From a virus, in the IMG/VR virus record IMGVR_UViG_3300046533_000125, positions 1 through 47,819 of that record: 47,819 nt of DNA, one strand, 5' to 3'. Position numbers and translations under genes: made by a program. Below, one piece after another: positions 1 through 47,819 of this stretch. Each line of letters opens with the position of its first letter. The stretch's first letter is position 1. The notes beneath the pieces were generated by a model. The model was not told where the DNA came from, made no database searches, and was given only the letters and a program-made list of their open reading frames with translations.

Positions 1-635
1 CCCGCTGCCGGGTACAGGCAGGCGTGCATGAGCATGGTGTCGTGGTCCGGGTAGATGGTCCGCCCGAGGTACGGGATCAGCCAGCGGCAGTCGAACTTGC
101 CGTTGTGCCAGATCGTGCGGTTGGCGCTGACCAGCCAGATGAGGGTCTGGCGCGTCTCCGGCGATCTCAGGGCCTCCTGAGTGAAGGCGTACGTCTCGAT
201 CGTGGTGGGGCTGGACTGACGGGCCACAGAAACCGAGAGCAGTTCGGTGTCCTCGGGCTCGTCCACCTGGATGTCCCCGGAGACCTCGATGTCCACGGCG
301 ATCACCTCATCGCGCCACCTCGGGGGTGTGCTCAGGGTCACCCGTTGGACCTCGGCAAGCGGGTTGGCGATCAGTCGGATGGCGTGGTCCAGCTTGGTGC
401 CGCCGCCACTGGTCCCCAGGATCTGCTTCACGGACAGCGGCATCCGAGCGGTGGGCGTCAGTCCTGCGGCCCGTTCGGGTCTGCCCAGCACTAGCAGGGG
501 TCGGTCCACGTCGATGTCGTCAGCAGCGGTGATCTCCTGGATGCCGGTGATGGACGGGTAACGGCGGCAGGTGTCGATGATCACCTGCCAGACATCGTCT
601 ATGAGCGGGTAGTCGCTCACGATTTGCAGTTCCAT
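1..635 (-). CDS. DNA polymerase I (family A), N-terminal part, truncated by window edge
   Basis: The reading frame opens at ATG 633-635 and runs off the left edge without a stop; about 211 residues are visible. Residues 111-117 contain V-I-A-V-D-I-E, the Exo I motif of a DnaQ-like 3'-5' exonuclease (D115, E117). Residues 177-182 read H-N-G-K-F-D, the Exo II motif. This arrangement is typical of phage family A polymerases, whose polymerase domain would lie outside the window. About 110 residues precede the exonuclease domain, an unrecognised N-terminal extension. A strong AGGAG lies 8 bases before the start, and the upstream gene ends 8 bases away. Expected role: phage genome replication, with the primase-helicase next door. 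The family is inferred from motifs only. Confidence 0.8.
   Translation of the reverse strand, partial: MELQIVSDYPLIDDVWQVIIDTCRRYPSITGIQEITAADDIDVDRPLLVLGRPERAAGLTPTARMPLSVKQILGTSGGGTKLDHAIRLIANPLAEVQRVTLSTPPRWRDEVIAVDIEVSGDIQVDEPEDTELLSVSVARQSSPTTIETYAFTQEALRSPETRQTLIWLVSANRTIWHNGKFDCRWLIPYLGRTIYPDHDTMLMHACLYPAA
322..332 (+). repeat. GGGGGTGTGCT copy 1
   Basis: Antisense inside the polymerase gene; reads Ser-Thr-Pro-Pro there. Confidence 0.9.
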
Positions 636-643
636 GGTGGCTC

Positions 644-1060
644 CTATGAGAGTTCTCCGGTCATGTAGTCGTAGCCGGTCAAGTAACGCACGACCCCTCG
701 GCGTCCGCATTTGGGCATGGCTTCCAGTACTTCCTTGGGTATGGGTCTGCGATTGGTGCAGGCCATGACAAGGATCTTCATCTTCTCGAATCCCCGTGGA
801 TCGACCCACCCCTGGTAATCCTTGTCGGGTATCGGTATCTCCAGCGCCCGCAGCTTCTCGTACATGTACGGCCGGGCATATCCGTAGAGCAGTGACAGTT
901 GATGGACCGACAGCACCCCCATGCTGGCGATCTTGGGTAGCGTTGCCCTACCCGCAGATGGGTACGGTGCCGTTTCCATGTCGTGGTGTGCCTGACACAG
1001 CCAGTTCAGCAGTTCGATACGCCCGACTTCGGTATCGGGAATACTGGGAGACCAGGTCAT
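644..1060 (-). CDS. Hypothetical protein with possible helix-turn-helix
   Basis: 138 residues, start ATG 1058-1060 overlapping the primase-helicase stop as ATGA, so it is translationally coupled. Residues about 48-75 have the spacing and hydrophobic pattern of a helix-turn-helix followed by a short wing, which suggests DNA binding but matches no family I can name. It sits between the primase-helicase and the polymerase, so a replication accessory role is plausible by context only. No signal peptide or membrane segment. Confidence 0.7.
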   Translation of the reverse strand: MTWSPSIPDTEVGRIELLNWLCQAHHDMETAPYPSAGRATLPKIASMGVLSVHQLSLLYGYARPYMYEKLRALEIPIPDKDYQGWVDPRGFEKMKILVMACTNRRPIPKEVLEAMPKCGRRGVVRYLTGYDYMTGELS

Positions 1061-3249
1061 AACGCTGTCACCATCCTCGCATTACCAACGCGATCCTCCT
1101 TGATGCGTTGTTGATCAATGGCCGACCGATAAACGTCATCCCATTGTCGGGGTGTGTAGTTCGAGAACCTACGCACCAACTGTGCATAGGAGACCGGGCC
1201 ATTGTCCGATACCCAGGTGCAGATTTCCATGACCTGGGCAGCGAATGCATTGCGGCCGACGATGGCGATGACTTGGTTGAGTCCGAGATACCAACGCTCG
1301 GCGTAGATGATGGCCGTCAGCATGTCTGTAAGACTGACGACCGAGCGCCGGGACATCATGGCGACAAGGCAAGACAGCTTCCATACAGCGATCGTCATAC
1401 GCTTCGCTCCGGCCTCGACCACCTCGGGGTACTTACTCTTGGCGATGATCTTGTCCATCTCAGTGATGAACTGATTCATCCGATCCAAGGCAGGCTGGTC
1501 CAGGATGATCGGTGTCTTATTGTCGGGTGAGGCACGCTGCGCCCAGTAGTTACGGGCGTCCAACAGCGACTGACACAGCGCAAGATAGGCGGTGTCATTG
1601 GGCCGTGACTGGGCATCCACCACTTGTTGCTCGTGGTGGTTCATCGTGTCGGATGCGGGCTCGGGCTTGCCGATGCAGAACAGGAATCGCACCATGAACC
1701 CGGACGCGAAATCCTCCGGAGTCAGGACCATTCCGATCTTGTCGGGAACACCAGCGAAGTAGGCATTGAACGCCACCGCCACTTCCTCGGTGCGTTTCTG
1801 TGACCCGGTGGACCGGATCTTGCCTCGCATGTAGCCGTCAAACGCTTCCGTCAGGAACTCAAGGAACCCGCCCATGTATCCCTTGCCACCCTTGGAGGCG
1901 TCGAACAGGGCATCCACCTCATCACGGTGGAACAGCACGGAACGGTCGGGGCGGTCCGCCATCTCGGAGATGAGACCTTCGGCAGTGGCATCAGATCCGA
2001 GATCGTAGTCATAGTTGTCGGTGCGGATCAGCCGGAGAACATCCAGCATCAGCCGCTTGGCCGTGGTCTTGTACGTCCGAGTGGTGACACCCATGATCAT
2101 GAACCACATGTTGAGCTGGAGCCTGCCGAACTTGGGGATGGCATAGCCGAAGTCACCGAGCACCGTGGACAGGATCGCCATCGCACTGAACTCGTGATAA
2201 CCCTTGTCAGCTCTGGTCTTTCCGGCTGCCCACTCCACGTATCGGTCGATGAACGTGGTGTCCACGCTGTCACGTTCCGCCACGGTGACGAACCGGGGGG
2301 CCTCGAACTCGAAGATCTCGTTCTCAAGCGCGGGCTCGATACCCGTGAGCATCTGCTGCGCCACCGACGCCTCGGCGCGCAGGACATCCACCCATAGGTC
2401 GATCTCCGGTCGGCGGTCGCGCTCGTACTTATCACAAGCACACCCCCTGACCGCGACGAACACCTCGGGTGCGGTGAGCTTGTAACGGAACAGCTCACAC
2501 TCCAGCCAGAACAGTTTCTTGCTCCAGTCGGCGTTGTCATCCGGTGAGACCGTCATCGCGTTCTGGATCTGGTACTCCAGCGGCACCTTGGCCAGCACCA
2601 GCGTGCGGTCGGGCATGACCTTCGGCATCTCGCGGTTCATGCCCGCGAGCGCCGAGACATCGACGGCACCGAAGGCGTGGATGATGTCGTCGGCGCTGTA
2701 GACCTCACCCTTCACCAGCATCTGGACGGTGAAGGGTTCCTTGTACTTGTTGTTGGTGGTGCCCGGCACCCGCAGGAACTTGCCCAGAGACCAGCCTGTG
2801 TCGCTGCCCTTGGCGCGCTGTGTGTAGGTGATGCGCCGCGACATGCTCTCGGCCCACATCGGCTGCACCGTGTCACTCAGGAGCCAGTACGCCTGATACC
2901 TGCCGGGCGATGTCTCCACCAGGATGGTCGGCTCCAACGCGAACAGCTCCGGGTCAGCGGTATCGACATCCACCCACAGGACCGGCGTATAGCTGACGTT
3001 GTCCTTGACCCGACGCTTGGTGTCGAACAGCATCGGGGACATGTAGAGATCATCAGCGAGGTGGGCCTGGATGAACTCGTTGATCGCCGGTTCCTCATAC
3101 GGCCACTGGAACCAGTCCTGAACATCAACCTTGAAGTCCGGGGTCTGAGCCGTCTGACCCGGCCGGATGCGACCGAAGCACAGCCAGCCGATATAGCCCT
3201 CCCCCAGCAGCGCTCCGACGAACTCGGTGTAGTCCGCTCCCTCTGCCAC
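1057..3249 (-). CDS. Primase-helicase fusion protein
   Basis: 730 residues from a GTG start (3247-3249) preceded by GAGGAGGG. The N-terminal third looks like an archaeo-eukaryotic/RepB-type primase: W-V-D-V-D at 92-96 gives the metal-binding aspartates, followed by S-P-G-R-Y-Q-A-Y-W (114-122) and a basic segment ending in R-V-P-G-T-T-N-N-K (160-168). The C-terminal half has a P-loop-like G-V-T-T-R-T-Y-K-T-T at 387-396, a Walker B-like V-L-F-H-R-D-E at 438-444 and S-G-F-M-V-R-F-L near 516, as in DUF3987-type phage helicases. Likely role: primes and unwinds at the phage fork, with the adjacent polymerase. The P-loop is atypical, so the helicase call is less certain than the primase call. Confidence 0.75.
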   Translation of the reverse strand: MAEGADYTEFVGALLGEGYIGWLCFGRIRPGQTAQTPDFKVDVQDWFQWPYEEPAINEFIQAHLADDLYMSPMLFDTKRRVKDNVSYTPVLWVDVDTADPELFALEPTILVETSPGRYQAYWLLSDTVQPMWAESMSRRITYTQRAKGSDTGWSLGKFLRVPGTTNNKYKEPFTVQMLVKGEVYSADDIIHAFGAVDVSALAGMNREMPKVMPDRTLVLAKVPLEYQIQNAMTVSPDDNADWSKKLFWLECELFRYKLTAPEVFVAVRGCACDKYERDRRPEIDLWVDVLRAEASVAQQMLTGIEPALENEIFEFEAPRFVTVAERDSVDTTFIDRYVEWAAGKTRADKGYHEFSAMAILSTVLGDFGYAIPKFGRLQLNMWFMIMGVTTRTYKTTAKRLMLDVLRLIRTDNYDYDLGSDATAEGLISEMADRPDRSVLFHRDEVDALFDASKGGKGYMGGFLEFLTEAFDGYMRGKIRSTGSQKRTEEVAVAFNAYFAGVPDKIGMVLTPEDFASGFMVRFLFCIGKPEPASDTMNHHEQQVVDAQSRPNDTAYLALCQSLLDARNYWAQRASPDNKTPIILDQPALDRMNQFITEMDKIIAKSKYPEVVEAGAKRMTIAVWKLSCLVAMMSRRSVVSLTDMLTAIIYAERWYLGLNQVIAIVGRNAFAAQVMEICTWVSDNGPVSYAQLVRRFSNYTPRQWDDVYRSAIDQQRIKEDRVGNARMVTAL
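2437..2447 (-). repeat. GGGGGTGTGCT copy 2
   Basis: Sense in the primase-helicase gene, frame reads Arg-Gly-Cys-Ala. Confidence 0.9.
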
Positions 3250-3269
3250 CCCGCCCTCCTCTCGATGCT

Positions 3270-3280
3270 GGGGGTGTGCT
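3270..3280 (+). repeat. GGGGGTGTGCT copy 3
   Basis: Intergenic, between the primase-helicase start and the terminator at 3292. Confidence 0.9.
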
Positions 3281-3291
3281 CAGATAACAGA

Positions 3292-3327
3292 ACCGGTCCC
3301 GCTGCTGAGGAAGCCAGCGGGACCGGT
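3292..3327 (-). terminator. Intrinsic terminator after the DUF669-like gene
   Basis: A perfect 13-bp GC-rich stem (ACCGGTCCCGCTG against CAGCGGGACCGGT) with a 10-base loop. Read on the minus strand it is followed by TTCTGTTATCT. It lies 7 bases beyond the stop of the 3335-3835 gene and before the primase-helicase, so it would separate the recombination and replication transcripts. Confidence 0.7.
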
Positions 3328-3334
3328 CTGCGAA

Positions 3335-3835
3335 CTACAGCGCTACGCGCTTGCCACTGCCCTTGATGGCCGGGACAGTGCCACCGTTGGCCGGTGGGAG
3401 GATGCGGTCCACGTTGTAGGTGATGCGATCCTCGTTGGTCGCCGGATCGTGGTACGTGCCGTGCTTGATGATGATCTGCACCGGCTTGCCGACGACATCC
3501 TTCTCGTCCAGCAACTCGAACTCGGTGGCCTTGGAGTCGATCGGCTGTCCGACCGCCTTGGCGAGCTGGGCGTAGCCGATGAGCGCCTTGCCCTCCTTGC
3601 CCTCGAACAGCATGATGTGACGGCTCGCGGGACGGCCCGTCTGATCACCCGAGGTGATCTTGAACTGGACCCGCCACATCTCCTCGCCAGCGTTGGGACC
3701 GGACTTGACCTTGAGCGATCCGTCCATCCCGGTGACGTTGGAGATCTCGGCGTCGTACTTGCCCTCGGGGATCGGCTCACCGCCCCCGTCAGAGGGGATG
3801 GTGTTGCCGGGGCCGAGCTTGATGATGCGCCCCAT
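3335..3835 (-). CDS. DUF669-like single-strand DNA-binding candidate
   Basis: 166 residues, ATG 3833-3835 with AGGAGG 12 bases upstream. The pattern of an N-terminal 'P-E-G-K-Y-D-A-E-I' strand, 'G-x-x-x-W-R-V-Q-F-K-I' and a C-terminal OB-like strand series resembles DUF669, a phage family often placed next to Sak4-type ATPases and thought to bind single-stranded DNA. Its neighbour upstream is exactly such an ATPase. It is followed by a strong terminator. Confidence 0.65.
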   Translation of the reverse strand: MGRIIKLGPGNTIPSDGGGEPIPEGKYDAEISNVTGMDGSLKVKSGPNAGEEMWRVQFKITSGDQTGRPASRHIMLFEGKEGKALIGYAQLAKAVGQPIDSKATEFELLDEKDVVGKPVQIIIKHGTYHDPATNEDRITYNVDRILPPANGGTVPAIKGSGKRVAL

Positions 3836-3910
3836 AGGGGTCGCCTCCTTGGATGATTGGGGATCACTCCCCGCCTACCCGGACCAGCGGTCGCCGGTCC
3901 GGTGGTCTGG

Positions 3911-4738
3911 TTACTCCGCGTCGGACCCGGCAGCGAACCGGTCGGCTGCCGTGAGCGGGGCGGTGGGCACGTCGGTGCGCTCGTGCCGGATGTAGCTGAA
4001 CAGATCGGACATGGTGGCATCGCTGATGGGCTGCACCGGCATGTAGGCGTAGCGGTTGCCGGTGGTGGCGGTCTCGTGAGGCACGCAGTCCACCACCCGG
4101 ACCGGGCCGTCCTTGGTGTCCACGATGCGGATCTCGATGATCAGATCAGGCACCGTGGCGACGGTGTCCTTGGCGCTGCCCCGGATCTTCGGCAGCTTCC
4201 ACACCTCACGGGTCAGCTCGTCCTTCTCGGTCTTGATGTGATAGACGCTGACCCCGAGCGGCTTCATCGAATGGAGGAGCCACATCACCTTGTTGGTCCA
4301 CTTGGCGACCAGATCCCACTGGTCCCATTCGAGCTTCCGGCCGTGCCCGATCTCGTCAATCTTCCAGTCCTGGAGGACCGACAGCGTGTCGAGCATGACG
4401 CCGTCGTAGCCCGCACCGGTCGGATCTTCGGCCAGCTCCATGATGATCTTGCTCACCGTGGCGGCGTCACCGTAGTCCACGCCCACCACGTCCACGTTCG
4501 GGTACTGGTCGGCGTATCCAGCACACCCCCCATCCACGTCGATGGCCAGGATGCGGGAGTAGCCGGGCACCTCGATCAGTGAGGCACCGAGGGTGGACTT
4601 GCCGCGCTTCGGGTGGCCCAGGATCATGATCGACTTGGGTTCGTTGAGGGCCTGCGCCTTTTGGATGAGGACACCCCCGATGAATCGCGGTTCAGATTCC
4701 AAGGATGGGATCGGTTGGGCCGCTTGGGCTTTCGTCAC
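3911..4738 (-). CDS. Sak4-like P-loop ATPase (RecA-fold annealing/recombination protein)
   Basis: 275 residues from a GTG start (4736-4738). Walker A is G-H-P-K-R-G-K-S at 41-48 and Walker B is G-V-M-L-D-T at 113-118. The length, single P-loop domain and position between a DUF669-like protein and a RecB-like nuclease fit the Sak4 group of phage recombinases. It overlaps the upstream nuclease gene by 47 bases, so the two are co-translated. A general AAA/RecA-like ATPase is the alternative label. Confidence 0.75.
   Translation of the reverse strand: MTKAQAAQPIPSLESEPRFIGGVLIQKAQALNEPKSIMILGHPKRGKSTLGASLIEVPGYSRILAIDVDGGCAGYADQYPNVDVVGVDYGDAATVSKIIMELAEDPTGAGYDGVMLDTLSVLQDWKIDEIGHGRKLEWDQWDLVAKWTNKVMWLLHSMKPLGVSVYHIKTEKDELTREVWKLPKIRGSAKDTVATVPDLIIEIRIVDTKDGPVRVVDCVPHETATTGNRYAYMPVQPISDATMSDLFSYIRHERTDVPTAPLTAADRFAAGSDAE
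4520..4530 (-). repeat. GGGGGTGTGCT copy 4
   Basis: Sense in the Sak4-like gene, frame reads Gly-Gly-Cys-Ala. Confidence 0.9.
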
Positions 4739-5456
4739 GTCTCGCTCCGTTACGTTTGATCAGGACACCGGTAGGCAGCGTCAATGAGTTGCAGTGGAAG
4801 CACTCTGGGTCTGATCCCAGATCTGGTAGTTCTCCGGCGAGCACCATGTTCCAGATGGTGGTGGCTCTGGCGAGGGCGCGCAGTGCGATGTCGGGATCGA
4901 AAGGCTCTACCTCGTAATAGATCTCGCTGAGGGAGAACCCGTCGCGCGGGATGTAGAAGTTGGCGACGGACCGCACGTCGTAGCCCTCGGCGTGCAGCCC
5001 GAGACCGTACAGGTTGCGCTGAACACGGTATTGCTGGCCGGAACCGTTCATCTTGTAGTCCCGGATCTTGTCCTTCTTGCTGCCCTTCCAGTCAACAACG
5101 GTGCCGGTGGGCACGTGGAACAGATCGACGTTCCCGCTGATCCGGCCGTACCCTGCGATCTCTCCGCAGACGGTGCGGTGTTCGAGCAGGCACGTGCCCA
5201 GTGACCCGACGTGCTGGGCGATCAACCGCTCCAGCTTCTCGTGCATGGCCGTGCCGATCCACGTCGGCAGCGTGGCGCTGGACGGGGAGAACGGCATCGG
5301 GTACGCCATGTGGGCCATCGCCCTGCCCAGACAGTGGTCGCACGGATCACCGATCTGACTCGGCCCGACCCGGACCTGATGGCTCCGTTGGTTGGGAGCG
5401 CCCATCAGGTAGGCAACGCCGTCCAGGAAGGCGCGGGCCGCGCCGATATCATTCAT
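4692..5456 (-). CDS. RecB/Cas4-like PD-(D/E)XK nuclease
   Basis: 254 residues. M-H-E-K-L-E (71-76) supplies the motif histidine, G-N-V-D (108-111) the first acid, V-V-D-W-K (120-124) the D-x-K pair, and Q-Q-Y-R-V-Q-R-N-L-Y (141-150) the Q-x-x-x-Y motif, the complete RecB-family set. A CxxC near residues 39-42 and another near the C-terminus (C-F-H-C) could hold an iron-sulfur cluster as in Cas4/AddB. Start ATG 5454-5456 overlaps the previous stop as ATGA. Likely an exonuclease that makes single strands for the adjacent Sak4-like protein. Confidence 0.8.
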   Translation of the reverse strand: MNDIGAARAFLDGVAYLMGAPNQRSHQVRVGPSQIGDPCDHCLGRAMAHMAYPMPFSPSSATLPTWIGTAMHEKLERLIAQHVGSLGTCLLEHRTVCGEIAGYGRISGNVDLFHVPTGTVVDWKGSKKDKIRDYKMNGSGQQYRVQRNLYGLGLHAEGYDVRSVANFYIPRDGFSLSEIYYEVEPFDPDIALRALARATTIWNMVLAGELPDLGSDPECFHCNSLTLPTGVLIKRNGARRDESPSGPTDPILGI

Positions 5457-5725
5457 GTCGGTATGGATCGGACGCAGTCGATGACGACGCGGACGGGCCG
5501 GGTGACGATGTGGTCCCCCTCGGCAGCGATGACGAGCCTGCCATCGGGACCGTGGGCGATCTCGTAGCCGTCCAGTTCGAGGTGGATGCCGACCTTGGTG
5601 TGGCAGGCGTCGCTGGCGATGGCGGTCTCGCTGCGGCTGACGACCTCCCAGGTTCGGGCCTCGACGTTGCCGAGCCCCATCATCGTGGCGAGCATCCGGG
5701 CGTCATTGTCGGGAAGCTTGGCCAT
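5453..5725 (-). CDS. Hypothetical protein
   Basis: 90 residues from ATG 5723-5725, which overlaps the upstream stop as TGATG; a GTG one codon earlier (5726-5728) is an equally possible start. No recognised domain; mixed alpha/beta composition with no membrane segment. It is translationally coupled both upstream and to the RecB-like nuclease downstream, so it probably belongs to the recombination module. Confidence 0.65.
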   Translation of the reverse strand: MAKLPDNDARMLATMMGLGNVEARTWEVVSRSETAIASDACHTKVGIHLELDGYEIAHGPDGRLVIAAEGDHIVTRPVRVVIDCVRSIPT

Positions 5726-6051
5726 CACGTGATCTTGACCTCTACTCGCGCCAGCCCTTCCTTGTAGAGCGCGGCGAATTGGTCGCCGGTCATGACGGCG
5801 CGGGCCTTGTCGAGATCAACCTGGAGCGTGCAGATCTCGTCGCCCCAGGACTCGCGGGCCTTGGTCTTGTCCCAGATCTTGCTCGGGGTGATGGACACGC
5901 TGACGTGCTCGAATGCTTCCAGCTTGCCCATGGGCAGCTCGTCGCGGGCGCGGGCTTTCAGTTCTTCCATGCGGTCGGTGGCGCGGTCCAACTGGACCTT
6001 GGCTTGGGCCAGCTCGCGGACGAGCTGGAGCTGGGGGTCGGTGAGTGTCAT
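5725..6051 (-). CDS. Hypothetical coiled-coil protein
   Basis: 108 residues, ATG 6049-6051, with a GGAGCCA ribosome-binding sequence 5 bases upstream. The first ~40 residues are a charged amphipathic helix likely to form a coiled coil (repeated L/A with E, K and R). Family unknown. It is the first gene of the recombination transcript, directly behind the possible promoter at 6088-6115. Confidence 0.65.
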   Translation of the reverse strand: MTLTDPQLQLVRELAQAKVQLDRATDRMEELKARARDELPMGKLEAFEHVSVSITPSKIWDKTKARESWGDEICTLQVDLDKARAVMTGDQFAALYKEGLARVEVKIT

Positions 6052-6087
6052 GGCTTGGCTCCGGTTTCTGAACTGTAAGGTCTTGAC

Positions 6088-6115
6088 GTTATACCCCTGG
6101 TCCGACAGCCCGCAA
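6088..6115 (-). promoter_or_regulatory. Candidate leftward promoter of the recombination/replication block
   Basis: On the minus strand TTGCGG (6115-6110) and TATAAC (6093-6088) are 16 bases apart. The start of the first gene is about 37 bases below the -10. The -35 lies in the loop of a small stem (GACAGCC/GGCTGTC, 6104-6122). Position is good, sequence match only moderate. Confidence 0.35.
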
Positions 6116-6134
6116 GGCTGTCAGCCATTGGCAG

Positions 6135-6181
6135 TAGTGACACCGAGAAGTGTTGGGATACGCCACTTCTCGGTGCCACTA
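6135..6181 (-). terminator. Stem-loop downstream of the zinc-finger gene
   Basis: An 18-bp stem with one A/C mismatch (core CACCGAGAAGTG against CACTTCTCGGTG, 11-base loop) lies 14 bases after the 6196-6711 stop. A second small stem follows at 6104-6122. There is no T-run, but it fills the only long gap in this part of the arm, so a transcription boundary is likely. Confidence 0.55.
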
Positions 6182-6195
6182 CAGGTTCGGTAGTA

Positions 6196-6711
6196 CTACT
6201 CGGGCACACGGGCGGCGTAGTCATAGGCGGCGGCGATTGCCGCCCCCATCGCGGACCAACCGTGGGACTGTGCCCGGTGCGTCCCCATGTGGCTGGGGTT
6301 CACCATGACCGCTCCGCACTCCGGGCACTTCTTCGGTGGGTCCGGTCGCTTGCCCGGCCCGGAGTGTTTGTTCCAGAGGTGCGTGACCAGGCTGGCGTGC
6401 CGCATCTCCTCCGGGCAGAACGGGCACCGCTCGATCTCCTCCGCCTTGCCCCTCGCCTTGGCCTTCACCCTCGGGGGTGTGCTGAACGTGGGCTCGTCGG
6501 CCAGGTCGGAGACCGGCAGTTGCTCCAGCAGATCCGCGAACTCCAGGATGCGGCTCTTGTAGTGGGCGGCGCACACATCGAGCATGTGCGTCTGAGGACG
6601 CTGGAGCACCACGGTGTTGATGACGACGTGGAACGTCAGCTCGGACGGAGTCCGGATGTTGCCGTCCTTGACGCACCAATCACAAAACGAATCTATGCGG
6701 ACTTCCCTCAT
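6196..6711 (-). CDS. Multi-zinc-finger protein
   Basis: 171 residues from ATG 6709-6711, overlapping the previous stop as ATGA; an upstream in-frame extension is rejected because it is a shadow of the neighbouring gene. It has an N-terminal C10-x2-C13 ... C47-x2-H50 knuckle and two C2H2-like fingers: C96, C99, H111, H116 and C129, C132, H145, H150. These imply a zinc-stabilised nucleic-acid or protein binder. Specific function unknown. One GGGGGTGTGCT copy lies inside it, read as Ser-Thr-Pro-Pro. Confidence 0.75.
   Translation of the reverse strand: MREVRIDSFCDWCVKDGNIRTPSELTFHVVINTVVLQRPQTHMLDVCAAHYKSRILEFADLLEQLPVSDLADEPTFSTPPRVKAKARGKAEEIERCPFCPEEMRHASLVTHLWNKHSGPGKRPDPPKKCPECGAVMVNPSHMGTHRAQSHGWSAMGAAIAAAYDYAARVPE
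6473..6483 (+). repeat. GGGGGTGTGCT copy 5
   Basis: Antisense in the zinc-finger gene, Ser-Thr-Pro-Pro. Confidence 0.9.
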
Positions 6712-7061
6712 GCCGTCTCCTCGTCCGCTGCGTCGGGGACGATCACCTTGAGGACGCTGGCCAACCGGATCTTGTCCCGGTCGGTGCCGGTCAGGCGTCC
6801 GACACCCTTGAGCAAGTAGCCCTCGGGGTAGTCGTAGTGGGCACGGAGCTGCGCCCCCGTCTTGGACAGGTACCGGATGCGGAGCGTGCCGCACCTGGCG
6901 CACCGGAGAATGCTTTCGTAGCACCGTTCCTTGGCGTACCACCGTGCGGTGTAAGACCTCCAACTATGGCTGTAGTCACGACATTGGAGGTGTTCGAGTT
7001 CCAGCCCGGCGATGTACTCATCGAGTTCCCTGCCGAGTAGGGACTTGCCCTTCTTGCTCAT
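6708..7061 (-). CDS. Small zinc-ribbon-like hypothetical protein
   Basis: 117 residues from ATG 7059-7061, chosen because CAGGAGCC sits 6 bases upstream. The middle carries C-R-D-Y-S-H-S-W and later C-Y-E-S-I-L-R-C-A-R-C-G, a cysteine cluster typical of a zinc ribbon. No enzyme motif. Overlaps both neighbours by 4 bases (ATGA), so it is part of a coupled run. Confidence 0.7.
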   Translation of the reverse strand: MSKKGKSLLGRELDEYIAGLELEHLQCRDYSHSWRSYTARWYAKERCYESILRCARCGTLRIRYLSKTGAQLRAHYDYPEGYLLKGVGRLTGTDRDKIRLASVLKVIVPDAADEETA

Positions 7062-7324
7062 GGTCGGCTCCTGATGGCGGAGATCACGGCGAGCGTCATG
7101 CCCCAGAACGAGGTCATGACCGCGCCCGTGATGACGAGGACGATGCCCCACGCTGCCGTGCTGGCGTCGGTGTAGTAGGACTCCGTCGATCCGTTGTTGC
7201 CGATGATCAGGAAGATCACCCCGATCACAATGGCAAGGATGGACAGCGTCCCGACAGCGGTCATGCCGCCGTGCATCGGGTACTTCACAGGCGGTGGTAC
7301 GTGGATGGTGCTGGGGTAGGTCAT
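7058..7324 (-). CDS. Two-pass membrane protein
   Basis: 88 residues from ATG 7322-7324 with AGGAGCCA 4 bases upstream. A proline-rich N-terminal tail is followed by two hydrophobic helices (about residues 22-43 and 57-80) joined by a short polar loop rich in Asn, Ser and Thr. No family recognised. Its place among early-arm genes makes a host-envelope or exclusion role as likely as lysis. Confidence 0.65.
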   Translation of the reverse strand: MTYPSTIHVPPPVKYPMHGGMTAVGTLSILAIVIGVIFLIIGNNGSTESYYTDASTAAWGIVLVITGAVMTSFWGMTLAVISAIRSRP

Positions 7325-7358
7325 GGTTGGCTCCTGTCTTGGTTGGTAGATGGCCATC

Positions 7359-7703
7359 TCAGCCACCCGGTATCTCTGGCATCACGTTGGTGGGGTTCCG
7401 GGGCACCGAGACCAGGCGGGTGCTGCCGTCGTACTGGACCACGAGGATGACGTGGTTGGCGGTCCAGGCGTAGATGGCGTGACAATCCACTCCGCCGTAT
7501 CCGGTGCTGTACCTGTAGTCCAGGTACTCCCGTGCGGCTTCCCAGGACATGGCGACACCCTTCTTCTCGGCCGGGATCTCCTTGCCCGTCCCGTCGTCGT
7601 CGTTGTCCCACCAGCCCATGTTTCCGATAGTGATGAACTCGACCGGCTCACCGAGTCGCGTGACGGCGTACTCCGCGATGTCCGCTGAGAATGTTGATTC
7701 CAT
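7359..7703 (-). CDS. Hypothetical protein
   Basis: 114 residues, ATG 7701-7703, overlapping the HNH gene's stop by one base (TAATG). Its ribosome-binding site AGGAGCCA is made of the last codons of the HNH gene. Acidic, with tryptophan-rich segments and no recognised motif. Confidence 0.65.
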   Translation of the reverse strand: MESTFSADIAEYAVTRLGEPVEFITIGNMGWWDNDDDGTGKEIPAEKKGVAMSWEAAREYLDYRYSTGYGGVDCHAIYAWTANHVILVVQYDGSTRLVSVPRNPTNVMPEIPGG

Positions 7704-8206
7704 TATGCTGGCTCCTGTTCAGACCAGAGTGTTGTTCTGGCTTTCCTTTGTTTGATCATAGTGATCATGGATGGGGTGACGCCCAGCTCCCTAGCTAGAC
7801 GGGCCTGCGTACCACGTATTCCCTTGGCACATTCCTCACGGATATACAGCACCTGTTCGACAGTCAGTTTGAATGGCGGATGGCCATCCTTGGAGTTCAG
7901 CCGACCCCGTGCCTTAGCGTCATCTCGGTTGGATTGCGGCGATCCAACGTAGAGGTGTTCGAGGTTGACGCACAGTGGGTTGTCGCAGGTATGGCACGCA
8001 AAGTCCCAGCGTCCCAACGTGTATCCCGCCAGCATCAGTCGAACACGAGGTGCGTAGATAGCGCGCTCATGCCCTACGATCCAAAGCACGCCTCGTCTCT
8101 GTCCTTTACGTTCCTGGTTGGTTGGACCAACCCACGGCCAGCATCGACCTGGACCTTGGATGTCAACGTGTGGCCAGAACAGTTGTTCTAGTAGGTCGTT
8201 GTCCAT
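7703..8206 (-). CDS. HNH endonuclease with C-terminal helix-turn-helix
   Basis: 167 residues. C71-H-T-C-D-N-P-L-C-V-N-L-E-H84 is the beta-beta-alpha-metal signature of the HNH_3 group, followed by the N-R-D-D-A-K-A-R-G-R segment typical of these nucleases. Residues about 113-155 look like a helix-turn-helix that would give site specificity. Start ATG 8204-8206 is preceded by AGGGGGTGAC formed from the end of the helicase gene. Free-standing genes of this kind are often homing endonucleases. A relative lies at 24,332. Confidence 0.85.
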   Translation of the reverse strand: MDNDLLEQLFWPHVDIQGPGRCWPWVGPTNQERKGQRRGVLWIVGHERAIYAPRVRLMLAGYTLGRWDFACHTCDNPLCVNLEHLYVGSPQSNRDDAKARGRLNSKDGHPPFKLTVEQVLYIREECAKGIRGTQARLARELGVTPSMITMIKQRKARTTLWSEQEPA

Positions 8207-8207
8207 G

Positions 8208-9713
8208 TCACCCCCTCAGTGCCGTCGTCATGTGAACAGTTTGCGCATTGAGTGAATCAAGCTGGTCGATCTCAATAGTGTCCCGAGCCTCTAATGAATA
8301 CGAGTTCACTGCCCGCGTTTGTCCATCTCGTACCAGTCGGCCCGCCGCTTGGGTATTGAGAACCCCGTTATTCGTAAGGCTGAACCAGATCTCTGTCGAA
8401 CACGCCCACTGGAGACCATCGACACCCTCACCGATGGCCCCGATCTGAGCGACGATCACCTGCACCCCGCTTCCATCCCCGCCGTTCTGAGGTGCGTGCT
8501 GGATGAAGCTGTCCTTGATCCGCTGGCGGTTGGTGGCGTTGACCGCGCCGTACCAGCCCTCGGCCCGGACCTTGGCCTTGGCCAGCCGCGCCACGATGGC
8601 GGGGATGATCCCCGCAGAGTGCGTCAGGATCAGGACGCGCTCCCCCTCGGGCACGTCGGCCATGATGTCCATCACCGCGTCGATCTTGGTGGACGTGCAG
8701 CCGTCCGCGAACCGGAGCTTCATCACCTCCGACTCGTCCTGCGTCCCGTCCGGGTTGGACTTGAGCAACCGCACCATCTCCGGCGTCGGCACGGCCAGGC
8801 AGACCTGACGCAGCCGGGTGCCGAGCACCAGCGGGTAGCCGTGCGTCTGGATCGGGGTGTCGTGCTCCTCCACCCACGCGAACATCCGCCGCTCCAGCTC
8901 GTCGTAGATCTTGCGCTGAGTGGCCGACAGATCGACGCCGATCTGGTGCGTGACCCGGCGTGGCAGATCCTCCTGGATGCCACGCGGGTGGTACTCACAG
9001 CACGCGAAGTCCTGCTCGTGCCTCCAGTAGCACGGCATGGCGCGGGCGATCCCGCCCGGCAGCCGCTCCGACTTGGAAGGCTCGTACACCCCGCCGTACT
9101 GGTTGTAGACCTTGCCGACGTAGTTCTCCACGAACGGCCAGAAGGCGTGGAACTTGAGATCCTTCCGATCCGGCCACAGCGAGTGCGCCACACCGAACGC
9201 TCCGGCCGGGCGGTTCCCGTACGGCGTGGCGGACAGGGTCATCCGCCACCCGCCACGCCTCGCAACGGCATTGGCCGCATAGCTGAACATGAGGAAGCTA
9301 TCGGACTTCCTGTTCTGTGCCCGGTGGATCTCGTCACCAATCAGGAAGTCGATCGGGCAGGCGTCAAGGGAGAACTGACGCAGGAACTCCCAGCCCCCGA
9401 AGTACCAGCCGGGGATGCCCTCACGCAGACCGATGATGTTCTCCGGCTTGCTGGAGGTGACGAACTTGAGGTGCTGATCCGGACCGGCGAGCATCTTGAT
9501 CGTCCGATCCCAGCCGTCCTGAGTGTTGAGCGGCGCGACGATCAGGACGACCAGTCCGCGCTTCGCTGCGGTGGCCACCTCGATCACGGCCTGCACGGCG
9601 GTGGCCGTCTTGCCGCCACCGACCACGGTGGCGTTGAGTCCTGCCTTCGTCGGCTCCGAGAGGAACCGTGCCACGTCCGCCCGTTGGTCCGGGCGCAGTG
9701 TGAGCTGCCTCAT
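8208..9713 (-). CDS. Superfamily 2 DNA helicase
   Basis: 501 residues from ATG 9711-9713, supported by AGGAG upstream; a longer in-frame start is unsupported. Walker A G-G-G-K-T at 32-36, DEIH box 127-130, S-A-T-P (motif III) at 161-164, and Q-A-A-G-R-L-V-R-D-G-Q (motif VI) at 455-465 make a complete SF2 set, close to SNF2/DEAD-type phage helicases. Likely an ATP-dependent DNA translocase in replication or recombination. Confidence 0.85.
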   Translation of the reverse strand: MRQLTLRPDQRADVARFLSEPTKAGLNATVVGGGKTATAVQAVIEVATAAKRGLVVLIVAPLNTQDGWDRTIKMLAGPDQHLKFVTSSKPENIIGLREGIPGWYFGGWEFLRQFSLDACPIDFLIGDEIHRAQNRKSDSFLMFSYAANAVARRGGWRMTLSATPYGNRPAGAFGVAHSLWPDRKDLKFHAFWPFVENYVGKVYNQYGGVYEPSKSERLPGGIARAMPCYWRHEQDFACCEYHPRGIQEDLPRRVTHQIGVDLSATQRKIYDELERRMFAWVEEHDTPIQTHGYPLVLGTRLRQVCLAVPTPEMVRLLKSNPDGTQDESEVMKLRFADGCTSTKIDAVMDIMADVPEGERVLILTHSAGIIPAIVARLAKAKVRAEGWYGAVNATNRQRIKDSFIQHAPQNGGDGSGVQVIVAQIGAIGEGVDGLQWACSTEIWFSLTNNGVLNTQAAGRLVRDGQTRAVNSYSLEARDTIEIDQLDSLNAQTVHMTTALRG

Positions 9714-9730
9714 GGGGGTGCGCTCCTGTT

Positions 9731-10057
9731 CTACTTGTCGGTGGTTGCGGCGTATGCCGCAGCCCATTCGGCCTCGGTGGCGTCACCGATGTACCAGTGG
9801 GAACTGTGTTGCAGCTCCAGCCATTGCTGAGCCTTGTTGTCGATCACTGCTTGCTTCTGCTCCTGCTCCTCCAGCTTGGCCCAGCGGTACGCAGTACTGG
9901 ACAGGCAGATCTTGCACGTCACAGCATCGAGCTTGAGTTCGCTGAGAGCCTGCGCCTTGAGAACCAATCGAGTCGGCCAGTCATGCGGAAATACCTTGAT
10001 CCCGCACGCCGTCCTGACTCCGGTGTTCTGCACGTGGACCTTGATGGCCGGGGTCAT
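9731..10057 (-). CDS. Hypothetical protein with paired cysteines
   Basis: 108 residues from ATG 10055-10057, overlapping the upstream stop as TGATG. Contains A-C-G near residue 18 and C-K-I-C near 49-52, spacing suggestive of a zinc site, then a charged helix. Unrecognised. Lies 17 bases before the helicase gene. Confidence 0.65.
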   Translation of the reverse strand: MTPAIKVHVQNTGVRTACGIKVFPHDWPTRLVLKAQALSELKLDAVTCKICLSSTAYRWAKLEEQEQKQAVIDNKAQQWLELQHSSHWYIGDATEAEWAAAYAATTDK

Positions 10058-10254
10058 CAAAGGAACTGGATGTGCTGGATGCCGAAGTAGTCCCGGTTCT
10101 CCGGAGTGTCGATGGCGTCCGAGATGGAGGTGATCAGGTCACCCTTGATCGACTCCCTGACGATCAGTTGAGACGGCTTCTTGCTCCATACCCAGTCCTG
10201 GACTTGGTACTTATCGGGCTCCACGTCGAGCGTCAGGGTGATGCGGACCTTCAT
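10057..10254 (-). CDS. Small hypothetical protein
   Basis: 65 residues from ATG 10252-10254, with AACAGGAGCCA 4 bases before the start. It begins with an alternating hydrophobic strand (V-R-I-T-L-T-L-D-V). Overlaps the HTH gene upstream by ATGA. Family unknown. Confidence 0.6.
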   Translation of the reverse strand: MKVRITLTLDVEPDKYQVQDWVWSKKPSQLIVRESIKGDLITSISDAIDTPENRDYFGIQHIQFL

Positions 10255-10547
10255 GTGCTGGCTCCTGTTCTCGGGTTGAGGTTTCCCCCGTTGTTGTTGG
10301 CCGTCCACTTGGCGACCGGCCATTGCTCCTTCGCAAGCTTGTAGGCGTTGATGACGGTCTTACCGTCGTCCTCGGTCCAGACGTAGACGAACTTCCCGCC
10401 ACCCAGTGCGAGCGTGAACACCGGGGGTGGCAGCTCGTTCCAATGCCGCCGCACCCAGGACCGTGCCGACTGTGGTTGCACTCCGGTGATCCGGGCGAAG
10501 TCGGCGGTGGTGAACAGCCGCTCCGGGTCGATGGTGATCAAGCTCAT
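10251..10547 (-). CDS. MerR/excisionase-like helix-turn-helix protein
   Basis: 98 residues. Residues 11-36 (L-F-T-T-A-D-F-A-R-I-T-G-V-Q-P-Q-S-A-R-S-W-V-R-R-H-W) follow the helix-turn-helix pattern of MerR-like and phage excisionase-like proteins. No effector domain. Start ATG 10545-10547 overlaps the previous stop as ATGA. Could be a small regulator or recombination directionality factor; no integrase is visible in the window. Confidence 0.65.
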   Translation of the reverse strand: MSLITIDPERLFTTADFARITGVQPQSARSWVRRHWNELPPPVFTLALGGGKFVYVWTEDDGKTVINAYKLAKEQWPVAKWTANNNGGNLNPRTGAST

Positions 10548-11110
10548 GACATGCCTTCCTTGGCCATCTTGGTCCGTGCCACGGAGATCTCCGCGAACAC
10601 TCCGCTCACGGGATAGTCGGCCGGTTCCAGACCGAACCGCCTCCGGATCACCTCATGCAGCCCGACATCGGACCGGCCTCCGGGGTGGATGTAGATCGTC
10701 CCGTCCGGGGTGTGCGTCATCACCGGCTCCTGACCCCGGTAGATCGTGACGTGCAACCCGGACACCCCGAGCGCGAAGTCCGTCTCCTCGCTCGGTTGCA
10801 TCCCATCCGCTACCGCATCCACATAGCTCAACGGGTAGAAGGTCGGGCTCCTGACACCGATCAGGTCAGGGTCATCCAGACGAATCTCGAACAGATCTCC
10901 GAACAGCTTGTCGTTGCGCAGGATCAGCGCCCTGGCCACCGTCTTGTCGCTGACCGGTGCCCCGCCCAGCATCCGGGTGGCGGAGGCGATGTTGATGTTC
11001 AGTAGGTGGGCCAGACGCTGCGCCCCCATCGCGCTCCAGACCGGCAGACGCAGGTAGATCCGCGCCTCCTGGCCCCGTGGCCAGGCCCGGCCCTTCGGTG
11101 TCGTAGCCAT
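10544..11110 (-). CDS. Putative XRE-like DNA-binding protein
   Basis: 188 residues from ATG 11108-11110 (TGATG overlap with the upstream stop). Residues about 30-65 resemble a lambda-repressor-like helix-turn-helix (L-A-H-L-L-N-I ... S-A-T-R-M-L-G-G ... T-V-A-R-A-L). The C-terminal part is unrecognised beta-rich sequence. A GGGGGTGTGCT copy lies directly before its ATG, so it is one of three candidates (with 644-1060 and 10251-10547) for a binder of that repeat, purely by context. Confidence 0.55.
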   Translation of the reverse strand: MATTPKGRAWPRGQEARIYLRLPVWSAMGAQRLAHLLNINIASATRMLGGAPVSDKTVARALILRNDKLFGDLFEIRLDDPDLIGVRSPTFYPLSYVDAVADGMQPSEETDFALGVSGLHVTIYRGQEPVMTHTPDGTIYIHPGGRSDVGLHEVIRRRFGLEPADYPVSGVFAEISVARTKMAKEGMS

Positions 11111-11682
11111 CAGCACACCCCCCACTCAAGTCCGTTGTTGGCCGCGCACTTCTGCCCGAAGCCACCGTTGACCGACTCGTCCCGGCTGAGGTGCCGGTTG
11201 CAGAAGATGCACCGCTCGAACAAATGTCCGATCTGACCGGCGCGCTCCGCGCTGATGACGGGCGGGTTCAGCTCACACAGCCTGCGGTACGTCATCTGGC
11301 TCGGGTCGTGCAGCCAGATCATCTTGGCTCCCTTGACCACGGCCTCCGGCTCCAGGTTGAGGATCAGGACGTAGGTGTTGCCGGTCTCGTTGGAGCTGGT
11401 GACCCGGTACACGGTGCCGTCCAGCTCGTAGTTGCCCTCGGCCAGTCGGACGACCTCGGGCCTCGGCCGGGCGGGCCGCTTGAGCAGCCACTCGATGGCG
11501 GTGGACGCGGTGGTCACGTCCAGGTCGGGCGGCGTCGGCCCCATGCCGGTGTCGTCCTTCTCCTGGCGGAGCTTGGCGATCAGCGCCACCTGCTTCTCGG
11601 TGGCCGGGCGTGGGGGTGTGCTGACGGTGATGGTGCGTGGCGCGTGCTGATCCTTTCCGGGCAGCAGCGATTGTGCGTTCAC
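11110..11682 (-). CDS. DUF6011-like zinc-knuckle protein
   Basis: 190 residues from a GTG start (11680-11682) with AACAGGAGCCA 3 bases upstream. The C-terminus has C-I-F-C-N-R-H-L-S-R-D-E-S ... G-F-G-Q-K-C, the pattern of DUF6011. The N-terminal third holds a T-E-K-Q-V-A-L-I-A-K-L helix often paired with that domain. Probably binds zinc; biochemical role unknown. Contains two GGGGGTGTGCT copies, one at its very end. Confidence 0.7.
   Translation of the reverse strand: MNAQSLLPGKDQHAPRTITVSTPPRPATEKQVALIAKLRQEKDDTGMGPTPPDLDVTTASTAIEWLLKRPARPRPEVVRLAEGNYELDGTVYRVTSSNETGNTYVLILNLEPEAVVKGAKMIWLHDPSQMTYRRLCELNPPVISAERAGQIGHLFERCIFCNRHLSRDESVNGGFGQKCAANNGLEWGVC
11112..11122 (-). repeat. GGGGGTGTGCT copy 6
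   Basis: Last codons of the DUF6011-like gene and directly before the next ATG. Confidence 0.9.
11612..11622 (+). repeat. GGGGGTGTGCT copy 7
   Basis: Antisense in the same DUF6011-like gene, Ser-Thr-Pro-Pro. Confidence 0.9.
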
Positions 11683-11734
11683 GATTGGCTCCTGTTCTTG
11701 GTTATGGATCGTGACGTGATGATGGACGTTACAG

Positions 11735-12241
11735 CTATCTGACAGCTTGGGCAAGGAAGAACCGGAACACGAACCCGGCCTCCGGTGCCACGACGTGGTC
11801 CAGCAGCCACATGAACGCCGACTGGAACTCCGTCCCGTGACTGGCCCCGTGAGGGGTCAGCCAGTGGGCGATCTCGTGCAGCACCACCGTCTCCCGCATG
11901 GCCCAACGGGTCAGCGACCTGCCGATGGAACGGTCTGGGATGCGGATCTGGTTGGTGCTCCACGAGTAGGTGGCCTTGCTGGTGGCCCGGTTCATGACCA
12001 CGATCGGCGTCCCCCGCAGGGCACGTGGCCCGACCATGCCCTCGGTGGTCAGGAACTCGGCCACGTGGTTCACGTACCGCTGGATGCTGGCCGTGTCCCC
12101 GAACTTCCGCTCCACCGGCACGGTGATGGTGCTCCCGGCCAGCCTGACGCTGCCGGGGTAGCGGTCCAGCACGTCCTGCAACTGGTGCTCCGCGTCATAG
12201 ACCCGCTGCTGGTCCGGGTCAAGGCTCTTGGCGGTGGTCAT
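11735..12241 (-). CDS. TIGR04338-like putative zinc metallohydrolase
   Basis: 168 residues from ATG 12239-12241; longer in-frame extension is rejected. H122-E-I-A-H126 with a further histidine at about 135 gives the HExxH...H zinc site of the actinobacterial TIGR04338 (Rv0185-like) family. Length matches that family. Overlaps the upstream gene by ATGA. Substrate unknown; a role against host proteins is inference. Confidence 0.7.
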   Translation of the reverse strand: MTTAKSLDPDQQRVYDAEHQLQDVLDRYPGSVRLAGSTITVPVERKFGDTASIQRYVNHVAEFLTTEGMVGPRALRGTPIVVMNRATSKATYSWSTNQIRIPDRSIGRSLTRWAMRETVVLHEIAHWLTPHGASHGTEFQSAFMWLLDHVVAPEAGFVFRFFLAQAVR

Positions 12242-13071
12242 CGGATGGCTCCCTTGTTGTGTGAGGTGGAGGAGATGGCGCGCTCCCCTCCGAGACGCGC
12301 CTTCTCGGCGGCGCTGCGTCCGCTGCCGTACGCGCCGCTGTGCGAGGAGAAGCTGGCCCCGCCCCGGTAGATGCCCCGTGCGTTGCTCCGGCGCTTGTAG
12401 AAGTCGGCCACCTCCAGCTCCTTGTTCCGGATGGCCAGCTCGGTGCTCGATGAGGTGTTGGGGGCGGGGGTGTCGGCGGCGATCCGCTCCATCCGCTTGT
12501 CCAGTGCGGCGGCGCGCATCCTCCGGGAGATCGTGTTGGCCCAGCCCTCTTGGAACGACAGCCGCAACGTCAGGCCCGAGACCGGCTTGCGGTCCCAGGA
12601 ATTGCTCCAGCTCCAGCGGTCCTGCCTGCTGTACTGGTCGGTCACGTACTGGTCGGACCGCTTGTAGACCAGCCAGTCCCGCTGCATCTGCGGCAACAGG
12701 AACTCCAGGAAGCGCTCGCACATGTCCAGATCCTCCGAGAACCCGAAGCAGATCAGGTACGTGCTGTCGTGCGCGATGTTGCACCGCACGTCGTTGGCGT
12801 TGGCGATTCCCGTCATCAGGGTGACGAGGGTGAACAGCCCCTTCGTCCCGGCCTTGCCCAGCCGGATGTTGCGGACCTCGGGGATACGGGCGGGTGCCTT
12901 CTCGTCCTTCGCGGCGTGCTGCCGGGCCAGCGTCAAGTCGATGCTGTGCTCGCTGGCCAGCTCCTGCGCCTTGGCCATGAACGCGGCGGACTCGTCCATG
13001 TTCTTGCTGCGCTCCGCCATGCGGAGCAGCTTGGCGATCTTCTCCAGCTTGCTGTCGGTGGGAATGGTCAT
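12238..13071 (-). CDS. DUF2786-containing protein
   Basis: 277 residues, ATG 13069-13071, with CAGGAGCCA upstream. Residues about 9-45 (K-I-A-K-L-L-R-M-A-E-R-S ... F-M-A-K-A-Q-E-L-A-S) match the DUF2786 helical domain. The middle has paired aromatic motifs and the C-terminus is low-complexity, Ser/Arg/Gly-rich. DUF2786 proteins are common in actinophages and have no assigned function. Confidence 0.75.
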   Translation of the reverse strand: MTIPTDSKLEKIAKLLRMAERSKNMDESAAFMAKAQELASEHSIDLTLARQHAAKDEKAPARIPEVRNIRLGKAGTKGLFTLVTLMTGIANANDVRCNIAHDSTYLICFGFSEDLDMCERFLEFLLPQMQRDWLVYKRSDQYVTDQYSRQDRWSWSNSWDRKPVSGLTLRLSFQEGWANTISRRMRAAALDKRMERIAADTPAPNTSSSTELAIRNKELEVADFYKRRSNARGIYRGGASFSSHSGAYGSGRSAAEKARLGGERAISSTSHNKGAIR

Positions 13072-13101
13072 GATTGGCTCCTGTTTGTCGTGGTGCGGTG
13101 G

Positions 13102-13395
13102 TCAGTGCTGAGCTGCGGCCTTGTCCGCAGCGTCCTTGAGTCCTTGGATCAGCCCGTCCTCGTAGGCGTTGAACAGCGTGGTGAGCATGGTGTCGTGTGC
13201 GTCCAGCACCTTCGGGTCGATCACTCCGAAGTGCTCGGCCGGGTCGGCGTACGGCTCCTCGATCCCCGCCCACGTCTGCAAGTCCTCGTTGCTCGGCGTC
13301 GGCGGTTGCCGGTCGGTGGCGTACCAGACGTGGCCGTCCGTGACGCCACGGTCGTAGCACTCCTGACTCGCTTCGCTGCGCTCGGTGTCCGTCAT
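13102..13395 (-). CDS. Hypothetical acidic protein
   Basis: 97 residues from ATG 13393-13395 behind GGAGGAGG; overlaps the upstream stop as ATGA. Acidic, helical C-terminus ending in an alanine-rich segment. No recognised motif. Confidence 0.65.
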   Translation of the reverse strand: MTDTERSEASQECYDRGVTDGHVWYATDRQPPTPSNEDLQTWAGIEEPYADPAEHFGVIDPKVLDAHDTMLTTLFNAYEDGLIQGLKDAADKAAAQH

Positions 13396-14315
13396 GCCTC
13401 CTCCTTCGTGATTGGGGCCACGTACTCGGGCGAGTACGTGGACTCGACGCTCCCGGCGATCGTCTGCCAGTTGTAGCCGGTGCTCTTGGCGTCCAGGCGC
13501 GTGACCTCGCCCGGCGTGGTGAACAGATGGACTCCCTGCTCGGTGCGGATCGTCTCCCCGGCACCGTTCCAGCGGTCGATCATCAGCAGCCACGGGCGGT
13601 TGAACTCCAGCCCGTGCAGGTTGCCCTGGTAGGCGGTCTCCACGTCGCCGTACCAGACCACGTCCAGGTCGATGCCCTCGTGCAACGTGTCCCAGCTCTG
13701 CGTCAGGTCACGCGCGATGTCCGTCGCGGTGGAGATGGTCAGCGTCCCCCGGCACAACTCGACCAGTGCCGTGGCGATCTCCTCGATGCCCTCCTCGTCC
13801 TGGCTCCAGCCCGACTCGCCGTCGATCAGCGTCGTCCGGAACAGCTTGCTGTTCGTGTTGCCTGCCAGATCTTTAATCACATCGGACTCGTCGTGCTCCT
13901 CGATCAGCATCACCAGCTCTTGGTCGCTGTCGATGTCGTCCCACTCCAGTCGCATGAGGATCTTGACGGCCTCGTTCTCCTCCTCGGTGTACTGGTGGAT
14001 GGCTCCGGTGCTGATCAGGTGTTCGACCAGCCTGTCCCCGCCGTAGCGTTTGACGGTGGCCAGTTCCTCTTGCAGCGCCTCGATTGCTGCGTCCCGGCGC
14101 ACGTCGGACAGCCAGTCGTCCATGCTGTCGTCCAGCGTCTCGTAGTCGTCCGCGATGTACGCGGCGATCTGCTCGTCCGTGAGTTGGTCCCCCCGGTCGA
14201 TGCCGACCAGATCGAACGGCGCGTCGATCCCGATGAGGATGCGGACCTGCTCAATCGTCCACTCCAGGACTTTCTCCTCCAGCGATGACACTGTCACCGT
14301 GGTCGTTCCGATCAT
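13392..14315 (-). CDS. Hypothetical acidic protein (307 aa)
   Basis: Start ATG 14313-14315 overlaps the upstream stop as ATGA. Strongly acidic throughout, with D/E-rich runs near residues 70-90 and 130-150 and many tryptophans. No cysteine cluster, membrane segment or known catalytic motif. Strong acidity is shared with several neighbours and with DNA-mimic proteins, but that comparison is only a suggestion. Confidence 0.7.
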   Translation of the reverse strand: MIGTTTVTVSSLEEKVLEWTIEQVRILIGIDAPFDLVGIDRGDQLTDEQIAAYIADDYETLDDSMDDWLSDVRRDAAIEALQEELATVKRYGGDRLVEHLISTGAIHQYTEEENEAVKILMRLEWDDIDSDQELVMLIEEHDESDVIKDLAGNTNSKLFRTTLIDGESGWSQDEEGIEEIATALVELCRGTLTISTATDIARDLTQSWDTLHEGIDLDVVWYGDVETAYQGNLHGLEFNRPWLLMIDRWNGAGETIRTEQGVHLFTTPGEVTRLDAKSTGYNWQTIAGSVESTYSPEYVAPITKEEA

Positions 14316-14482
14316 GACTCGTCCACTCCCTTCTTGAAGATCAACCTGGCCGCGTCGTCGCGGGCCAGGTGCGTCCAGGACACCGGTCGGCGTCCCGTGT
14401 TGGTCGGTGCGGTGCAGGGCTCCCCGATCCGTGCGTTGCACGCCGGGCACGTCACCGCATAGCCCGGCTTCCAGTCAGGCAT
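14312..14482 (-). CDS. Mini zinc-finger protein
   Basis: 56 residues, ATG 14480-14482, TGATG overlap with the upstream gene. Residues 12-22 read C-P-A-C-N-A-R-I-G-E-P-C with a downstream W-T-H, the layout of the small phage zinc-finger family 'CPxCxA...GxPC...H'. Likely nucleic-acid or protein binding; partner unknown. Confidence 0.65.
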   Translation of the reverse strand: MPDWKPGYAVTCPACNARIGEPCTAPTNTGRRPVSWTHLARDDAARLIFKKGVDES

Positions 14483-14784
14483 CAGTTGTCCACCTCCCGC
14501 ACCGGTTGGATCGAGATGGTGCAGTACAGGCCGGTCCGGGTGAGCACGGCCATGCGCCGGTCCGCCCAGCGCTGCGCTGCGGTGATGCAGTTCTGCCGGG
14601 CGGGTTCGCTCCCCGGTCCCACGCTGAGATCCCGCTTGAAGTCGTCCGGGGTGAAGATCCGCGTCCCGATCTCCACGAACGGCATCACCTGCCCGTACTC
14701 GATGGTGCGACGGTGCAACCGGACGACGATGGTGCCGTCCGGTTCCTCCATCACGCTGCTCTGGTACTCGGTGACCTCGTCCAT
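14482..14784 (-). CDS. Hypothetical protein
   Basis: 100 residues from ATG 14782-14784, TGATG overlaps at both ends. Contains a T-P-D-D-F-K-R-D motif and a cysteine-containing helix; no family recognised. Confidence 0.6.
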   Translation of the reverse strand: MDEVTEYQSSVMEEPDGTIVVRLHRRTIEYGQVMPFVEIGTRIFTPDDFKRDLSVGPGSEPARQNCITAAQRWADRRMAVLTRTGLYCTISIQPVREVDN

Positions 14785-15215
14785 CAGTTGTCCTCCCCGT
14801 CCCACGGGAACGACAGGCCGCGCCGGTTGCAGTAGGACTCGATGGCGTACCGGTCGCTCCAGTCACCCGGACGGGTCCGGGTCACGAGGGCGGCGTCGTA
14901 CTTGTCCGCCTTCTTGTCCCACTCGTGGTTGGCCTCGTCCAGACGGTGCGCCTTCTGCTCCGGCGTCAGCGGCAGCCACGCCTTGTGCCCGCCGTACTCC
15001 TTGCCGGTCAGCATCCCGGCCTTCTCGACGGCGGCGATGAAGTCTCCCGCCTTCCCCCAGAACGCGGCCGGGAGGTTGTCCATGTTGATGCAGAACACCT
15101 CCTCGCCGTGCTGCTTCTCGGCGGGCAGCTCGGTGATGCTCCCGAACCGCTTGGCCAGGTGCTCCGCCGTGAACCTCGTGGCGGTCAGCTCCTCGATCTC
15201 GGTGGTGATGCTCAT
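14784..15215 (-). CDS. Hypothetical protein
   Basis: 143 residues, ATG 15213-15215, preceded by AACAGGAGCCA. Helical N-terminus, central W-x-K and a tryptophan-rich C-terminus. Unknown family. Sits immediately below the ArdC-like gene with an ATGA overlap, so it may work with it. Confidence 0.65.
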   Translation of the reverse strand: MSITTEIEELTATRFTAEHLAKRFGSITELPAEKQHGEEVFCINMDNLPAAFWGKAGDFIAAVEKAGMLTGKEYGGHKAWLPLTPEQKAHRLDEANHEWDKKADKYDAALVTRTRPGDWSDRYAIESYCNRRGLSFPWDGEDN

Positions 15216-16069
15216 GACTGTGGCTCCTGTTCTGTGGTGTCCTCCGGCCGTCCGGCCTTGAGGATCTTGTCTGCTGCGGTGAACACCTTCCGAATATCGG
15301 ATTCGGTCGGCTTACTGGTCTGGAGGTGGTGCTGGATATAGCCCCGTGACTCGGCCTCCTGCTGCTCCGAGCACACCCCCAACTCCTTCGCCACGAGCAA
15401 CGCCGTGGCCTCGGCTTGGAACTCCGCCACTCCCGCGTGGCTTGACCGCTCCCCTTCCTCGAAGTGGCCGCACATGATGTGTCCCAGCTCGTGCAGCGCC
15501 GTCTTGAGCGGGTGCTCCGCGATCGGGTTCACCGCGTAGACCGGCTCCCCGTTCCTCATGCTCGACCAGCCCTGCACGTTCCCGTCCGTGGAATCAAACT
15601 CCACCAGTCGGACACCCAGTGCTGCTCGGGCCGATCCCAGGTTCCAGTCCTCCACCTGCTCCGGTTGATCCGGAAGGGGTGGCCCGTCCGTCTCGGACAG
15701 TCCGAAGATGCACTTGCTCGGCTTGAACAGCCGGAACTTCTTCGGCTCCCCGTTGGCGTCCGTGGCTCCGTCCCGGTCCTTGACCATGATCGGCCGGAGG
15801 ATGTACTTGGCCTTGCTTCCCAGCTTGACCTGCCGTCCCATCGCCTTCCAGCGCTCGTACGTGGCCACCGGCTCCGGCTCCATCTGGAACATGAGCCACA
15901 CCGTGTTGCCCAGCGAGTACCGGTAGAAGCGCGAGTATTGCTTCCCGATGCTGCCAGGGGTGGTCAGCGCCTTCTCCAGGATCTGGCTCCACTCCGGCAT
16001 CTCCACCGGGGGTGTGCTGTCCGTCCCAGGCGCTTGGCTCCGGCGTCTGGTCCGTGTTGCTGCTGTCAT
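15212..16069 (-). CDS. ArdC-like antirestriction protein (zincin domain)
   Basis: 285 residues. The N-terminal half (about 25-125, with W-x-L-M-F-Q and Y-x-R-W-K-A-M-G-R-Q-V) resembles ArdC_N. The C-terminal half has H193-E-L-G-H197 followed by A-E-F-Q-A-E-A (215-221), a complete zincin site. ArdC proteins bind single-stranded DNA and protect incoming DNA from type I restriction. Start ATG 16067-16069 follows GGAGGAGG. The gene lies inside a cluster of small unknown genes, consistent with a host-takeover block. Antirestriction activity is inferred from family. Confidence 0.75.
   Translation of the reverse strand: MTAATRTRRRSQAPGTDSTPPVEMPEWSQILEKALTTPGSIGKQYSRFYRYSLGNTVWLMFQMEPEPVATYERWKAMGRQVKLGSKAKYILRPIMVKDRDGATDANGEPKKFRLFKPSKCIFGLSETDGPPLPDQPEQVEDWNLGSARAALGVRLVEFDSTDGNVQGWSSMRNGEPVYAVNPIAEHPLKTALHELGHIMCGHFEEGERSSHAGVAEFQAEATALLVAKELGVCSEQQEAESRGYIQHHLQTSKPTESDIRKVFTAADKILKAGRPEDTTEQEPQS
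15370..15380 (-). repeat. GGGGGTGTGCT copy 8
   Basis: Sense in the ArdC-like gene, Gly-Val-Cys. Confidence 0.9.
16008..16018 (+). repeat. GGGGGTGTGCT copy 9
   Basis: Antisense near the 5' end of the ArdC-like gene, Ser-Thr-Pro-Pro. Confidence 0.9.
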
Positions 16070-16197
16070 TCCTCCTCCAGTTCGGTTGCTTCCAGTTCGA
16101 CGTGCGGATCAGCGATCCACTCCCGGAACTGGTCGATGGCGTCCTGCTCGGACTCGGCCTCGGTCACGTAGATGACCTTCACCGCGTACTCGTTCAC
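16066..16197 (-). CDS. Very small acidic protein (43 aa)
   Basis: GTG start at 16195-16197 with GGAGG upstream; GTGA and ATGA overlaps on the two sides support it as a real coupled gene. About one third of residues are Asp or Glu. It begins with an alternating strand A-V-K-V-I-Y-V. Function unknown. Confidence 0.55.
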   Translation of the reverse strand: MNEYAVKVIYVTEAESEQDAIDQFREWIADPHVELEATELEEE

Positions 16198-16607
16198 TCC
16201 TCCTCCGTCTCCCGCGCCAGCTTGTCCAGCGCGTTGTAGTCGTCCAGGTGACGGCGACACAGGATGTAGCCGTCCCGGCTCAGACCTGCGGGTGTGTCCC
16301 CGCACTGGCTCACGTCGTGGATGGTGTGCTCGCAGCACATCCAGCCCTCCGCGAAGATCCCCCGGATCACCCGCACCTGCTCCCGCGTCAGGGTCAGGTG
16401 CTTGGTGCGTCCCGCCTCGGTGCTGATCACCAGGCGGAACGTGTCCCCCCTGCCGTCCTGGCACCACCGGAGCACGTCGTCAATCTCCCGCTCCTCGAAG
16501 TTGCGGTAGTCCTCCCGGTGCTTCTCCCCGAACCCGTAGTTCGGGCAGTCCTCACCGACGATGTGCTCCGTCCCGCACACCTCGCAGGTTGTCGTCTTGA
16601 TCTTCAC
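16194..16607 (-). CDS. Cysteine-rich hypothetical protein
   Basis: 137 residues from GTG 16605-16607 (GTGA overlap). C8-E-V-C11 and later C-C-E-H, C-G-D and C-R-R-H motifs suggest at least one zinc site. Central region is charged. No recognised family. Confidence 0.65.
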   Translation of the reverse strand: MKIKTTTCEVCGTEHIVGEDCPNYGFGEKHREDYRNFEEREIDDVLRWCQDGRGDTFRLVISTEAGRTKHLTLTREQVRVIRGIFAEGWMCCEHTIHDVSQCGDTPAGLSRDGYILCRRHLDDYNALDKLARETEEE

Positions 16608-16888
16608 TCGAACTCCTCCACGTCCAGGTTGTAGTGCATGGTGTGCGCGAACCTCTCGACCACGTCCCAGACCATGCCCCCGTCCAGGCGGCCGATCGGA
16701 CCGTTCAGCAGCGCCAGGGTGGCGTTCAGGATCTGCGCCACCGGCTCCCGCAACACGAAGTCGTCGGCGTACCTCGGGACCAGCTCGTCCAGCGCGTGGA
16801 GGAGATCCACGATCGGCGTCTCGTCCCCGCGCGGCTCCTGCATGGCGTCCCGGTGACGCTGCTCGGCGTTCTGGTACAGGCTGTTCAT
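16604..16888 (-). CDS. Hypothetical protein
   Basis: 94 residues, ATG 16886-16888, ATGA overlap with the gene above; GGGAG lies close to the start. Mostly helical, acidic, ending V-E-E-F-E. Unrecognised. Confidence 0.6.
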   Translation of the reverse strand: MNSLYQNAEQRHRDAMQEPRGDETPIVDLLHALDELVPRYADDFVLREPVAQILNATLALLNGPIGRLDGGMVWDVVERFAHTMHYNLDVEEFE

Positions 16889-17124
16889 GCTCCCGCCTTC
16901 CTGATCCCGTTGTCGTCCAGCCACTGGTCGAACTCCAGCAGCAGCTTGGCCTTGTTCCTCGTGGTCAGGCCCGTCGCCTCCCGGATGATCACGGCGCTCG
17001 GCCTCCCGTTGAACCGCAGCCCGGCGACCTCCAGCCGCAGGCGTCCCCGCAGCGCGACCAGGCGCAGGCGCTCGATGTCGCCCCCGGTGATCGTCGTCCC
17101 GCCCTCGTGGTGCTCAACTGCCAT
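16885..17124 (-). CDS. Hypothetical protein
   Basis: 79 residues, ATG 17122-17124, 3 bases after the upstream stop. Arg/Leu-rich, with an amphipathic helix near 18-45. No known motif. Confidence 0.6.
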   Translation of the reverse strand: MAVEHHEGGTTITGGDIERLRLVALRGRLRLEVAGLRFNGRPSAVIIREATGLTTRNKAKLLLEFDQWLDDNGIRKAGA

Positions 17125-17127
17125 GAC

Positions 17128-17991
17128 TCAGACCTCCAGTTGGTATTGGGCCGGATCTGTCGTGTCCGGCTTGTCGGCGTTGTCCCACGGCAGGGTGCCG
17201 TGGTCCTCGAACTGCTCCCAGACCTCGGTCAGTCGGGTCTCCCAGCGGAAGTAGACGTTCCCGCCTCCCTCGACGCCGTGGTCAAGGTCTCCCGGCTCCA
17301 TGAGCCACGCGAGCACACCCCCGGCGTCCTGAGCGTCCAGGACGGTCTCCAGGCACTCCAGGAGGTTGTCGGTCCAGTGGAGCGGTGGCTCCCGTGTGAG
17401 ATCCCGCTTGAAGTCGTCCCAGCCCCAATCGGTCCAGGCCTCCTCGACCATCTCCTGCTGCATCTGGTAGGTGTCGTCCTCGTCGTAGGCGATGTGCTCC
17501 GCCAGGGTCTCCAGGACACTGGCGGCGTTGTCCCACTGGTCGCTCGGGAGGTTGTGACTGTTCCGGCTCCACATCCTGGCGATCAGGAAGTCTGAGATGT
17601 GCTCCCCCCAGACTTCGTTCTCCACCTCCGAGAACCCGGACGGAAAGCGCTGTGACAGCGCGGGGTTTCGGTGAACCCGTTGTCCCGCAACGAGTCCCAT
17701 CCAGCGGGGGATGTACGGCGGGAGCATCAGCACGAGTCCCCGAGAACCGAAGTCCCCGTACAGGTCTCGCCAGACACTGTCCTGCTCCGGCGTGTCCGGG
17801 AAGTCCTCCCGCACTCGGCGCACGTTCGAGCGCTCCTCCACTCCCGAATTGTCGTAGTCCCCGTAGGACATGAAAGGCGGGAGGAGCACTGGAATGTCGT
17901 CCTCGTAGCGCTTCCAGCGGCGCAGGTCGCTCCAGCTCAGCCGTGAGTCACCTCCCCTCTCGGCGTCGATCCAGTACAGCGTTGTGGTCAT
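17128..17991 (-). CDS. Hypothetical acidic Trp-rich protein (287 aa)
   Basis: ATG 17989-17991 with GGGAGG upstream and ATGA overlap. Many Trp, Asp and Glu residues; a proline-rich stretch around 35-45 and D/E-rich stretch around 170-185. No catalytic or membrane signature. Contains one GGGGGTGTGCT copy read as Gly-Gly-Val-Leu. Confidence 0.7.
   Translation of the reverse strand: MTTTLYWIDAERGGDSRLSWSDLRRWKRYEDDIPVLLPPFMSYGDYDNSGVEERSNVRRVREDFPDTPEQDSVWRDLYGDFGSRGLVLMLPPYIPRWMGLVAGQRVHRNPALSQRFPSGFSEVENEVWGEHISDFLIARMWSRNSHNLPSDQWDNAASVLETLAEHIAYDEDDTYQMQQEMVEEAWTDWGWDDFKRDLTREPPLHWTDNLLECLETVLDAQDAGGVLAWLMEPGDLDHGVEGGGNVYFRWETRLTEVWEQFEDHGTLPWDNADKPDTTDPAQYQLEV
17312..17322 (-). repeat. GGGGGTGTGCT copy 10
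   Basis: Sense in the 287-aa gene, Gly-Gly-Val-Leu. Confidence 0.9.
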
Positions 17992-18302
17992 GCTTCCTCC
18001 CAGTTCTGGTACTCGATCTCCTTGGCGTGGAAGGCTTTCCGCGCCTGCTCCGGATGCTTGAACTTGTTGATCCAGAGGAACCCTTGGTCGTCCGTGACGA
18101 CGAGGAACGCTCCCAGGTACTCGGACGGGTCCAGCTCTTGAGCCTCCGGAATGTCGGAGGTCAGCAGGATCTGGTCCCGCTCCCGCCTCCGGTTGATGAA
18201 CAGCGCGTAATGCCCTGCGGGGCTTGCTACGTCGCCTCCCTGCGCGTCCGCCCAACCTTGGCTAATGAGCGAATCGAACAGATCCTCCAGCGGTGTTCTC
18301 AT
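17988..18302 (-). CDS. Hypothetical protein
   Basis: 104 residues, ATG 18300-18302, behind the strong site GGGAGGTGA. Mixed alpha/beta, acidic C-terminus. Start of the long overlapping gene run that continues to 13,102. Unrecognised. Confidence 0.65.
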   Translation of the reverse strand: MRTPLEDLFDSLISQGWADAQGGDVASPAGHYALFINRRRERDQILLTSDIPEAQELDPSEYLGAFLVVTDDQGFLWINKFKHPEQARKAFHAKEIEYQNWEEA

Positions 18303-18349
18303 GGTGATTCACCTCCCTTCCCTTGACGTTTCGTTGCCTCGCTTGTGTC

Positions 18350-18375
18350 ACAACGGATCTCGTGAGATCCGTTGT
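18350..18375 (-). terminator. Perfect stem-loop between the 29-aa gene and the next gene
   Basis: A 12-bp arm (ACAACGGATCTC) is repeated inverted after two bases. It begins 2 bases after the stop of the 18377-18466 ORF on the minus strand. There is no T-run, so it may act as an attenuator or processing site rather than a full terminator. Confidence 0.45.
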
Positions 18376-18376
18376 C

Positions 18377-18466
18377 TCACCGGTTGATCGTCCCGGCGAT
18401 CAGGACGAGCGCTCCCACTGTGAGGATGAATCCCCACGGCACGACCCAGCCCATCAAGATCAACAT
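18377..18466 (-). CDS. 29-residue single-pass membrane peptide
   Basis: ATG 18464-18466 with GGGAGG 6 bases upstream. The product is almost entirely hydrophobic (Leu, Ile, Val, Trp, Gly) with one predicted membrane helix and a short N-R end. Good ribosome site and the stem-loop right after the stop support it. It is the first leftward ORF after the inverted-arm region. Role unknown. Confidence 0.55.
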   Translation of the reverse strand: MLILMGWVVPWGFILTVGALVLIAGTINR

Positions 18467-18480
18467 CGAATGCCTCCCTT

Positions 18481-18513
18481 CACAGGAAACTCACAGGAAA
18501 CTCACAGGAAACT
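18481..18513. repeat. Three tandem copies of CACAGGAAACT
   Basis: Exact 11-bp unit repeated three times with a partial fourth (CACAG). It lies 15 bases upstream of the 29-aa ORF start, in its presumed 5' leader. Confidence 0.9.
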
Positions 18514-18606
18514 CACAGCTATAACGTCTTGCTCTCGTTACAACCTCCCGATAAGTCCGGTTTGTGAGTTTTCGCTCCCGGTTTCGCTCCCAGTTTCCAC
18601 ACGTAG

Positions 18607-18858
18607 AGTGTCAGGTTTCCTGCACTCTTACGTGACTTCACTGTTGGTGGCCACTAGGAAATACAGTGTGGCTCACGTCATAAATGCAGGTCACACACTC
18701 TAATCACCCACACACATATATACGTTTGTGTGTGTGTGTGTATATCTGTATGTACGGGTGATTAGAGAGTGTGACCTGCATTAATAACGTCAGCACCGAT
18801 GCCGAGGACAATGGCCACCAACAGTGAAGTCACTCAAGAGTGAAGAAATACTGACACT
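18607..18858. repeat. Large imperfect inverted repeat (two 103-bp arms)
   Basis: Arms at 18607-18709 and 18756-18858 are inverted copies, about 79 of 103 positions identical by hand alignment, equal in length with no gap. Identical blocks: 22 bp at 18632-18653/18812-18833, 14 bp at 18683-18696/18769-18782, and 12 bp (CTCTAATCACCC) next to the centre. The 46-base centre is CA/TA then GT/TA alternating sequence. Could be two divergent regulatory modules, an origin, or a long hairpin RNA. Confidence 0.85.
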
Positions 18859-18902
18859 TCACACCTTGAGAAATCGGCTCGATCGGGTGCCAGGGTAGTG
18901 CC

Positions 18903-18926
18903 GTTGACCTGCGGCGATTGGTCAAC
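18903..18926. repeat. Small stem-loop GTTGACC/GGTCAAC
   Basis: Perfect 7-bp inverted repeat with a 10-base loop in the control region. TTGACC resembles a -35 box but has no matching -10 downstream. Confidence 0.5.
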
Positions 18927-18936
18927 GTGTTTGCAC

Positions 18937-18960
18937 AAGATCATCTTCGATGATGATCTT
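18937..18960. terminator. Stem-loop after mini-gene 1
   Basis: AAGATCATC and GATGATCTT form a perfect 9-bp stem with a 6-base loop, 50 bases beyond the 19011 stop. No T-run on either strand. Could end the leftward mini-gene transcript or a short rightward RNA from the inverted arm. Confidence 0.4.
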
Positions 18961-18974
18961 GCCCTTGCCGGTCG

Positions 18975-18986
18975 CTGTTGATCTTG
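18975..18986. repeat. Left copy of 12-bp inverted repeat flanking the island
   Basis: CTGTTGATCTTG is the exact reverse complement of 20995-21006. The two enclose the mini-genes and the GGCGCC-rich island. Confidence 0.55.
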
Positions 18987-19000
18987 AGCGGTATCGGCTC

Positions 19001-19011
19001 GGGGGTGTGCT
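19001..19011 (+). repeat. GGGGGTGTGCT copy 11
   Basis: Non-coding; touches the stop codon of mini-gene 1. Confidence 0.9.
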
Positions 19012-19190
19012 CACCAGTTGATGGTGGTCAGGGTGGGCAGGTAGAGCGGTGTCGCCAGGATGGCTTGAGCGATCGACTCAGCCTCAGCGGTGATGGCGAG
19101 TAGTTCGATCTCAAGTCGCTCGAACATCTGGACGTGAGCGGTGAACGGATTCACCGGTTGTGGCAGGTTGTGGCGCTTGCTGCGGAACAT
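19011..19190 (-). CDS. Mini-gene 1: 59-aa hypothetical protein
   Basis: ATG 19188-19190 preceded by AGGGGGTGAAACAAC, an unusually strong site shared with the two mini-genes upstream. Basic N-terminus (F-R-S-K-R-H), then an amphipathic helix rich in Glu, Leu, Ala and Ile. The stop codon is contiguous with a GGGGGTGTGCT copy. Unknown function. Confidence 0.6.
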   Translation of the reverse strand: MFRSKRHNLPQPVNPFTAHVQMFERLEIELLAITAEAESIAQAILATPLYLPTLTTINW

Positions 19191-19230
19191 GTTGTTTCAC
19201 CCCCTCTCGGTGGTCGGTGGTGGTCGGTGT

Positions 19231-19422
19231 CTAGCCCTTGAGCACCGCCTTGAGACGTGCGATCTCAAGCGCTTGCCAGATGACCTGCCCTTGGTGGCGT
19301 TCGCCATCGGCACGAGCACTGGAGTACATCGTTCGTTCGGTGCCCTGCCAATCGCAGGACAAGCACAGTGCCCGGATTGTTGGGCAATCGGACACAACGA
19401 CGATGTGCCGTTGTTGCTGCAT
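19231..19422 (-). CDS. Mini-gene 2: 63-aa hypothetical protein with CxxC
   Basis: ATG 19420-19422, three codons inside a longer frame, chosen because AGGGGGTGAACAAC directly precedes it as in its neighbours. C20-L-S-C23-D-W-Q-G resembles half of a zinc ribbon. Short helical C-terminus. Ends 40 bases before mini-gene 1. Confidence 0.6.
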   Translation of the reverse strand: MQQQRHIVVVSDCPTIRALCLSCDWQGTERTMYSSARADGERHQGQVIWQALEIARLKAVLKG

Positions 19423-19442
19423 GTTGTTCACCCCCTGCCGTT

Positions 19443-19486
19443 GTGGTGGTGGTGGTGGTGGTGGTGGTGGTGGTGGTGGTGGTGGT
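19443..19486. repeat. GGT trinucleotide microsatellite (14 units)
   Basis: Uninterrupted GGT repeat between mini-genes 3 and 2; read as ACC on the coding strand. Its last base is part of the mini-gene 3 stop codon. It occupies the leader of mini-gene 2. Confidence 0.95.
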
Positions 19487-19662
19487 CAACGCACGACGAT
19501 GCCCGCAACGATGCGGTCGTAATCGTGGTCGTGGCCTGCCTTGCGGCACGGTGTCGTGGTCATCTGCCAGACACTCAGCGACCATGGCGTGGTGTCACCG
19601 GTCGTGGCGTGGTAGCGCCTGCCCTCACTCAGGACATTGCGCTGCTTGACGGTGAGTCTCAT
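19486..19662 (-). CDS. Mini-gene 3: 58-aa hypothetical protein
   Basis: ATG 19660-19662 preceded by AGGGGGTGAGATCCA. Basic, with a His/Asp-rich stretch (G-H-D-H-D-Y-D-R) near residue 44 that might bind metal. Unknown family. The stop abuts the GGT tract. Confidence 0.55.
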   Translation of the reverse strand: MRLTVKQRNVLSEGRRYHATTGDTTPWSLSVWQMTTTPCRKAGHDHDYDRIVAGIVVR

Positions 19663-19741
19663 TGGATCTCACCCCCTAACCCGTGCCGATCGGCACGCCA
19701 CAGCACAGCGCATTGATTCGCTGTGCCGTGGCCTGCCATCG

Positions 19742-19775
19742 GTGCCGTGCCGTGCCGTGCCGTGCCGTGCCGTGC
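19742..19775. repeat. GTGCC pentamer tandem repeat
   Basis: Six full GTGCC units plus GTGC, next to a perfect palindrome (GTGCCGATCGGCAC, 19683-19696) and a stem (CACAGCG/CGCTGTG, 19704-19725). Non-coding gap between the island gene and mini-gene 3. Confidence 0.9.
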
Positions 19776-19786
19776 GGATAACGCAA

Positions 19787-19820
19787 GGCGCCCGGCAGAC
19801 TGTGAAGTCTGCCGGGCGCC
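19787..19820 (-). terminator. Terminator of the island gene
   Basis: Perfect 14-bp stem (GGCGCCCGGCAGAC and its complement) with a 6-base loop, 14 bases after the 19835 stop on the minus strand, followed by TTGCGTTAT. The strongest stem in the window. Confidence 0.75.
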
Positions 19821-19834
19821 CGTGGCGCGTCGCG

Positions 19835-20671
19835 TCAGTCTGTCGCGTGCACCCCTGCCCAACCTGCGCCCGTGGTCCGGGGCGCGTCAGGTACGGGCGC
19901 CGTTGCAGGCGCCTGCATACGAGACGGCGCGTAGCGCGCTTGGTCACGCGCCGATTGCGCTATCTCCCGTGCGTTGCTTCCCGCAAGCCCGGACGCCGTC
20001 ATAAGGCGCCCGTAGCCTGCGATCGCTTGCGCCCGGTCTGCGATCATCGAATCGCTTGCGCCCGTGGCGCGTGCTCGTGCAAGCACACGGCGCGCCCGGT
20101 TCGCACGGTTGCGCCCGTTGCGCCTTGCCACGGCGTCAGGCGCCGTGCCATCGGCGCGCCCCTGAGTGGGCGCGTGCGCGCCCAAGGCGCGTTGCGCCTG
20201 CCGTACGGCGTCGCGCCGATCCTCATCGGTAACGACGAAAGCGAACCGGGCGCCGTAGGTTGTGGCGTCACCGTGCCATCCGACGCCGTGCCAGATGGAA
20301 TCTGGCAAGGCGTCACGGGTGCGCCGTTCTGACGGTGCGTCTACCCGTTGCATGACCGGGTCTAGCGAACCGTGCGCCTGCGCAGGTACGGCGCGAACCG
20401 GGCGCACGGTGGCGTCAGGTAGGGGCGCCGTGGCGCGCGCCGTGGCGCGCCTGACGGCGTCAGGCGCAAGCACCACGGGCGCCGTAGGCGCCTTGCGCTT
20501 ACGGGGCGCCTTGCGCGCCCCTACGGGCGCCGTAGGCGCCTTGACGGGTGCACACAAGGCGCAGGCGTCACCTGCGATCTCATGGATGCAGGCGCCGTCT
20601 CGTGGCGTCACCGTTGCAAGATCGCTCAGGCGCACGCGCCCCGTAGCGACAGTGTCGGGTGATACGTACAT
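19835..20671 (-). CDS. Ala/Arg/Pro-rich protein of the GGCGCC-rich island
   Basis: 278 residues from ATG 20669-20671, chosen because GGAG lies 9 bases upstream; a longer frame is a composition artefact. C28-x-H30 ... C37-x-x-C40 suggests a small zinc site near the N-terminus, followed by a basic Pro/Ala linker (about 41-100), a more folded-looking core (about 120-165) and a basic helical region rich in Arg (about 180-250). Lys and Glu are scarce. DNA binding is plausible from charge; no family recognised. Base composition differs sharply from all neighbours. Confidence 0.6.
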   Translation of the reverse strand: MYVSPDTVATGRVRLSDLATVTPRDGACIHEIAGDACALCAPVKAPTAPVGARKAPRKRKAPTAPVVLAPDAVRRATARATAPLPDATVRPVRAVPAQAHGSLDPVMQRVDAPSERRTRDALPDSIWHGVGWHGDATTYGARFAFVVTDEDRRDAVRQAQRALGAHAPTQGRADGTAPDAVARRNGRNRANRARRVLARARATGASDSMIADRAQAIAGYGRLMTASGLAGSNAREIAQSARDQARYAPSRMQAPATAPVPDAPRTTGAGWAGVHATD

Positions 20672-20714
20672 CGTTTGGTCTCCGTTCTGTTGTGGCGCGG
20701 ATGGGATGCAACCT

Positions 20715-20747
20715 GCGCCCCGTGTGCTTGCCAAACACACGGGGCGC
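20715..20747. repeat. Strong stem-loop 1 upstream of the island gene
   Basis: Perfect 12-bp stem, GCGCCCCGTGTG with its complement, 9-base loop. Confidence 0.8.
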
Positions 20748-20769
20748 GCCCCTAGGCGCCGTTCTGACG

Positions 20770-20800
20770 CCGTGGCGCCTGCACACGGCAGGCGCCACGG
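20770..20800. repeat. Strong stem-loop 2 upstream of the island gene
   Basis: Perfect 13-bp stem, CCGTGGCGCCTGC with its complement, 5-base loop. Confidence 0.8.
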
Positions 20801-20871
20801 TGGGCGCGCCTTGCCACGGCGCACGGTTTGAATGCCGTACGTACTCCGTGGCGCAGGCGCGCCAAACGGTC

Positions 20872-20895
20872 GGCGCACGGGGTGAACCGTGCGCC
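20872..20895. repeat. Strong stem-loop 3 upstream of the island gene
   Basis: Perfect 9-bp stem, GGCGCACGG with its complement, 6-base loop. Confidence 0.75.
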
Positions 20896-20994
20896 TTGAC
20901 CTAGGGGACCGATCCAGACTCGTCGCGCCGTGGCGCGTGGTGGATACGGTGTTGCCTCATCAGATTGCAATGGGGGACAGTAGGGGCGCCACAG

Positions 20995-21006
20995 CAAGAT
21001 CAACAG
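20995..21006. repeat. Right copy of 12-bp inverted repeat flanking the island
   Basis: CAAGATCAACAG; see 18975-18986. A related CAAGATCAATCTTG lies at 21016-21029. Confidence 0.55.
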
Positions 21007-21329
21007 TGTGATGACACAAGATCAATCTTGCATGCCCTGACCTGCATAGATACCCGATCGGGTGATTCTAAAGTCACGCGATATCACGAGAGAGTGAATG
21101 TCTCGCACGGGTGTTCGAATCGTCGCGCGTGACGTGCGGAATCACCCGTCCGTGGAAGGAAACCCTAACGGGTGAACGAGCGCGGAAATTGGGCTCGCTA
21201 GGGTTCCGCACGCGAGAACTGTTGCGCCACAATAACTCTCGAAAAATCCTCAACAACGCGCGCACACGCGAACCACACCCCGGAAAACCACAAAAAATCC
21301 ACCGAAAACTATGCACACGCTAGGGAAAC

Positions 21330-21338
21330 TGCTAGTAT
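21330..21338 (+). promoter_or_regulatory. Candidate rightward (structural) promoter, extended -10
   Basis: TGC-TAGTAT fits an extended -10 box; no good -35 lies upstream. It precedes the first rightward gene by about 95 bases and is the best candidate in the divergent gap. Confidence 0.45.
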
Positions 21339-21433
21339 TCACGGTGTAACGGAGCCAACCAACCGCACAAACACCCCTGTTTTCGGTGACGGTTCCATCG
21401 CGCAACAGCGCACACAGAGAGGACACAAGCACC

Positions 21434-21730
21434 ATGACCGCACCACTGTTCGTGGCCGTCGATGAGGACGAGGTTCCGGAGGCACATCCTCACCGGGCGG
21501 GGAAGTATGACGGTCTGATCGAGGCGGCGTTCGCGGCTCCGGGGCAATGGTTCAAGGTGGCACGGACCTTCAAGACCCGTCAGACGGCGATCGCGCTCAA
21601 GAAGAACTACGAGGATGAGACCGACACGGACGGCAACGTCGTGACGGTGCGGCCGGTGGAGACCTCGTCGGGCTGGACGGTGTACGTCTCGGTGCAGCCG
21701 ACAGCCGAGCAGGAGCCCATCGAGGACTAG
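21434..21730 (+). CDS. Hypothetical protein, first gene of the rightward arm
   Basis: 98 residues from ATG 21434-21436 with AGAGAGGA upstream; an in-frame upstream start lacks a ribosome site. A helix-rich centre (W-F-K-V-A-R-T-F ... A-I-A-L-K-K-N-Y) is followed by a short beta hairpin (V-R-P-V-E ... W-T-V-Y-V-S-V). Such proteins often precede terminase in actinophages, function unknown. A stem-loop follows its stop. Confidence 0.7.
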   Translation: MTAPLFVAVDEDEVPEAHPHRAGKYDGLIEAAFAAPGQWFKVARTFKTRQTAIALKKNYEDETDTDGNVVTVRPVETSSGWTVYVSVQPTAEQEPIED

Positions 21731-21740
21731 GCACGGTCTG

Positions 21741-21751
21741 GGGGGTGTGCT
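21741..21751 (+). repeat. GGGGGTGTGCT copy 12
   Basis: Non-coding; forms one arm of the 21741-21772 stem-loop. Confidence 0.9.
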
Positions 21752-21772
21752 CCCATCCGGGAGCACACTCCC
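21741..21772 (+). terminator. Stem-loop built on a GGGGGTGTGCT copy
   Basis: GGGGGTGTGCTCCC pairs with GGGAGCACACTCCC through a 4-base loop (ATCC): 14 bp with one G-T wobble. It starts 10 bases after the first rightward gene. No T-run follows. Possible terminator or protein-binding hairpin between this gene and the terminase. Confidence 0.6.
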
Positions 21773-21812
21773 ACCACAGCTACACACCCCCTGTGCCTGA
21801 CACACCGAGAGC

Positions 21813-21824
21813 TACGATCCGGCC
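21813..21824 (+). promoter_or_regulatory. Leaderless-start element of the small terminase gene
   Basis: TACGAT followed by exactly six bases (CCGGCC) and ATG 21825. No ribosome-binding site at normal distance. A -10 box here would start transcription at or near the ATG. Confidence 0.45.
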
Positions 21825-22649
21825 ATGACGGACACCACCCGGAGGTTGCGGCAGCGGCAGCAGTCACCCCTGGCCAGACCCGCCACACCCCCACTGGGTG
21901 ATCCACCGGTTCACCCGGATGACCCCGTTCGGACCAGCGCATCCGTGTTCGATCCTGTCACCCAACCGGGTGACGAACCGGGGTCTTACACCGAGGACGA
22001 CCTGGACATCCGGCCGGAGGTGACGGCCCGGATTTCGCAGATCATGAAGGACGGGATCTCCTACGCGCACCGGCACCAGGGCACGGTGCAGGGCGAGTCG
22101 ATGTTGGACGACACGATCTACCAGATGCGGTTGATGGGGTTGTCCACGCGGGAGATCTCACAGCGGCTGAACGAGTCGGTGTCGGAGCAGGAGGTGGCGC
22201 GGCGGATCGGGTTGATGCTGGCGCGGATGGACGAGCTGAGTCCCGCCGAGTACCGGCAGCTCCAGATCGGGCGGTTGGAGGCGATCGTCAACTTCCTGTG
22301 GGCGATGGCGAGGGGCGGGAGCGCCGACCACATCGAGTTGTTGATCAAGGCGATCGAGCGGTTGAACAAGATGTTCGACCTGGAGACGGAGAAGCAGCGG
22401 ATCGAGATCGAGTTGATCACGACGCACCAGGCCACCATGTTGATGTCCGTGGTGGGGGGTGTGCTCCAGGTGATCCTGGGTGACCAGCGGGTGTTGTCGG
22501 CCTTGTCCCGCGAGGAGGTCAACACGTTGGCGGCGGAGGCCCTGGACGCGGCGTCCTCGACCATCTCCACCGCGCAGGGCCAGGTGCTGGTTCCGGTCAA
22601 CGATCCGTCCCGTTCTGCCGCTAAGCTCGTGCTGTCGCAGCGGCCCTGA
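21825..22649 (+). CDS. Terminase small subunit (putative)
   Basis: 274 residues. Residues about 95-130 (M-R-L-M-G-L-S-T-R-E-I-S-Q-R-L-N ... E-V-A-R-R-I-G) form a helix-turn-helix followed by long charged helices, the build of small terminases that recognise the packaging site and recruit the large subunit. It lies directly before the large terminase and is separated from it by a terminator. Pro-rich disordered N-terminus of about 50 residues. Confidence 0.65.
   Translation: MTDTTRRLRQRQQSPLARPATPPLGDPPVHPDDPVRTSASVFDPVTQPGDEPGSYTEDDLDIRPEVTARISQIMKDGISYAHRHQGTVQGESMLDDTIYQMRLMGLSTREISQRLNESVSEQEVARRIGLMLARMDELSPAEYRQLQIGRLEAIVNFLWAMARGGSADHIELLIKAIERLNKMFDLETEKQRIEIELITTHQATMLMSVVGGVLQVILGDQRVLSALSREEVNTLAAEALDAASSTISTAQGQVLVPVNDPSRSAAKLVLSQRP
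22455..22465 (+). repeat. GGGGGTGTGCT copy 13
   Basis: Sense in the small terminase gene, Gly-Gly-Val-Leu. Confidence 0.9.
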
Positions 22650-22686
22650 CGCGGTTGGCTCCGGTGTCAGTGCGTCCACGACCACG

Positions 22687-22732
22687 GAGGACCGGCCCCA
22701 CCGCCTCTTGCCCGGCATCGGGGCCGGTCCTC
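22687..22732 (+). terminator. Terminator between small and large terminase
   Basis: Perfect 13-bp stem, GAGGACCGGCCCC with its complement, 20-base loop, 37 bases after the small terminase stop and followed by TCGGTCC. Confidence 0.65.
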
Positions 22733-22747
22733 TCGGTCCATGAGAAC

Positions 22748-22759
22748 TAGCATCCAGGC
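22748..22759 (+). promoter_or_regulatory. Leaderless-start element of the large terminase gene
   Basis: TAGCAT, six bases (CCAGGC), then ATG 22760. It comes directly after the terminator, so a new promoter is needed here; no ribosome-binding site is visible. Confidence 0.5.
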
Positions 22760-24304
22760 ATGACCCTGGCCGGAGCCATCCACCAAGTTGCGGACGAGTT
22801 GCGGATGCGGGCTCGTGCGGAGATCTACCGCACGGACCCGGTGTTGTGGATGCGGGAGCGGTTGAACAGCCGGTGCTGGTCCAAGCAACGCGAGATCTCC
22901 GAGTCCCTGGTGGTCAACAAAAAGACGGCGGTGAAGTCGTGCTTCGGGGTGGGTAAGACCTATCTCGCGGCGCTGTTGGTCTGCTGGTGGCTGGACGTAC
23001 ACCCTCCGGAGCAGACGGTGGTGGTCACCACCGCACCCACGGATTCACAGGTGAAGAAGCTGTTGTGGGAGTACATCCGGAAGATCCACCGCGAGAACCA
23101 CCTGAACGGTGATGTCACGGAGAATGCCGAATGGAAGTCCGAGAATCGTGACGTGATCGCGTACGGGCGGAAACCCGCCGACGCCAACATGTCCGCGTTC
23201 CAGGGGCAGCATCTGCGATACCTGTTGGTGATCGTGGACGAGGCGGGTGGTGTGCCGCAGATGATCTGGGACGGTGTGGACGCCATCACCACGATGGATA
23301 CCAACCGTGCGCTGGTCATCGGGAATCCGGAGGAGGCCAACACCGAGTTCGGCCGTATCTTTCTTGACGACGACCCGGTATGGAACAAGATCTCGATATC
23401 CGCGTACGACTCGCCCAACCTCACGGACGAGCACGAAGAACTGCCCAAGGAGATGTGCGAACTCCTCGTCTCCCGGCAATGGGTTCAGGAGCGGGAGAAG
23501 AAGTGGGGAGTAAAGGACAGGCGGTTCGTGTCCAAGGTGCTGGGTGAGTTCCCCCGTGAGGCCACGGACCAATTGTTCCCGCGCTCACTACTGCTGGCCG
23601 CTCAGGAGCGAACCATCTTCCCCGCGTCGGAGTCTCGCCCGGTACTCGGCGTAGACGTAGCCCGCTTCGGTGGTGACCGGACGGTCATCCTCAGCAATGA
23701 TGGTGGACACATCGAGATCAGTGCAGCATGGGACAAGTCCGATACATTTGATACGGCACAGCGGGTACATCAGTTGGCCATTCGACTCGGAGTAAAAGAA
23801 GTGCGGGTGGACGGCACAGGTCTGGGTGCGGGCGTCGTGGATCAACTGATGCATATCGAGCAGCACGTCTACTCGGTGATAGAGGTGAACGGTAGCGCTG
23901 CAAGTCCAGACATACGTCAATGGTGGAACTATCGCGCCTATGGGTACGACAATCTCCGGTCTCTCCTGCGAGACGGAAAGGTCGATCTGCCCGTGCAGGA
24001 CGACAGTCACGACAAGCCTGACAACGGTATGGAGGACGACGAGCCCAAATTGCTCAGCGATGAGCTGGAAGGGCAGCGGTACAAGTTCATGCGCGGGGCC
24101 ATGTTGATGGAGAGCAAGGACGACATCAAGCGTAGGGGAGGCAAGTCTCCCGACTACGCCGACGCCCTGGTGTATGCCACCCTGCCGTTCGACGCCGCGC
24201 TTCCGGGAGCCGAGCTGAACGCCGGGGACGTGGTGGATGTGGACGCGATGTCCGCGATCGAGGACGAACTGGTGCTGGGCCTGTACGCAATCTCTCCAGT
24301 CTAA
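22760..24304 (+). CDS. terL: Terminase large subunit
   Basis: 514 residues. Walker A K-S-C-F-G-V-G-K-T (59-67) and Walker B L-L-V-I-V-D-E-A (155-162) give the packaging ATPase; G-V-D-V-A-R-F-G-G-D (297-306) begins the RNase H-fold nuclease. These cut and pump DNA into the prohead. Length and order fit tailed-phage terminases. The nuclease half (from about 23,340) is noticeably less GC-rich in codon choice than the ATPase half. Confidence 0.9.
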   Translation: MTLAGAIHQVADELRMRARAEIYRTDPVLWMRERLNSRCWSKQREISESLVVNKKTAVKSCFGVGKTYLAALLVCWWLDVHPPEQTVVVTTAPTDSQVKKLLWEYIRKIHRENHLNGDVTENAEWKSENRDVIAYGRKPADANMSAFQGQHLRYLLVIVDEAGGVPQMIWDGVDAITTMDTNRALVIGNPEEANTEFGRIFLDDDPVWNKISISAYDSPNLTDEHEELPKEMCELLVSRQWVQEREKKWGVKDRRFVSKVLGEFPREATDQLFPRSLLLAAQERTIFPASESRPVLGVDVARFGGDRTVILSNDGGHIEISAAWDKSDTFDTAQRVHQLAIRLGVKEVRVDGTGLGAGVVDQLMHIEQHVYSVIEVNGSAASPDIRQWWNYRAYGYDNLRSLLRDGKVDLPVQDDSHDKPDNGMEDDEPKLLSDELEGQRYKFMRGAMLMESKDDIKRRGGKSPDYADALVYATLPFDAALPGAELNAGDVVDVDAMSAIEDELVLGLYAISPV

Positions 24305-24319
24305 AAGGGGAAAAGGTGG

Positions 24320-24331
24320 TAGCGTCCGGGG
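24320..24331 (+). promoter_or_regulatory. Possible leaderless-start element of the HNH gene
   Basis: TAGCGT, six bases (CCGGGG), ATG 24332. A purine-rich AAAAGGTGG lies 12 bases before ATG, so ordinary initiation is also possible. Confidence 0.35.
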
Positions 24332-24856
24332 ATGATCTCTGAGGTTGCACAGCGACAACTGGACAATCCCACCGAGTATGTGGCCGGGCCATCCAAGCGG
24401 TACCCCGATGGACTGCGGCGTCGGACGCCGTTGGGGATGAGGTTCAGCGAGCACTACGAACCTGGCAGTCCGGATGAATGCTGGATCTGGACCGGCAAGT
24501 GCCAATGGACGGGTCACGCCAAGTTCAACCTGGACAACACCTGGATGCAGGCGAGCCGGATCATGTTCTATCTGACCGAGGGTTACTTCCCTCCGGTGGT
24601 ACGCCACACCTGTGACAACCCCCCGTGTGTGAACCCGTATCACCTGCTGGGTGGGACACAGGCGGACAACCTGCGGGACATGTCGAATCGTGGTCGCGCA
24701 CGCGGTCAGAACATGACTCACTGCCTGCGAGGGCACCCGATCTCCGGACCTGACGCGGATGTCTACATCTCGAAACGTGGTCAGCGTCAGTGCCGCGCCT
24801 GCGTTCGGATCACGGTGAATCGGCGGCGCGCGCTTTATGGCAGGAGAAGGGCCTAG
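24332..24856 (+). CDS. HNH endonuclease between terminase and portal
   Basis: 174 residues. R-H92-T-C-D-N-P-P-C-V-N-P-Y-H104 is the HNH core, followed by N-L-R-D-M-S-N-R-G-R, as in the nuclease at 7703-8206. A second zinc-type pair (C131, H135, C154, C157) closes the protein. HNH proteins beside terminases can assist packaging in HK97-like phages, but this HNH_3 type also fits a homing endonuclease. Confidence 0.85.
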   Translation: MISEVAQRQLDNPTEYVAGPSKRYPDGLRRRTPLGMRFSEHYEPGSPDECWIWTGKCQWTGHAKFNLDNTWMQASRIMFYLTEGYFPPVVRHTCDNPPCVNPYHLLGGTQADNLRDMSNRGRARGQNMTHCLRGHPISGPDADVYISKRGQRQCRACVRITVNRRRALYGRRRA

Positions 24857-24865
24857 AATCCGGCC
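24854..24865 (+). promoter_or_regulatory. Leaderless-start element of the portal gene
   Basis: TAGAAT (five of six matches to the -10 consensus; its TAG is the HNH stop), six bases (CCGGCC), ATG 24866. The nearest purine-rich site is ~19 bases away. The 19 bases from ATCC to GGACAC are identical to the small terminase start. Confidence 0.5.
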
Positions 24866-26425
24866 ATGACGGACACGCCCAAGAGGGTGCGACCTGCCGC
24901 GCGCCCCCGTGCGGACGTGACGACGGAGGACCGGATCGACGCGGCCCTGTTCCACCAGATGCGGGAACGGCTGGACGAGGAGCTGAACACCACCGAACTG
25001 TTGCAGGAGAGCGTGGAGGATCTGCAACGGGCGGTGGACGAGATCGGGTGGGTGCCGGTCGGATCGTCCACCCCGCAGGGTCTGCGGCTGTCCACGATCC
25101 TGCGGTCCAGCGACGTGATGCGGGCGATGGTCGCCGGGAACCCGATGATCAAGAAGGGCGTCCGCGCCCGCGTCGGATTCATCTGGGGCGAGGGCATCCA
25201 TTACACGGTGGAGGGCGGGAAGTCCCAGCAGGGAAAGACCCCGCCCGCCATGCAGAAGATCATCGACGCCAATGACGACCTCGTATTCAACGACGCTGCC
25301 TACGAGGAATTGGAATCCGCTGCCGCGACGGACGGGAATCTGTTCTTCGTCATCGACAAGAAACGGCAGCGGATATTCCGGATGCCATTGTTACAGGTGG
25401 CGAACTGGACCCTGGACCCCCAGGACGGGGAGACCATCCAATTCATCCTGCGGCGCTGGTCCATTCAGACCATTGACGACAAGACCGGCCAGATCTTCTC
25501 GCAGTTCCAGCAGGCGTGGTACCCCACCGTCGAATACTTGGAGGATGGGGGTGTGCTCCCCGGCTCCATCGGGGAGTTCCCCGTCGAGCAGTACATGGCG
25601 GTCAACATCGTGCAGGTCAACAAGCAGCTCGGGTGGATCTGGGGCGTACCCGATCTGATGCCGGTGCTGTTCTGGGCGCAGGCGTACAAGGAGTTCCTGT
25701 CCAGCCAGTACAGCCTGGTCCGCTCGCTGGCCCGGTTTGCGTTCAAGGTCACGGACACCCGGCCGAAGGGCCAGGGGGCCAAGAGCGCGGCGGTCAAGCT
25801 CGCCCAGCCGGTCGGTGGATCATCGGAGTCAGGAGCCACGTCCACCCTGCCGGGTGGCATGGACCTGTCCGCGATCAACAAGAGCGGTGCCAATGTCGAT
25901 TTCGAGGCGGGGAAGCCGCTGGCGACGATGGTGGCGGCTGGTCTGGAGATCCCGCTGTCGGCCATGCTCGCGGAGGATGCCGGATCTGCGGACGCCTTGC
26001 TGGACCCCACCACCGCCAAGGCCATGCAGGCACGACAGAGGTTGTGGGCGGACGCCTTCGAGGACATGTTCCGCTACATGGGCATCGTGAAGCCCCGCGT
26101 GATCTTCCCGCCGATCCAGTCCGCGCCCGTCCACCGTGTGGTGCAGGCCATCATCACTGCCGCCGCCAGCGGGGTTCTCTACCCCGACGAGGTGCGCGGC
26201 CTGATCGTGAAGGCGATGCTGGACTATGGGATCGAACCAAAGCCGGGACTTCCTAAGCCTGGTGAGTGGACGGACTATGCCAACCCGGCGCAGCAGCATC
26301 CGGCTACATCACCGATTCCGACACCTGACCCGACTAATACCGGGACGCCAGGCAGCAAGAGCCCAGCGGGACCGGCTTTTGATGGCAGCCACGACCAACG
26401 ACCGAGCCAAGGTCCGTCGAGTTGA
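24866..26425 (+). CDS. Portal protein
   Basis: 519 residues, in portal position after the terminase. Features of the family are visible: an N-terminal helix pair, a wing with I-K-K-G-V-R-A-R-V-G-F-I-W-G, a clip-like central region, and a C-terminal P-L-S-A-M-L near residue 370. The last ~60 residues are Pro/Ser/Gly-rich and disordered. Forms the dodecameric DNA channel of the capsid. One GGGGGTGTGCT copy is inside it. Confidence 0.85.
   Translation: MTDTPKRVRPAARPRADVTTEDRIDAALFHQMRERLDEELNTTELLQESVEDLQRAVDEIGWVPVGSSTPQGLRLSTILRSSDVMRAMVAGNPMIKKGVRARVGFIWGEGIHYTVEGGKSQQGKTPPAMQKIIDANDDLVFNDAAYEELESAAATDGNLFFVIDKKRQRIFRMPLLQVANWTLDPQDGETIQFILRRWSIQTIDDKTGQIFSQFQQAWYPTVEYLEDGGVLPGSIGEFPVEQYMAVNIVQVNKQLGWIWGVPDLMPVLFWAQAYKEFLSSQYSLVRSLARFAFKVTDTRPKGQGAKSAAVKLAQPVGGSSESGATSTLPGGMDLSAINKSGANVDFEAGKPLATMVAAGLEIPLSAMLAEDAGSADALLDPTTAKAMQARQRLWADAFEDMFRYMGIVKPRVIFPPIQSAPVHRVVQAIITAAASGVLYPDEVRGLIVKAMLDYGIEPKPGLPKPGEWTDYANPAQQHPATSPIPTPDPTNTGTPGSKSPAGPAFDGSHDQRPSQGPSS
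25547..25557 (+). repeat. GGGGGTGTGCT copy 14
   Basis: Sense in the portal gene, Gly-Gly-Val-Leu. Confidence 0.9.
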
Positions 26426-26493
26426 CGGCCTCTGATGCGCCGTGAACCCGAACGGGTGATACCGTCAGCGCAACCCGCAGTTTGGAGTTGGTG

Positions 26494-27504
26494 ATGACGG
26501 CTAACCGTGTCCGAGTACATGAGACCATGGTGCTGGGCACGGTCGCACCGGAGAGTGCGGCAACCGGCCGGTTCGAGATCTGCATCATCGAGGGCGACCG
26601 GTGGGGATCATCGGGTTATTACCCGGCTGCCGTGGTGGAACGCGACGGGCCGAAGGTGTTCGGATCGGGCACCCAGATGTACCTGGATCACCCCACTGAG
26701 TCCGAGGCGTATGACCGCCCGGAACGGTCGGTGCGGGATCTCATCGGTGTCATCTCCAGCACACCCACGTGGAACGGTGACACCAAGAAGTTGATGGCCG
26801 AGGCCACGTTCTTCGGTCCTTATGCACAGACCCTCCATGAGATCGCTCCGCACGTGGGCATTTCGATCAACGCCTACGCACATCAGGAAGCGATGGAGGC
26901 CGGAGGACAGTTCGGGCCTGTGACCACGGAGTTCGTGGAGGCCGTGAGTGTTGATGTCGTCACCAAAGCCGGAGCCGGTGGTTCAATCGTGCGCGCAATC
27001 GAATCCGCGCGGACGCAGTTTCTCGCAGACCGACCGGCCCGCGAGCCCACAAAGAGGGAGAGTGAATCAGGAGTGGAGATCACTGACAAGACTCTCTCCG
27101 ACTTCACCACCGCGCTCACTGGCCTCACTTCGCTTCTGACCACTGAGGCAGAAGCGCGAGAGGCTGAGCGGGCGCGGCGTGCGGAGGAGGAGAAGCCGGA
27201 TGCACTCGCACTTGCGGGTGCGCTGGCGGAGGCCAAGCTACCCCGGCCGTATCAGGCCAGGGTCATCGAGGCCGTCCGTGCGGGCATGGCGGCGGATGTC
27301 GCCGTCAAGGCCGCACAGGACGAGCTGGCCGCAGTGCTGACCGAGTCCGGGTACGTCAAGCCCACGCCCCAGGCCCCGGCCGCGCCCGTGAAGATCGGCG
27401 CACCGCAGGGTGACGGGGCCGTCGTCTCGCTGCCCAACGGGCTCACCGTGGACATCAGCGAGGCCCGCGTCAACCGTGCGATCGGCAAGAAGGTGGCTGG
27501 CTGA
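26494..27504 (+). CDS. Capsid maturation protease with scaffold-like C-terminus
   Basis: 336 residues from ATG 26494-26496, which has TTGGAG 6 bases upstream; the in-frame TTG 12 bases earlier is rejected. The N-terminal ~165 residues resemble phage prohead proteases: Y-L-D-H66-P and G-I-S124-I-N-A are candidate catalytic His and Ser. The C-terminal half is a long charged helix (E-A-R-E-A-E-R-A-R-R-A-E-E-E) like a scaffold. Position between portal and capsid supports the call. Confidence 0.75.
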   Translation: MTANRVRVHETMVLGTVAPESAATGRFEICIIEGDRWGSSGYYPAAVVERDGPKVFGSGTQMYLDHPTESEAYDRPERSVRDLIGVISSTPTWNGDTKKLMAEATFFGPYAQTLHEIAPHVGISINAYAHQEAMEAGGQFGPVTTEFVEAVSVDVVTKAGAGGSIVRAIESARTQFLADRPAREPTKRESESGVEITDKTLSDFTTALTGLTSLLTTEAEAREAERARRAEEEKPDALALAGALAEAKLPRPYQARVIEAVRAGMAADVAVKAAQDELAAVLTESGYVKPTPQAPAAPVKIGAPQGDGAVVSLPNGLTVDISEARVNRAIGKKVAG

Positions 27505-27914
27505 TGGCACTCAACGAGGTCTTTGCCCCAGGCCCGGCCTGCCGCAAGCTGTCGCTCGGCCCGCTGGTCGGGACCGTAGCGATCGGTGACCCGGTCAAGG
27601 TCGGCCGTCTCAACGGGGTCGTCCAGACCGCCGTCCTGGCCACGGGCGATGCTGACCCGGTGACCAGCAACGCAGCCACCTACGCCACCGTCTGGGTGGA
27701 CGGGGCGTACAAGCTGACGGTCACGGTCACGGGCACGGTCAAGATCGGTGACCCGATCTTTGCCACTGTCACGGGCTCCAACTCCACGGTCGCACTCACC
27801 AACGTGACCGGTACCGGCAAGTTCATCTTCGGCACGGCGCTGGAGGCCAGTGCGGCTGGGACGGTCAAGATCACCGTCCTGCTCGCGCTGGACGCTGGCG
27901 TGGCGCTTCCGTAA
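27504..27914 (+). CDS. Head decoration protein (putative)
   Basis: 136 residues, ATG overlapping the protease stop as TGATG. Beta-rich, repeating 'G-x-V-x-I-G-D-P' segments (near 24-31 and 75-83) resemble DUF2190-type capsid cement proteins, which are placed just before the capsid gene in many phages. Confidence 0.7.
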   Translation: MALNEVFAPGPACRKLSLGPLVGTVAIGDPVKVGRLNGVVQTAVLATGDADPVTSNAATYATVWVDGAYKLTVTVTGTVKIGDPIFATVTGSNSTVALTNVTGTGKFIFGTALEASAAGTVKITVLLALDAGVALP

Positions 27915-27928
27915 GGGAAGGGAGAGAC

Positions 27929-29083
27929 ATGAGCACCAAGATGGATCGCCTTCCCCCGGAAGCGAAGGCCGTCCTCGTCCTGCTGGACGAGGCACTGCAA
28001 GGGGACCAGAAGGCGCAGCGCACCCTCAGGGACGCGGCGACCGGCTACAGCAAGCTGACGGAGGCCATCTCCACCAGCGACTTCGTCGGCATCTTCCAGA
28101 TGGCGATCAACGCCCAGGTGGAGCAGATCTACACCTGGGAGCCGTCGCTGTGGCAGGCGTGGGCGCGGGAATACAAGATGAAGGGTCTCCGCAAGGAGCA
28201 CTTCATCGACCTGTTCTCCGACTTCGGCAACCTGCCCGCCAGCAACGGCGGCGTACCCACGCTGCCGGGTGGTCTGCCGCGAGTTCCGGAAGGGACCGCC
28301 TACCCGGCGATCGCCTTCACCGGAGGCACCAAGGACATCTGGACCTACAAGACCGGTGCCCGGCTCGCCTTCACCTGGGAAGCCTGGAACAACGACGACT
28401 GGAACGTCCTCCAGCAGCTACCCCAGGCGATGGTCGTCCAGGCCCACCGCCAGGAGGATCTGTCGGCCACGTCGGTCCTGGTCAACACCACCGGGTTCAA
28501 CCCGGTGTGTTTCCCAGCGGCCAACATGCTGGGTGGCGGCGGTGCCGGAACCCAGGCCCCGCTGACGTTCACCTCGCTGACCAACGCCATCACGCAGGCG
28601 TCGTTGATCGCAGACCCGAACCGGGTCAACACGATCACCAAGTGGGCGCTGATCGTTCCGCGCTCGCTGGCCATCCAGGCGAACAACATCATCCGGTCCA
28701 TCCAGGTCGAACTTCCGACCTCGGACGGCAGCCGCATGTTCGTGGAGAACACGATCGGCAGCATCGTTGAGGTGATCGTCAACCCCTACTTGACGCTCCT
28801 CGCCAGTGGTGCCGCGTACAAGAACACGATGTGGATGCTGGCCCCGTACGCGGGCCAGGGCTCGGACCGCACCACCATCGTCCAGACGTTCGTTCGCGGG
28901 CGCGAGGAACCGGAGATGCGGATCAAGAACGACCAGGGCCAGGCCCTGGGTGGTGGAGCACTGGACGCCTACGAGGGTTCGTTCGACGCGGACGACACCC
29001 AGATCCGTATCCGGCACTTCACCAACACCGTCGTGTTGGACAGCACGGTCGGATTTGTCGCCTCCAAGGGCGACGGAACCTGA
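27929..29083 (+). CDS. Major capsid protein
   Basis: 384 residues, start ATG with GGGAG upstream. Position after protease and decoration genes and a helix-rich N-terminus followed by alternating strands fit an HK97-fold capsid protein. C-terminal segment (I-R-I-R-H-F-T-N-T-V-V-L-D) matches the usual closing strands. Followed by a terminator. Confidence 0.85.
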   Translation: MSTKMDRLPPEAKAVLVLLDEALQGDQKAQRTLRDAATGYSKLTEAISTSDFVGIFQMAINAQVEQIYTWEPSLWQAWAREYKMKGLRKEHFIDLFSDFGNLPASNGGVPTLPGGLPRVPEGTAYPAIAFTGGTKDIWTYKTGARLAFTWEAWNNDDWNVLQQLPQAMVVQAHRQEDLSATSVLVNTTGFNPVCFPAANMLGGGGAGTQAPLTFTSLTNAITQASLIADPNRVNTITKWALIVPRSLAIQANNIIRSIQVELPTSDGSRMFVENTIGSIVEVIVNPYLTLLASGAAYKNTMWMLAPYAGQGSDRTTIVQTFVRGREEPEMRIKNDQGQALGGGALDAYEGSFDADDTQIRIRHFTNTVVLDSTVGFVASKGDGT

Positions 29084-29106
29084 TCCTGACCCATGCCGGG
29101 TGGACG

Positions 29107-29138
29107 GCCCCGCTCGCGCTGGATAGCGTGAGCGGGGC
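29107..29138 (+). terminator. Terminator after the capsid gene
   Basis: GCCCCGCTC/GAGCGGGGC outer stem with CGCT/AGCG inner stem and GGAT loop, 23 bases after the capsid stop, followed by TGTTCAG. Confidence 0.65.
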
Positions 29139-29159
29139 TGTTCAGTACGGGAGGCAGAT

Positions 29160-29600
29160 GTGACGATCACGGATTTCACCTCCGACGTTGCCAAGGTCCG
29201 CGCCCTAATTCCAGACATCGAGGAGCTTCCGCACTCTGCCGACCCCTCGGGACCGGTCGAGTTCATCTTCTCCAACGCGCATCTCCAGGTGTTCCTGGAC
29301 TTGAACGAGGGTTCGATCCGCTACGCGGCGGCGGACGCCTGTGAAGTTCTCGGCACCTCTGAGGCCCTGATCCTCAAGGTGATCACCACCGAGGACTTGT
29401 CCACCGATGGTGCCAAGCTGATGGCCCAGTACATGGCTCGTGCCGCCATGCTGCGGACCACGGCGATTGACGAGGTGGACGGGTTCAACGTGGTGCCGTA
29501 CTACACACCGCTGGACCAGTGGTTCCGGCATCCCGAAGGTGTGTCGCCGTGGGGCACGTACACGCCGGGACTGATCGGGGTTCCTGTCCCGTGGCTCTGA
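29160..29600 (+). CDS. Head-to-tail adaptor
   Basis: 146 residues from GTG 29160-29162 behind GGGAGG. The helical centre (V-F-L-D-L-N-E-G-S-I-R-Y-A-A-A-D-A-C-E) is typical of phage head-tail adaptors of the gp6/gp15 type that ring the portal. Position first after the capsid supports this. Confidence 0.7.
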   Translation: MTITDFTSDVAKVRALIPDIEELPHSADPSGPVEFIFSNAHLQVFLDLNEGSIRYAAADACEVLGTSEALILKVITTEDLSTDGAKLMAQYMARAAMLRTTAIDEVDGFNVVPYYTPLDQWFRHPEGVSPWGTYTPGLIGVPVPWL

Positions 29601-30124
29601 ACACCCGCTCGACACTGGACCCGCGCTGGCCGTTCCACTCGCGTGAGGTACCGGCCGGGATGATGCTGGCCTACATCGAGGTAGCACACCCCCAGAGCGA
29701 CACCGCCGACTGGAACCCGATGCAGGGTGACGTGTTCGACGGGACCACCGACTACACGCTGCACTACCGGGGACCGGCGAGGGTGCAGCCCAACAACGAC
29801 TGGCGGGCGAGGGTCAAGAAGTGGGACGGTGACATCGTCACCGAGCACGCGGTCCGGTTCCAGATGCCGTTGGACCGCAACGAGATCACCAACCCGGAAC
29901 GGATGCCGGGCGAGAGTGTCACCGCGCTGGGCATCCTGCACGCCACGGATGTGATCCGCATCCTGGAACCGGCCAACCTGTTCGGGACCGATGTGGATGA
30001 GGAGATCACGCTGTTCACCTACGTGATCCGCAACCTGTCGCTGTCCAGCAACGCCTGGGTGCGGACCGCGCTGTGCGACATCATCGTGAACAATGTGACG
30101 CCGCTGACGGGGAACGGGATGTAG
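29591..30124 (+). CDS. Head-to-tail connector/stopper (putative)
   Basis: 177 residues from GTG 29591-29593, overlapping the adaptor by 10 bases; the long upstream frame is a shadow. Beta-rich with W-x-x-R-V-K-K-W. By order it should be the stopper-type connector. Carries a reverse-oriented GGGGGTGTGCT copy. Confidence 0.6.
   Translation: MALNTRSTLDPRWPFHSREVPAGMMLAYIEVAHPQSDTADWNPMQGDVFDGTTDYTLHYRGPARVQPNNDWRARVKKWDGDIVTEHAVRFQMPLDRNEITNPERMPGESVTALGILHATDVIRILEPANLFGTDVDEEITLFTYVIRNLSLSSNAWVRTALCDIIVNNVTPLTGNGM
29683..29693 (-). repeat. GGGGGTGTGCT copy 15
   Basis: Antisense in the connector gene, frame reads Ala-His-Pro-Gln. Confidence 0.9.
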
Positions 30125-30756
30125 TGGCTACCTATAACGGGGCGCGGATCGACCAGATCAACGAGCTGATCTCGCGCTTCACCTTCGATGCGGAACAGCT
30201 TCCGTTTGCGATGGAGAACGCCATGTTCGAGGCCGGATGGGCGGGCGTCGGACGGATGGAGGTCCGCATCAAGGACGCCATCACCGAGACCGGTGTGAAG
30301 CGTGCCCTCAAGGGCGGCAAGGGTCCGGGCCGTATCAAGACCGGTGGGCTGATCAACTCGTTGACGGCCGACGACGGCACGACGGTCCGGTCGTCGGTCT
30401 ACGGGACCAAGGTCCGTGCCGAGTTCGGGTACCTCCAGGCCGAGGAGGCAGGCCCCGACAGCCGTGAATACAAACAGGCAATGGCGCAGGAATTGGAGTA
30501 CTACACCATTTCCGGTTCGATGCTCGCATTGCAGCTCGGGTTCAACGTGTTCATGCAGCACATCTACACGTCCTTTGCCCAGGAATGGCGCGACCTGGAC
30601 AATGCCGCGAAGGCGAAGCAATTCCAGACCCGTGCCAATCGTGCGCGTGGTGCGGAAACCCGCCATCAGGTGTTCGTCACCAAGGTGGCCCCCGAACACG
30701 TGGGCGTCAGGGTCAAGCGGTACAAGATCAGCAAGGGCGGGAAGATCGCCAAATGA
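30124..30756 (+). CDS. Neck/tail-completion protein (HK97 gp10-like, putative)
   Basis: 210 residues from GTG 30124-30126 (TAGTG overlap). N-terminal helix then a central strand region with G-G-L-I-N-S-L, as in gp10-like proteins, and a basic C-terminus. Assignment rests mainly on gene order. Confidence 0.6.
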   Translation: MATYNGARIDQINELISRFTFDAEQLPFAMENAMFEAGWAGVGRMEVRIKDAITETGVKRALKGGKGPGRIKTGGLINSLTADDGTTVRSSVYGTKVRAEFGYLQAEEAGPDSREYKQAMAQELEYYTISGSMLALQLGFNVFMQHIYTSFAQEWRDLDNAAKAKQFQTRANRARGAETRHQVFVTKVAPEHVGVRVKRYKISKGGKIAK

Positions 30757-31211
30757 GCGACTGGGGAAACGAATATCCCGCATTGATCCAGAACATCGCG
30801 GAACATCTCGGGGGTGTGCTGACACCGGTCGGGGCCGTTGTGGTCATGGGGACCATCGCGGATGGTGAGGCCGCGCCGCGCACACCCACGGGTAACCTGC
30901 GCCCGTTCGTGGTGCTGGACTTCTCCTCACCGGAGGACACGTCCTCGGACTGGAGTATCACGGGTACCCAGGACCAGATGGGAATGTTCGGCGGGGCCGC
31001 GTTGTGCATCAGCGAGAGTTACATGAATACGATCAGGCTGGTCGGGTTGGTGGCCAATACGTTGCGCGGTTACCGACCTACTCCTGATTGCACGGAGATC
31101 GAGATCTATGCGTCCGTCACACGGCTCCCGGTGGACGCTCTGATGCACCCCTCACGCTTCTCCCAGACCGTGGGGTTCGGGTTGTCCATCGGTGCCACCG
31201 TGGTACCGTAA
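30753..31211 (+). CDS. Tail terminator (putative)
   Basis: 152 residues from ATG 30753-30755 (ATGA overlap). Begins with an N-terminal helix and has strand pairs R-P-F-V-V-L-D-F and I-E-I-Y-A-S-V, the layout of tail terminator proteins. Lies two genes before the tail tube. Contains one repeat copy read as Gly-Gly-Val-Leu. Confidence 0.6.
   Translation: MSDWGNEYPALIQNIAEHLGGVLTPVGAVVVMGTIADGEAAPRTPTGNLRPFVVLDFSSPEDTSSDWSITGTQDQMGMFGGAALCISESYMNTIRLVGLVANTLRGYRPTPDCTEIEIYASVTRLPVDALMHPSRFSQTVGFGLSIGATVVP
30810..30820 (+). repeat. GGGGGTGTGCT copy 16
   Basis: Sense in the tail terminator gene, Gly-Gly-Val-Leu. Confidence 0.9.
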
Positions 31212-31232
31212 GCCAGTTTCGAGGAGGATGCG

Positions 31233-31487
31233 ATGCCGCTCTACAAGCACAATGTCACCGGCAACGAGTTCACCGCCACGGAGGACTACGTCTCCGCGCT
31301 GCCCGAAGGGGCCGTGACCAAGATCGCGGACGAGTCTCCCGAGGAGGAAGCGGCCCGTCTCCAACAGGAAGCTGTCGAGAACAAGGTCGAGGTCGAGTTC
31401 GACGGTGACCCCGACGCTCCTCCGGCCGATGATGCCGAGGGCGAGTCGGCACCCAAGGCGACACGCGCTTCGGCCAAGAAGGGCTGA
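31233..31487 (+). CDS. Hypothetical acidic protein before the tail tube
   Basis: 84 residues behind GAGGAGG. A short ordered N-terminus followed by a Glu/Asp/Ala/Pro-rich tail that ends basic (R-A-S-A-K-K-G). Common at this place in actinophages; function unknown. Confidence 0.65.
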   Translation: MPLYKHNVTGNEFTATEDYVSALPEGAVTKIADESPEEEAARLQQEAVENKVEVEFDGDPDAPPADDAEGESAPKATRASAKKG

Positions 31488-31492
31488 ACCTG

Positions 31493-32035
31493 ATGGCCAC
31501 CAAGATGATGGCTCCGAACACCACTATCTGGTGGTTCGACCAGGGCGCGATCACCACTCCTGCTGCACCCAAAGTCACGGAGATCGTGGCGGCGCTCGCG
31601 TCGTCCACACCGGGCGGAATGGGACAGAATCTGTCGGCAGCAGTGGTTGCGGGGTACACCCTCAACCCGGCCGACTCCGACACGGACAACTCGCAGTCGA
31701 TCATCGACACAGGTGCTGCCCAGAACCGTGCCGCTGCCAACTATGAGGGCAATCTCAGCTTCTTCCGCGAGCGAGTACCGCTGACCAACACCACGTCCGA
31801 ATACCTCAAGACGTACCAGTTGTTCAAGACCAAGGGCCGGTCCGGTTGGCTGGTCCGCAGGGTCGGCAAGCTCTACACCGTGGCTGCCACGATCGGTGAT
31901 CTGGTGGACGTGTTCTTGTTCATCACCGACCAGCCACGTTCCACACCCCCCAGCACATCGGGCGGGCCGACCCAGTTCACAGTGCCCTTCCTCAAGCAAG
32001 GGACGCTTTACACCAACGTTGCCCTTGTGGCGTGA
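31493..32035 (+). CDS. Major tail tube protein A
   Basis: 180 residues. Together with the next gene it forms a tandem pair: both share T-T-I-W-W, G-Y-T-L-N, T-D-N-S, F-F-R, L-F-K-T, L-V-R-R and Q-F-T-V-x-F in the same order. Tail tube subunits stack in rings along the tape measure. One may form the tube and the other a cap or decoration. Confidence 0.8.
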   Translation: MATKMMAPNTTIWWFDQGAITTPAAPKVTEIVAALASSTPGGMGQNLSAAVVAGYTLNPADSDTDNSQSIIDTGAAQNRAAANYEGNLSFFRERVPLTNTTSEYLKTYQLFKTKGRSGWLVRRVGKLYTVAATIGDLVDVFLFITDQPRSTPPSTSGGPTQFTVPFLKQGTLYTNVALVA

Positions 32036-32047
32036 GGGAGAACTGAC

Positions 32048-32557
32048 ATGGCTCGCTCGAAGCTCCTCGAACCGACCACAACGATCTGGTGGGTGCCTCT
32101 GGCCGGAGTCGTCAACCCGGCTACGATCACCAAGACGGAGATCAACGCCGGGGCCAACATCTCCTGTGCCATCGTTACCGGCTACACCCTGAACGGGACC
32201 GGCGCGAACACCGACAACTCGCGGACCATCTGCGACGTTGCCAATGTGGACAACCCGACCACCGACCAGTACGACGGCAGCCTCACGTTCTTCCGTGACG
32301 CCAACCCAGCGGACGGTACGTCGGTGTACAACATCGCCTTCAACCTGTTCAAGACGGTCGGCGCGCAGGGATACCTTGTGCGCCGGATCGGTCAGCTCTC
32401 GACAGTGACGGCAGCGACCGCCGATGACGTGGAGGTGTTCCAGTTCGAGGCCGACTACCCCAAGTCGGTGGATGGCGCGGAGAACGCCCCGCCCGTCCAG
32501 TTCACGGTGAAGTTCATCCCCTCTGGATTTATGTCCGGTATCCAGTCTCTCGCGTGA
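32048..32557 (+). CDS. Major tail tube protein B (paralogue)
   Basis: 169 residues, behind GGGAGAA. Collinear with protein A over its whole length (see shared motifs there) but lacks about 11 residues near position 33. Followed by a strong terminator, as expected after a highly expressed structural gene. Confidence 0.8.
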   Translation: MARSKLLEPTTTIWWVPLAGVVNPATITKTEINAGANISCAIVTGYTLNGTGANTDNSRTICDVANVDNPTTDQYDGSLTFFRDANPADGTSVYNIAFNLFKTVGAQGYLVRRIGQLSTVTAATADDVEVFQFEADYPKSVDGAENAPPVQFTVKFIPSGFMSGIQSLA

Positions 32558-32594
32558 CACCGTTTCCCGGTCGGTATACCGGGCCGAGATGCCG

Positions 32595-32629
32595 AACCGG
32601 GTGGAGCCGCGATGCGGCCCCGCCCGGTT
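32595..32629 (+). terminator. Terminator after the tail tube genes
   Basis: AACCGGGTGG pairs with CCGCCCGGTT (one wobble) and an inner GCCGC/GCGGC stem closes on GAT; followed by TCGTGTAA. Confidence 0.65.
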
Positions 32630-32657
32630 TCGTGTAACCAGCTAGATAGGAGCCAGC

Positions 32658-33389
32658 ATGACGGAAGTGGTGGACGCGGTGGCGGATGAGGCCGTCGAGA
32701 GGTTCGAGGAGCAGTTCGTCGCGCCCGGCCAGGAGGGCGAGAAGGTCACATCGGCGGCGGACTGGTTCCGCAAGGCGGTCACGCTGCCCAAGGACGAGGT
32801 GACGATCTACACCGACGCCCAGGCGGCGTGGGAGTACGTCCGTCTGATGGATCGACAGGCCGAGATCTCTGCCCAGATCTCAGCTCTCGGCTCCCGCAAG
32901 GAGGTGGCCGACAAATACGGCCAGGGCGGTTCGATCGCAGACACCAACCCGACAGCCGAGGAACTGGTGCGGCTGAACGAGGAGTACGACAGGTTCCAGG
33001 AGAACAAGCCCGGTCTGATCGAGGAGCTGAACAAGTCCGGGGTGGTGTGCCAGATGCGCGCCCTGTACCCGGCCGAGATCCGGACCCTGACCAGGATCGC
33101 CACCCGCGAGGCCAACAAGACGTGGGAGGGCAACGCCACCCCGGCCGACGAGGACCGGGACGAGGTACGCGGCCGGTTCCTCAACGCGCACTACCTGTCG
33201 GTCGCCGTCACGGGTATGGCCCAGATGGGTGGGGGTGTGCTCCCTGCACCGCTGTCCGCCGACGACTGGCTGGCGATCAGCGACACCTTGGACCTCGGTG
33301 AGTACGACAAGTTGGTGCGGATGCTGAACCAGCTCAACATGCGCGCAGCGGTCAAGGATGCTCGGACGGACGCCGGATTTCCTAGCTGA
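32658..33389 (+). CDS. Tail assembly chaperone, upstream (G-type) frame
   Basis: 243 residues behind ATAGGAGCCAGC. Acidic and helical, in the fixed place between tail tube and tape measure. Its end overlaps the next frame, as in chaperone pairs joined by programmed frameshifting. Confidence 0.8.
   Translation: MTEVVDAVADEAVERFEEQFVAPGQEGEKVTSAADWFRKAVTLPKDEVTIYTDAQAAWEYVRLMDRQAEISAQISALGSRKEVADKYGQGGSIADTNPTAEELVRLNEEYDRFQENKPGLIEELNKSGVVCQMRALYPAEIRTLTRIATREANKTWEGNATPADEDRDEVRGRFLNAHYLSVAVTGMAQMGGGVLPAPLSADDWLAISDTLDLGEYDKLVRMLNQLNMRAAVKDARTDAGFPS
33231..33241 (+). repeat. GGGGGTGTGCT copy 17
   Basis: Sense in the chaperone G gene, Gly-Gly-Val-Leu. Confidence 0.9.
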
Positions 33390-33855
33390 TCTTCTGAGTC
33401 GTCCGGAATCGGCAGGCTTTACGCTGGCGATCAAGGCGGCACAAGCGTGGGGAAGGACTCCGATGCAGCTCCTGATCCCCGATCACACCCGTCAGCACAC
33501 CCCCGACCTGGACTACGACGCGATCGCCACGGCCGATATCAACCTGATGATGGCGTGGCAAGTCCTCAAGGACGAGTCGTGTCCGAAGTGCGGTACACCC
33601 GCATGGCTCGGGCACAACAACGACCGCATGATCCAGTTCGAGATTCGTGAGACCTTGTGCTACGCCTGCGAAGCCGTGGACGATCACGAGGATCGGGAAC
33701 GCAAGGCACACGACAACAAGTTGGGTGCCGGTTCGATCTACTACCCCGTGCCGTACATGGCGGACAAGTCACCACTACCCAGCCGTGAGGTCGGGTTGAA
33801 GCGGGTCCGCGAGATGGAGTTGGCGGAGTACGGCGAACCCGGTGAACGGCCATGA
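33358..33855 (+). CDS. Tail assembly chaperone, downstream (T-type) frame
   Basis: Frame +1 relative to the upstream gene; open from about 33,326. If made alone it would start at ATG 33358 (165 residues), but the family is usually a fusion with the upstream frame. Carries C-P-K-C and C-Y-A-C, a zinc-ribbon pair. Overlaps the tape measure start as ATGA. Confidence 0.7.
   Translation: MLGRTPDFLADLLSRPESAGFTLAIKAAQAWGRTPMQLLIPDHTRQHTPDLDYDAIATADINLMMAWQVLKDESCPKCGTPAWLGHNNDRMIQFEIRETLCYACEAVDDHEDRERKAHDNKLGAGSIYYPVPYMADKSPLPSREVGLKRVREMELAEYGEPGERP
33378..33381 (+). other. Candidate +1 frameshift site TTT-C
   Basis: Upstream frame reads GGA-TTT-CCT-AGC-TGA. A slip of one base at TTT (to TTC, both Phe) gives ...A-G-F-L-A-D-L-L, just before the upstream stop. 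Confidence 0.4.
33494..33504 (-). repeat. GGGGGTGTGCT copy 18
   Basis: Antisense in the chaperone T frame, Gln-His-Thr-Pro; only 252 bases from copy 17. Confidence 0.9.
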
Positions 33856-36800
33856 GTCAGCCCACAGTTGTCGTTGGTGCTGATACTGCTCAAGCAGTAC
33901 GTGCCTTGCAGGACGTGGCCAAGGCCGCTGCCCTGACCAAAGACACCACAGATGTTCTGAACGAGTCACTGAAACATGTAGCCGAGACCAACAAACTGTT
34001 GTACGACGGGCAGTCTCGTACCCTCGGCCTGTACAAGCAATTGATCGGTGTCACCACCTCGCTCAATGCTCTGTATGACAAAGAGTCACATGCGATCGCA
34101 GCAGTTGCTGCCACCACCAAGGTGTTCGCGGAAGCGATGGGCACGCTTGACATCGGGCTCAAGAACGTCAAGAAAACCTCCGAGGAGGCGTATGCCGGTC
34201 AAGCACGCACCCTGGACTTGTACTCGCGGATGTTGGGGATCACCAAGCAGGCCGCTGACATCAAGTTGAAGGAGGCTGCGGCCACCGAGAAGCAAACCAA
34301 GGCACAGGCTGGGAACATCACTGCGACCATGAAGCAGGAGGCTGCTGACCGGAAGGCTGCCGAGGCTGCTGCGGCCAAGGCTGCTGCGCAGAGTAAGTCC
34401 GGTACGTCCCTGCCGATGAGCCCGAACGTCACGGGTCAATGGGCGGCGGGAGCGGACAAGAACGCAACCTCGATGATCGCGGCCCAGGACAAGCTGGGTG
34501 CAGCGCTGGCCCGGCAGCAGCAGGCGACCATCGGGCTGGAGACGGCCCTTGGCAGGACCGACTCGCTGGCCGAGCGGAGCGCCCGGAACCGGCTGACGCT
34601 GGCCGAGGCCGAGGTGAGCAGGCAGGAGGAGATCCTGCGGATCATGATCGCCCAGTACGAGGCTGAGAAGCTCGTGGCGGACGAGATGACCAAGCGGGTC
34701 ACAGCCCCCGGTGGGGCTGCCGATGTCGGCGCTGTCAACGCGGCAGCGGCTGCCCAGGCCCGTGCGGCGGCGACCGGGCAGGAGGCGACCCGCGCCGCCA
34801 CCCAACTGACGGCGGCGAAGCAGGCCCAGCTCCGGGCGGAGAAGGAACTCCAGGCCCTCCAGGACCAGAGCATCAAGCGGACCGTGACCCTGGCAGCCAC
34901 GCAGGACAAGTACACGGCGTCCGTCATGCAGTCGGATGCAGCGTTCCGGGGACTCAACGTTGCCATCGCCAAGTACGAGTCGGTGGCCGAGAAGGACGCC
35001 GAACAGCGGCTGGTGATGGCCACCGAGGAGCGGGAGAAGCAGGAACAGATCCTCGCCGTCCTGATCGAACAGGCCAGGGTGTCGCGGGAGATCGCCGTAC
35101 AGCAGCGGGCCAAGCTGTCGTCGGCCACTGGTGCCAGCATCGAGGACATCGCCGGGGCGTCGGCTGCCGAGGCGCGTTCGGCCACCGACATGCGGAACGC
35201 GACCACCGCCGCTCGGCAGCTCACCGCCGCGCAACTGGAGGAGGAGCGCGCCGCCAGGGCGGTCGCCGCCGCGCACGAAGATGCGGGCTCGAAGGCGGAC
35301 GAGTCCGGGAAGAAGTTGGGCGGTACCCGGTACGCGCTGTATCAGGTGGCGGCTGCCTACGGAGTGGTGGCGGCAGCGGGGTTCCTGTTCTCCAAGGGGA
35401 CGATCACCGTGGCGGCGTCGTACGAGCAGGCGTTCGCACAGGTCCAGCGGACCACGGGTCAGACCTCACTGGCCCTGGTGCCCCTGCATGATGCGTTGCT
35501 CGAACTGTCCACCACGATCCCCAAGTCGTTCGAGGATCTGTCGGCCATCGCCCAGATGGGTGCCCAGATGGGTATCCCCGCAGGCGATCTGGACAACTTC
35601 ACCAAGGTCATCGCGGAGTTCTCGGCCACCACCAACGTGGCAACATCGCAGGCTGCAATGGATTTCGGCAAGCTGTCCAACCTGTTGGACGTTCCGACCT
35701 CGCAGTTCGAGAACCTGGCGTCCGCCGTGTCCTACCTCGGTGTCACCAGTGTGGCCACAGAGACCCAGATCCTCAACGTGTCTCAGTCGATCGCTGCCAC
35801 CGGTCACACGGTCGGGCTGTCCACGGAGGAAGTCCTCGGGCTGTCTGCGGCGTTCGCCTCGCTGGCGGTGTCCCCGGAACAGGCACGTTCCGCGATGGCA
35901 CGGCTGTTCCTGAATCTCGACAAGGCGGTGTCCAACAACGGAAAAGAGTTGCAGGTCTGGGCTTCTCTGTTGGGGACTTCCGTCGATCAGGTGAAGTTCC
36001 TGCGGGCGACCAACCCTGACGAACTGTTCAACAGCATCATTTCCGCCTTCCACAACGTCCAGCAATCCGGTGGGGATCTCACCGGGGTGTTCACCGATCT
36101 GGGGCTCAAGAGCATCCGTGACATCCAGGTGTTCGAGCGTCTGGCCAACGGGTTCGACGTGGTCACGAACTCCCTCCAGAACGCGGGGAAGGCGTTCGCG
36201 GATGGCACGTATCTGTCGGAGTCGTTCGCCATCGTCAACGAGACCGTTGCTGCCAAGGCGCAGAAGGTGGCCGACGCCTTCCGCAACATGTTGGCCGGGA
36301 TCGGCGGGAATAGTGTCGTCCAGAATGTCATCAAGGGAATCCTCGATGGCATCCTGAACTTGCTGGAGGCGTTCAACAAACTGCCCACCGGGGTCAGGAC
36401 CGCGCTCGGCACCTTCATCTCCTTGCTCGGGGTGTTCGCGGCCTACAAGGCGTCGATGGCCCTGTTGACCGCTGGTCTGCTGGCGTTCCGGCAGGCCCAG
36501 GGTGGTGGAATCAACGCCGCCACTGTTGGATTCCGCACACTGCTGCGGGAGGCCAACCTCGCGTTCGGCGGCGCGGCCAAGGCTGCCGCCGCGTACGCCG
36601 CAGCGTCCACTGCCGCTGGGAAGGCCGCAGCCAGTTCGGCTGGGGGCATCGCGGCCCAGACCGCAGCCCTCGGTGCCAACGCTGCTGCGGGGACCGCAGC
36701 GACCGTCTCCAAGGGCGCAGGCGCGGCGGGTACGGTGGCCAAGGGCGCGGGGTCGGTCGCGTCCGTCGCGGGCGCGGCAGGGGGTGTGCTCGCGGGCATC

Positions 36801-39800
36801 ACCAAGAGCTTCGGTCCGGTGCTGGTGATCAGCTCGGTGATCAGCCTGGTGGCCGGTCTGGTGTCGGCGTTCCACCAGCAGGACCAGGCGGCGGTCAGTG
36901 CTGCGGAAAACCTCCAGAAGTACGGGGCCTCACTGCTGGAGGCCGGGGGTGGTGCACAGTCCCTGATCGACGCCATGAACAAGGACCAGGCATCGTTCGA
37001 GAAGGTTGGCGGAAGCACCCAGAAGTTGGACGGGTACTTCGGCAAGGTGGTCGAACACTTCGGTGCGATCGAGAACGGTGTCTCCAAGGTCACGCGCACG
37101 TTCTATGACATGAACGGTGTGGCAACAGATCTCGGCTCGCGGTTCGTCGCCACGGGTAAGGCACAGGACGACTACGCTTCCTCTCAGAAGGGTGTCCAGT
37201 CCTCGGTCAAGAACACCAACAAGACCTTGCAGGATCAGGTCACCATCCTGGGTGCCAACAGCGAGAAGTGGTTGCAGAACGCTATTTCCAATGAGCTGAC
37301 CGCTGACAACTCACCCCTCAAGCCGCAGGATCTCAGCAATCTGCTGACCGCGTTCGGTGCCAGCGGGCTGACTCTGGGGCAGGCCATCGCAGACGGTGTG
37401 ACCCAGGGGGCAGGCAAGCTCGCGTCGGATGTGGCCCCGATCCTGGATGGGCTCAAGCAGCAGATCGAGATCAACACGGGAGAGATCAGGGCCAAGTATT
37501 CGGTGATGCTGAACCCGGACCTGCATCCGGATCTGACCTTGCAAGATCGCACTGCTGCCGAAGCGAAGATGGCGGCGGAGACTGACGCGGCCAACAAGCC
37601 GCTCAACGATCAGATCGCTGCCATCCAGGTTCTGACCGACATGATCAACGGAGGTACCTCCGCGCTCGGTGGGCTGGCGGACAAGCAGACCTTGCTCAAC
37701 CAGATCGCGGCGGCGTTCCCGCCGATCGCTGACGACATGTCCGGGTCTGGCGCGGATGTCACGAATACGTTCGATGACCTGAACACCAAGGTCCAGACGA
37801 CCACTCAGCAGATGCAGGCAGCAGCATCCGCATTCACAGCGATGCTCGGCCTGTTGACCGACACAGCGGATGCGTCACTGGCTGTCTCGGATTCAATGGC
37901 GGCTCTCGGTAAGAGCATCGCTGACAACGGCACAGAGTTCGATCAGTACACGGAGGGAGGGCGGAAGAACCTTCACGCCTTGTTGGACGTGGTCGGTGCC
38001 GTAGGGAAGCAGTTGGCTGGTGAGGTCGCCAACGGGCAGATCACCGCAGAACAAGCTGCGGAGGCCATGCAGACCTACATGACAAATCTGACGCAGCAGC
38101 TCGGTCAGATAGGTGTACCCACCGATCAGATCACGTTCCTTGTCAACTACTTGAGCAGTGTAGTCAGCACCAAGTGGGGCATCAACATCGGTGCGGACAT
38201 CAGTGCGGCCATGACGGGCATCAACACGGTCGCTGTTGCAGCACAACAGGCACAAGCGTATATCAATGGTCTCGGTACCACATACGCAAACATGGCCGAC
38301 GTGGACAAGGCTGGGCGGTTGTCAGCCGGTGGCTATGCGGGACTTGCCGGTCAAGTGCAGTCCGCCGCTCCGGTGTACAGCGGGCCGACCAGTTTCTACG
38401 GGAGCAACGCGGGAGTATTGGACGCTGCCAAGGCTCAGGAGGATGCGGCCAATGCCTCGAAGGCAGCTTCCGCTGCCACGAAGGACGCCTCCAAGAGTGC
38501 CAAGGATGCAGCGACTACAGCGAAAGATGCTGCGCAGGCAGCCAAAGATGCAGCCGATGCGCAAACCCGGTACCTCCAGGCGGCGGGTGCGTACTTCGCC
38601 AGCTTCGCCAAGGACTCACTCACGATGGTGGACTCGATCGGCAACACCGTCGAGGCGTTGCAGAAGCTGGGCCAGGCGATCGCGGAGAACGGCACCGCCT
38701 TCAACGTCGTCACCGAAGGAGGACGCGCTAACTGGACCGCACTGGAGGCAGTGTTCACCGACTTCGGTAACACCCTGCAAACTGAGGTCACCAACGGCAC
38801 GTTGTCCGCCGCCGACGCATTGGCCCAATACCAGCAGATGGCCGGAGGTGTGTACTCCGAGTTGATCGCTCTCGGTGTTCCCGCTGCCGACATCGACGCA
38901 TGGTTCAAGTCGATGGGAATGGACACCACGGGCTGGGACAATGCCAATGCGGCAGTGGCGGCATATGCCGGGTTCATCACGGCGGCGTACGACGCGACCG
39001 GCGAGTTCATGAAGCAGACGGACAAGACGGCTGACTACGTCCAGCGTCTGACCGATGCCCTGAACACCCAGGCCACGGCGTACTGGGGATTGCAGGACGC
39101 CCAGGACGGGGTGGCCACCCAGTTCAACCAGATGAAGAAGGCGCAGGACGACAACGCCACATCCATCGCAGACCTGATCGCCAAGAACAAGGAACTGAAC
39201 GCCACCATCGGTGACCAGACCGTCATCGCCAACAAGGCGTACGCGAACTATCTGCTGGCCAAGAAGTACGGCGAGACCGGACGTGCCGCTGACTACCTCC
39301 AGCAGTACAACGATGCCAAAGGTCAGATCACCACGGCCCAAGGGCAGGTCAAGACCAACACTGCACAGGTAGCTACGCTCAAGGCCAGCAAGAACCTGTT
39401 GACCGGTAACAGCCAAGCTGCCATCGACAACCGAAAGTCCTTGCAAGACTTGACGAACACCTACACCACACAGATCGAGGCGTACGCCGCAGCCGGACAC
39501 ACCCAAGCTGAGGTTGCCGCCTACGCCAAGACCCTCAAGGAACAGTTCGACGCACAGGCCACGTCACTCGGATATACCAGGGACCAGCTCAAGCCGTACA
39601 ACACCGAGCTGGACAACATTGTCACCACCATCGGCAAGATCCCGGCCACGGTGAGTACCACTGTTAGCGCTGATACAACAGCAGCCAGTGCTGCCCTCGG
39701 CGCGATTCCAACCAGTGGCTCGTACAAGATATCTACCTTGGTGGATGCGGCCACTGTTACGACCACCAAACAAACACTCAAGAACATCCCCAACAAGGCG

Positions 39801-40532
39801 GACTACAAGGTTACGGCATCGGCTAACACCGTGCCTGCCACCACGGCACTGGGCAAGATCCCCAAGACCGGTGGCTACGCCATCACTCCAACAGTGTCAG
39901 CACTGACTGCCACACAGAAGGCAAACCTGGCCGCAGGACTACCCAAGAACTTCAACCTTGAAGCAGTACTGAAAATCCGTGACGCTCAGGTTGACACCAT
40001 GTGGTCAACCCTCCAGACACAGCTCAACAAGAAGGCCAACCAAACTCCGCTCTACATCACCGGCACCCTGGTAGCTGGGCCTGGTGGTACAGGGCACATC
40101 TACACAGGCGGTCAAGTCGCTGCCGTCCCCATGACTCGGGGCTACGCGGAGGGTGGACTGCTTCCCGGCACACCCCCGGCGAACCCGACCGTGGACAATC
40201 TGATGGCCACCGGACCGCAGGGGATCTACCACCTCCGGTCACGCGAGTTCATCCAGTCACAGCCCGCTGTGGACTACTACGGCGTTGGGGTGATGAACGC
40301 ACTCAACCAGCGCATGATCCCGCGCAACCGGTTCATGGCGTCGGGTGGCTCGGTCGGCGGCGGGGGCGGGGGCGGGGTCGGCTGGGATGGACCGGTCGAA
40401 CTGTCGATGGCCGATCGTCAGCTCCTGCGGCAGATCAGGGACGCCCAGCCCAACGTCTACGTGGGAGACTCGGCCGTAGCCCACAGTTCCGCCCGTGGGG
40501 CTGAGACCAACTCACGGCGAGGGGGCTACTGA
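33852..40532 (+). CDS. Tape measure protein
   Basis: 2,226 residues, the largest gene. Long coiled N-terminal helices (to ~490), a membrane-like segment (about 495-516), the conserved tape-measure core with S-Y-E-Q-A-F-A-Q-V-Q-R-T-T-G (from ~520 to 700), a second hydrophobic segment (about 988-1008), two copies of a ~110-residue module (about 1330-1437 and 1580-1693) separated by a K-D-A helical repeat (about 1535-1576), short beta repeats (about 1934-2030) and a Gly-rich linker near 2165. At about 0.15 nm per residue the tail should be near 330 nm. No peptidase or lysozyme motif seen. Confidence 0.95.
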   Translation: MSQPTVVVGADTAQAVRALQDVAKAAALTKDTTDVLNESLKHVAETNKLLYDGQSRTLGLYKQLIGVTTSLNALYDKESHAIAAVAATTKVFAEAMGTLDIGLKNVKKTSEEAYAGQARTLDLYSRMLGITKQAADIKLKEAAATEKQTKAQAGNITATMKQEAADRKAAEAAAAKAAAQSKSGTSLPMSPNVTGQWAAGADKNATSMIAAQDKLGAALARQQQATIGLETALGRTDSLAERSARNRLTLAEAEVSRQEEILRIMIAQYEAEKLVADEMTKRVTAPGGAADVGAVNAAAAAQARAAATGQEATRAATQLTAAKQAQLRAEKELQALQDQSIKRTVTLAATQDKYTASVMQSDAAFRGLNVAIAKYESVAEKDAEQRLVMATEEREKQEQILAVLIEQARVSREIAVQQRAKLSSATGASIEDIAGASAAEARSATDMRNATTAARQLTAAQLEEERAARAVAAAHEDAGSKADESGKKLGGTRYALYQVAAAYGVVAAAGFLFSKGTITVAASYEQAFAQVQRTTGQTSLALVPLHDALLELSTTIPKSFEDLSAIAQMGAQMGIPAGDLDNFTKVIAEFSATTNVATSQAAMDFGKLSNLLDVPTSQFENLASAVSYLGVTSVATETQILNVSQSIAATGHTVGLSTEEVLGLSAAFASLAVSPEQARSAMARLFLNLDKAVSNNGKELQVWASLLGTSVDQVKFLRATNPDELFNSIISAFHNVQQSGGDLTGVFTDLGLKSIRDIQVFERLANGFDVVTNSLQNAGKAFADGTYLSESFAIVNETVAAKAQKVADAFRNMLAGIGGNSVVQNVIKGILDGILNLLEAFNKLPTGVRTALGTFISLLGVFAAYKASMALLTAGLLAFRQAQGGGINAATVGFRTLLREANLAFGGAAKAAAAYAAASTAAGKAAASSAGGIAAQTAALGANAAAGTAATVSKGAGAAGTVAKGAGSVASVAGAAGGVLAGITKSFGPVLVISSVISLVAGLVSAFHQQDQAAVSAAENLQKYGASLLEAGGGAQSLIDAMNKDQASFEKVGGSTQKLDGYFGKVVEHFGAIENGVSKVTRTFYDMNGVATDLGSRFVATGKAQDDYASSQKGVQSSVKNTNKTLQDQVTILGANSEKWLQNAISNELTADNSPLKPQDLSNLLTAFGASGLTLGQAIADGVTQGAGKLASDVAPILDGLKQQIEINTGEIRAKYSVMLNPDLHPDLTLQDRTAAEAKMAAETDAANKPLNDQIAAIQVLTDMINGGTSALGGLADKQTLLNQIAAAFPPIADDMSGSGADVTNTFDDLNTKVQTTTQQMQAAASAFTAMLGLLTDTADASLAVSDSMAALGKSIADNGTEFDQYTEGGRKNLHALLDVVGAVGKQLAGEVANGQITAEQAAEAMQTYMTNLTQQLGQIGVPTDQITFLVNYLSSVVSTKWGINIGADISAAMTGINTVAVAAQQAQAYINGLGTTYANMADVDKAGRLSAGGYAGLAGQVQSAAPVYSGPTSFYGSNAGVLDAAKAQEDAANASKAASAATKDASKSAKDAATTAKDAAQAAKDAADAQTRYLQAAGAYFASFAKDSLTMVDSIGNTVEALQKLGQAIAENGTAFNVVTEGGRANWTALEAVFTDFGNTLQTEVTNGTLSAADALAQYQQMAGGVYSELIALGVPAADIDAWFKSMGMDTTGWDNANAAVAAYAGFITAAYDATGEFMKQTDKTADYVQRLTDALNTQATAYWGLQDAQDGVATQFNQMKKAQDDNATSIADLIAKNKELNATIGDQTVIANKAYANYLLAKKYGETGRAADYLQQYNDAKGQITTAQGQVKTNTAQVATLKASKNLLTGNSQAAIDNRKSLQDLTNTYTTQIEAYAAAGHTQAEVAAYAKTLKEQFDAQATSLGYTRDQLKPYNTELDNIVTTIGKIPATVSTTVSADTTAASAALGAIPTSGSYKISTLVDAATVTTTKQTLKNIPNKADYKVTASANTVPATTALGKIPKTGGYAITPTVSALTATQKANLAAGLPKNFNLEAVLKIRDAQVDTMWSTLQTQLNKKANQTPLYITGTLVAGPGGTGHIYTGGQVAAVPMTRGYAEGGLLPGTPPANPTVDNLMATGPQGIYHLRSREFIQSQPAVDYYGVGVMNALNQRMIPRNRFMASGGSVGGGGGGGVGWDGPVELSMADRQLLRQIRDAQPNVYVGDSAVAHSSARGAETNSRRGGY
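36780..36790 (+). repeat. GGGGGTGTGCT copy 19
   Basis: Sense in the tape measure gene, Gly-Gly-Val-Leu. Confidence 0.9.
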
Positions 40533-41551
40533 TGGCCAACCTGATGGCCTTCGGCACCCGCAACCGAGTAGGGATGATCCCCTGCCCCATCGCGCCGTTC
40601 GCCCACACGGTGACGCGAGCGCGATCCGACTTCGCCATGAGCAACGGGGCCACGCTGGTCCGCAACGCCCGGATGGCCCGGCAGACGTTCGAGTTCTCCT
40701 GGATGGACACGCTCGCCAACCTCCTCCCAGTCATCGAGATGGCCAAGGAGAATAGCGGCCCGCCCTACTACTTCCTGGACCCCGGCGTCCTGGCCAACGG
40801 GTGGAACGCACTGCCCGCGCACTGGTCCGCACCGGGCCGGTTCATGGGTGCCGACAACGCGCTGTCCATCGACTTCTCCGGGCAGTTCGCCCTGATGAAC
40901 CGCAACGACGGCCGGATGGCGGACGGGCTCGTCACCACCCCTGGCGCGTACGTGACGGCCATCGGCTGCCCGAGCGTCGGGGTGAGTCTCAGCTTCCCGG
41001 TGGCCTCGCCACCGTACGCGATCAAGGACCAGTCCTCCGGGGGTGTGCAGACATACCTCATGGACTCGGGCACCCTCAAGGCCAGCCACGTCGCGGCCAC
41101 GGTGCTGGTCCCACCCGGCTACAAGTTCGCCATGCGGATCACAGCCGATGCCACCAGCCAGGCGGGGGTGTGCTACAGCCGCCGAACAGCCGGTCTGGAC
41201 GGACGGTTTTCATCCATCTGGGCTACCACCATCACGCGGCTGACCGTGGGAGGCGTCACCACTCCGGCCTCATTCACGAACACGTCGAGTCAGTGGTCCA
41301 CCGTGGACATCTGGTTCGGCGGCAACACGACGGCGACCACCGGGGGCACGCTGTCGCTCTACGCGCTGGAGGCGTACGTCCTGCCCGCAGCCGGGGTGTT
41401 GCCCGCCGCGTTCTCGATGGGTGTCGGGTCGATGCCGTTGTGGCCGACGCAGGACGACATGCAGATCCAGACGTACGGAGTGGCGTTTGCCGATCAGCGC
41501 AAGCAGCACGGGATCACCTGGCCGATGGTAGAAGGTGACATCGCATGGTGA
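40532..41551 (+). CDS. Minor tail protein (distal-tail-like)
   Basis: 339 residues, ATG overlapping the tape measure stop (TGATG). First gene after the tape measure, where distal tail (Dit-type) proteins lie. N-terminal ~90 residues and a beta-rich carbohydrate-binding-like C-terminal part. Overlaps the next gene by 7 bases. Confidence 0.65.
   Translation: MANLMAFGTRNRVGMIPCPIAPFAHTVTRARSDFAMSNGATLVRNARMARQTFEFSWMDTLANLLPVIEMAKENSGPPYYFLDPGVLANGWNALPAHWSAPGRFMGADNALSIDFSGQFALMNRNDGRMADGLVTTPGAYVTAIGCPSVGVSLSFPVASPPYAIKDQSSGGVQTYLMDSGTLKASHVAATVLVPPGYKFAMRITADATSQAGVCYSRRTAGLDGRFSSIWATTITRLTVGGVTTPASFTNTSSQWSTVDIWFGGNTTATTGGTLSLYALEAYVLPAAGVLPAAFSMGVGSMPLWPTQDDMQIQTYGVAFADQRKQHGITWPMVEGDIAW
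41164..41174 (+). repeat. GGGGGTGTGCT copy 20
   Basis: Sense in the first minor tail gene, Gly-Val-Cys; a one-mismatch copy lies at 41039-41049. Confidence 0.9.
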
Positions 41552-43131
41552 GTCAGGTGCGCCGACCGCGCAACCTGTCGATCCAGATCCCCGGCTGGCC
41601 GTACGCACCCGGTGACAATGGTGGTGGCGCACCGGTTTTCAGTTACGACCAGGAGTTGCGGGCCGGTCCTCTGGATCTTCTACCGTCCTACCAGGACGAT
41701 GTCGCCCCGTTGCAGTACCTGGCATCACCGACGCCTGACCTGTCCAGTGTCGGGGCAGCGGGCCGGGCGGGCCAGCAGTATGCCTGCTTCCGTACGAGTG
41801 CTGGCTACAGTTCCGACACACTGATCCACTGCGAAGATGTCCTCAACGTCTCCGACGTGGGAGTGATCAGGTTCGCACCGGGCCTGGCGGGTACAGGCAT
41901 GGAGCCGGTCAACCTCGACATGTCTTTGCTGTCCCTCTACAGCACTATCCTCGGCACCCCCACGTACTACGTGATACCGGACCCGTCGCTGGGCAGCACG
42001 TTCTGGACGAACATCAAATCCACGTTCGCCTATCCGACCGCCGACTTCATGGACACACTGCGGGGGATCTGTGGTGGCCTGGGGCTGGAGATCATTCCGG
42101 TCGGTAACCAACTCGTGCTCACCACACCGACGAAACTTGTTACCCCAACGTCAGTCTCGGGTTTCAAGATCACTGCAACGACCTCAGCGATCGTGCCGAG
42201 TGTGGCGATCCAGTGGTATGCCTCCAAGGCGATCATCTATCCCCCGGACGGCGTCATCTTCGACGGATCAAAGACCTCGATCGCCACCATCAATTTCAGT
42301 GAGGTGCAGACGATCTCGGTCAACGCCACCGGGGTCAGCGGGAACATCGGTGCCATGCAGCCCCAGTGCGTGACCGCCATCCCGGTGATCCCGTACAACG
42401 GATCGGCAGGCTCGATCTACTGCGTGACCGGCTCGGACGGGTACCTCGTATCCCCGGACCGGTGGACGGCGAACGGTGGCAACATCACCGTCAAGCGCGG
42501 CAACGGGGCGTTCGAGTACATCCTGACGATCACGGCCTCCAAGGAGGAGGCGCTGTCGCCGTACACGATCACTGAGGGTCCGGACTTCCCGGCCTTCTAC
42601 CTGGCATCCAACAACGGGGTGACGTTCACCCCGCGCCAGCTCAAGGTGAACACCGGAGCCGCATACGCCTTCGCCAACGACGTGACCGTGTCACAAGACC
42701 CGACCGTCGTGGACTGCCCGTACGTCGGGACGATCGACCAGGCATGGTCTGCTCTGTACCGACTGTTGAGGCGTACCAATGGAACTCAGTACACCGCAAC
42801 AGCGGTGTTGGCCGTGGACACAGTCATCCCGCAGGGTAATGCCCTGCCGCCGTACTACCAGATCCAGGGTGTGCCGATCCCTCAGCTCTGCACGGCACGC
42901 TTCTACCAGGACGGGCACTACTGGCGTCCGACGCAACTCACCTGGGTGCCCGACTCACGCACCGTGTCGGTGACGGCCAACGAGTTCACCACGGCGACGG
43001 ACTTCAACGTGGCCTATGCGGGCATGACGTGCGCCCAGTTCGACACGGCGGTCAACAGCCTGACCGGACTGGCCTCACCGAAGATCGCTGACTTCGATGC
43101 CCGCCCGATCCTGACCGGGATCTACCAGTGA
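41545..43131 (+). CDS. Minor tail protein (tail hub candidate)
   Basis: 528 residues, beta-rich. Second gene after the tape measure, the usual place of the tail-associated hub (Tal-like) protein, and contains a W-x-x-L-x-x-L-L-R-R-T helix near the C-terminal third. No protease motif recognised. Ends in a GTGA overlap. Confidence 0.6.
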   Translation: MVSQVRRPRNLSIQIPGWPYAPGDNGGGAPVFSYDQELRAGPLDLLPSYQDDVAPLQYLASPTPDLSSVGAAGRAGQQYACFRTSAGYSSDTLIHCEDVLNVSDVGVIRFAPGLAGTGMEPVNLDMSLLSLYSTILGTPTYYVIPDPSLGSTFWTNIKSTFAYPTADFMDTLRGICGGLGLEIIPVGNQLVLTTPTKLVTPTSVSGFKITATTSAIVPSVAIQWYASKAIIYPPDGVIFDGSKTSIATINFSEVQTISVNATGVSGNIGAMQPQCVTAIPVIPYNGSAGSIYCVTGSDGYLVSPDRWTANGGNITVKRGNGAFEYILTITASKEEALSPYTITEGPDFPAFYLASNNGVTFTPRQLKVNTGAAYAFANDVTVSQDPTVVDCPYVGTIDQAWSALYRLLRRTNGTQYTATAVLAVDTVIPQGNALPPYYQIQGVPIPQLCTARFYQDGHYWRPTQLTWVPDSRTVSVTANEFTTATDFNVAYAGMTCAQFDTAVNSLTGLASPKIADFDARPILTGIYQ

Positions 43132-44096
43132 CGCAGCCCATCGTCCCGGACCTGACGCAGATCCCAGTCGGCATGTCCGACTGGGTTCGCAAGGTGACCG
43201 CCGCGATCCGGCAGATGCAGGCCCAGTTCGCCAACGTCAGCACACCCCCGGCCAAGACTGGCGGCAACAAGTTCTTCGCGCCGGTCACTGTCGTCGGTCC
43301 GGGGGGCATTCCGATCTGGAGTGTGGCGCGTGCGGACCCGGCCATCCTGGCGGACGGCACCCTCGTGCAGTTCTTCGACCCTACGAACAATGCTGTGGAG
43401 GGTGGTGTCTACGTCCCCAACGCAAACCCTGGGTTGGGGATGTACATGTACGCCGGGGTGTATGACAGCAACACCAATAACTACTTGAACCTCAGCCAGC
43501 CTAATGGTGGATTCGCCCAGTTGTTCGCGGCGGGTAGTTGGTTGCAGATCGACGGCAACGGTATGTACATGTATTCGGCGGGGCGGATACAGCTCAACTG
43601 CAACAGCAACATGCAGTTGTATGTCCCCGGTATCTTCGCCGTCGTCGGCGGTGCGAACGTGGATTTCACCCAAGCCGTCGCTGTTGCTGTTCCCCCGGTC
43701 AATACCACGGCGAGTGCAGCCAATGCCTACATCGACCCGTCAACCGGGGCGCTTCTGCGGTCCGTGTCGTCCCGGAAGTACAAGACCAGGATTCGCCTGG
43801 CTCCCAGCGCAGGGGGTGTGCTCAGTCAACTCCGTGCCGTGCTCTACAAGGACAAGTCCGAGGTTCGGGAACTCGGACAGGATGCTCCGGACCACATCGG
43901 ATTCATCGCAGAGGATTTCGCTGATGTTGCGGGTGGCGAGTTGTACGTTGACTACGTCACTGATGAGGAAGGTAACAAGATTGCGGAGTCGATCCACTAT
44001 GCGACATTGGTGGTTCCACTGGTGCAGGCATATCAGGAACAACAGACCGAGATTGCGGAACTCCGCGCTCGCATAGAGGCGTTGGAGGCGCGGTAA
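43128..44096 (+). CDS. Tail spike/fibre protein with S74 autoproteolytic chaperone
   Basis: 322 residues from GTG 43128-43130. The C-terminal ~110 residues (from about 212) match the Peptidase_S74 intramolecular chaperone: S214-S215-R-K-Y-K begins it, and H-I-G-F-I-A-E-D-F, H-Y-A-T-L-V-V-P-L-V and a closing coiled coil (Q-E-Q-Q-T-E-I-A-E-L-R-A-R-I) follow. These domains fold trimeric fibres and then cut themselves off, probably here at Ser214 or Ser215. Confidence 0.8.
   Translation: MTQPIVPDLTQIPVGMSDWVRKVTAAIRQMQAQFANVSTPPAKTGGNKFFAPVTVVGPGGIPIWSVARADPAILADGTLVQFFDPTNNAVEGGVYVPNANPGLGMYMYAGVYDSNTNNYLNLSQPNGGFAQLFAAGSWLQIDGNGMYMYSAGRIQLNCNSNMQLYVPGIFAVVGGANVDFTQAVAVAVPPVNTTASAANAYIDPSTGALLRSVSSRKYKTRIRLAPSAGGVLSQLRAVLYKDKSEVRELGQDAPDHIGFIAEDFADVAGGELYVDYVTDEEGNKIAESIHYATLVVPLVQAYQEQQTEIAELRARIEALEAR
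43239..43249 (-). repeat. GGGGGTGTGCT copy 21
   Basis: Antisense in the S74 spike gene, Ser-Thr-Pro-Pro. Confidence 0.9.
43812..43822 (+). repeat. GGGGGTGTGCT copy 22
   Basis: Sense in the S74 chaperone domain, Gly-Gly-Val-Leu. Confidence 0.9.
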
Positions 44097-45031
44097 TGGC
44101 AGTCACTGCATCCGGTATCTGGTACCCCGGTCCGACCGATCCGATCACGCCCATCGAGAACGTGTTCAGCACGATGGCCCAGTCCGTCGAAACCGTGCTG
44201 GGCGTGCGCCTGTTCGCCACGACGGCGGCGCGTGATGCTGCGTACGCCTCAGTGCCGTTCAAGATGTGCGTCGTCGGTGCCAACTATGACGCGGGTATCT
44301 GGTATGTCCACCAGGCCGGTGCGTGGCAGGTCATTGACGCCATTGCCGGTGTCAACACACTGATGCCCAACCCGGTACCGACGACCTCGTTCGCCGGAGC
44401 GTACCCGACAGGTCTGTCGATGTTCGCCCTGACGTTGACGCAGGCGACCTCTGATGGTGGCTATCCGGAGAACAGGACGGCGACGGTTTACACCATTGTC
44501 ACGTCCGCTGGATTGGCCGTCCAATACTTCGTCGGACTGGCAACCGGTAACCCGTCGATGTGGATGCGGACGCTCGGCACGTCGGCCAACTCGACGTGGA
44601 AGTTGATCGTCTCCGGGGCTGACGTGATGCCGACCACCTACACCCCGAACCTGACGGCAGCGACCACCAACCCGACCGGGCAGACCACCACGGGCCGGTA
44701 CTCGGTCACGGCGGGGGTCTGCTCCTTCACGTTCTCCGCCACCATCGGAACCGGCACCGGGTCCGGTGCCTATTCGATCTCCGTGCCCGTGCCGGTCGGT
44801 GCCAACTGGCTCGCTGGCTATGGTGGGTCCGGTGCCATCGCGGGCATCGGGAATGGCTCGTTGCAGCAGGGCAGCAACCGGGTACAGGGTCAGTGGGGCA
44901 TCCTGAGCGGGTCGCTGAGGCTGTACGTGCCAACCGCGTTCAACACGGTCTCAGCCGTCACCAGCGTCTTGCCTTTCGCACTTGCCAGCGGATCGGTCAT
45001 GTACGGCGAGGTTCAATTCGGGACGACATAA
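44096..45031 (+). CDS. Minor tail protein (receptor-binding candidate)
   Basis: 311 residues, ATG overlapping the previous stop (TAATG). N-terminal domain with W-Y-P-x-P, then Thr/Ser/Gly-rich beta sequence and a C-terminal strand ending V-Q-F-G-T-T, as in actinophage fibre proteins. Function inferred from position. Confidence 0.6.
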   Translation: MAVTASGIWYPGPTDPITPIENVFSTMAQSVETVLGVRLFATTAARDAAYASVPFKMCVVGANYDAGIWYVHQAGAWQVIDAIAGVNTLMPNPVPTTSFAGAYPTGLSMFALTLTQATSDGGYPENRTATVYTIVTSAGLAVQYFVGLATGNPSMWMRTLGTSANSTWKLIVSGADVMPTTYTPNLTAATTNPTGQTTTGRYSVTAGVCSFTFSATIGTGTGSGAYSISVPVPVGANWLAGYGGSGAIAGIGNGSLQQGSNRVQGQWGILSGSLRLYVPTAFNTVSAVTSVLPFALASGSVMYGEVQFGTT

Positions 45032-45309
45032 TGGATGAGTCTGATGTAACGGAACCGACCTTCGCGGAGAAGTACCCGCCCTGGCTCGTCATCACAATCA
45101 TGATCTTTGCGCTGTTCGTGATCGGCGCAGCCGTCATCCTGATCCTGACCAATCATTCGCTGACCGAGTACGTCCAGTTCATCAGTGGGATCTGGGCCGG
45201 AGTCCTGGCCCTGTTCGCCACCGGGAACGCTCTCGGGGCCAAGAATGCGGCCAAGGCCGTCGAGCGCAGGCTCGATGCGATGGGCCGAGACGCAGGCACC
45301 AACCCGTGA
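45031..45309 (+). CDS. Holin candidate
   Basis: 92 residues from ATG 45031-45033 (TAATG overlap). Two hydrophobic helices (about 18-41 and 48-66) and a basic, charged tail (A-V-E-R-R-L-D), the build of a class II holin. Lies close before the endolysin. Confidence 0.6.
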   Translation: MDESDVTEPTFAEKYPPWLVITIMIFALFVIGAAVILILTNHSLTEYVQFISGIWAGVLALFATGNALGAKNAAKAVERRLDAMGRDAGTNP

Positions 45310-45344
45310 GACAATCCGAGCACACACCCGAGGAAGGCGGCACC

Positions 45345-45539
45345 ATGTCAAAGATCGCAGCGCCCCAGCCCAGTGACGACGACACCACCGAACCGATCTT
45401 CAACATCGAGGACGTGATCGCCGCCAAGGAGGAGGCTGCCGCCGAGGAAGCTGCTCCGGAACCCGAGTCCGGTGGCGTTGCTGGCGCGAAGTCGGTGGAT
45501 GACCCCGACGATGAGCCGGAGGAAGATGACGGGGCATGA
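45345..45539 (+). CDS. Small very acidic protein
   Basis: 64 residues behind AGGAAGG. Almost entirely Glu, Asp, Ala and Pro after the first 15 residues, likely disordered. ATGA overlap with the next gene. Role unknown. Confidence 0.6.
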   Translation: MSKIAAPQPSDDDTTEPIFNIEDVIAAKEEAAAEEAAPEPESGGVAGAKSVDDPDDEPEEDDGA

Positions 45540-45634
45540 ACATCACCACTGTCAACCAGTGGATCTGGGCGGTAGCCGGGGTGCTGTTCATCATCTGGCT
45601 TCTGCTGGCCATTCTTAGGAGGCCGCACGTATGA
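45536..45634 (+). CDS. 32-residue single-pass membrane peptide
   Basis: ATG 45536-45538 and TGA 45632-45634, overlapping both neighbours by ATGA. One helix (W-I-W-A-V-A-G-V-L-F-I-I-W-L-L-L-A-I-L) and a basic end. Directly before the endolysin, so a second holin-like or spanin-like lysis peptide is plausible. Confidence 0.6.
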   Translation: MNITTVNQWIWAVAGVLFIIWLLLAILRRPHV

Positions 45635-46413
45635 CCTCGTACCCCCAGTCGGCCTACGGCAACACCAATCCGAACGCGGGTTACCCCGCGAACGGGGACT
45701 TTGCTGCCTGGGGGAACTTCAAGTGGCCGGATGGCGTGCCGTCCTCACTGCTGGCCCGAACCAACTACACCAACCAGACCAACGGTCAGGTGCTCGCCGT
45801 CACCATGCGGAAAGAGCTGGTGCCGCTGTGGCAGTTGGCGTTCGAGATCGCGGACAAGAAGTGGAAGTACCCGATCTACTCGATCGGTCCCAGTGACGGC
45901 AAGCCATGGGGTCCATGGGGCTATGCCAACCGTGCAGTCTCCGGGACGCAGCGGGCCTCCGGCCACTCGGGTGCGCTGTCGGTGGACATCAATGCGCCGT
46001 ACAACCCGTACAGCTACACGTTCACCAGCAACATGCCGCCCGGCATGGTGGCCGACTTCGAGTCGCTGTTCCTTTTCTGGGGTGGCCGGTACCAGGGCCA
46101 GAAGTACGACGCCATGCACTACGGGTTCTGTCGCAAGCCATCAGATGTGGCGACGGCGATCAACAAAGCCAAGTCCATCCTTGGCCAGAGCAGTGGAAGC
46201 ACACCCCCGGAGGAGCCCGTGACCCCACAAGAGATCGACGCCATCGCCAACGCCGTGGTCAAGAAGATGTACGGGACGGCGGTGCTGGCGTTCACCGATC
46301 CGGCTACCGGCCAGCCGGTCAACGTGTCCTTCCAGAACTTCCTGCCGAAGCTCGGGAACTGGGCGGCAGTCGCCTCGGACAACACCAACGAGCTGACAGG
46401 TAAGTCCAAGTAG
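45631..46413 (+). CDS. Endolysin, M15-type D-Ala-D-Ala peptidase
   Basis: 260 residues behind AGGAGG. G-H112-S-G-A-L-S-V-D119-I-N and D-A-M-H163-Y-G-F are the zinc site of M15/VanY peptidases, which cut peptidoglycan cross-links. The last ~70 residues are separated by a Pro/Glu/Gly linker and may bind the cell wall. No lysin B is nearby. Confidence 0.85.
   Translation: MTSYPQSAYGNTNPNAGYPANGDFAAWGNFKWPDGVPSSLLARTNYTNQTNGQVLAVTMRKELVPLWQLAFEIADKKWKYPIYSIGPSDGKPWGPWGYANRAVSGTQRASGHSGALSVDINAPYNPYSYTFTSNMPPGMVADFESLFLFWGGRYQGQKYDAMHYGFCRKPSDVATAINKAKSILGQSSGSTPPEEPVTPQEIDAIANAVVKKMYGTAVLAFTDPATGQPVNVSFQNFLPKLGNWAAVASDNTNELTGKSK
46198..46208 (-). repeat. GGGGGTGTGCT copy 23
   Basis: Antisense in the endolysin linker, Ser-Thr-Pro-Pro. 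Confidence 0.9.
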
Positions 46414-46424
46414 GGGGGTGTGCT
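46414..46424 (+). repeat. GGGGGTGTGCT copy 24
   Basis: Between the endolysin stop and the next ATG, one base before it. Confidence 0.9.
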
Positions 46425-46425
46425 C

Positions 46426-46572
46426 ATGCCGTACAACGTCCGCAAGTCGGGCAGCAAGTACGTCGTGGTCAGTAAGCAGACCGGCAAAGTGAAGTCGCAC
46501 CACGCAACAAAGGCCAAGGCTCAGGCATCCGTCAGGGCCATCTATGCCAACGAACACAAGAAGAAGGCGTGA
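46426..46572 (+). CDS. Small basic protein (48 aa)
   Basis: ATG lies one base after a GGGGGTGTGCT copy; that G-run is the only ribosome-site-like sequence. Lys-rich (K-S-G-S-K-Y-V-V-V-S-K-Q-T-G-K) with a short helix rich in Ala and Lys. Unknown. Confidence 0.5.
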   Translation: MPYNVRKSGSKYVVVSKQTGKVKSHHATKAKAQASVRAIYANEHKKKA

Positions 46573-46573
46573 C

Positions 46574-46801
46574 ATGGCAAAGGGTAAGGGTCTTGGCGGC
46601 AGGGTCACCACTGACAAGTCGGTGAGGTCCACGGGCGGGATCAAGGACGGCACCAAGCCTGCGTCCAGTACGCACGGTGCCTCAATGATCTCCTCCGGCA
46701 CGGCCGGTGGTCAGAAGGGCAAGGGCAAGTCGGGGACACCGGCCACGTCCAGTACCCACAGCGCCGCGATGATCAGCTACGGCGGAGCCAAGAAGAAGTG
46801 A
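46574..46801 (+). CDS. Small Gly/Lys/Ser-rich protein with internal repeat
   Basis: 75 residues. K-P-A-S-S-T-H-G-A-S-M-I-S and T-P-A-T-S-S-T-H-S-A-A-M-I-S are repeats of one unit. Ends basic. Starts 1 base after the previous stop, overlaps the next start (GTGA). Unknown. Confidence 0.5.
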   Translation: MAKGKGLGGRVTTDKSVRSTGGIKDGTKPASSTHGASMISSGTAGGQKGKGKSGTPATSSTHSAAMISYGGAKKK

Positions 46802-47118
46802 CCAACCAGCCTGACCCCAACCTCCAGTCGGACATCAAGGCGGTCCCGCAGGAGTTCACCGCTGTGGACGACAAGCTGCTGTCACCCACGGCACGGATCA
46901 TCACGTACTGCATCGTGGTGATCGGGATCATCATCCTGGGAGTCCTCGGGTTCATCACCAAGGAGGAAGCGCCGCAGTGGCTGTACATCGCTGCGTGCGC
47001 GCTCGGGCTTGTTGGTGGCGGGCTGGCCCTGGCCAACCGGCCGCAGCGCGTCAAGGTGATCGGTACGGTCACCAAGGAGAGTGATGGCTCTCAGGCCATC
47101 GGGAGGCCCGCACCATGA
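46798..47118 (+). CDS. Two-pass membrane protein (second holin-like candidate)
   Basis: 106 residues from GTG 46798-46800. Two hydrophobic helices (about 33-53 and 62-80) with charged ends. Close after the endolysin, so a holin or antiholin is possible. Confidence 0.6.
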   Translation: MTNQPDPNLQSDIKAVPQEFTAVDDKLLSPTARIITYCIVVIGIIILGVLGFITKEEAPQWLYIAACALGLVGGGLALANRPQRVKVIGTVTKESDGSQAIGRPAP

Positions 47119-47819
47119 CGAATCCGACAACGGGATGGGATCAGGTTCCGATCGTCGGAACGTGGCTGAACCTGGACAACACACCCAAGAGCGGCAAGAT
47201 CCAGTTCACGCTGACAGAACGGGTCAACCGGACGGATGGTACGGCCATCTATCCGCGTGGCGGCAAGTTGATCGTGTCGTTGGCGAGTACCGGCCTCGGA
47301 GCCGGGTCGATCACCACGTCGTTCCCGGCGTCCGACGATCCGGACATCATGCAGACCGGCTGGCAGATCTTCGTTGAGGAACAGCTCAGCGACGGGTCCG
47401 GCCAGAACTACTACATCCAGCCGAAGCTGTCCGATCTGCCGGGTGGGATCAACCTCAATCTGGTGGTTGTGTCGTCCATCGCACCGGACACACCGGACCC
47501 GGTGTACATGCGCAGCAAGCCGGGTGGTCTGGCCGGGCTGAACAGCAGCGGTCAGGTCATCAACGCCGCTGGTACGCCGGTCACGGGAGGTGGTGGGTCC
47601 ACCACTCTGGCCGGTCTGACGGATGTGACCACTGCGGGTGCGACCACCGGTCAGGCATTGGTGGTTACCGGAGCTGGCCCGGTCTGGGGGCCGGGCACGG
47701 TTGCCACATCGTGGACCTCCATCACCGGCAAGCCGACGTTTGCCACGGTTGCCACGTCGGGTGCCTATGCCGACCTCTCCGGCAAGCCAACGATCCCGTC
47801 CACCGCCGCTGCTGTCGGA
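47115..47819 (+). CDS. Tail-fibre-like protein, 5' part, truncated by window edge
   Basis: ATG 47115-47117 (ATGA overlap); open to the right edge (235 residues). N-terminal beta domain, then a Gly/Thr-rich linker and repeats of the type W-T-S-I-T-G-K-P-T-F and Y-A-D-L-S-G-K-P-T-I, common in phage fibre shafts. Confidence 0.7.
   Translation, partial: MTNPTTGWDQVPIVGTWLNLDNTPKSGKIQFTLTERVNRTDGTAIYPRGGKLIVSLASTGLGAGSITTSFPASDDPDIMQTGWQIFVEEQLSDGSGQNYYIQPKLSDLPGGINLNLVVVSSIAPDTPDPVYMRSKPGGLAGLNSSGQVINAAGTPVTGGGGSTTLAGLTDVTTAGATTGQALVVTGAGPVWGPGTVATSWTSITGKPTFATVATSGAYADLSGKPTIPSTAAAVG

What the first reader, a model, noticed from the sequence alone, without database searches (positions are those of the whole stretch)
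21813..24871. TANNNT exactly six bases before four right-arm ATGs: leaderless transcripts
Small terminase (TACGAT), large terminase (TAGCAT), HNH (TAGCGT) and portal (TAGAAT) all have a -10-like hexamer, six bases of form CC-N-G-G/C-N, then ATGA. Most lack a ribosome-binding site in range. Stem-loops precede the first two, so each would need its own promoter. Leaderless mRNAs with this spacing are common in actinobacteria. Two of the starts share a 19-base identical stretch.
Basis: partly seen in the sequence, partly recalled or inferred. Interest (0 to 1): 0.7.

Follow-up and report, generated by a model that had tools for sequence, protein, structure and literature searches.

The report
Leaderless starts of phage packaging genes
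Four neighbouring DNA-packaging genes of an unnamed, probably actinobacterial phage each have a promoter placed so that the messenger RNA should begin at the gene's first codon, with no ribosome-binding leader, and related phages show the same exact spacing, so this looks like a real habit of this group but a known kind of gene start.

Summary
TA-NNN-T-N6-ATG occurs exactly four times in the window, both strands, and all four are the starts of adjacent genes: TerS-like 21825, TerL 22760, HNH 24332, portal 24866. About 0.07 is expected over 65 gene starts (P about 1e-6). Three of the four have almost no Shine-Dalgarno pairing; HNH has a possible one.

In seven TerL-related actinophages (509 annotated starts), TANNNT stands exactly 6 bases before the start 23 times, against 1 at spacing 5, 4 at spacing 7 and about 3 at a typical spacing (P 1e-12). 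Three further phages fetched afterwards repeat it: 11 at spacing 6 and 5 at spacing 7, against about 0.5. Phages phiC31 and YuA show none at spacing 6. Independent marks of transcription starting at the A of ATG are present: T at -7 tied to TA at -12, pyrimidine at -1, G at -14, weaker Shine-Dalgarno pairing.

This is the known actinobacterial leaderless signal. No 5' ends have been measured. The TerS start is the least secure, the hairpins have no T-run, and co-transcription is not excluded.

The parts
21745..21768 (.). perfect 10-bp inverted repeat GTGTGCTCCC-ATCC-GGGAGCACAC before the TerS-like gene; terminator-like but without a T-run
   Evidence: its left arm is one copy of a dispersed GGGGGTGTGCT motif
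21813..21818 (+). -10-like hexamer TACGAT, first T 12 bases before ATG 21825
21825..22649 (+). TerS-like gene; inferred transcript start at A 21825
   Evidence: homologous to the genes just upstream of TerL in Yappy (E 1e-11), Nonagon (2e-7) and Amigo (6e-5); homology covers only about residue 90 onward and codon periodicity is weak in the first 40 codons, so this start is the least secure of the four
22687..22732 (.). 13-bp inverted repeat GAGGACCGGCCCC ... GGGGCCGGTCCTC between TerS-like gene and TerL; terminator-like, no T-run
22748..22753 (+). -10-like hexamer TAGCAT
22760..24304 (+). terminase large subunit; inferred transcript start at A 22760
   Evidence: PHROG 2, E 9.6e-33; tblastn to Amigo aligns from query residue 2, supporting this start codon; Shine-Dalgarno pairing only -2.7
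24320..24325 (+). -10-like hexamer TAGCGT
24332..24856 (+). HNH endonuclease gene; inferred transcript start at A 24332; alternative Shine-Dalgarno AAAGGTGG ends 12 bases before the ATG
   Evidence: PHROG 826, E 7.1e-28
24854..24859 (+). -10-like hexamer TAGAAT; its TAG is also the HNH stop codon
24866..26425 (+). portal protein gene; inferred transcript start at A 24866
   Evidence: PHROG 10963, E 2.5e-96; portal starts of Jojan60 and Kradal (spacing 6) and of CMP1, Cassita and Musetta (spacing 7) have the same signal

Best explanation
Each of the four ATGs is the first base of a primary transcript. Host RNA polymerase with its main sigma factor recognises a -10 element of the form (G)G-TANNNT, with no conserved -35, and starts at the A of ATG 7 bases after the hexamer ends. 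The 5'-AUG is then translated directly, without a Shine-Dalgarno. The hexamers, spacing, weak ribosome-binding sites and family-wide recurrence are shown here. The transcription start, the sigma factor used and leaderless translation are inferred. Downstream head genes, which have good Shine-Dalgarno sequences, probably ride on the portal transcript (inferred).
For: The only four TANNNT-N6-ATG in the window are four adjacent gene starts (P about 1e-6). Spacing 6 is specific: 23 against about 3.3 expected in seven related actinophages, and 11 against 0.5 in three phages fetched later. TA at -12 occurs 56 times against 5 to 38 at other offsets, and 50% of those have T at -7 against 0 to 29% elsewhere; pyrimidine at -1 in 22 of 28 sites against 242 of 562 other starts (P 3e-4); G at -14 in 21 of 28 against 214 of 562 (P 2e-4); median Shine-Dalgarno energy -4.75 against -7.8. 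Start codons at 32 sites are 29 ATG, 3 GTG, no TTG, fitting the ATG/GTG rule for leaderless translation in mycobacteria (PMC4633059). TerS-gene starts of Nonagon and Musetta and portal starts of five relatives carry the signal. No sigma factor domain was found in the window.
Against: No RNA data. No host is known; it is inferred from relatives. No -35 element or consensus sigma-70 promoter was found. HNH has a possible Shine-Dalgarno. The TerS ATG lacks support from homology and codon periodicity. Some hexamers overlap upstream stop codons (portal site). TerL starts of most relatives lack the signal. The annotated starts used as a yardstick could have been influenced by annotators or gene finders that model leaderless genes.
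Confidence: 0.82

Rival explanations
1. The hexamers are real -10 elements but transcription starts a few bases off the ATG, giving very short leaders (1-5 bases) or a start inside the codon.
For: Spacing 7 is also enriched in relatives: 4, then 5 (four of them in Musetta). HNH has G at -1.
Against: Spacing 6 dominates in most genomes and -1 is mostly a pyrimidine before a purine, as expected if A of ATG is +1.
Confidence: 0.1
2. The genes are ordinary members of one late operon transcribed from upstream (for example TAGTAT at 21333) and translated by weak Shine-Dalgarno or coupling; TANNNT arises from TAG/TAA stop codons, SD-like TAGGA, or chance.
For: The portal hexamer overlaps the HNH stop codon; HNH has AAAGGTGG; hexamers such as TAGGAT and TAAGGT in relatives contain SD-like bases; the hairpins have no T-run.
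Against: Stop codons or Shine-Dalgarno sequences do not predict T at -7, a pyrimidine at -1 or a spike at one spacing. The window hexamers contain no SD core, and intergenic gaps of 94 and 110 bases precede the first two genes.
Confidence: 0.08
3. The shared boxes are operators for a phage regulator placed over the start codons; the 19-base identity of the TerS and portal starts is such a site.
For: Exact 19-base repeat at 21817 and 24858.
Against: Only two of the four share it; in relatives only the promoter-type positions are conserved; no copy of the 19-mer was found in IMG/VR.
Confidence: 0.04

Closest known systems
Leaderless genes of Actinobacteria (TA-like signal, Zheng et al. 2011, PMC3160421; Shell et al. 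2015, PMC4633059)
   Same: TANNNT with first T 12 bases before the start, little information in the three middle bases, ATG or GTG start, weak or no Shine-Dalgarno.
   Different: In a phage, at consecutive packaging and head genes; no RNA evidence here.
Predicted leaderless promoters of mycobacteriophages (cluster O PL1 and PR2, PMC4351075; Adephagia P90, PMC11373665)
   Same: A host-type -10 placed so that +1 is the first base of the start codon in an actinobacteriophage.
   Different: Those cited are single promoters, of a divergent intergenic pair or of gene 90; here four in a row at TerS, TerL, HNH and portal.
Leaderless mRNAs of coliphages lambda and P2 (cited in PMC4633059 and PMC3160421)
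   Same: Phage mRNAs lacking a 5' leader.
   Different: Different hosts and promoter types; isolated cases.

Membership tests
Actinobacterial leaderless gene (TANNNT type) | TANNNT with first T about 12 bp upstream of the start codon | tested here: met
   four sites; spacing-6 peak in relatives
Actinobacterial leaderless gene (TANNNT type) | start codon ATG or GTG | tested here: met
   four ATG; 29 ATG and 3 GTG over 32 sites
Actinobacterial leaderless gene (TANNNT type) | no Shine-Dalgarno in range | tested here: inconclusive
   met for TerS, TerL and portal; HNH has AAAGGTGG at a long spacing
Actinobacterial leaderless gene (TANNNT type) | transcription start at the first base of the start codon | not testable with these tools
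   needs 5'-end mapping; indirect support from pyrimidine at -1
Actinobacterial leaderless gene (TANNNT type) | translation from a 5'-terminal AUG | not testable with these tools
   needs ribosome profiling or reporters
Actinobacterial leaderless gene (TANNNT type) | actinobacterial host | tested here: inconclusive
   host unknown; portal and best TerL relatives are overwhelmingly actinophages
Consensus sigma-70 promoter (-35 and -10) | TTGACA-like -35 at 16-18 bp | tested here: not met
Late promoter of a phage-encoded sigma factor | sigma factor gene in the phage | tested here: not met
   no Sigma70_r2 or Sigma70_r4_2 match in the window record, which may be incomplete

The most novel reading that the evidence does not exclude
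Placing leaderless promoters at TerS, portal and other head genes is a conserved regulatory design of a broad lineage of actinobacterial siphophages, giving packaging genes their own late transcription units and a translation mode independent of Shine-Dalgarno recognition.
Probability: 0.35. Interest if true: 0.6.

Novelty: new member of a known kind. Interest (0 to 1): 0.45.

Why it matters
It gives a simple rule (TANNNT exactly 6 bases before the start) that fixes start codons and promoters in actinophage genomes, and predicts that parts of their late gene programme are made of leaderless mRNAs. Searches of the held papers found single predicted leaderless phage promoters but no report of this pattern at packaging and head genes. 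It is directly testable with cultured relatives such as Amigo, Nonagon or Edmundo in laboratory hosts.

Tried and rejected
Close relatives of the window: none found in IMG/VR (distant TerL relatives only; none for portal, TerS-like or protease; no copy of the 19-mer), in GTDB, or by DNA in phage records. Phage-encoded sigma factor: not found; WhiB is in four relatives but not in the window. Hairpins as a general companion of these starts: sites are not richer in upstream hairpins than other starts. -35 element: none. The window alone, tested against all ATGs, is not striking (4 against 1.35); significance comes from gene starts and from relatives. The 15 IMG/VR TerL relatives gave only a faint excess at spacings 6 and 7 with uncurated ORF starts.

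Full report
WHAT IS THERE. The window is a 47.8-kb virus record. A rightward late arm begins at 21434: a 98-aa gene, a TerS-like gene (21825-22649), TerL (22760-24304; PHROG 2), an HNH endonuclease (24332-24856), portal (24866-26425; PHROG 10963), head protease, and a capsid-family protein. The TerS-like gene is homologous to the gene immediately before TerL, or one gene removed from it, in Yappy, Nonagon and Amigo. Portal and best TerL relatives are almost all phages of Arthrobacter, Microbacterium, Streptomyces, Clavibacter and Curtobacterium, at 25-46% amino-acid identity. No near relative was found.

CHECK OF THE OBSERVATION. TACGAT-CCGGCC-ATGA, TAGCAT-CCAGGC-ATGA, TAGCGT-CCGGGG-ATGA and TAGAAT-CCGGCC-ATGA are at the stated places, and TANNNT-N6-ATG occurs nowhere else on either strand. 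The hexamer is rare here (104 in both strands). By all ATGs in the window 1.35 coincidences are expected. By 65 gene starts 0.07 are expected, P about 1e-6. That gene list came from a simple codon-usage caller which preferred GTG 21945 for the TerS-like gene; I counted 21825 instead. Leaving this gene out, three of 65 still gives P about 6e-5 (my arithmetic). Shine-Dalgarno pairing is weak at TerS (-3.0), TerL (-2.7) and portal (-4.7) and normal at HNH (-8.5, through AAAGGTGG at a long spacing); 93% of 55 other genes are at -5 or stronger.

TEST IN RELATIVES. I took annotated gene starts from seven TerL-related actinophages (Molivia, Amigo, Yappy, CMP1, Nonagon, Cassita, Kradal) and counted TANNNT at every spacing. 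Spacing 6 has 23 of 509 starts; spacings 0-5 have 1 to 3 each, spacing 7 has 4, and the mean of spacings 0-4 and 8-20 is 3.3 (P 1e-12). With the hypothesis fixed, three more phages (Musetta, Edmundo, Crosby) gave 11 at spacing 6 and 5 at spacing 7, against about 0.5 per spacing (P 8e-12). Streptomyces phage phiC31 and Pseudomonas phage YuA gave none at spacing 6. Jojan60, recorded as a Stenotrophomonas phage, gave 5 against 0.29, all in its structural gene arm (portal, protease, major capsid and two others).

INDEPENDENT MARKS. If this were a stop codon or a Shine-Dalgarno, T at -7 should not depend on TA at -12. It does: 28 of 56 starts with TA at -12 have T five bases on, against 0 to 29% at other offsets. 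Pyrimidine at -1 (22 of 28 against 242 of 562) and G at -14 (21 of 28 against 214 of 562) are what a transcription start at A and an extended -10 would give. Shine-Dalgarno energies at the sites are weaker (median -4.75 against -7.8). No -35 is visible. Of 32 starts none is TTG, in line with mycobacterial experiments in which only ATG and GTG work at an RNA 5' end (PMC4633059). The geometry equals that published for Actinobacteria, where the first T of TANNNT is about 12 bases before the start (PMC3160421).

CONSERVATION BY GENE. The gene before TerL has the signal in the window, CMP1, Nonagon (spacing 6) and Musetta; of these, homology to the window gene was tested here for Nonagon only. The portal start has it in the window, Jojan60 and Kradal (spacing 6), and in CMP1, Cassita and Musetta at spacing 7. 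A gene after the major capsid gene has it in Molivia, Amigo, CMP1 and Nonagon. TerL itself has it in the window and Crosby. In Molivia and Amigo the post-capsid hexamer TAGAAT is kept while the spacer has changed (TGGAAC against AGGGTT).

WHAT IS NOT SHOWN. No RNA 5' ends are available. The hairpins before TerS and TerL are strong but have no T-run, and sites in general are not richer in upstream hairpins, so transcriptional insulation of each gene is not established. The TerS start rests on the promoter geometry and on the 19-base identity with the portal start, because codon periodicity in its first 40 codons is weak and homologues align only from about residue 90. The sigma factor is presumed to be the host's: no sigma domain was found in the window. 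The host is inferred only.

VERDICT. Observation confirmed; interpretation supported to about 0.82. It is a known kind of gene start, found in a phage lineage and at genes for which the held literature has no report. The wider pattern across ten actinophages is the more interesting result and is easy to test.

Noticed in passing
window, 24 places, for example 322, 3270, 21741, 22455, 25547, 33231, 46414 (+) and 2437, 11112, 43239 (-): The 11-mer GGGGGTGTGCT is dispersed 24 times over 47.8 kb, mostly inside genes and far above chance; one copy forms the hairpin before the TerS-like gene and two sit directly before an ATG (11110 minus, 46426 plus). Chi-like, regulator-binding or ribosome-binding roles are all possible.
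   Followed up: partly
window left arm, minus strand, starts at 9713, 10254, 11682, 13071, 15215: Left-arm genes repeatedly carry the same ribosome-binding string (GA)ACAGGAGCC(A) shortly before the start codon, in contrast to the four leaderless starts of the right arm.
   Followed up: no
L023 (ON045087.1) 44281-44544 and 4281-4772: Phage Jojan60, recorded from Stenotrophomonas, encodes a real WhiB protein (Pfam E 7e-18) and its portal relatives are almost all actinophages, so its host label or a recent host jump deserves a check; its annotated sigma-H factor has no Pfam sigma domain.
   Followed up: partly
window 14625 and 17397: A 23-base exact direct repeat TGAGATCCCGCTTGAAGTCGTCC in the left arm, the longest repeat more than 60 bases apart.
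   Followed up: no
window 21825-21860 and 24866-24901: TerS-like and portal proteins begin alike (MTDTTRRLR and MTDTPKRVR), extending the 19-base DNA identity; a small duplication or shared start cassette.
   Followed up: partly
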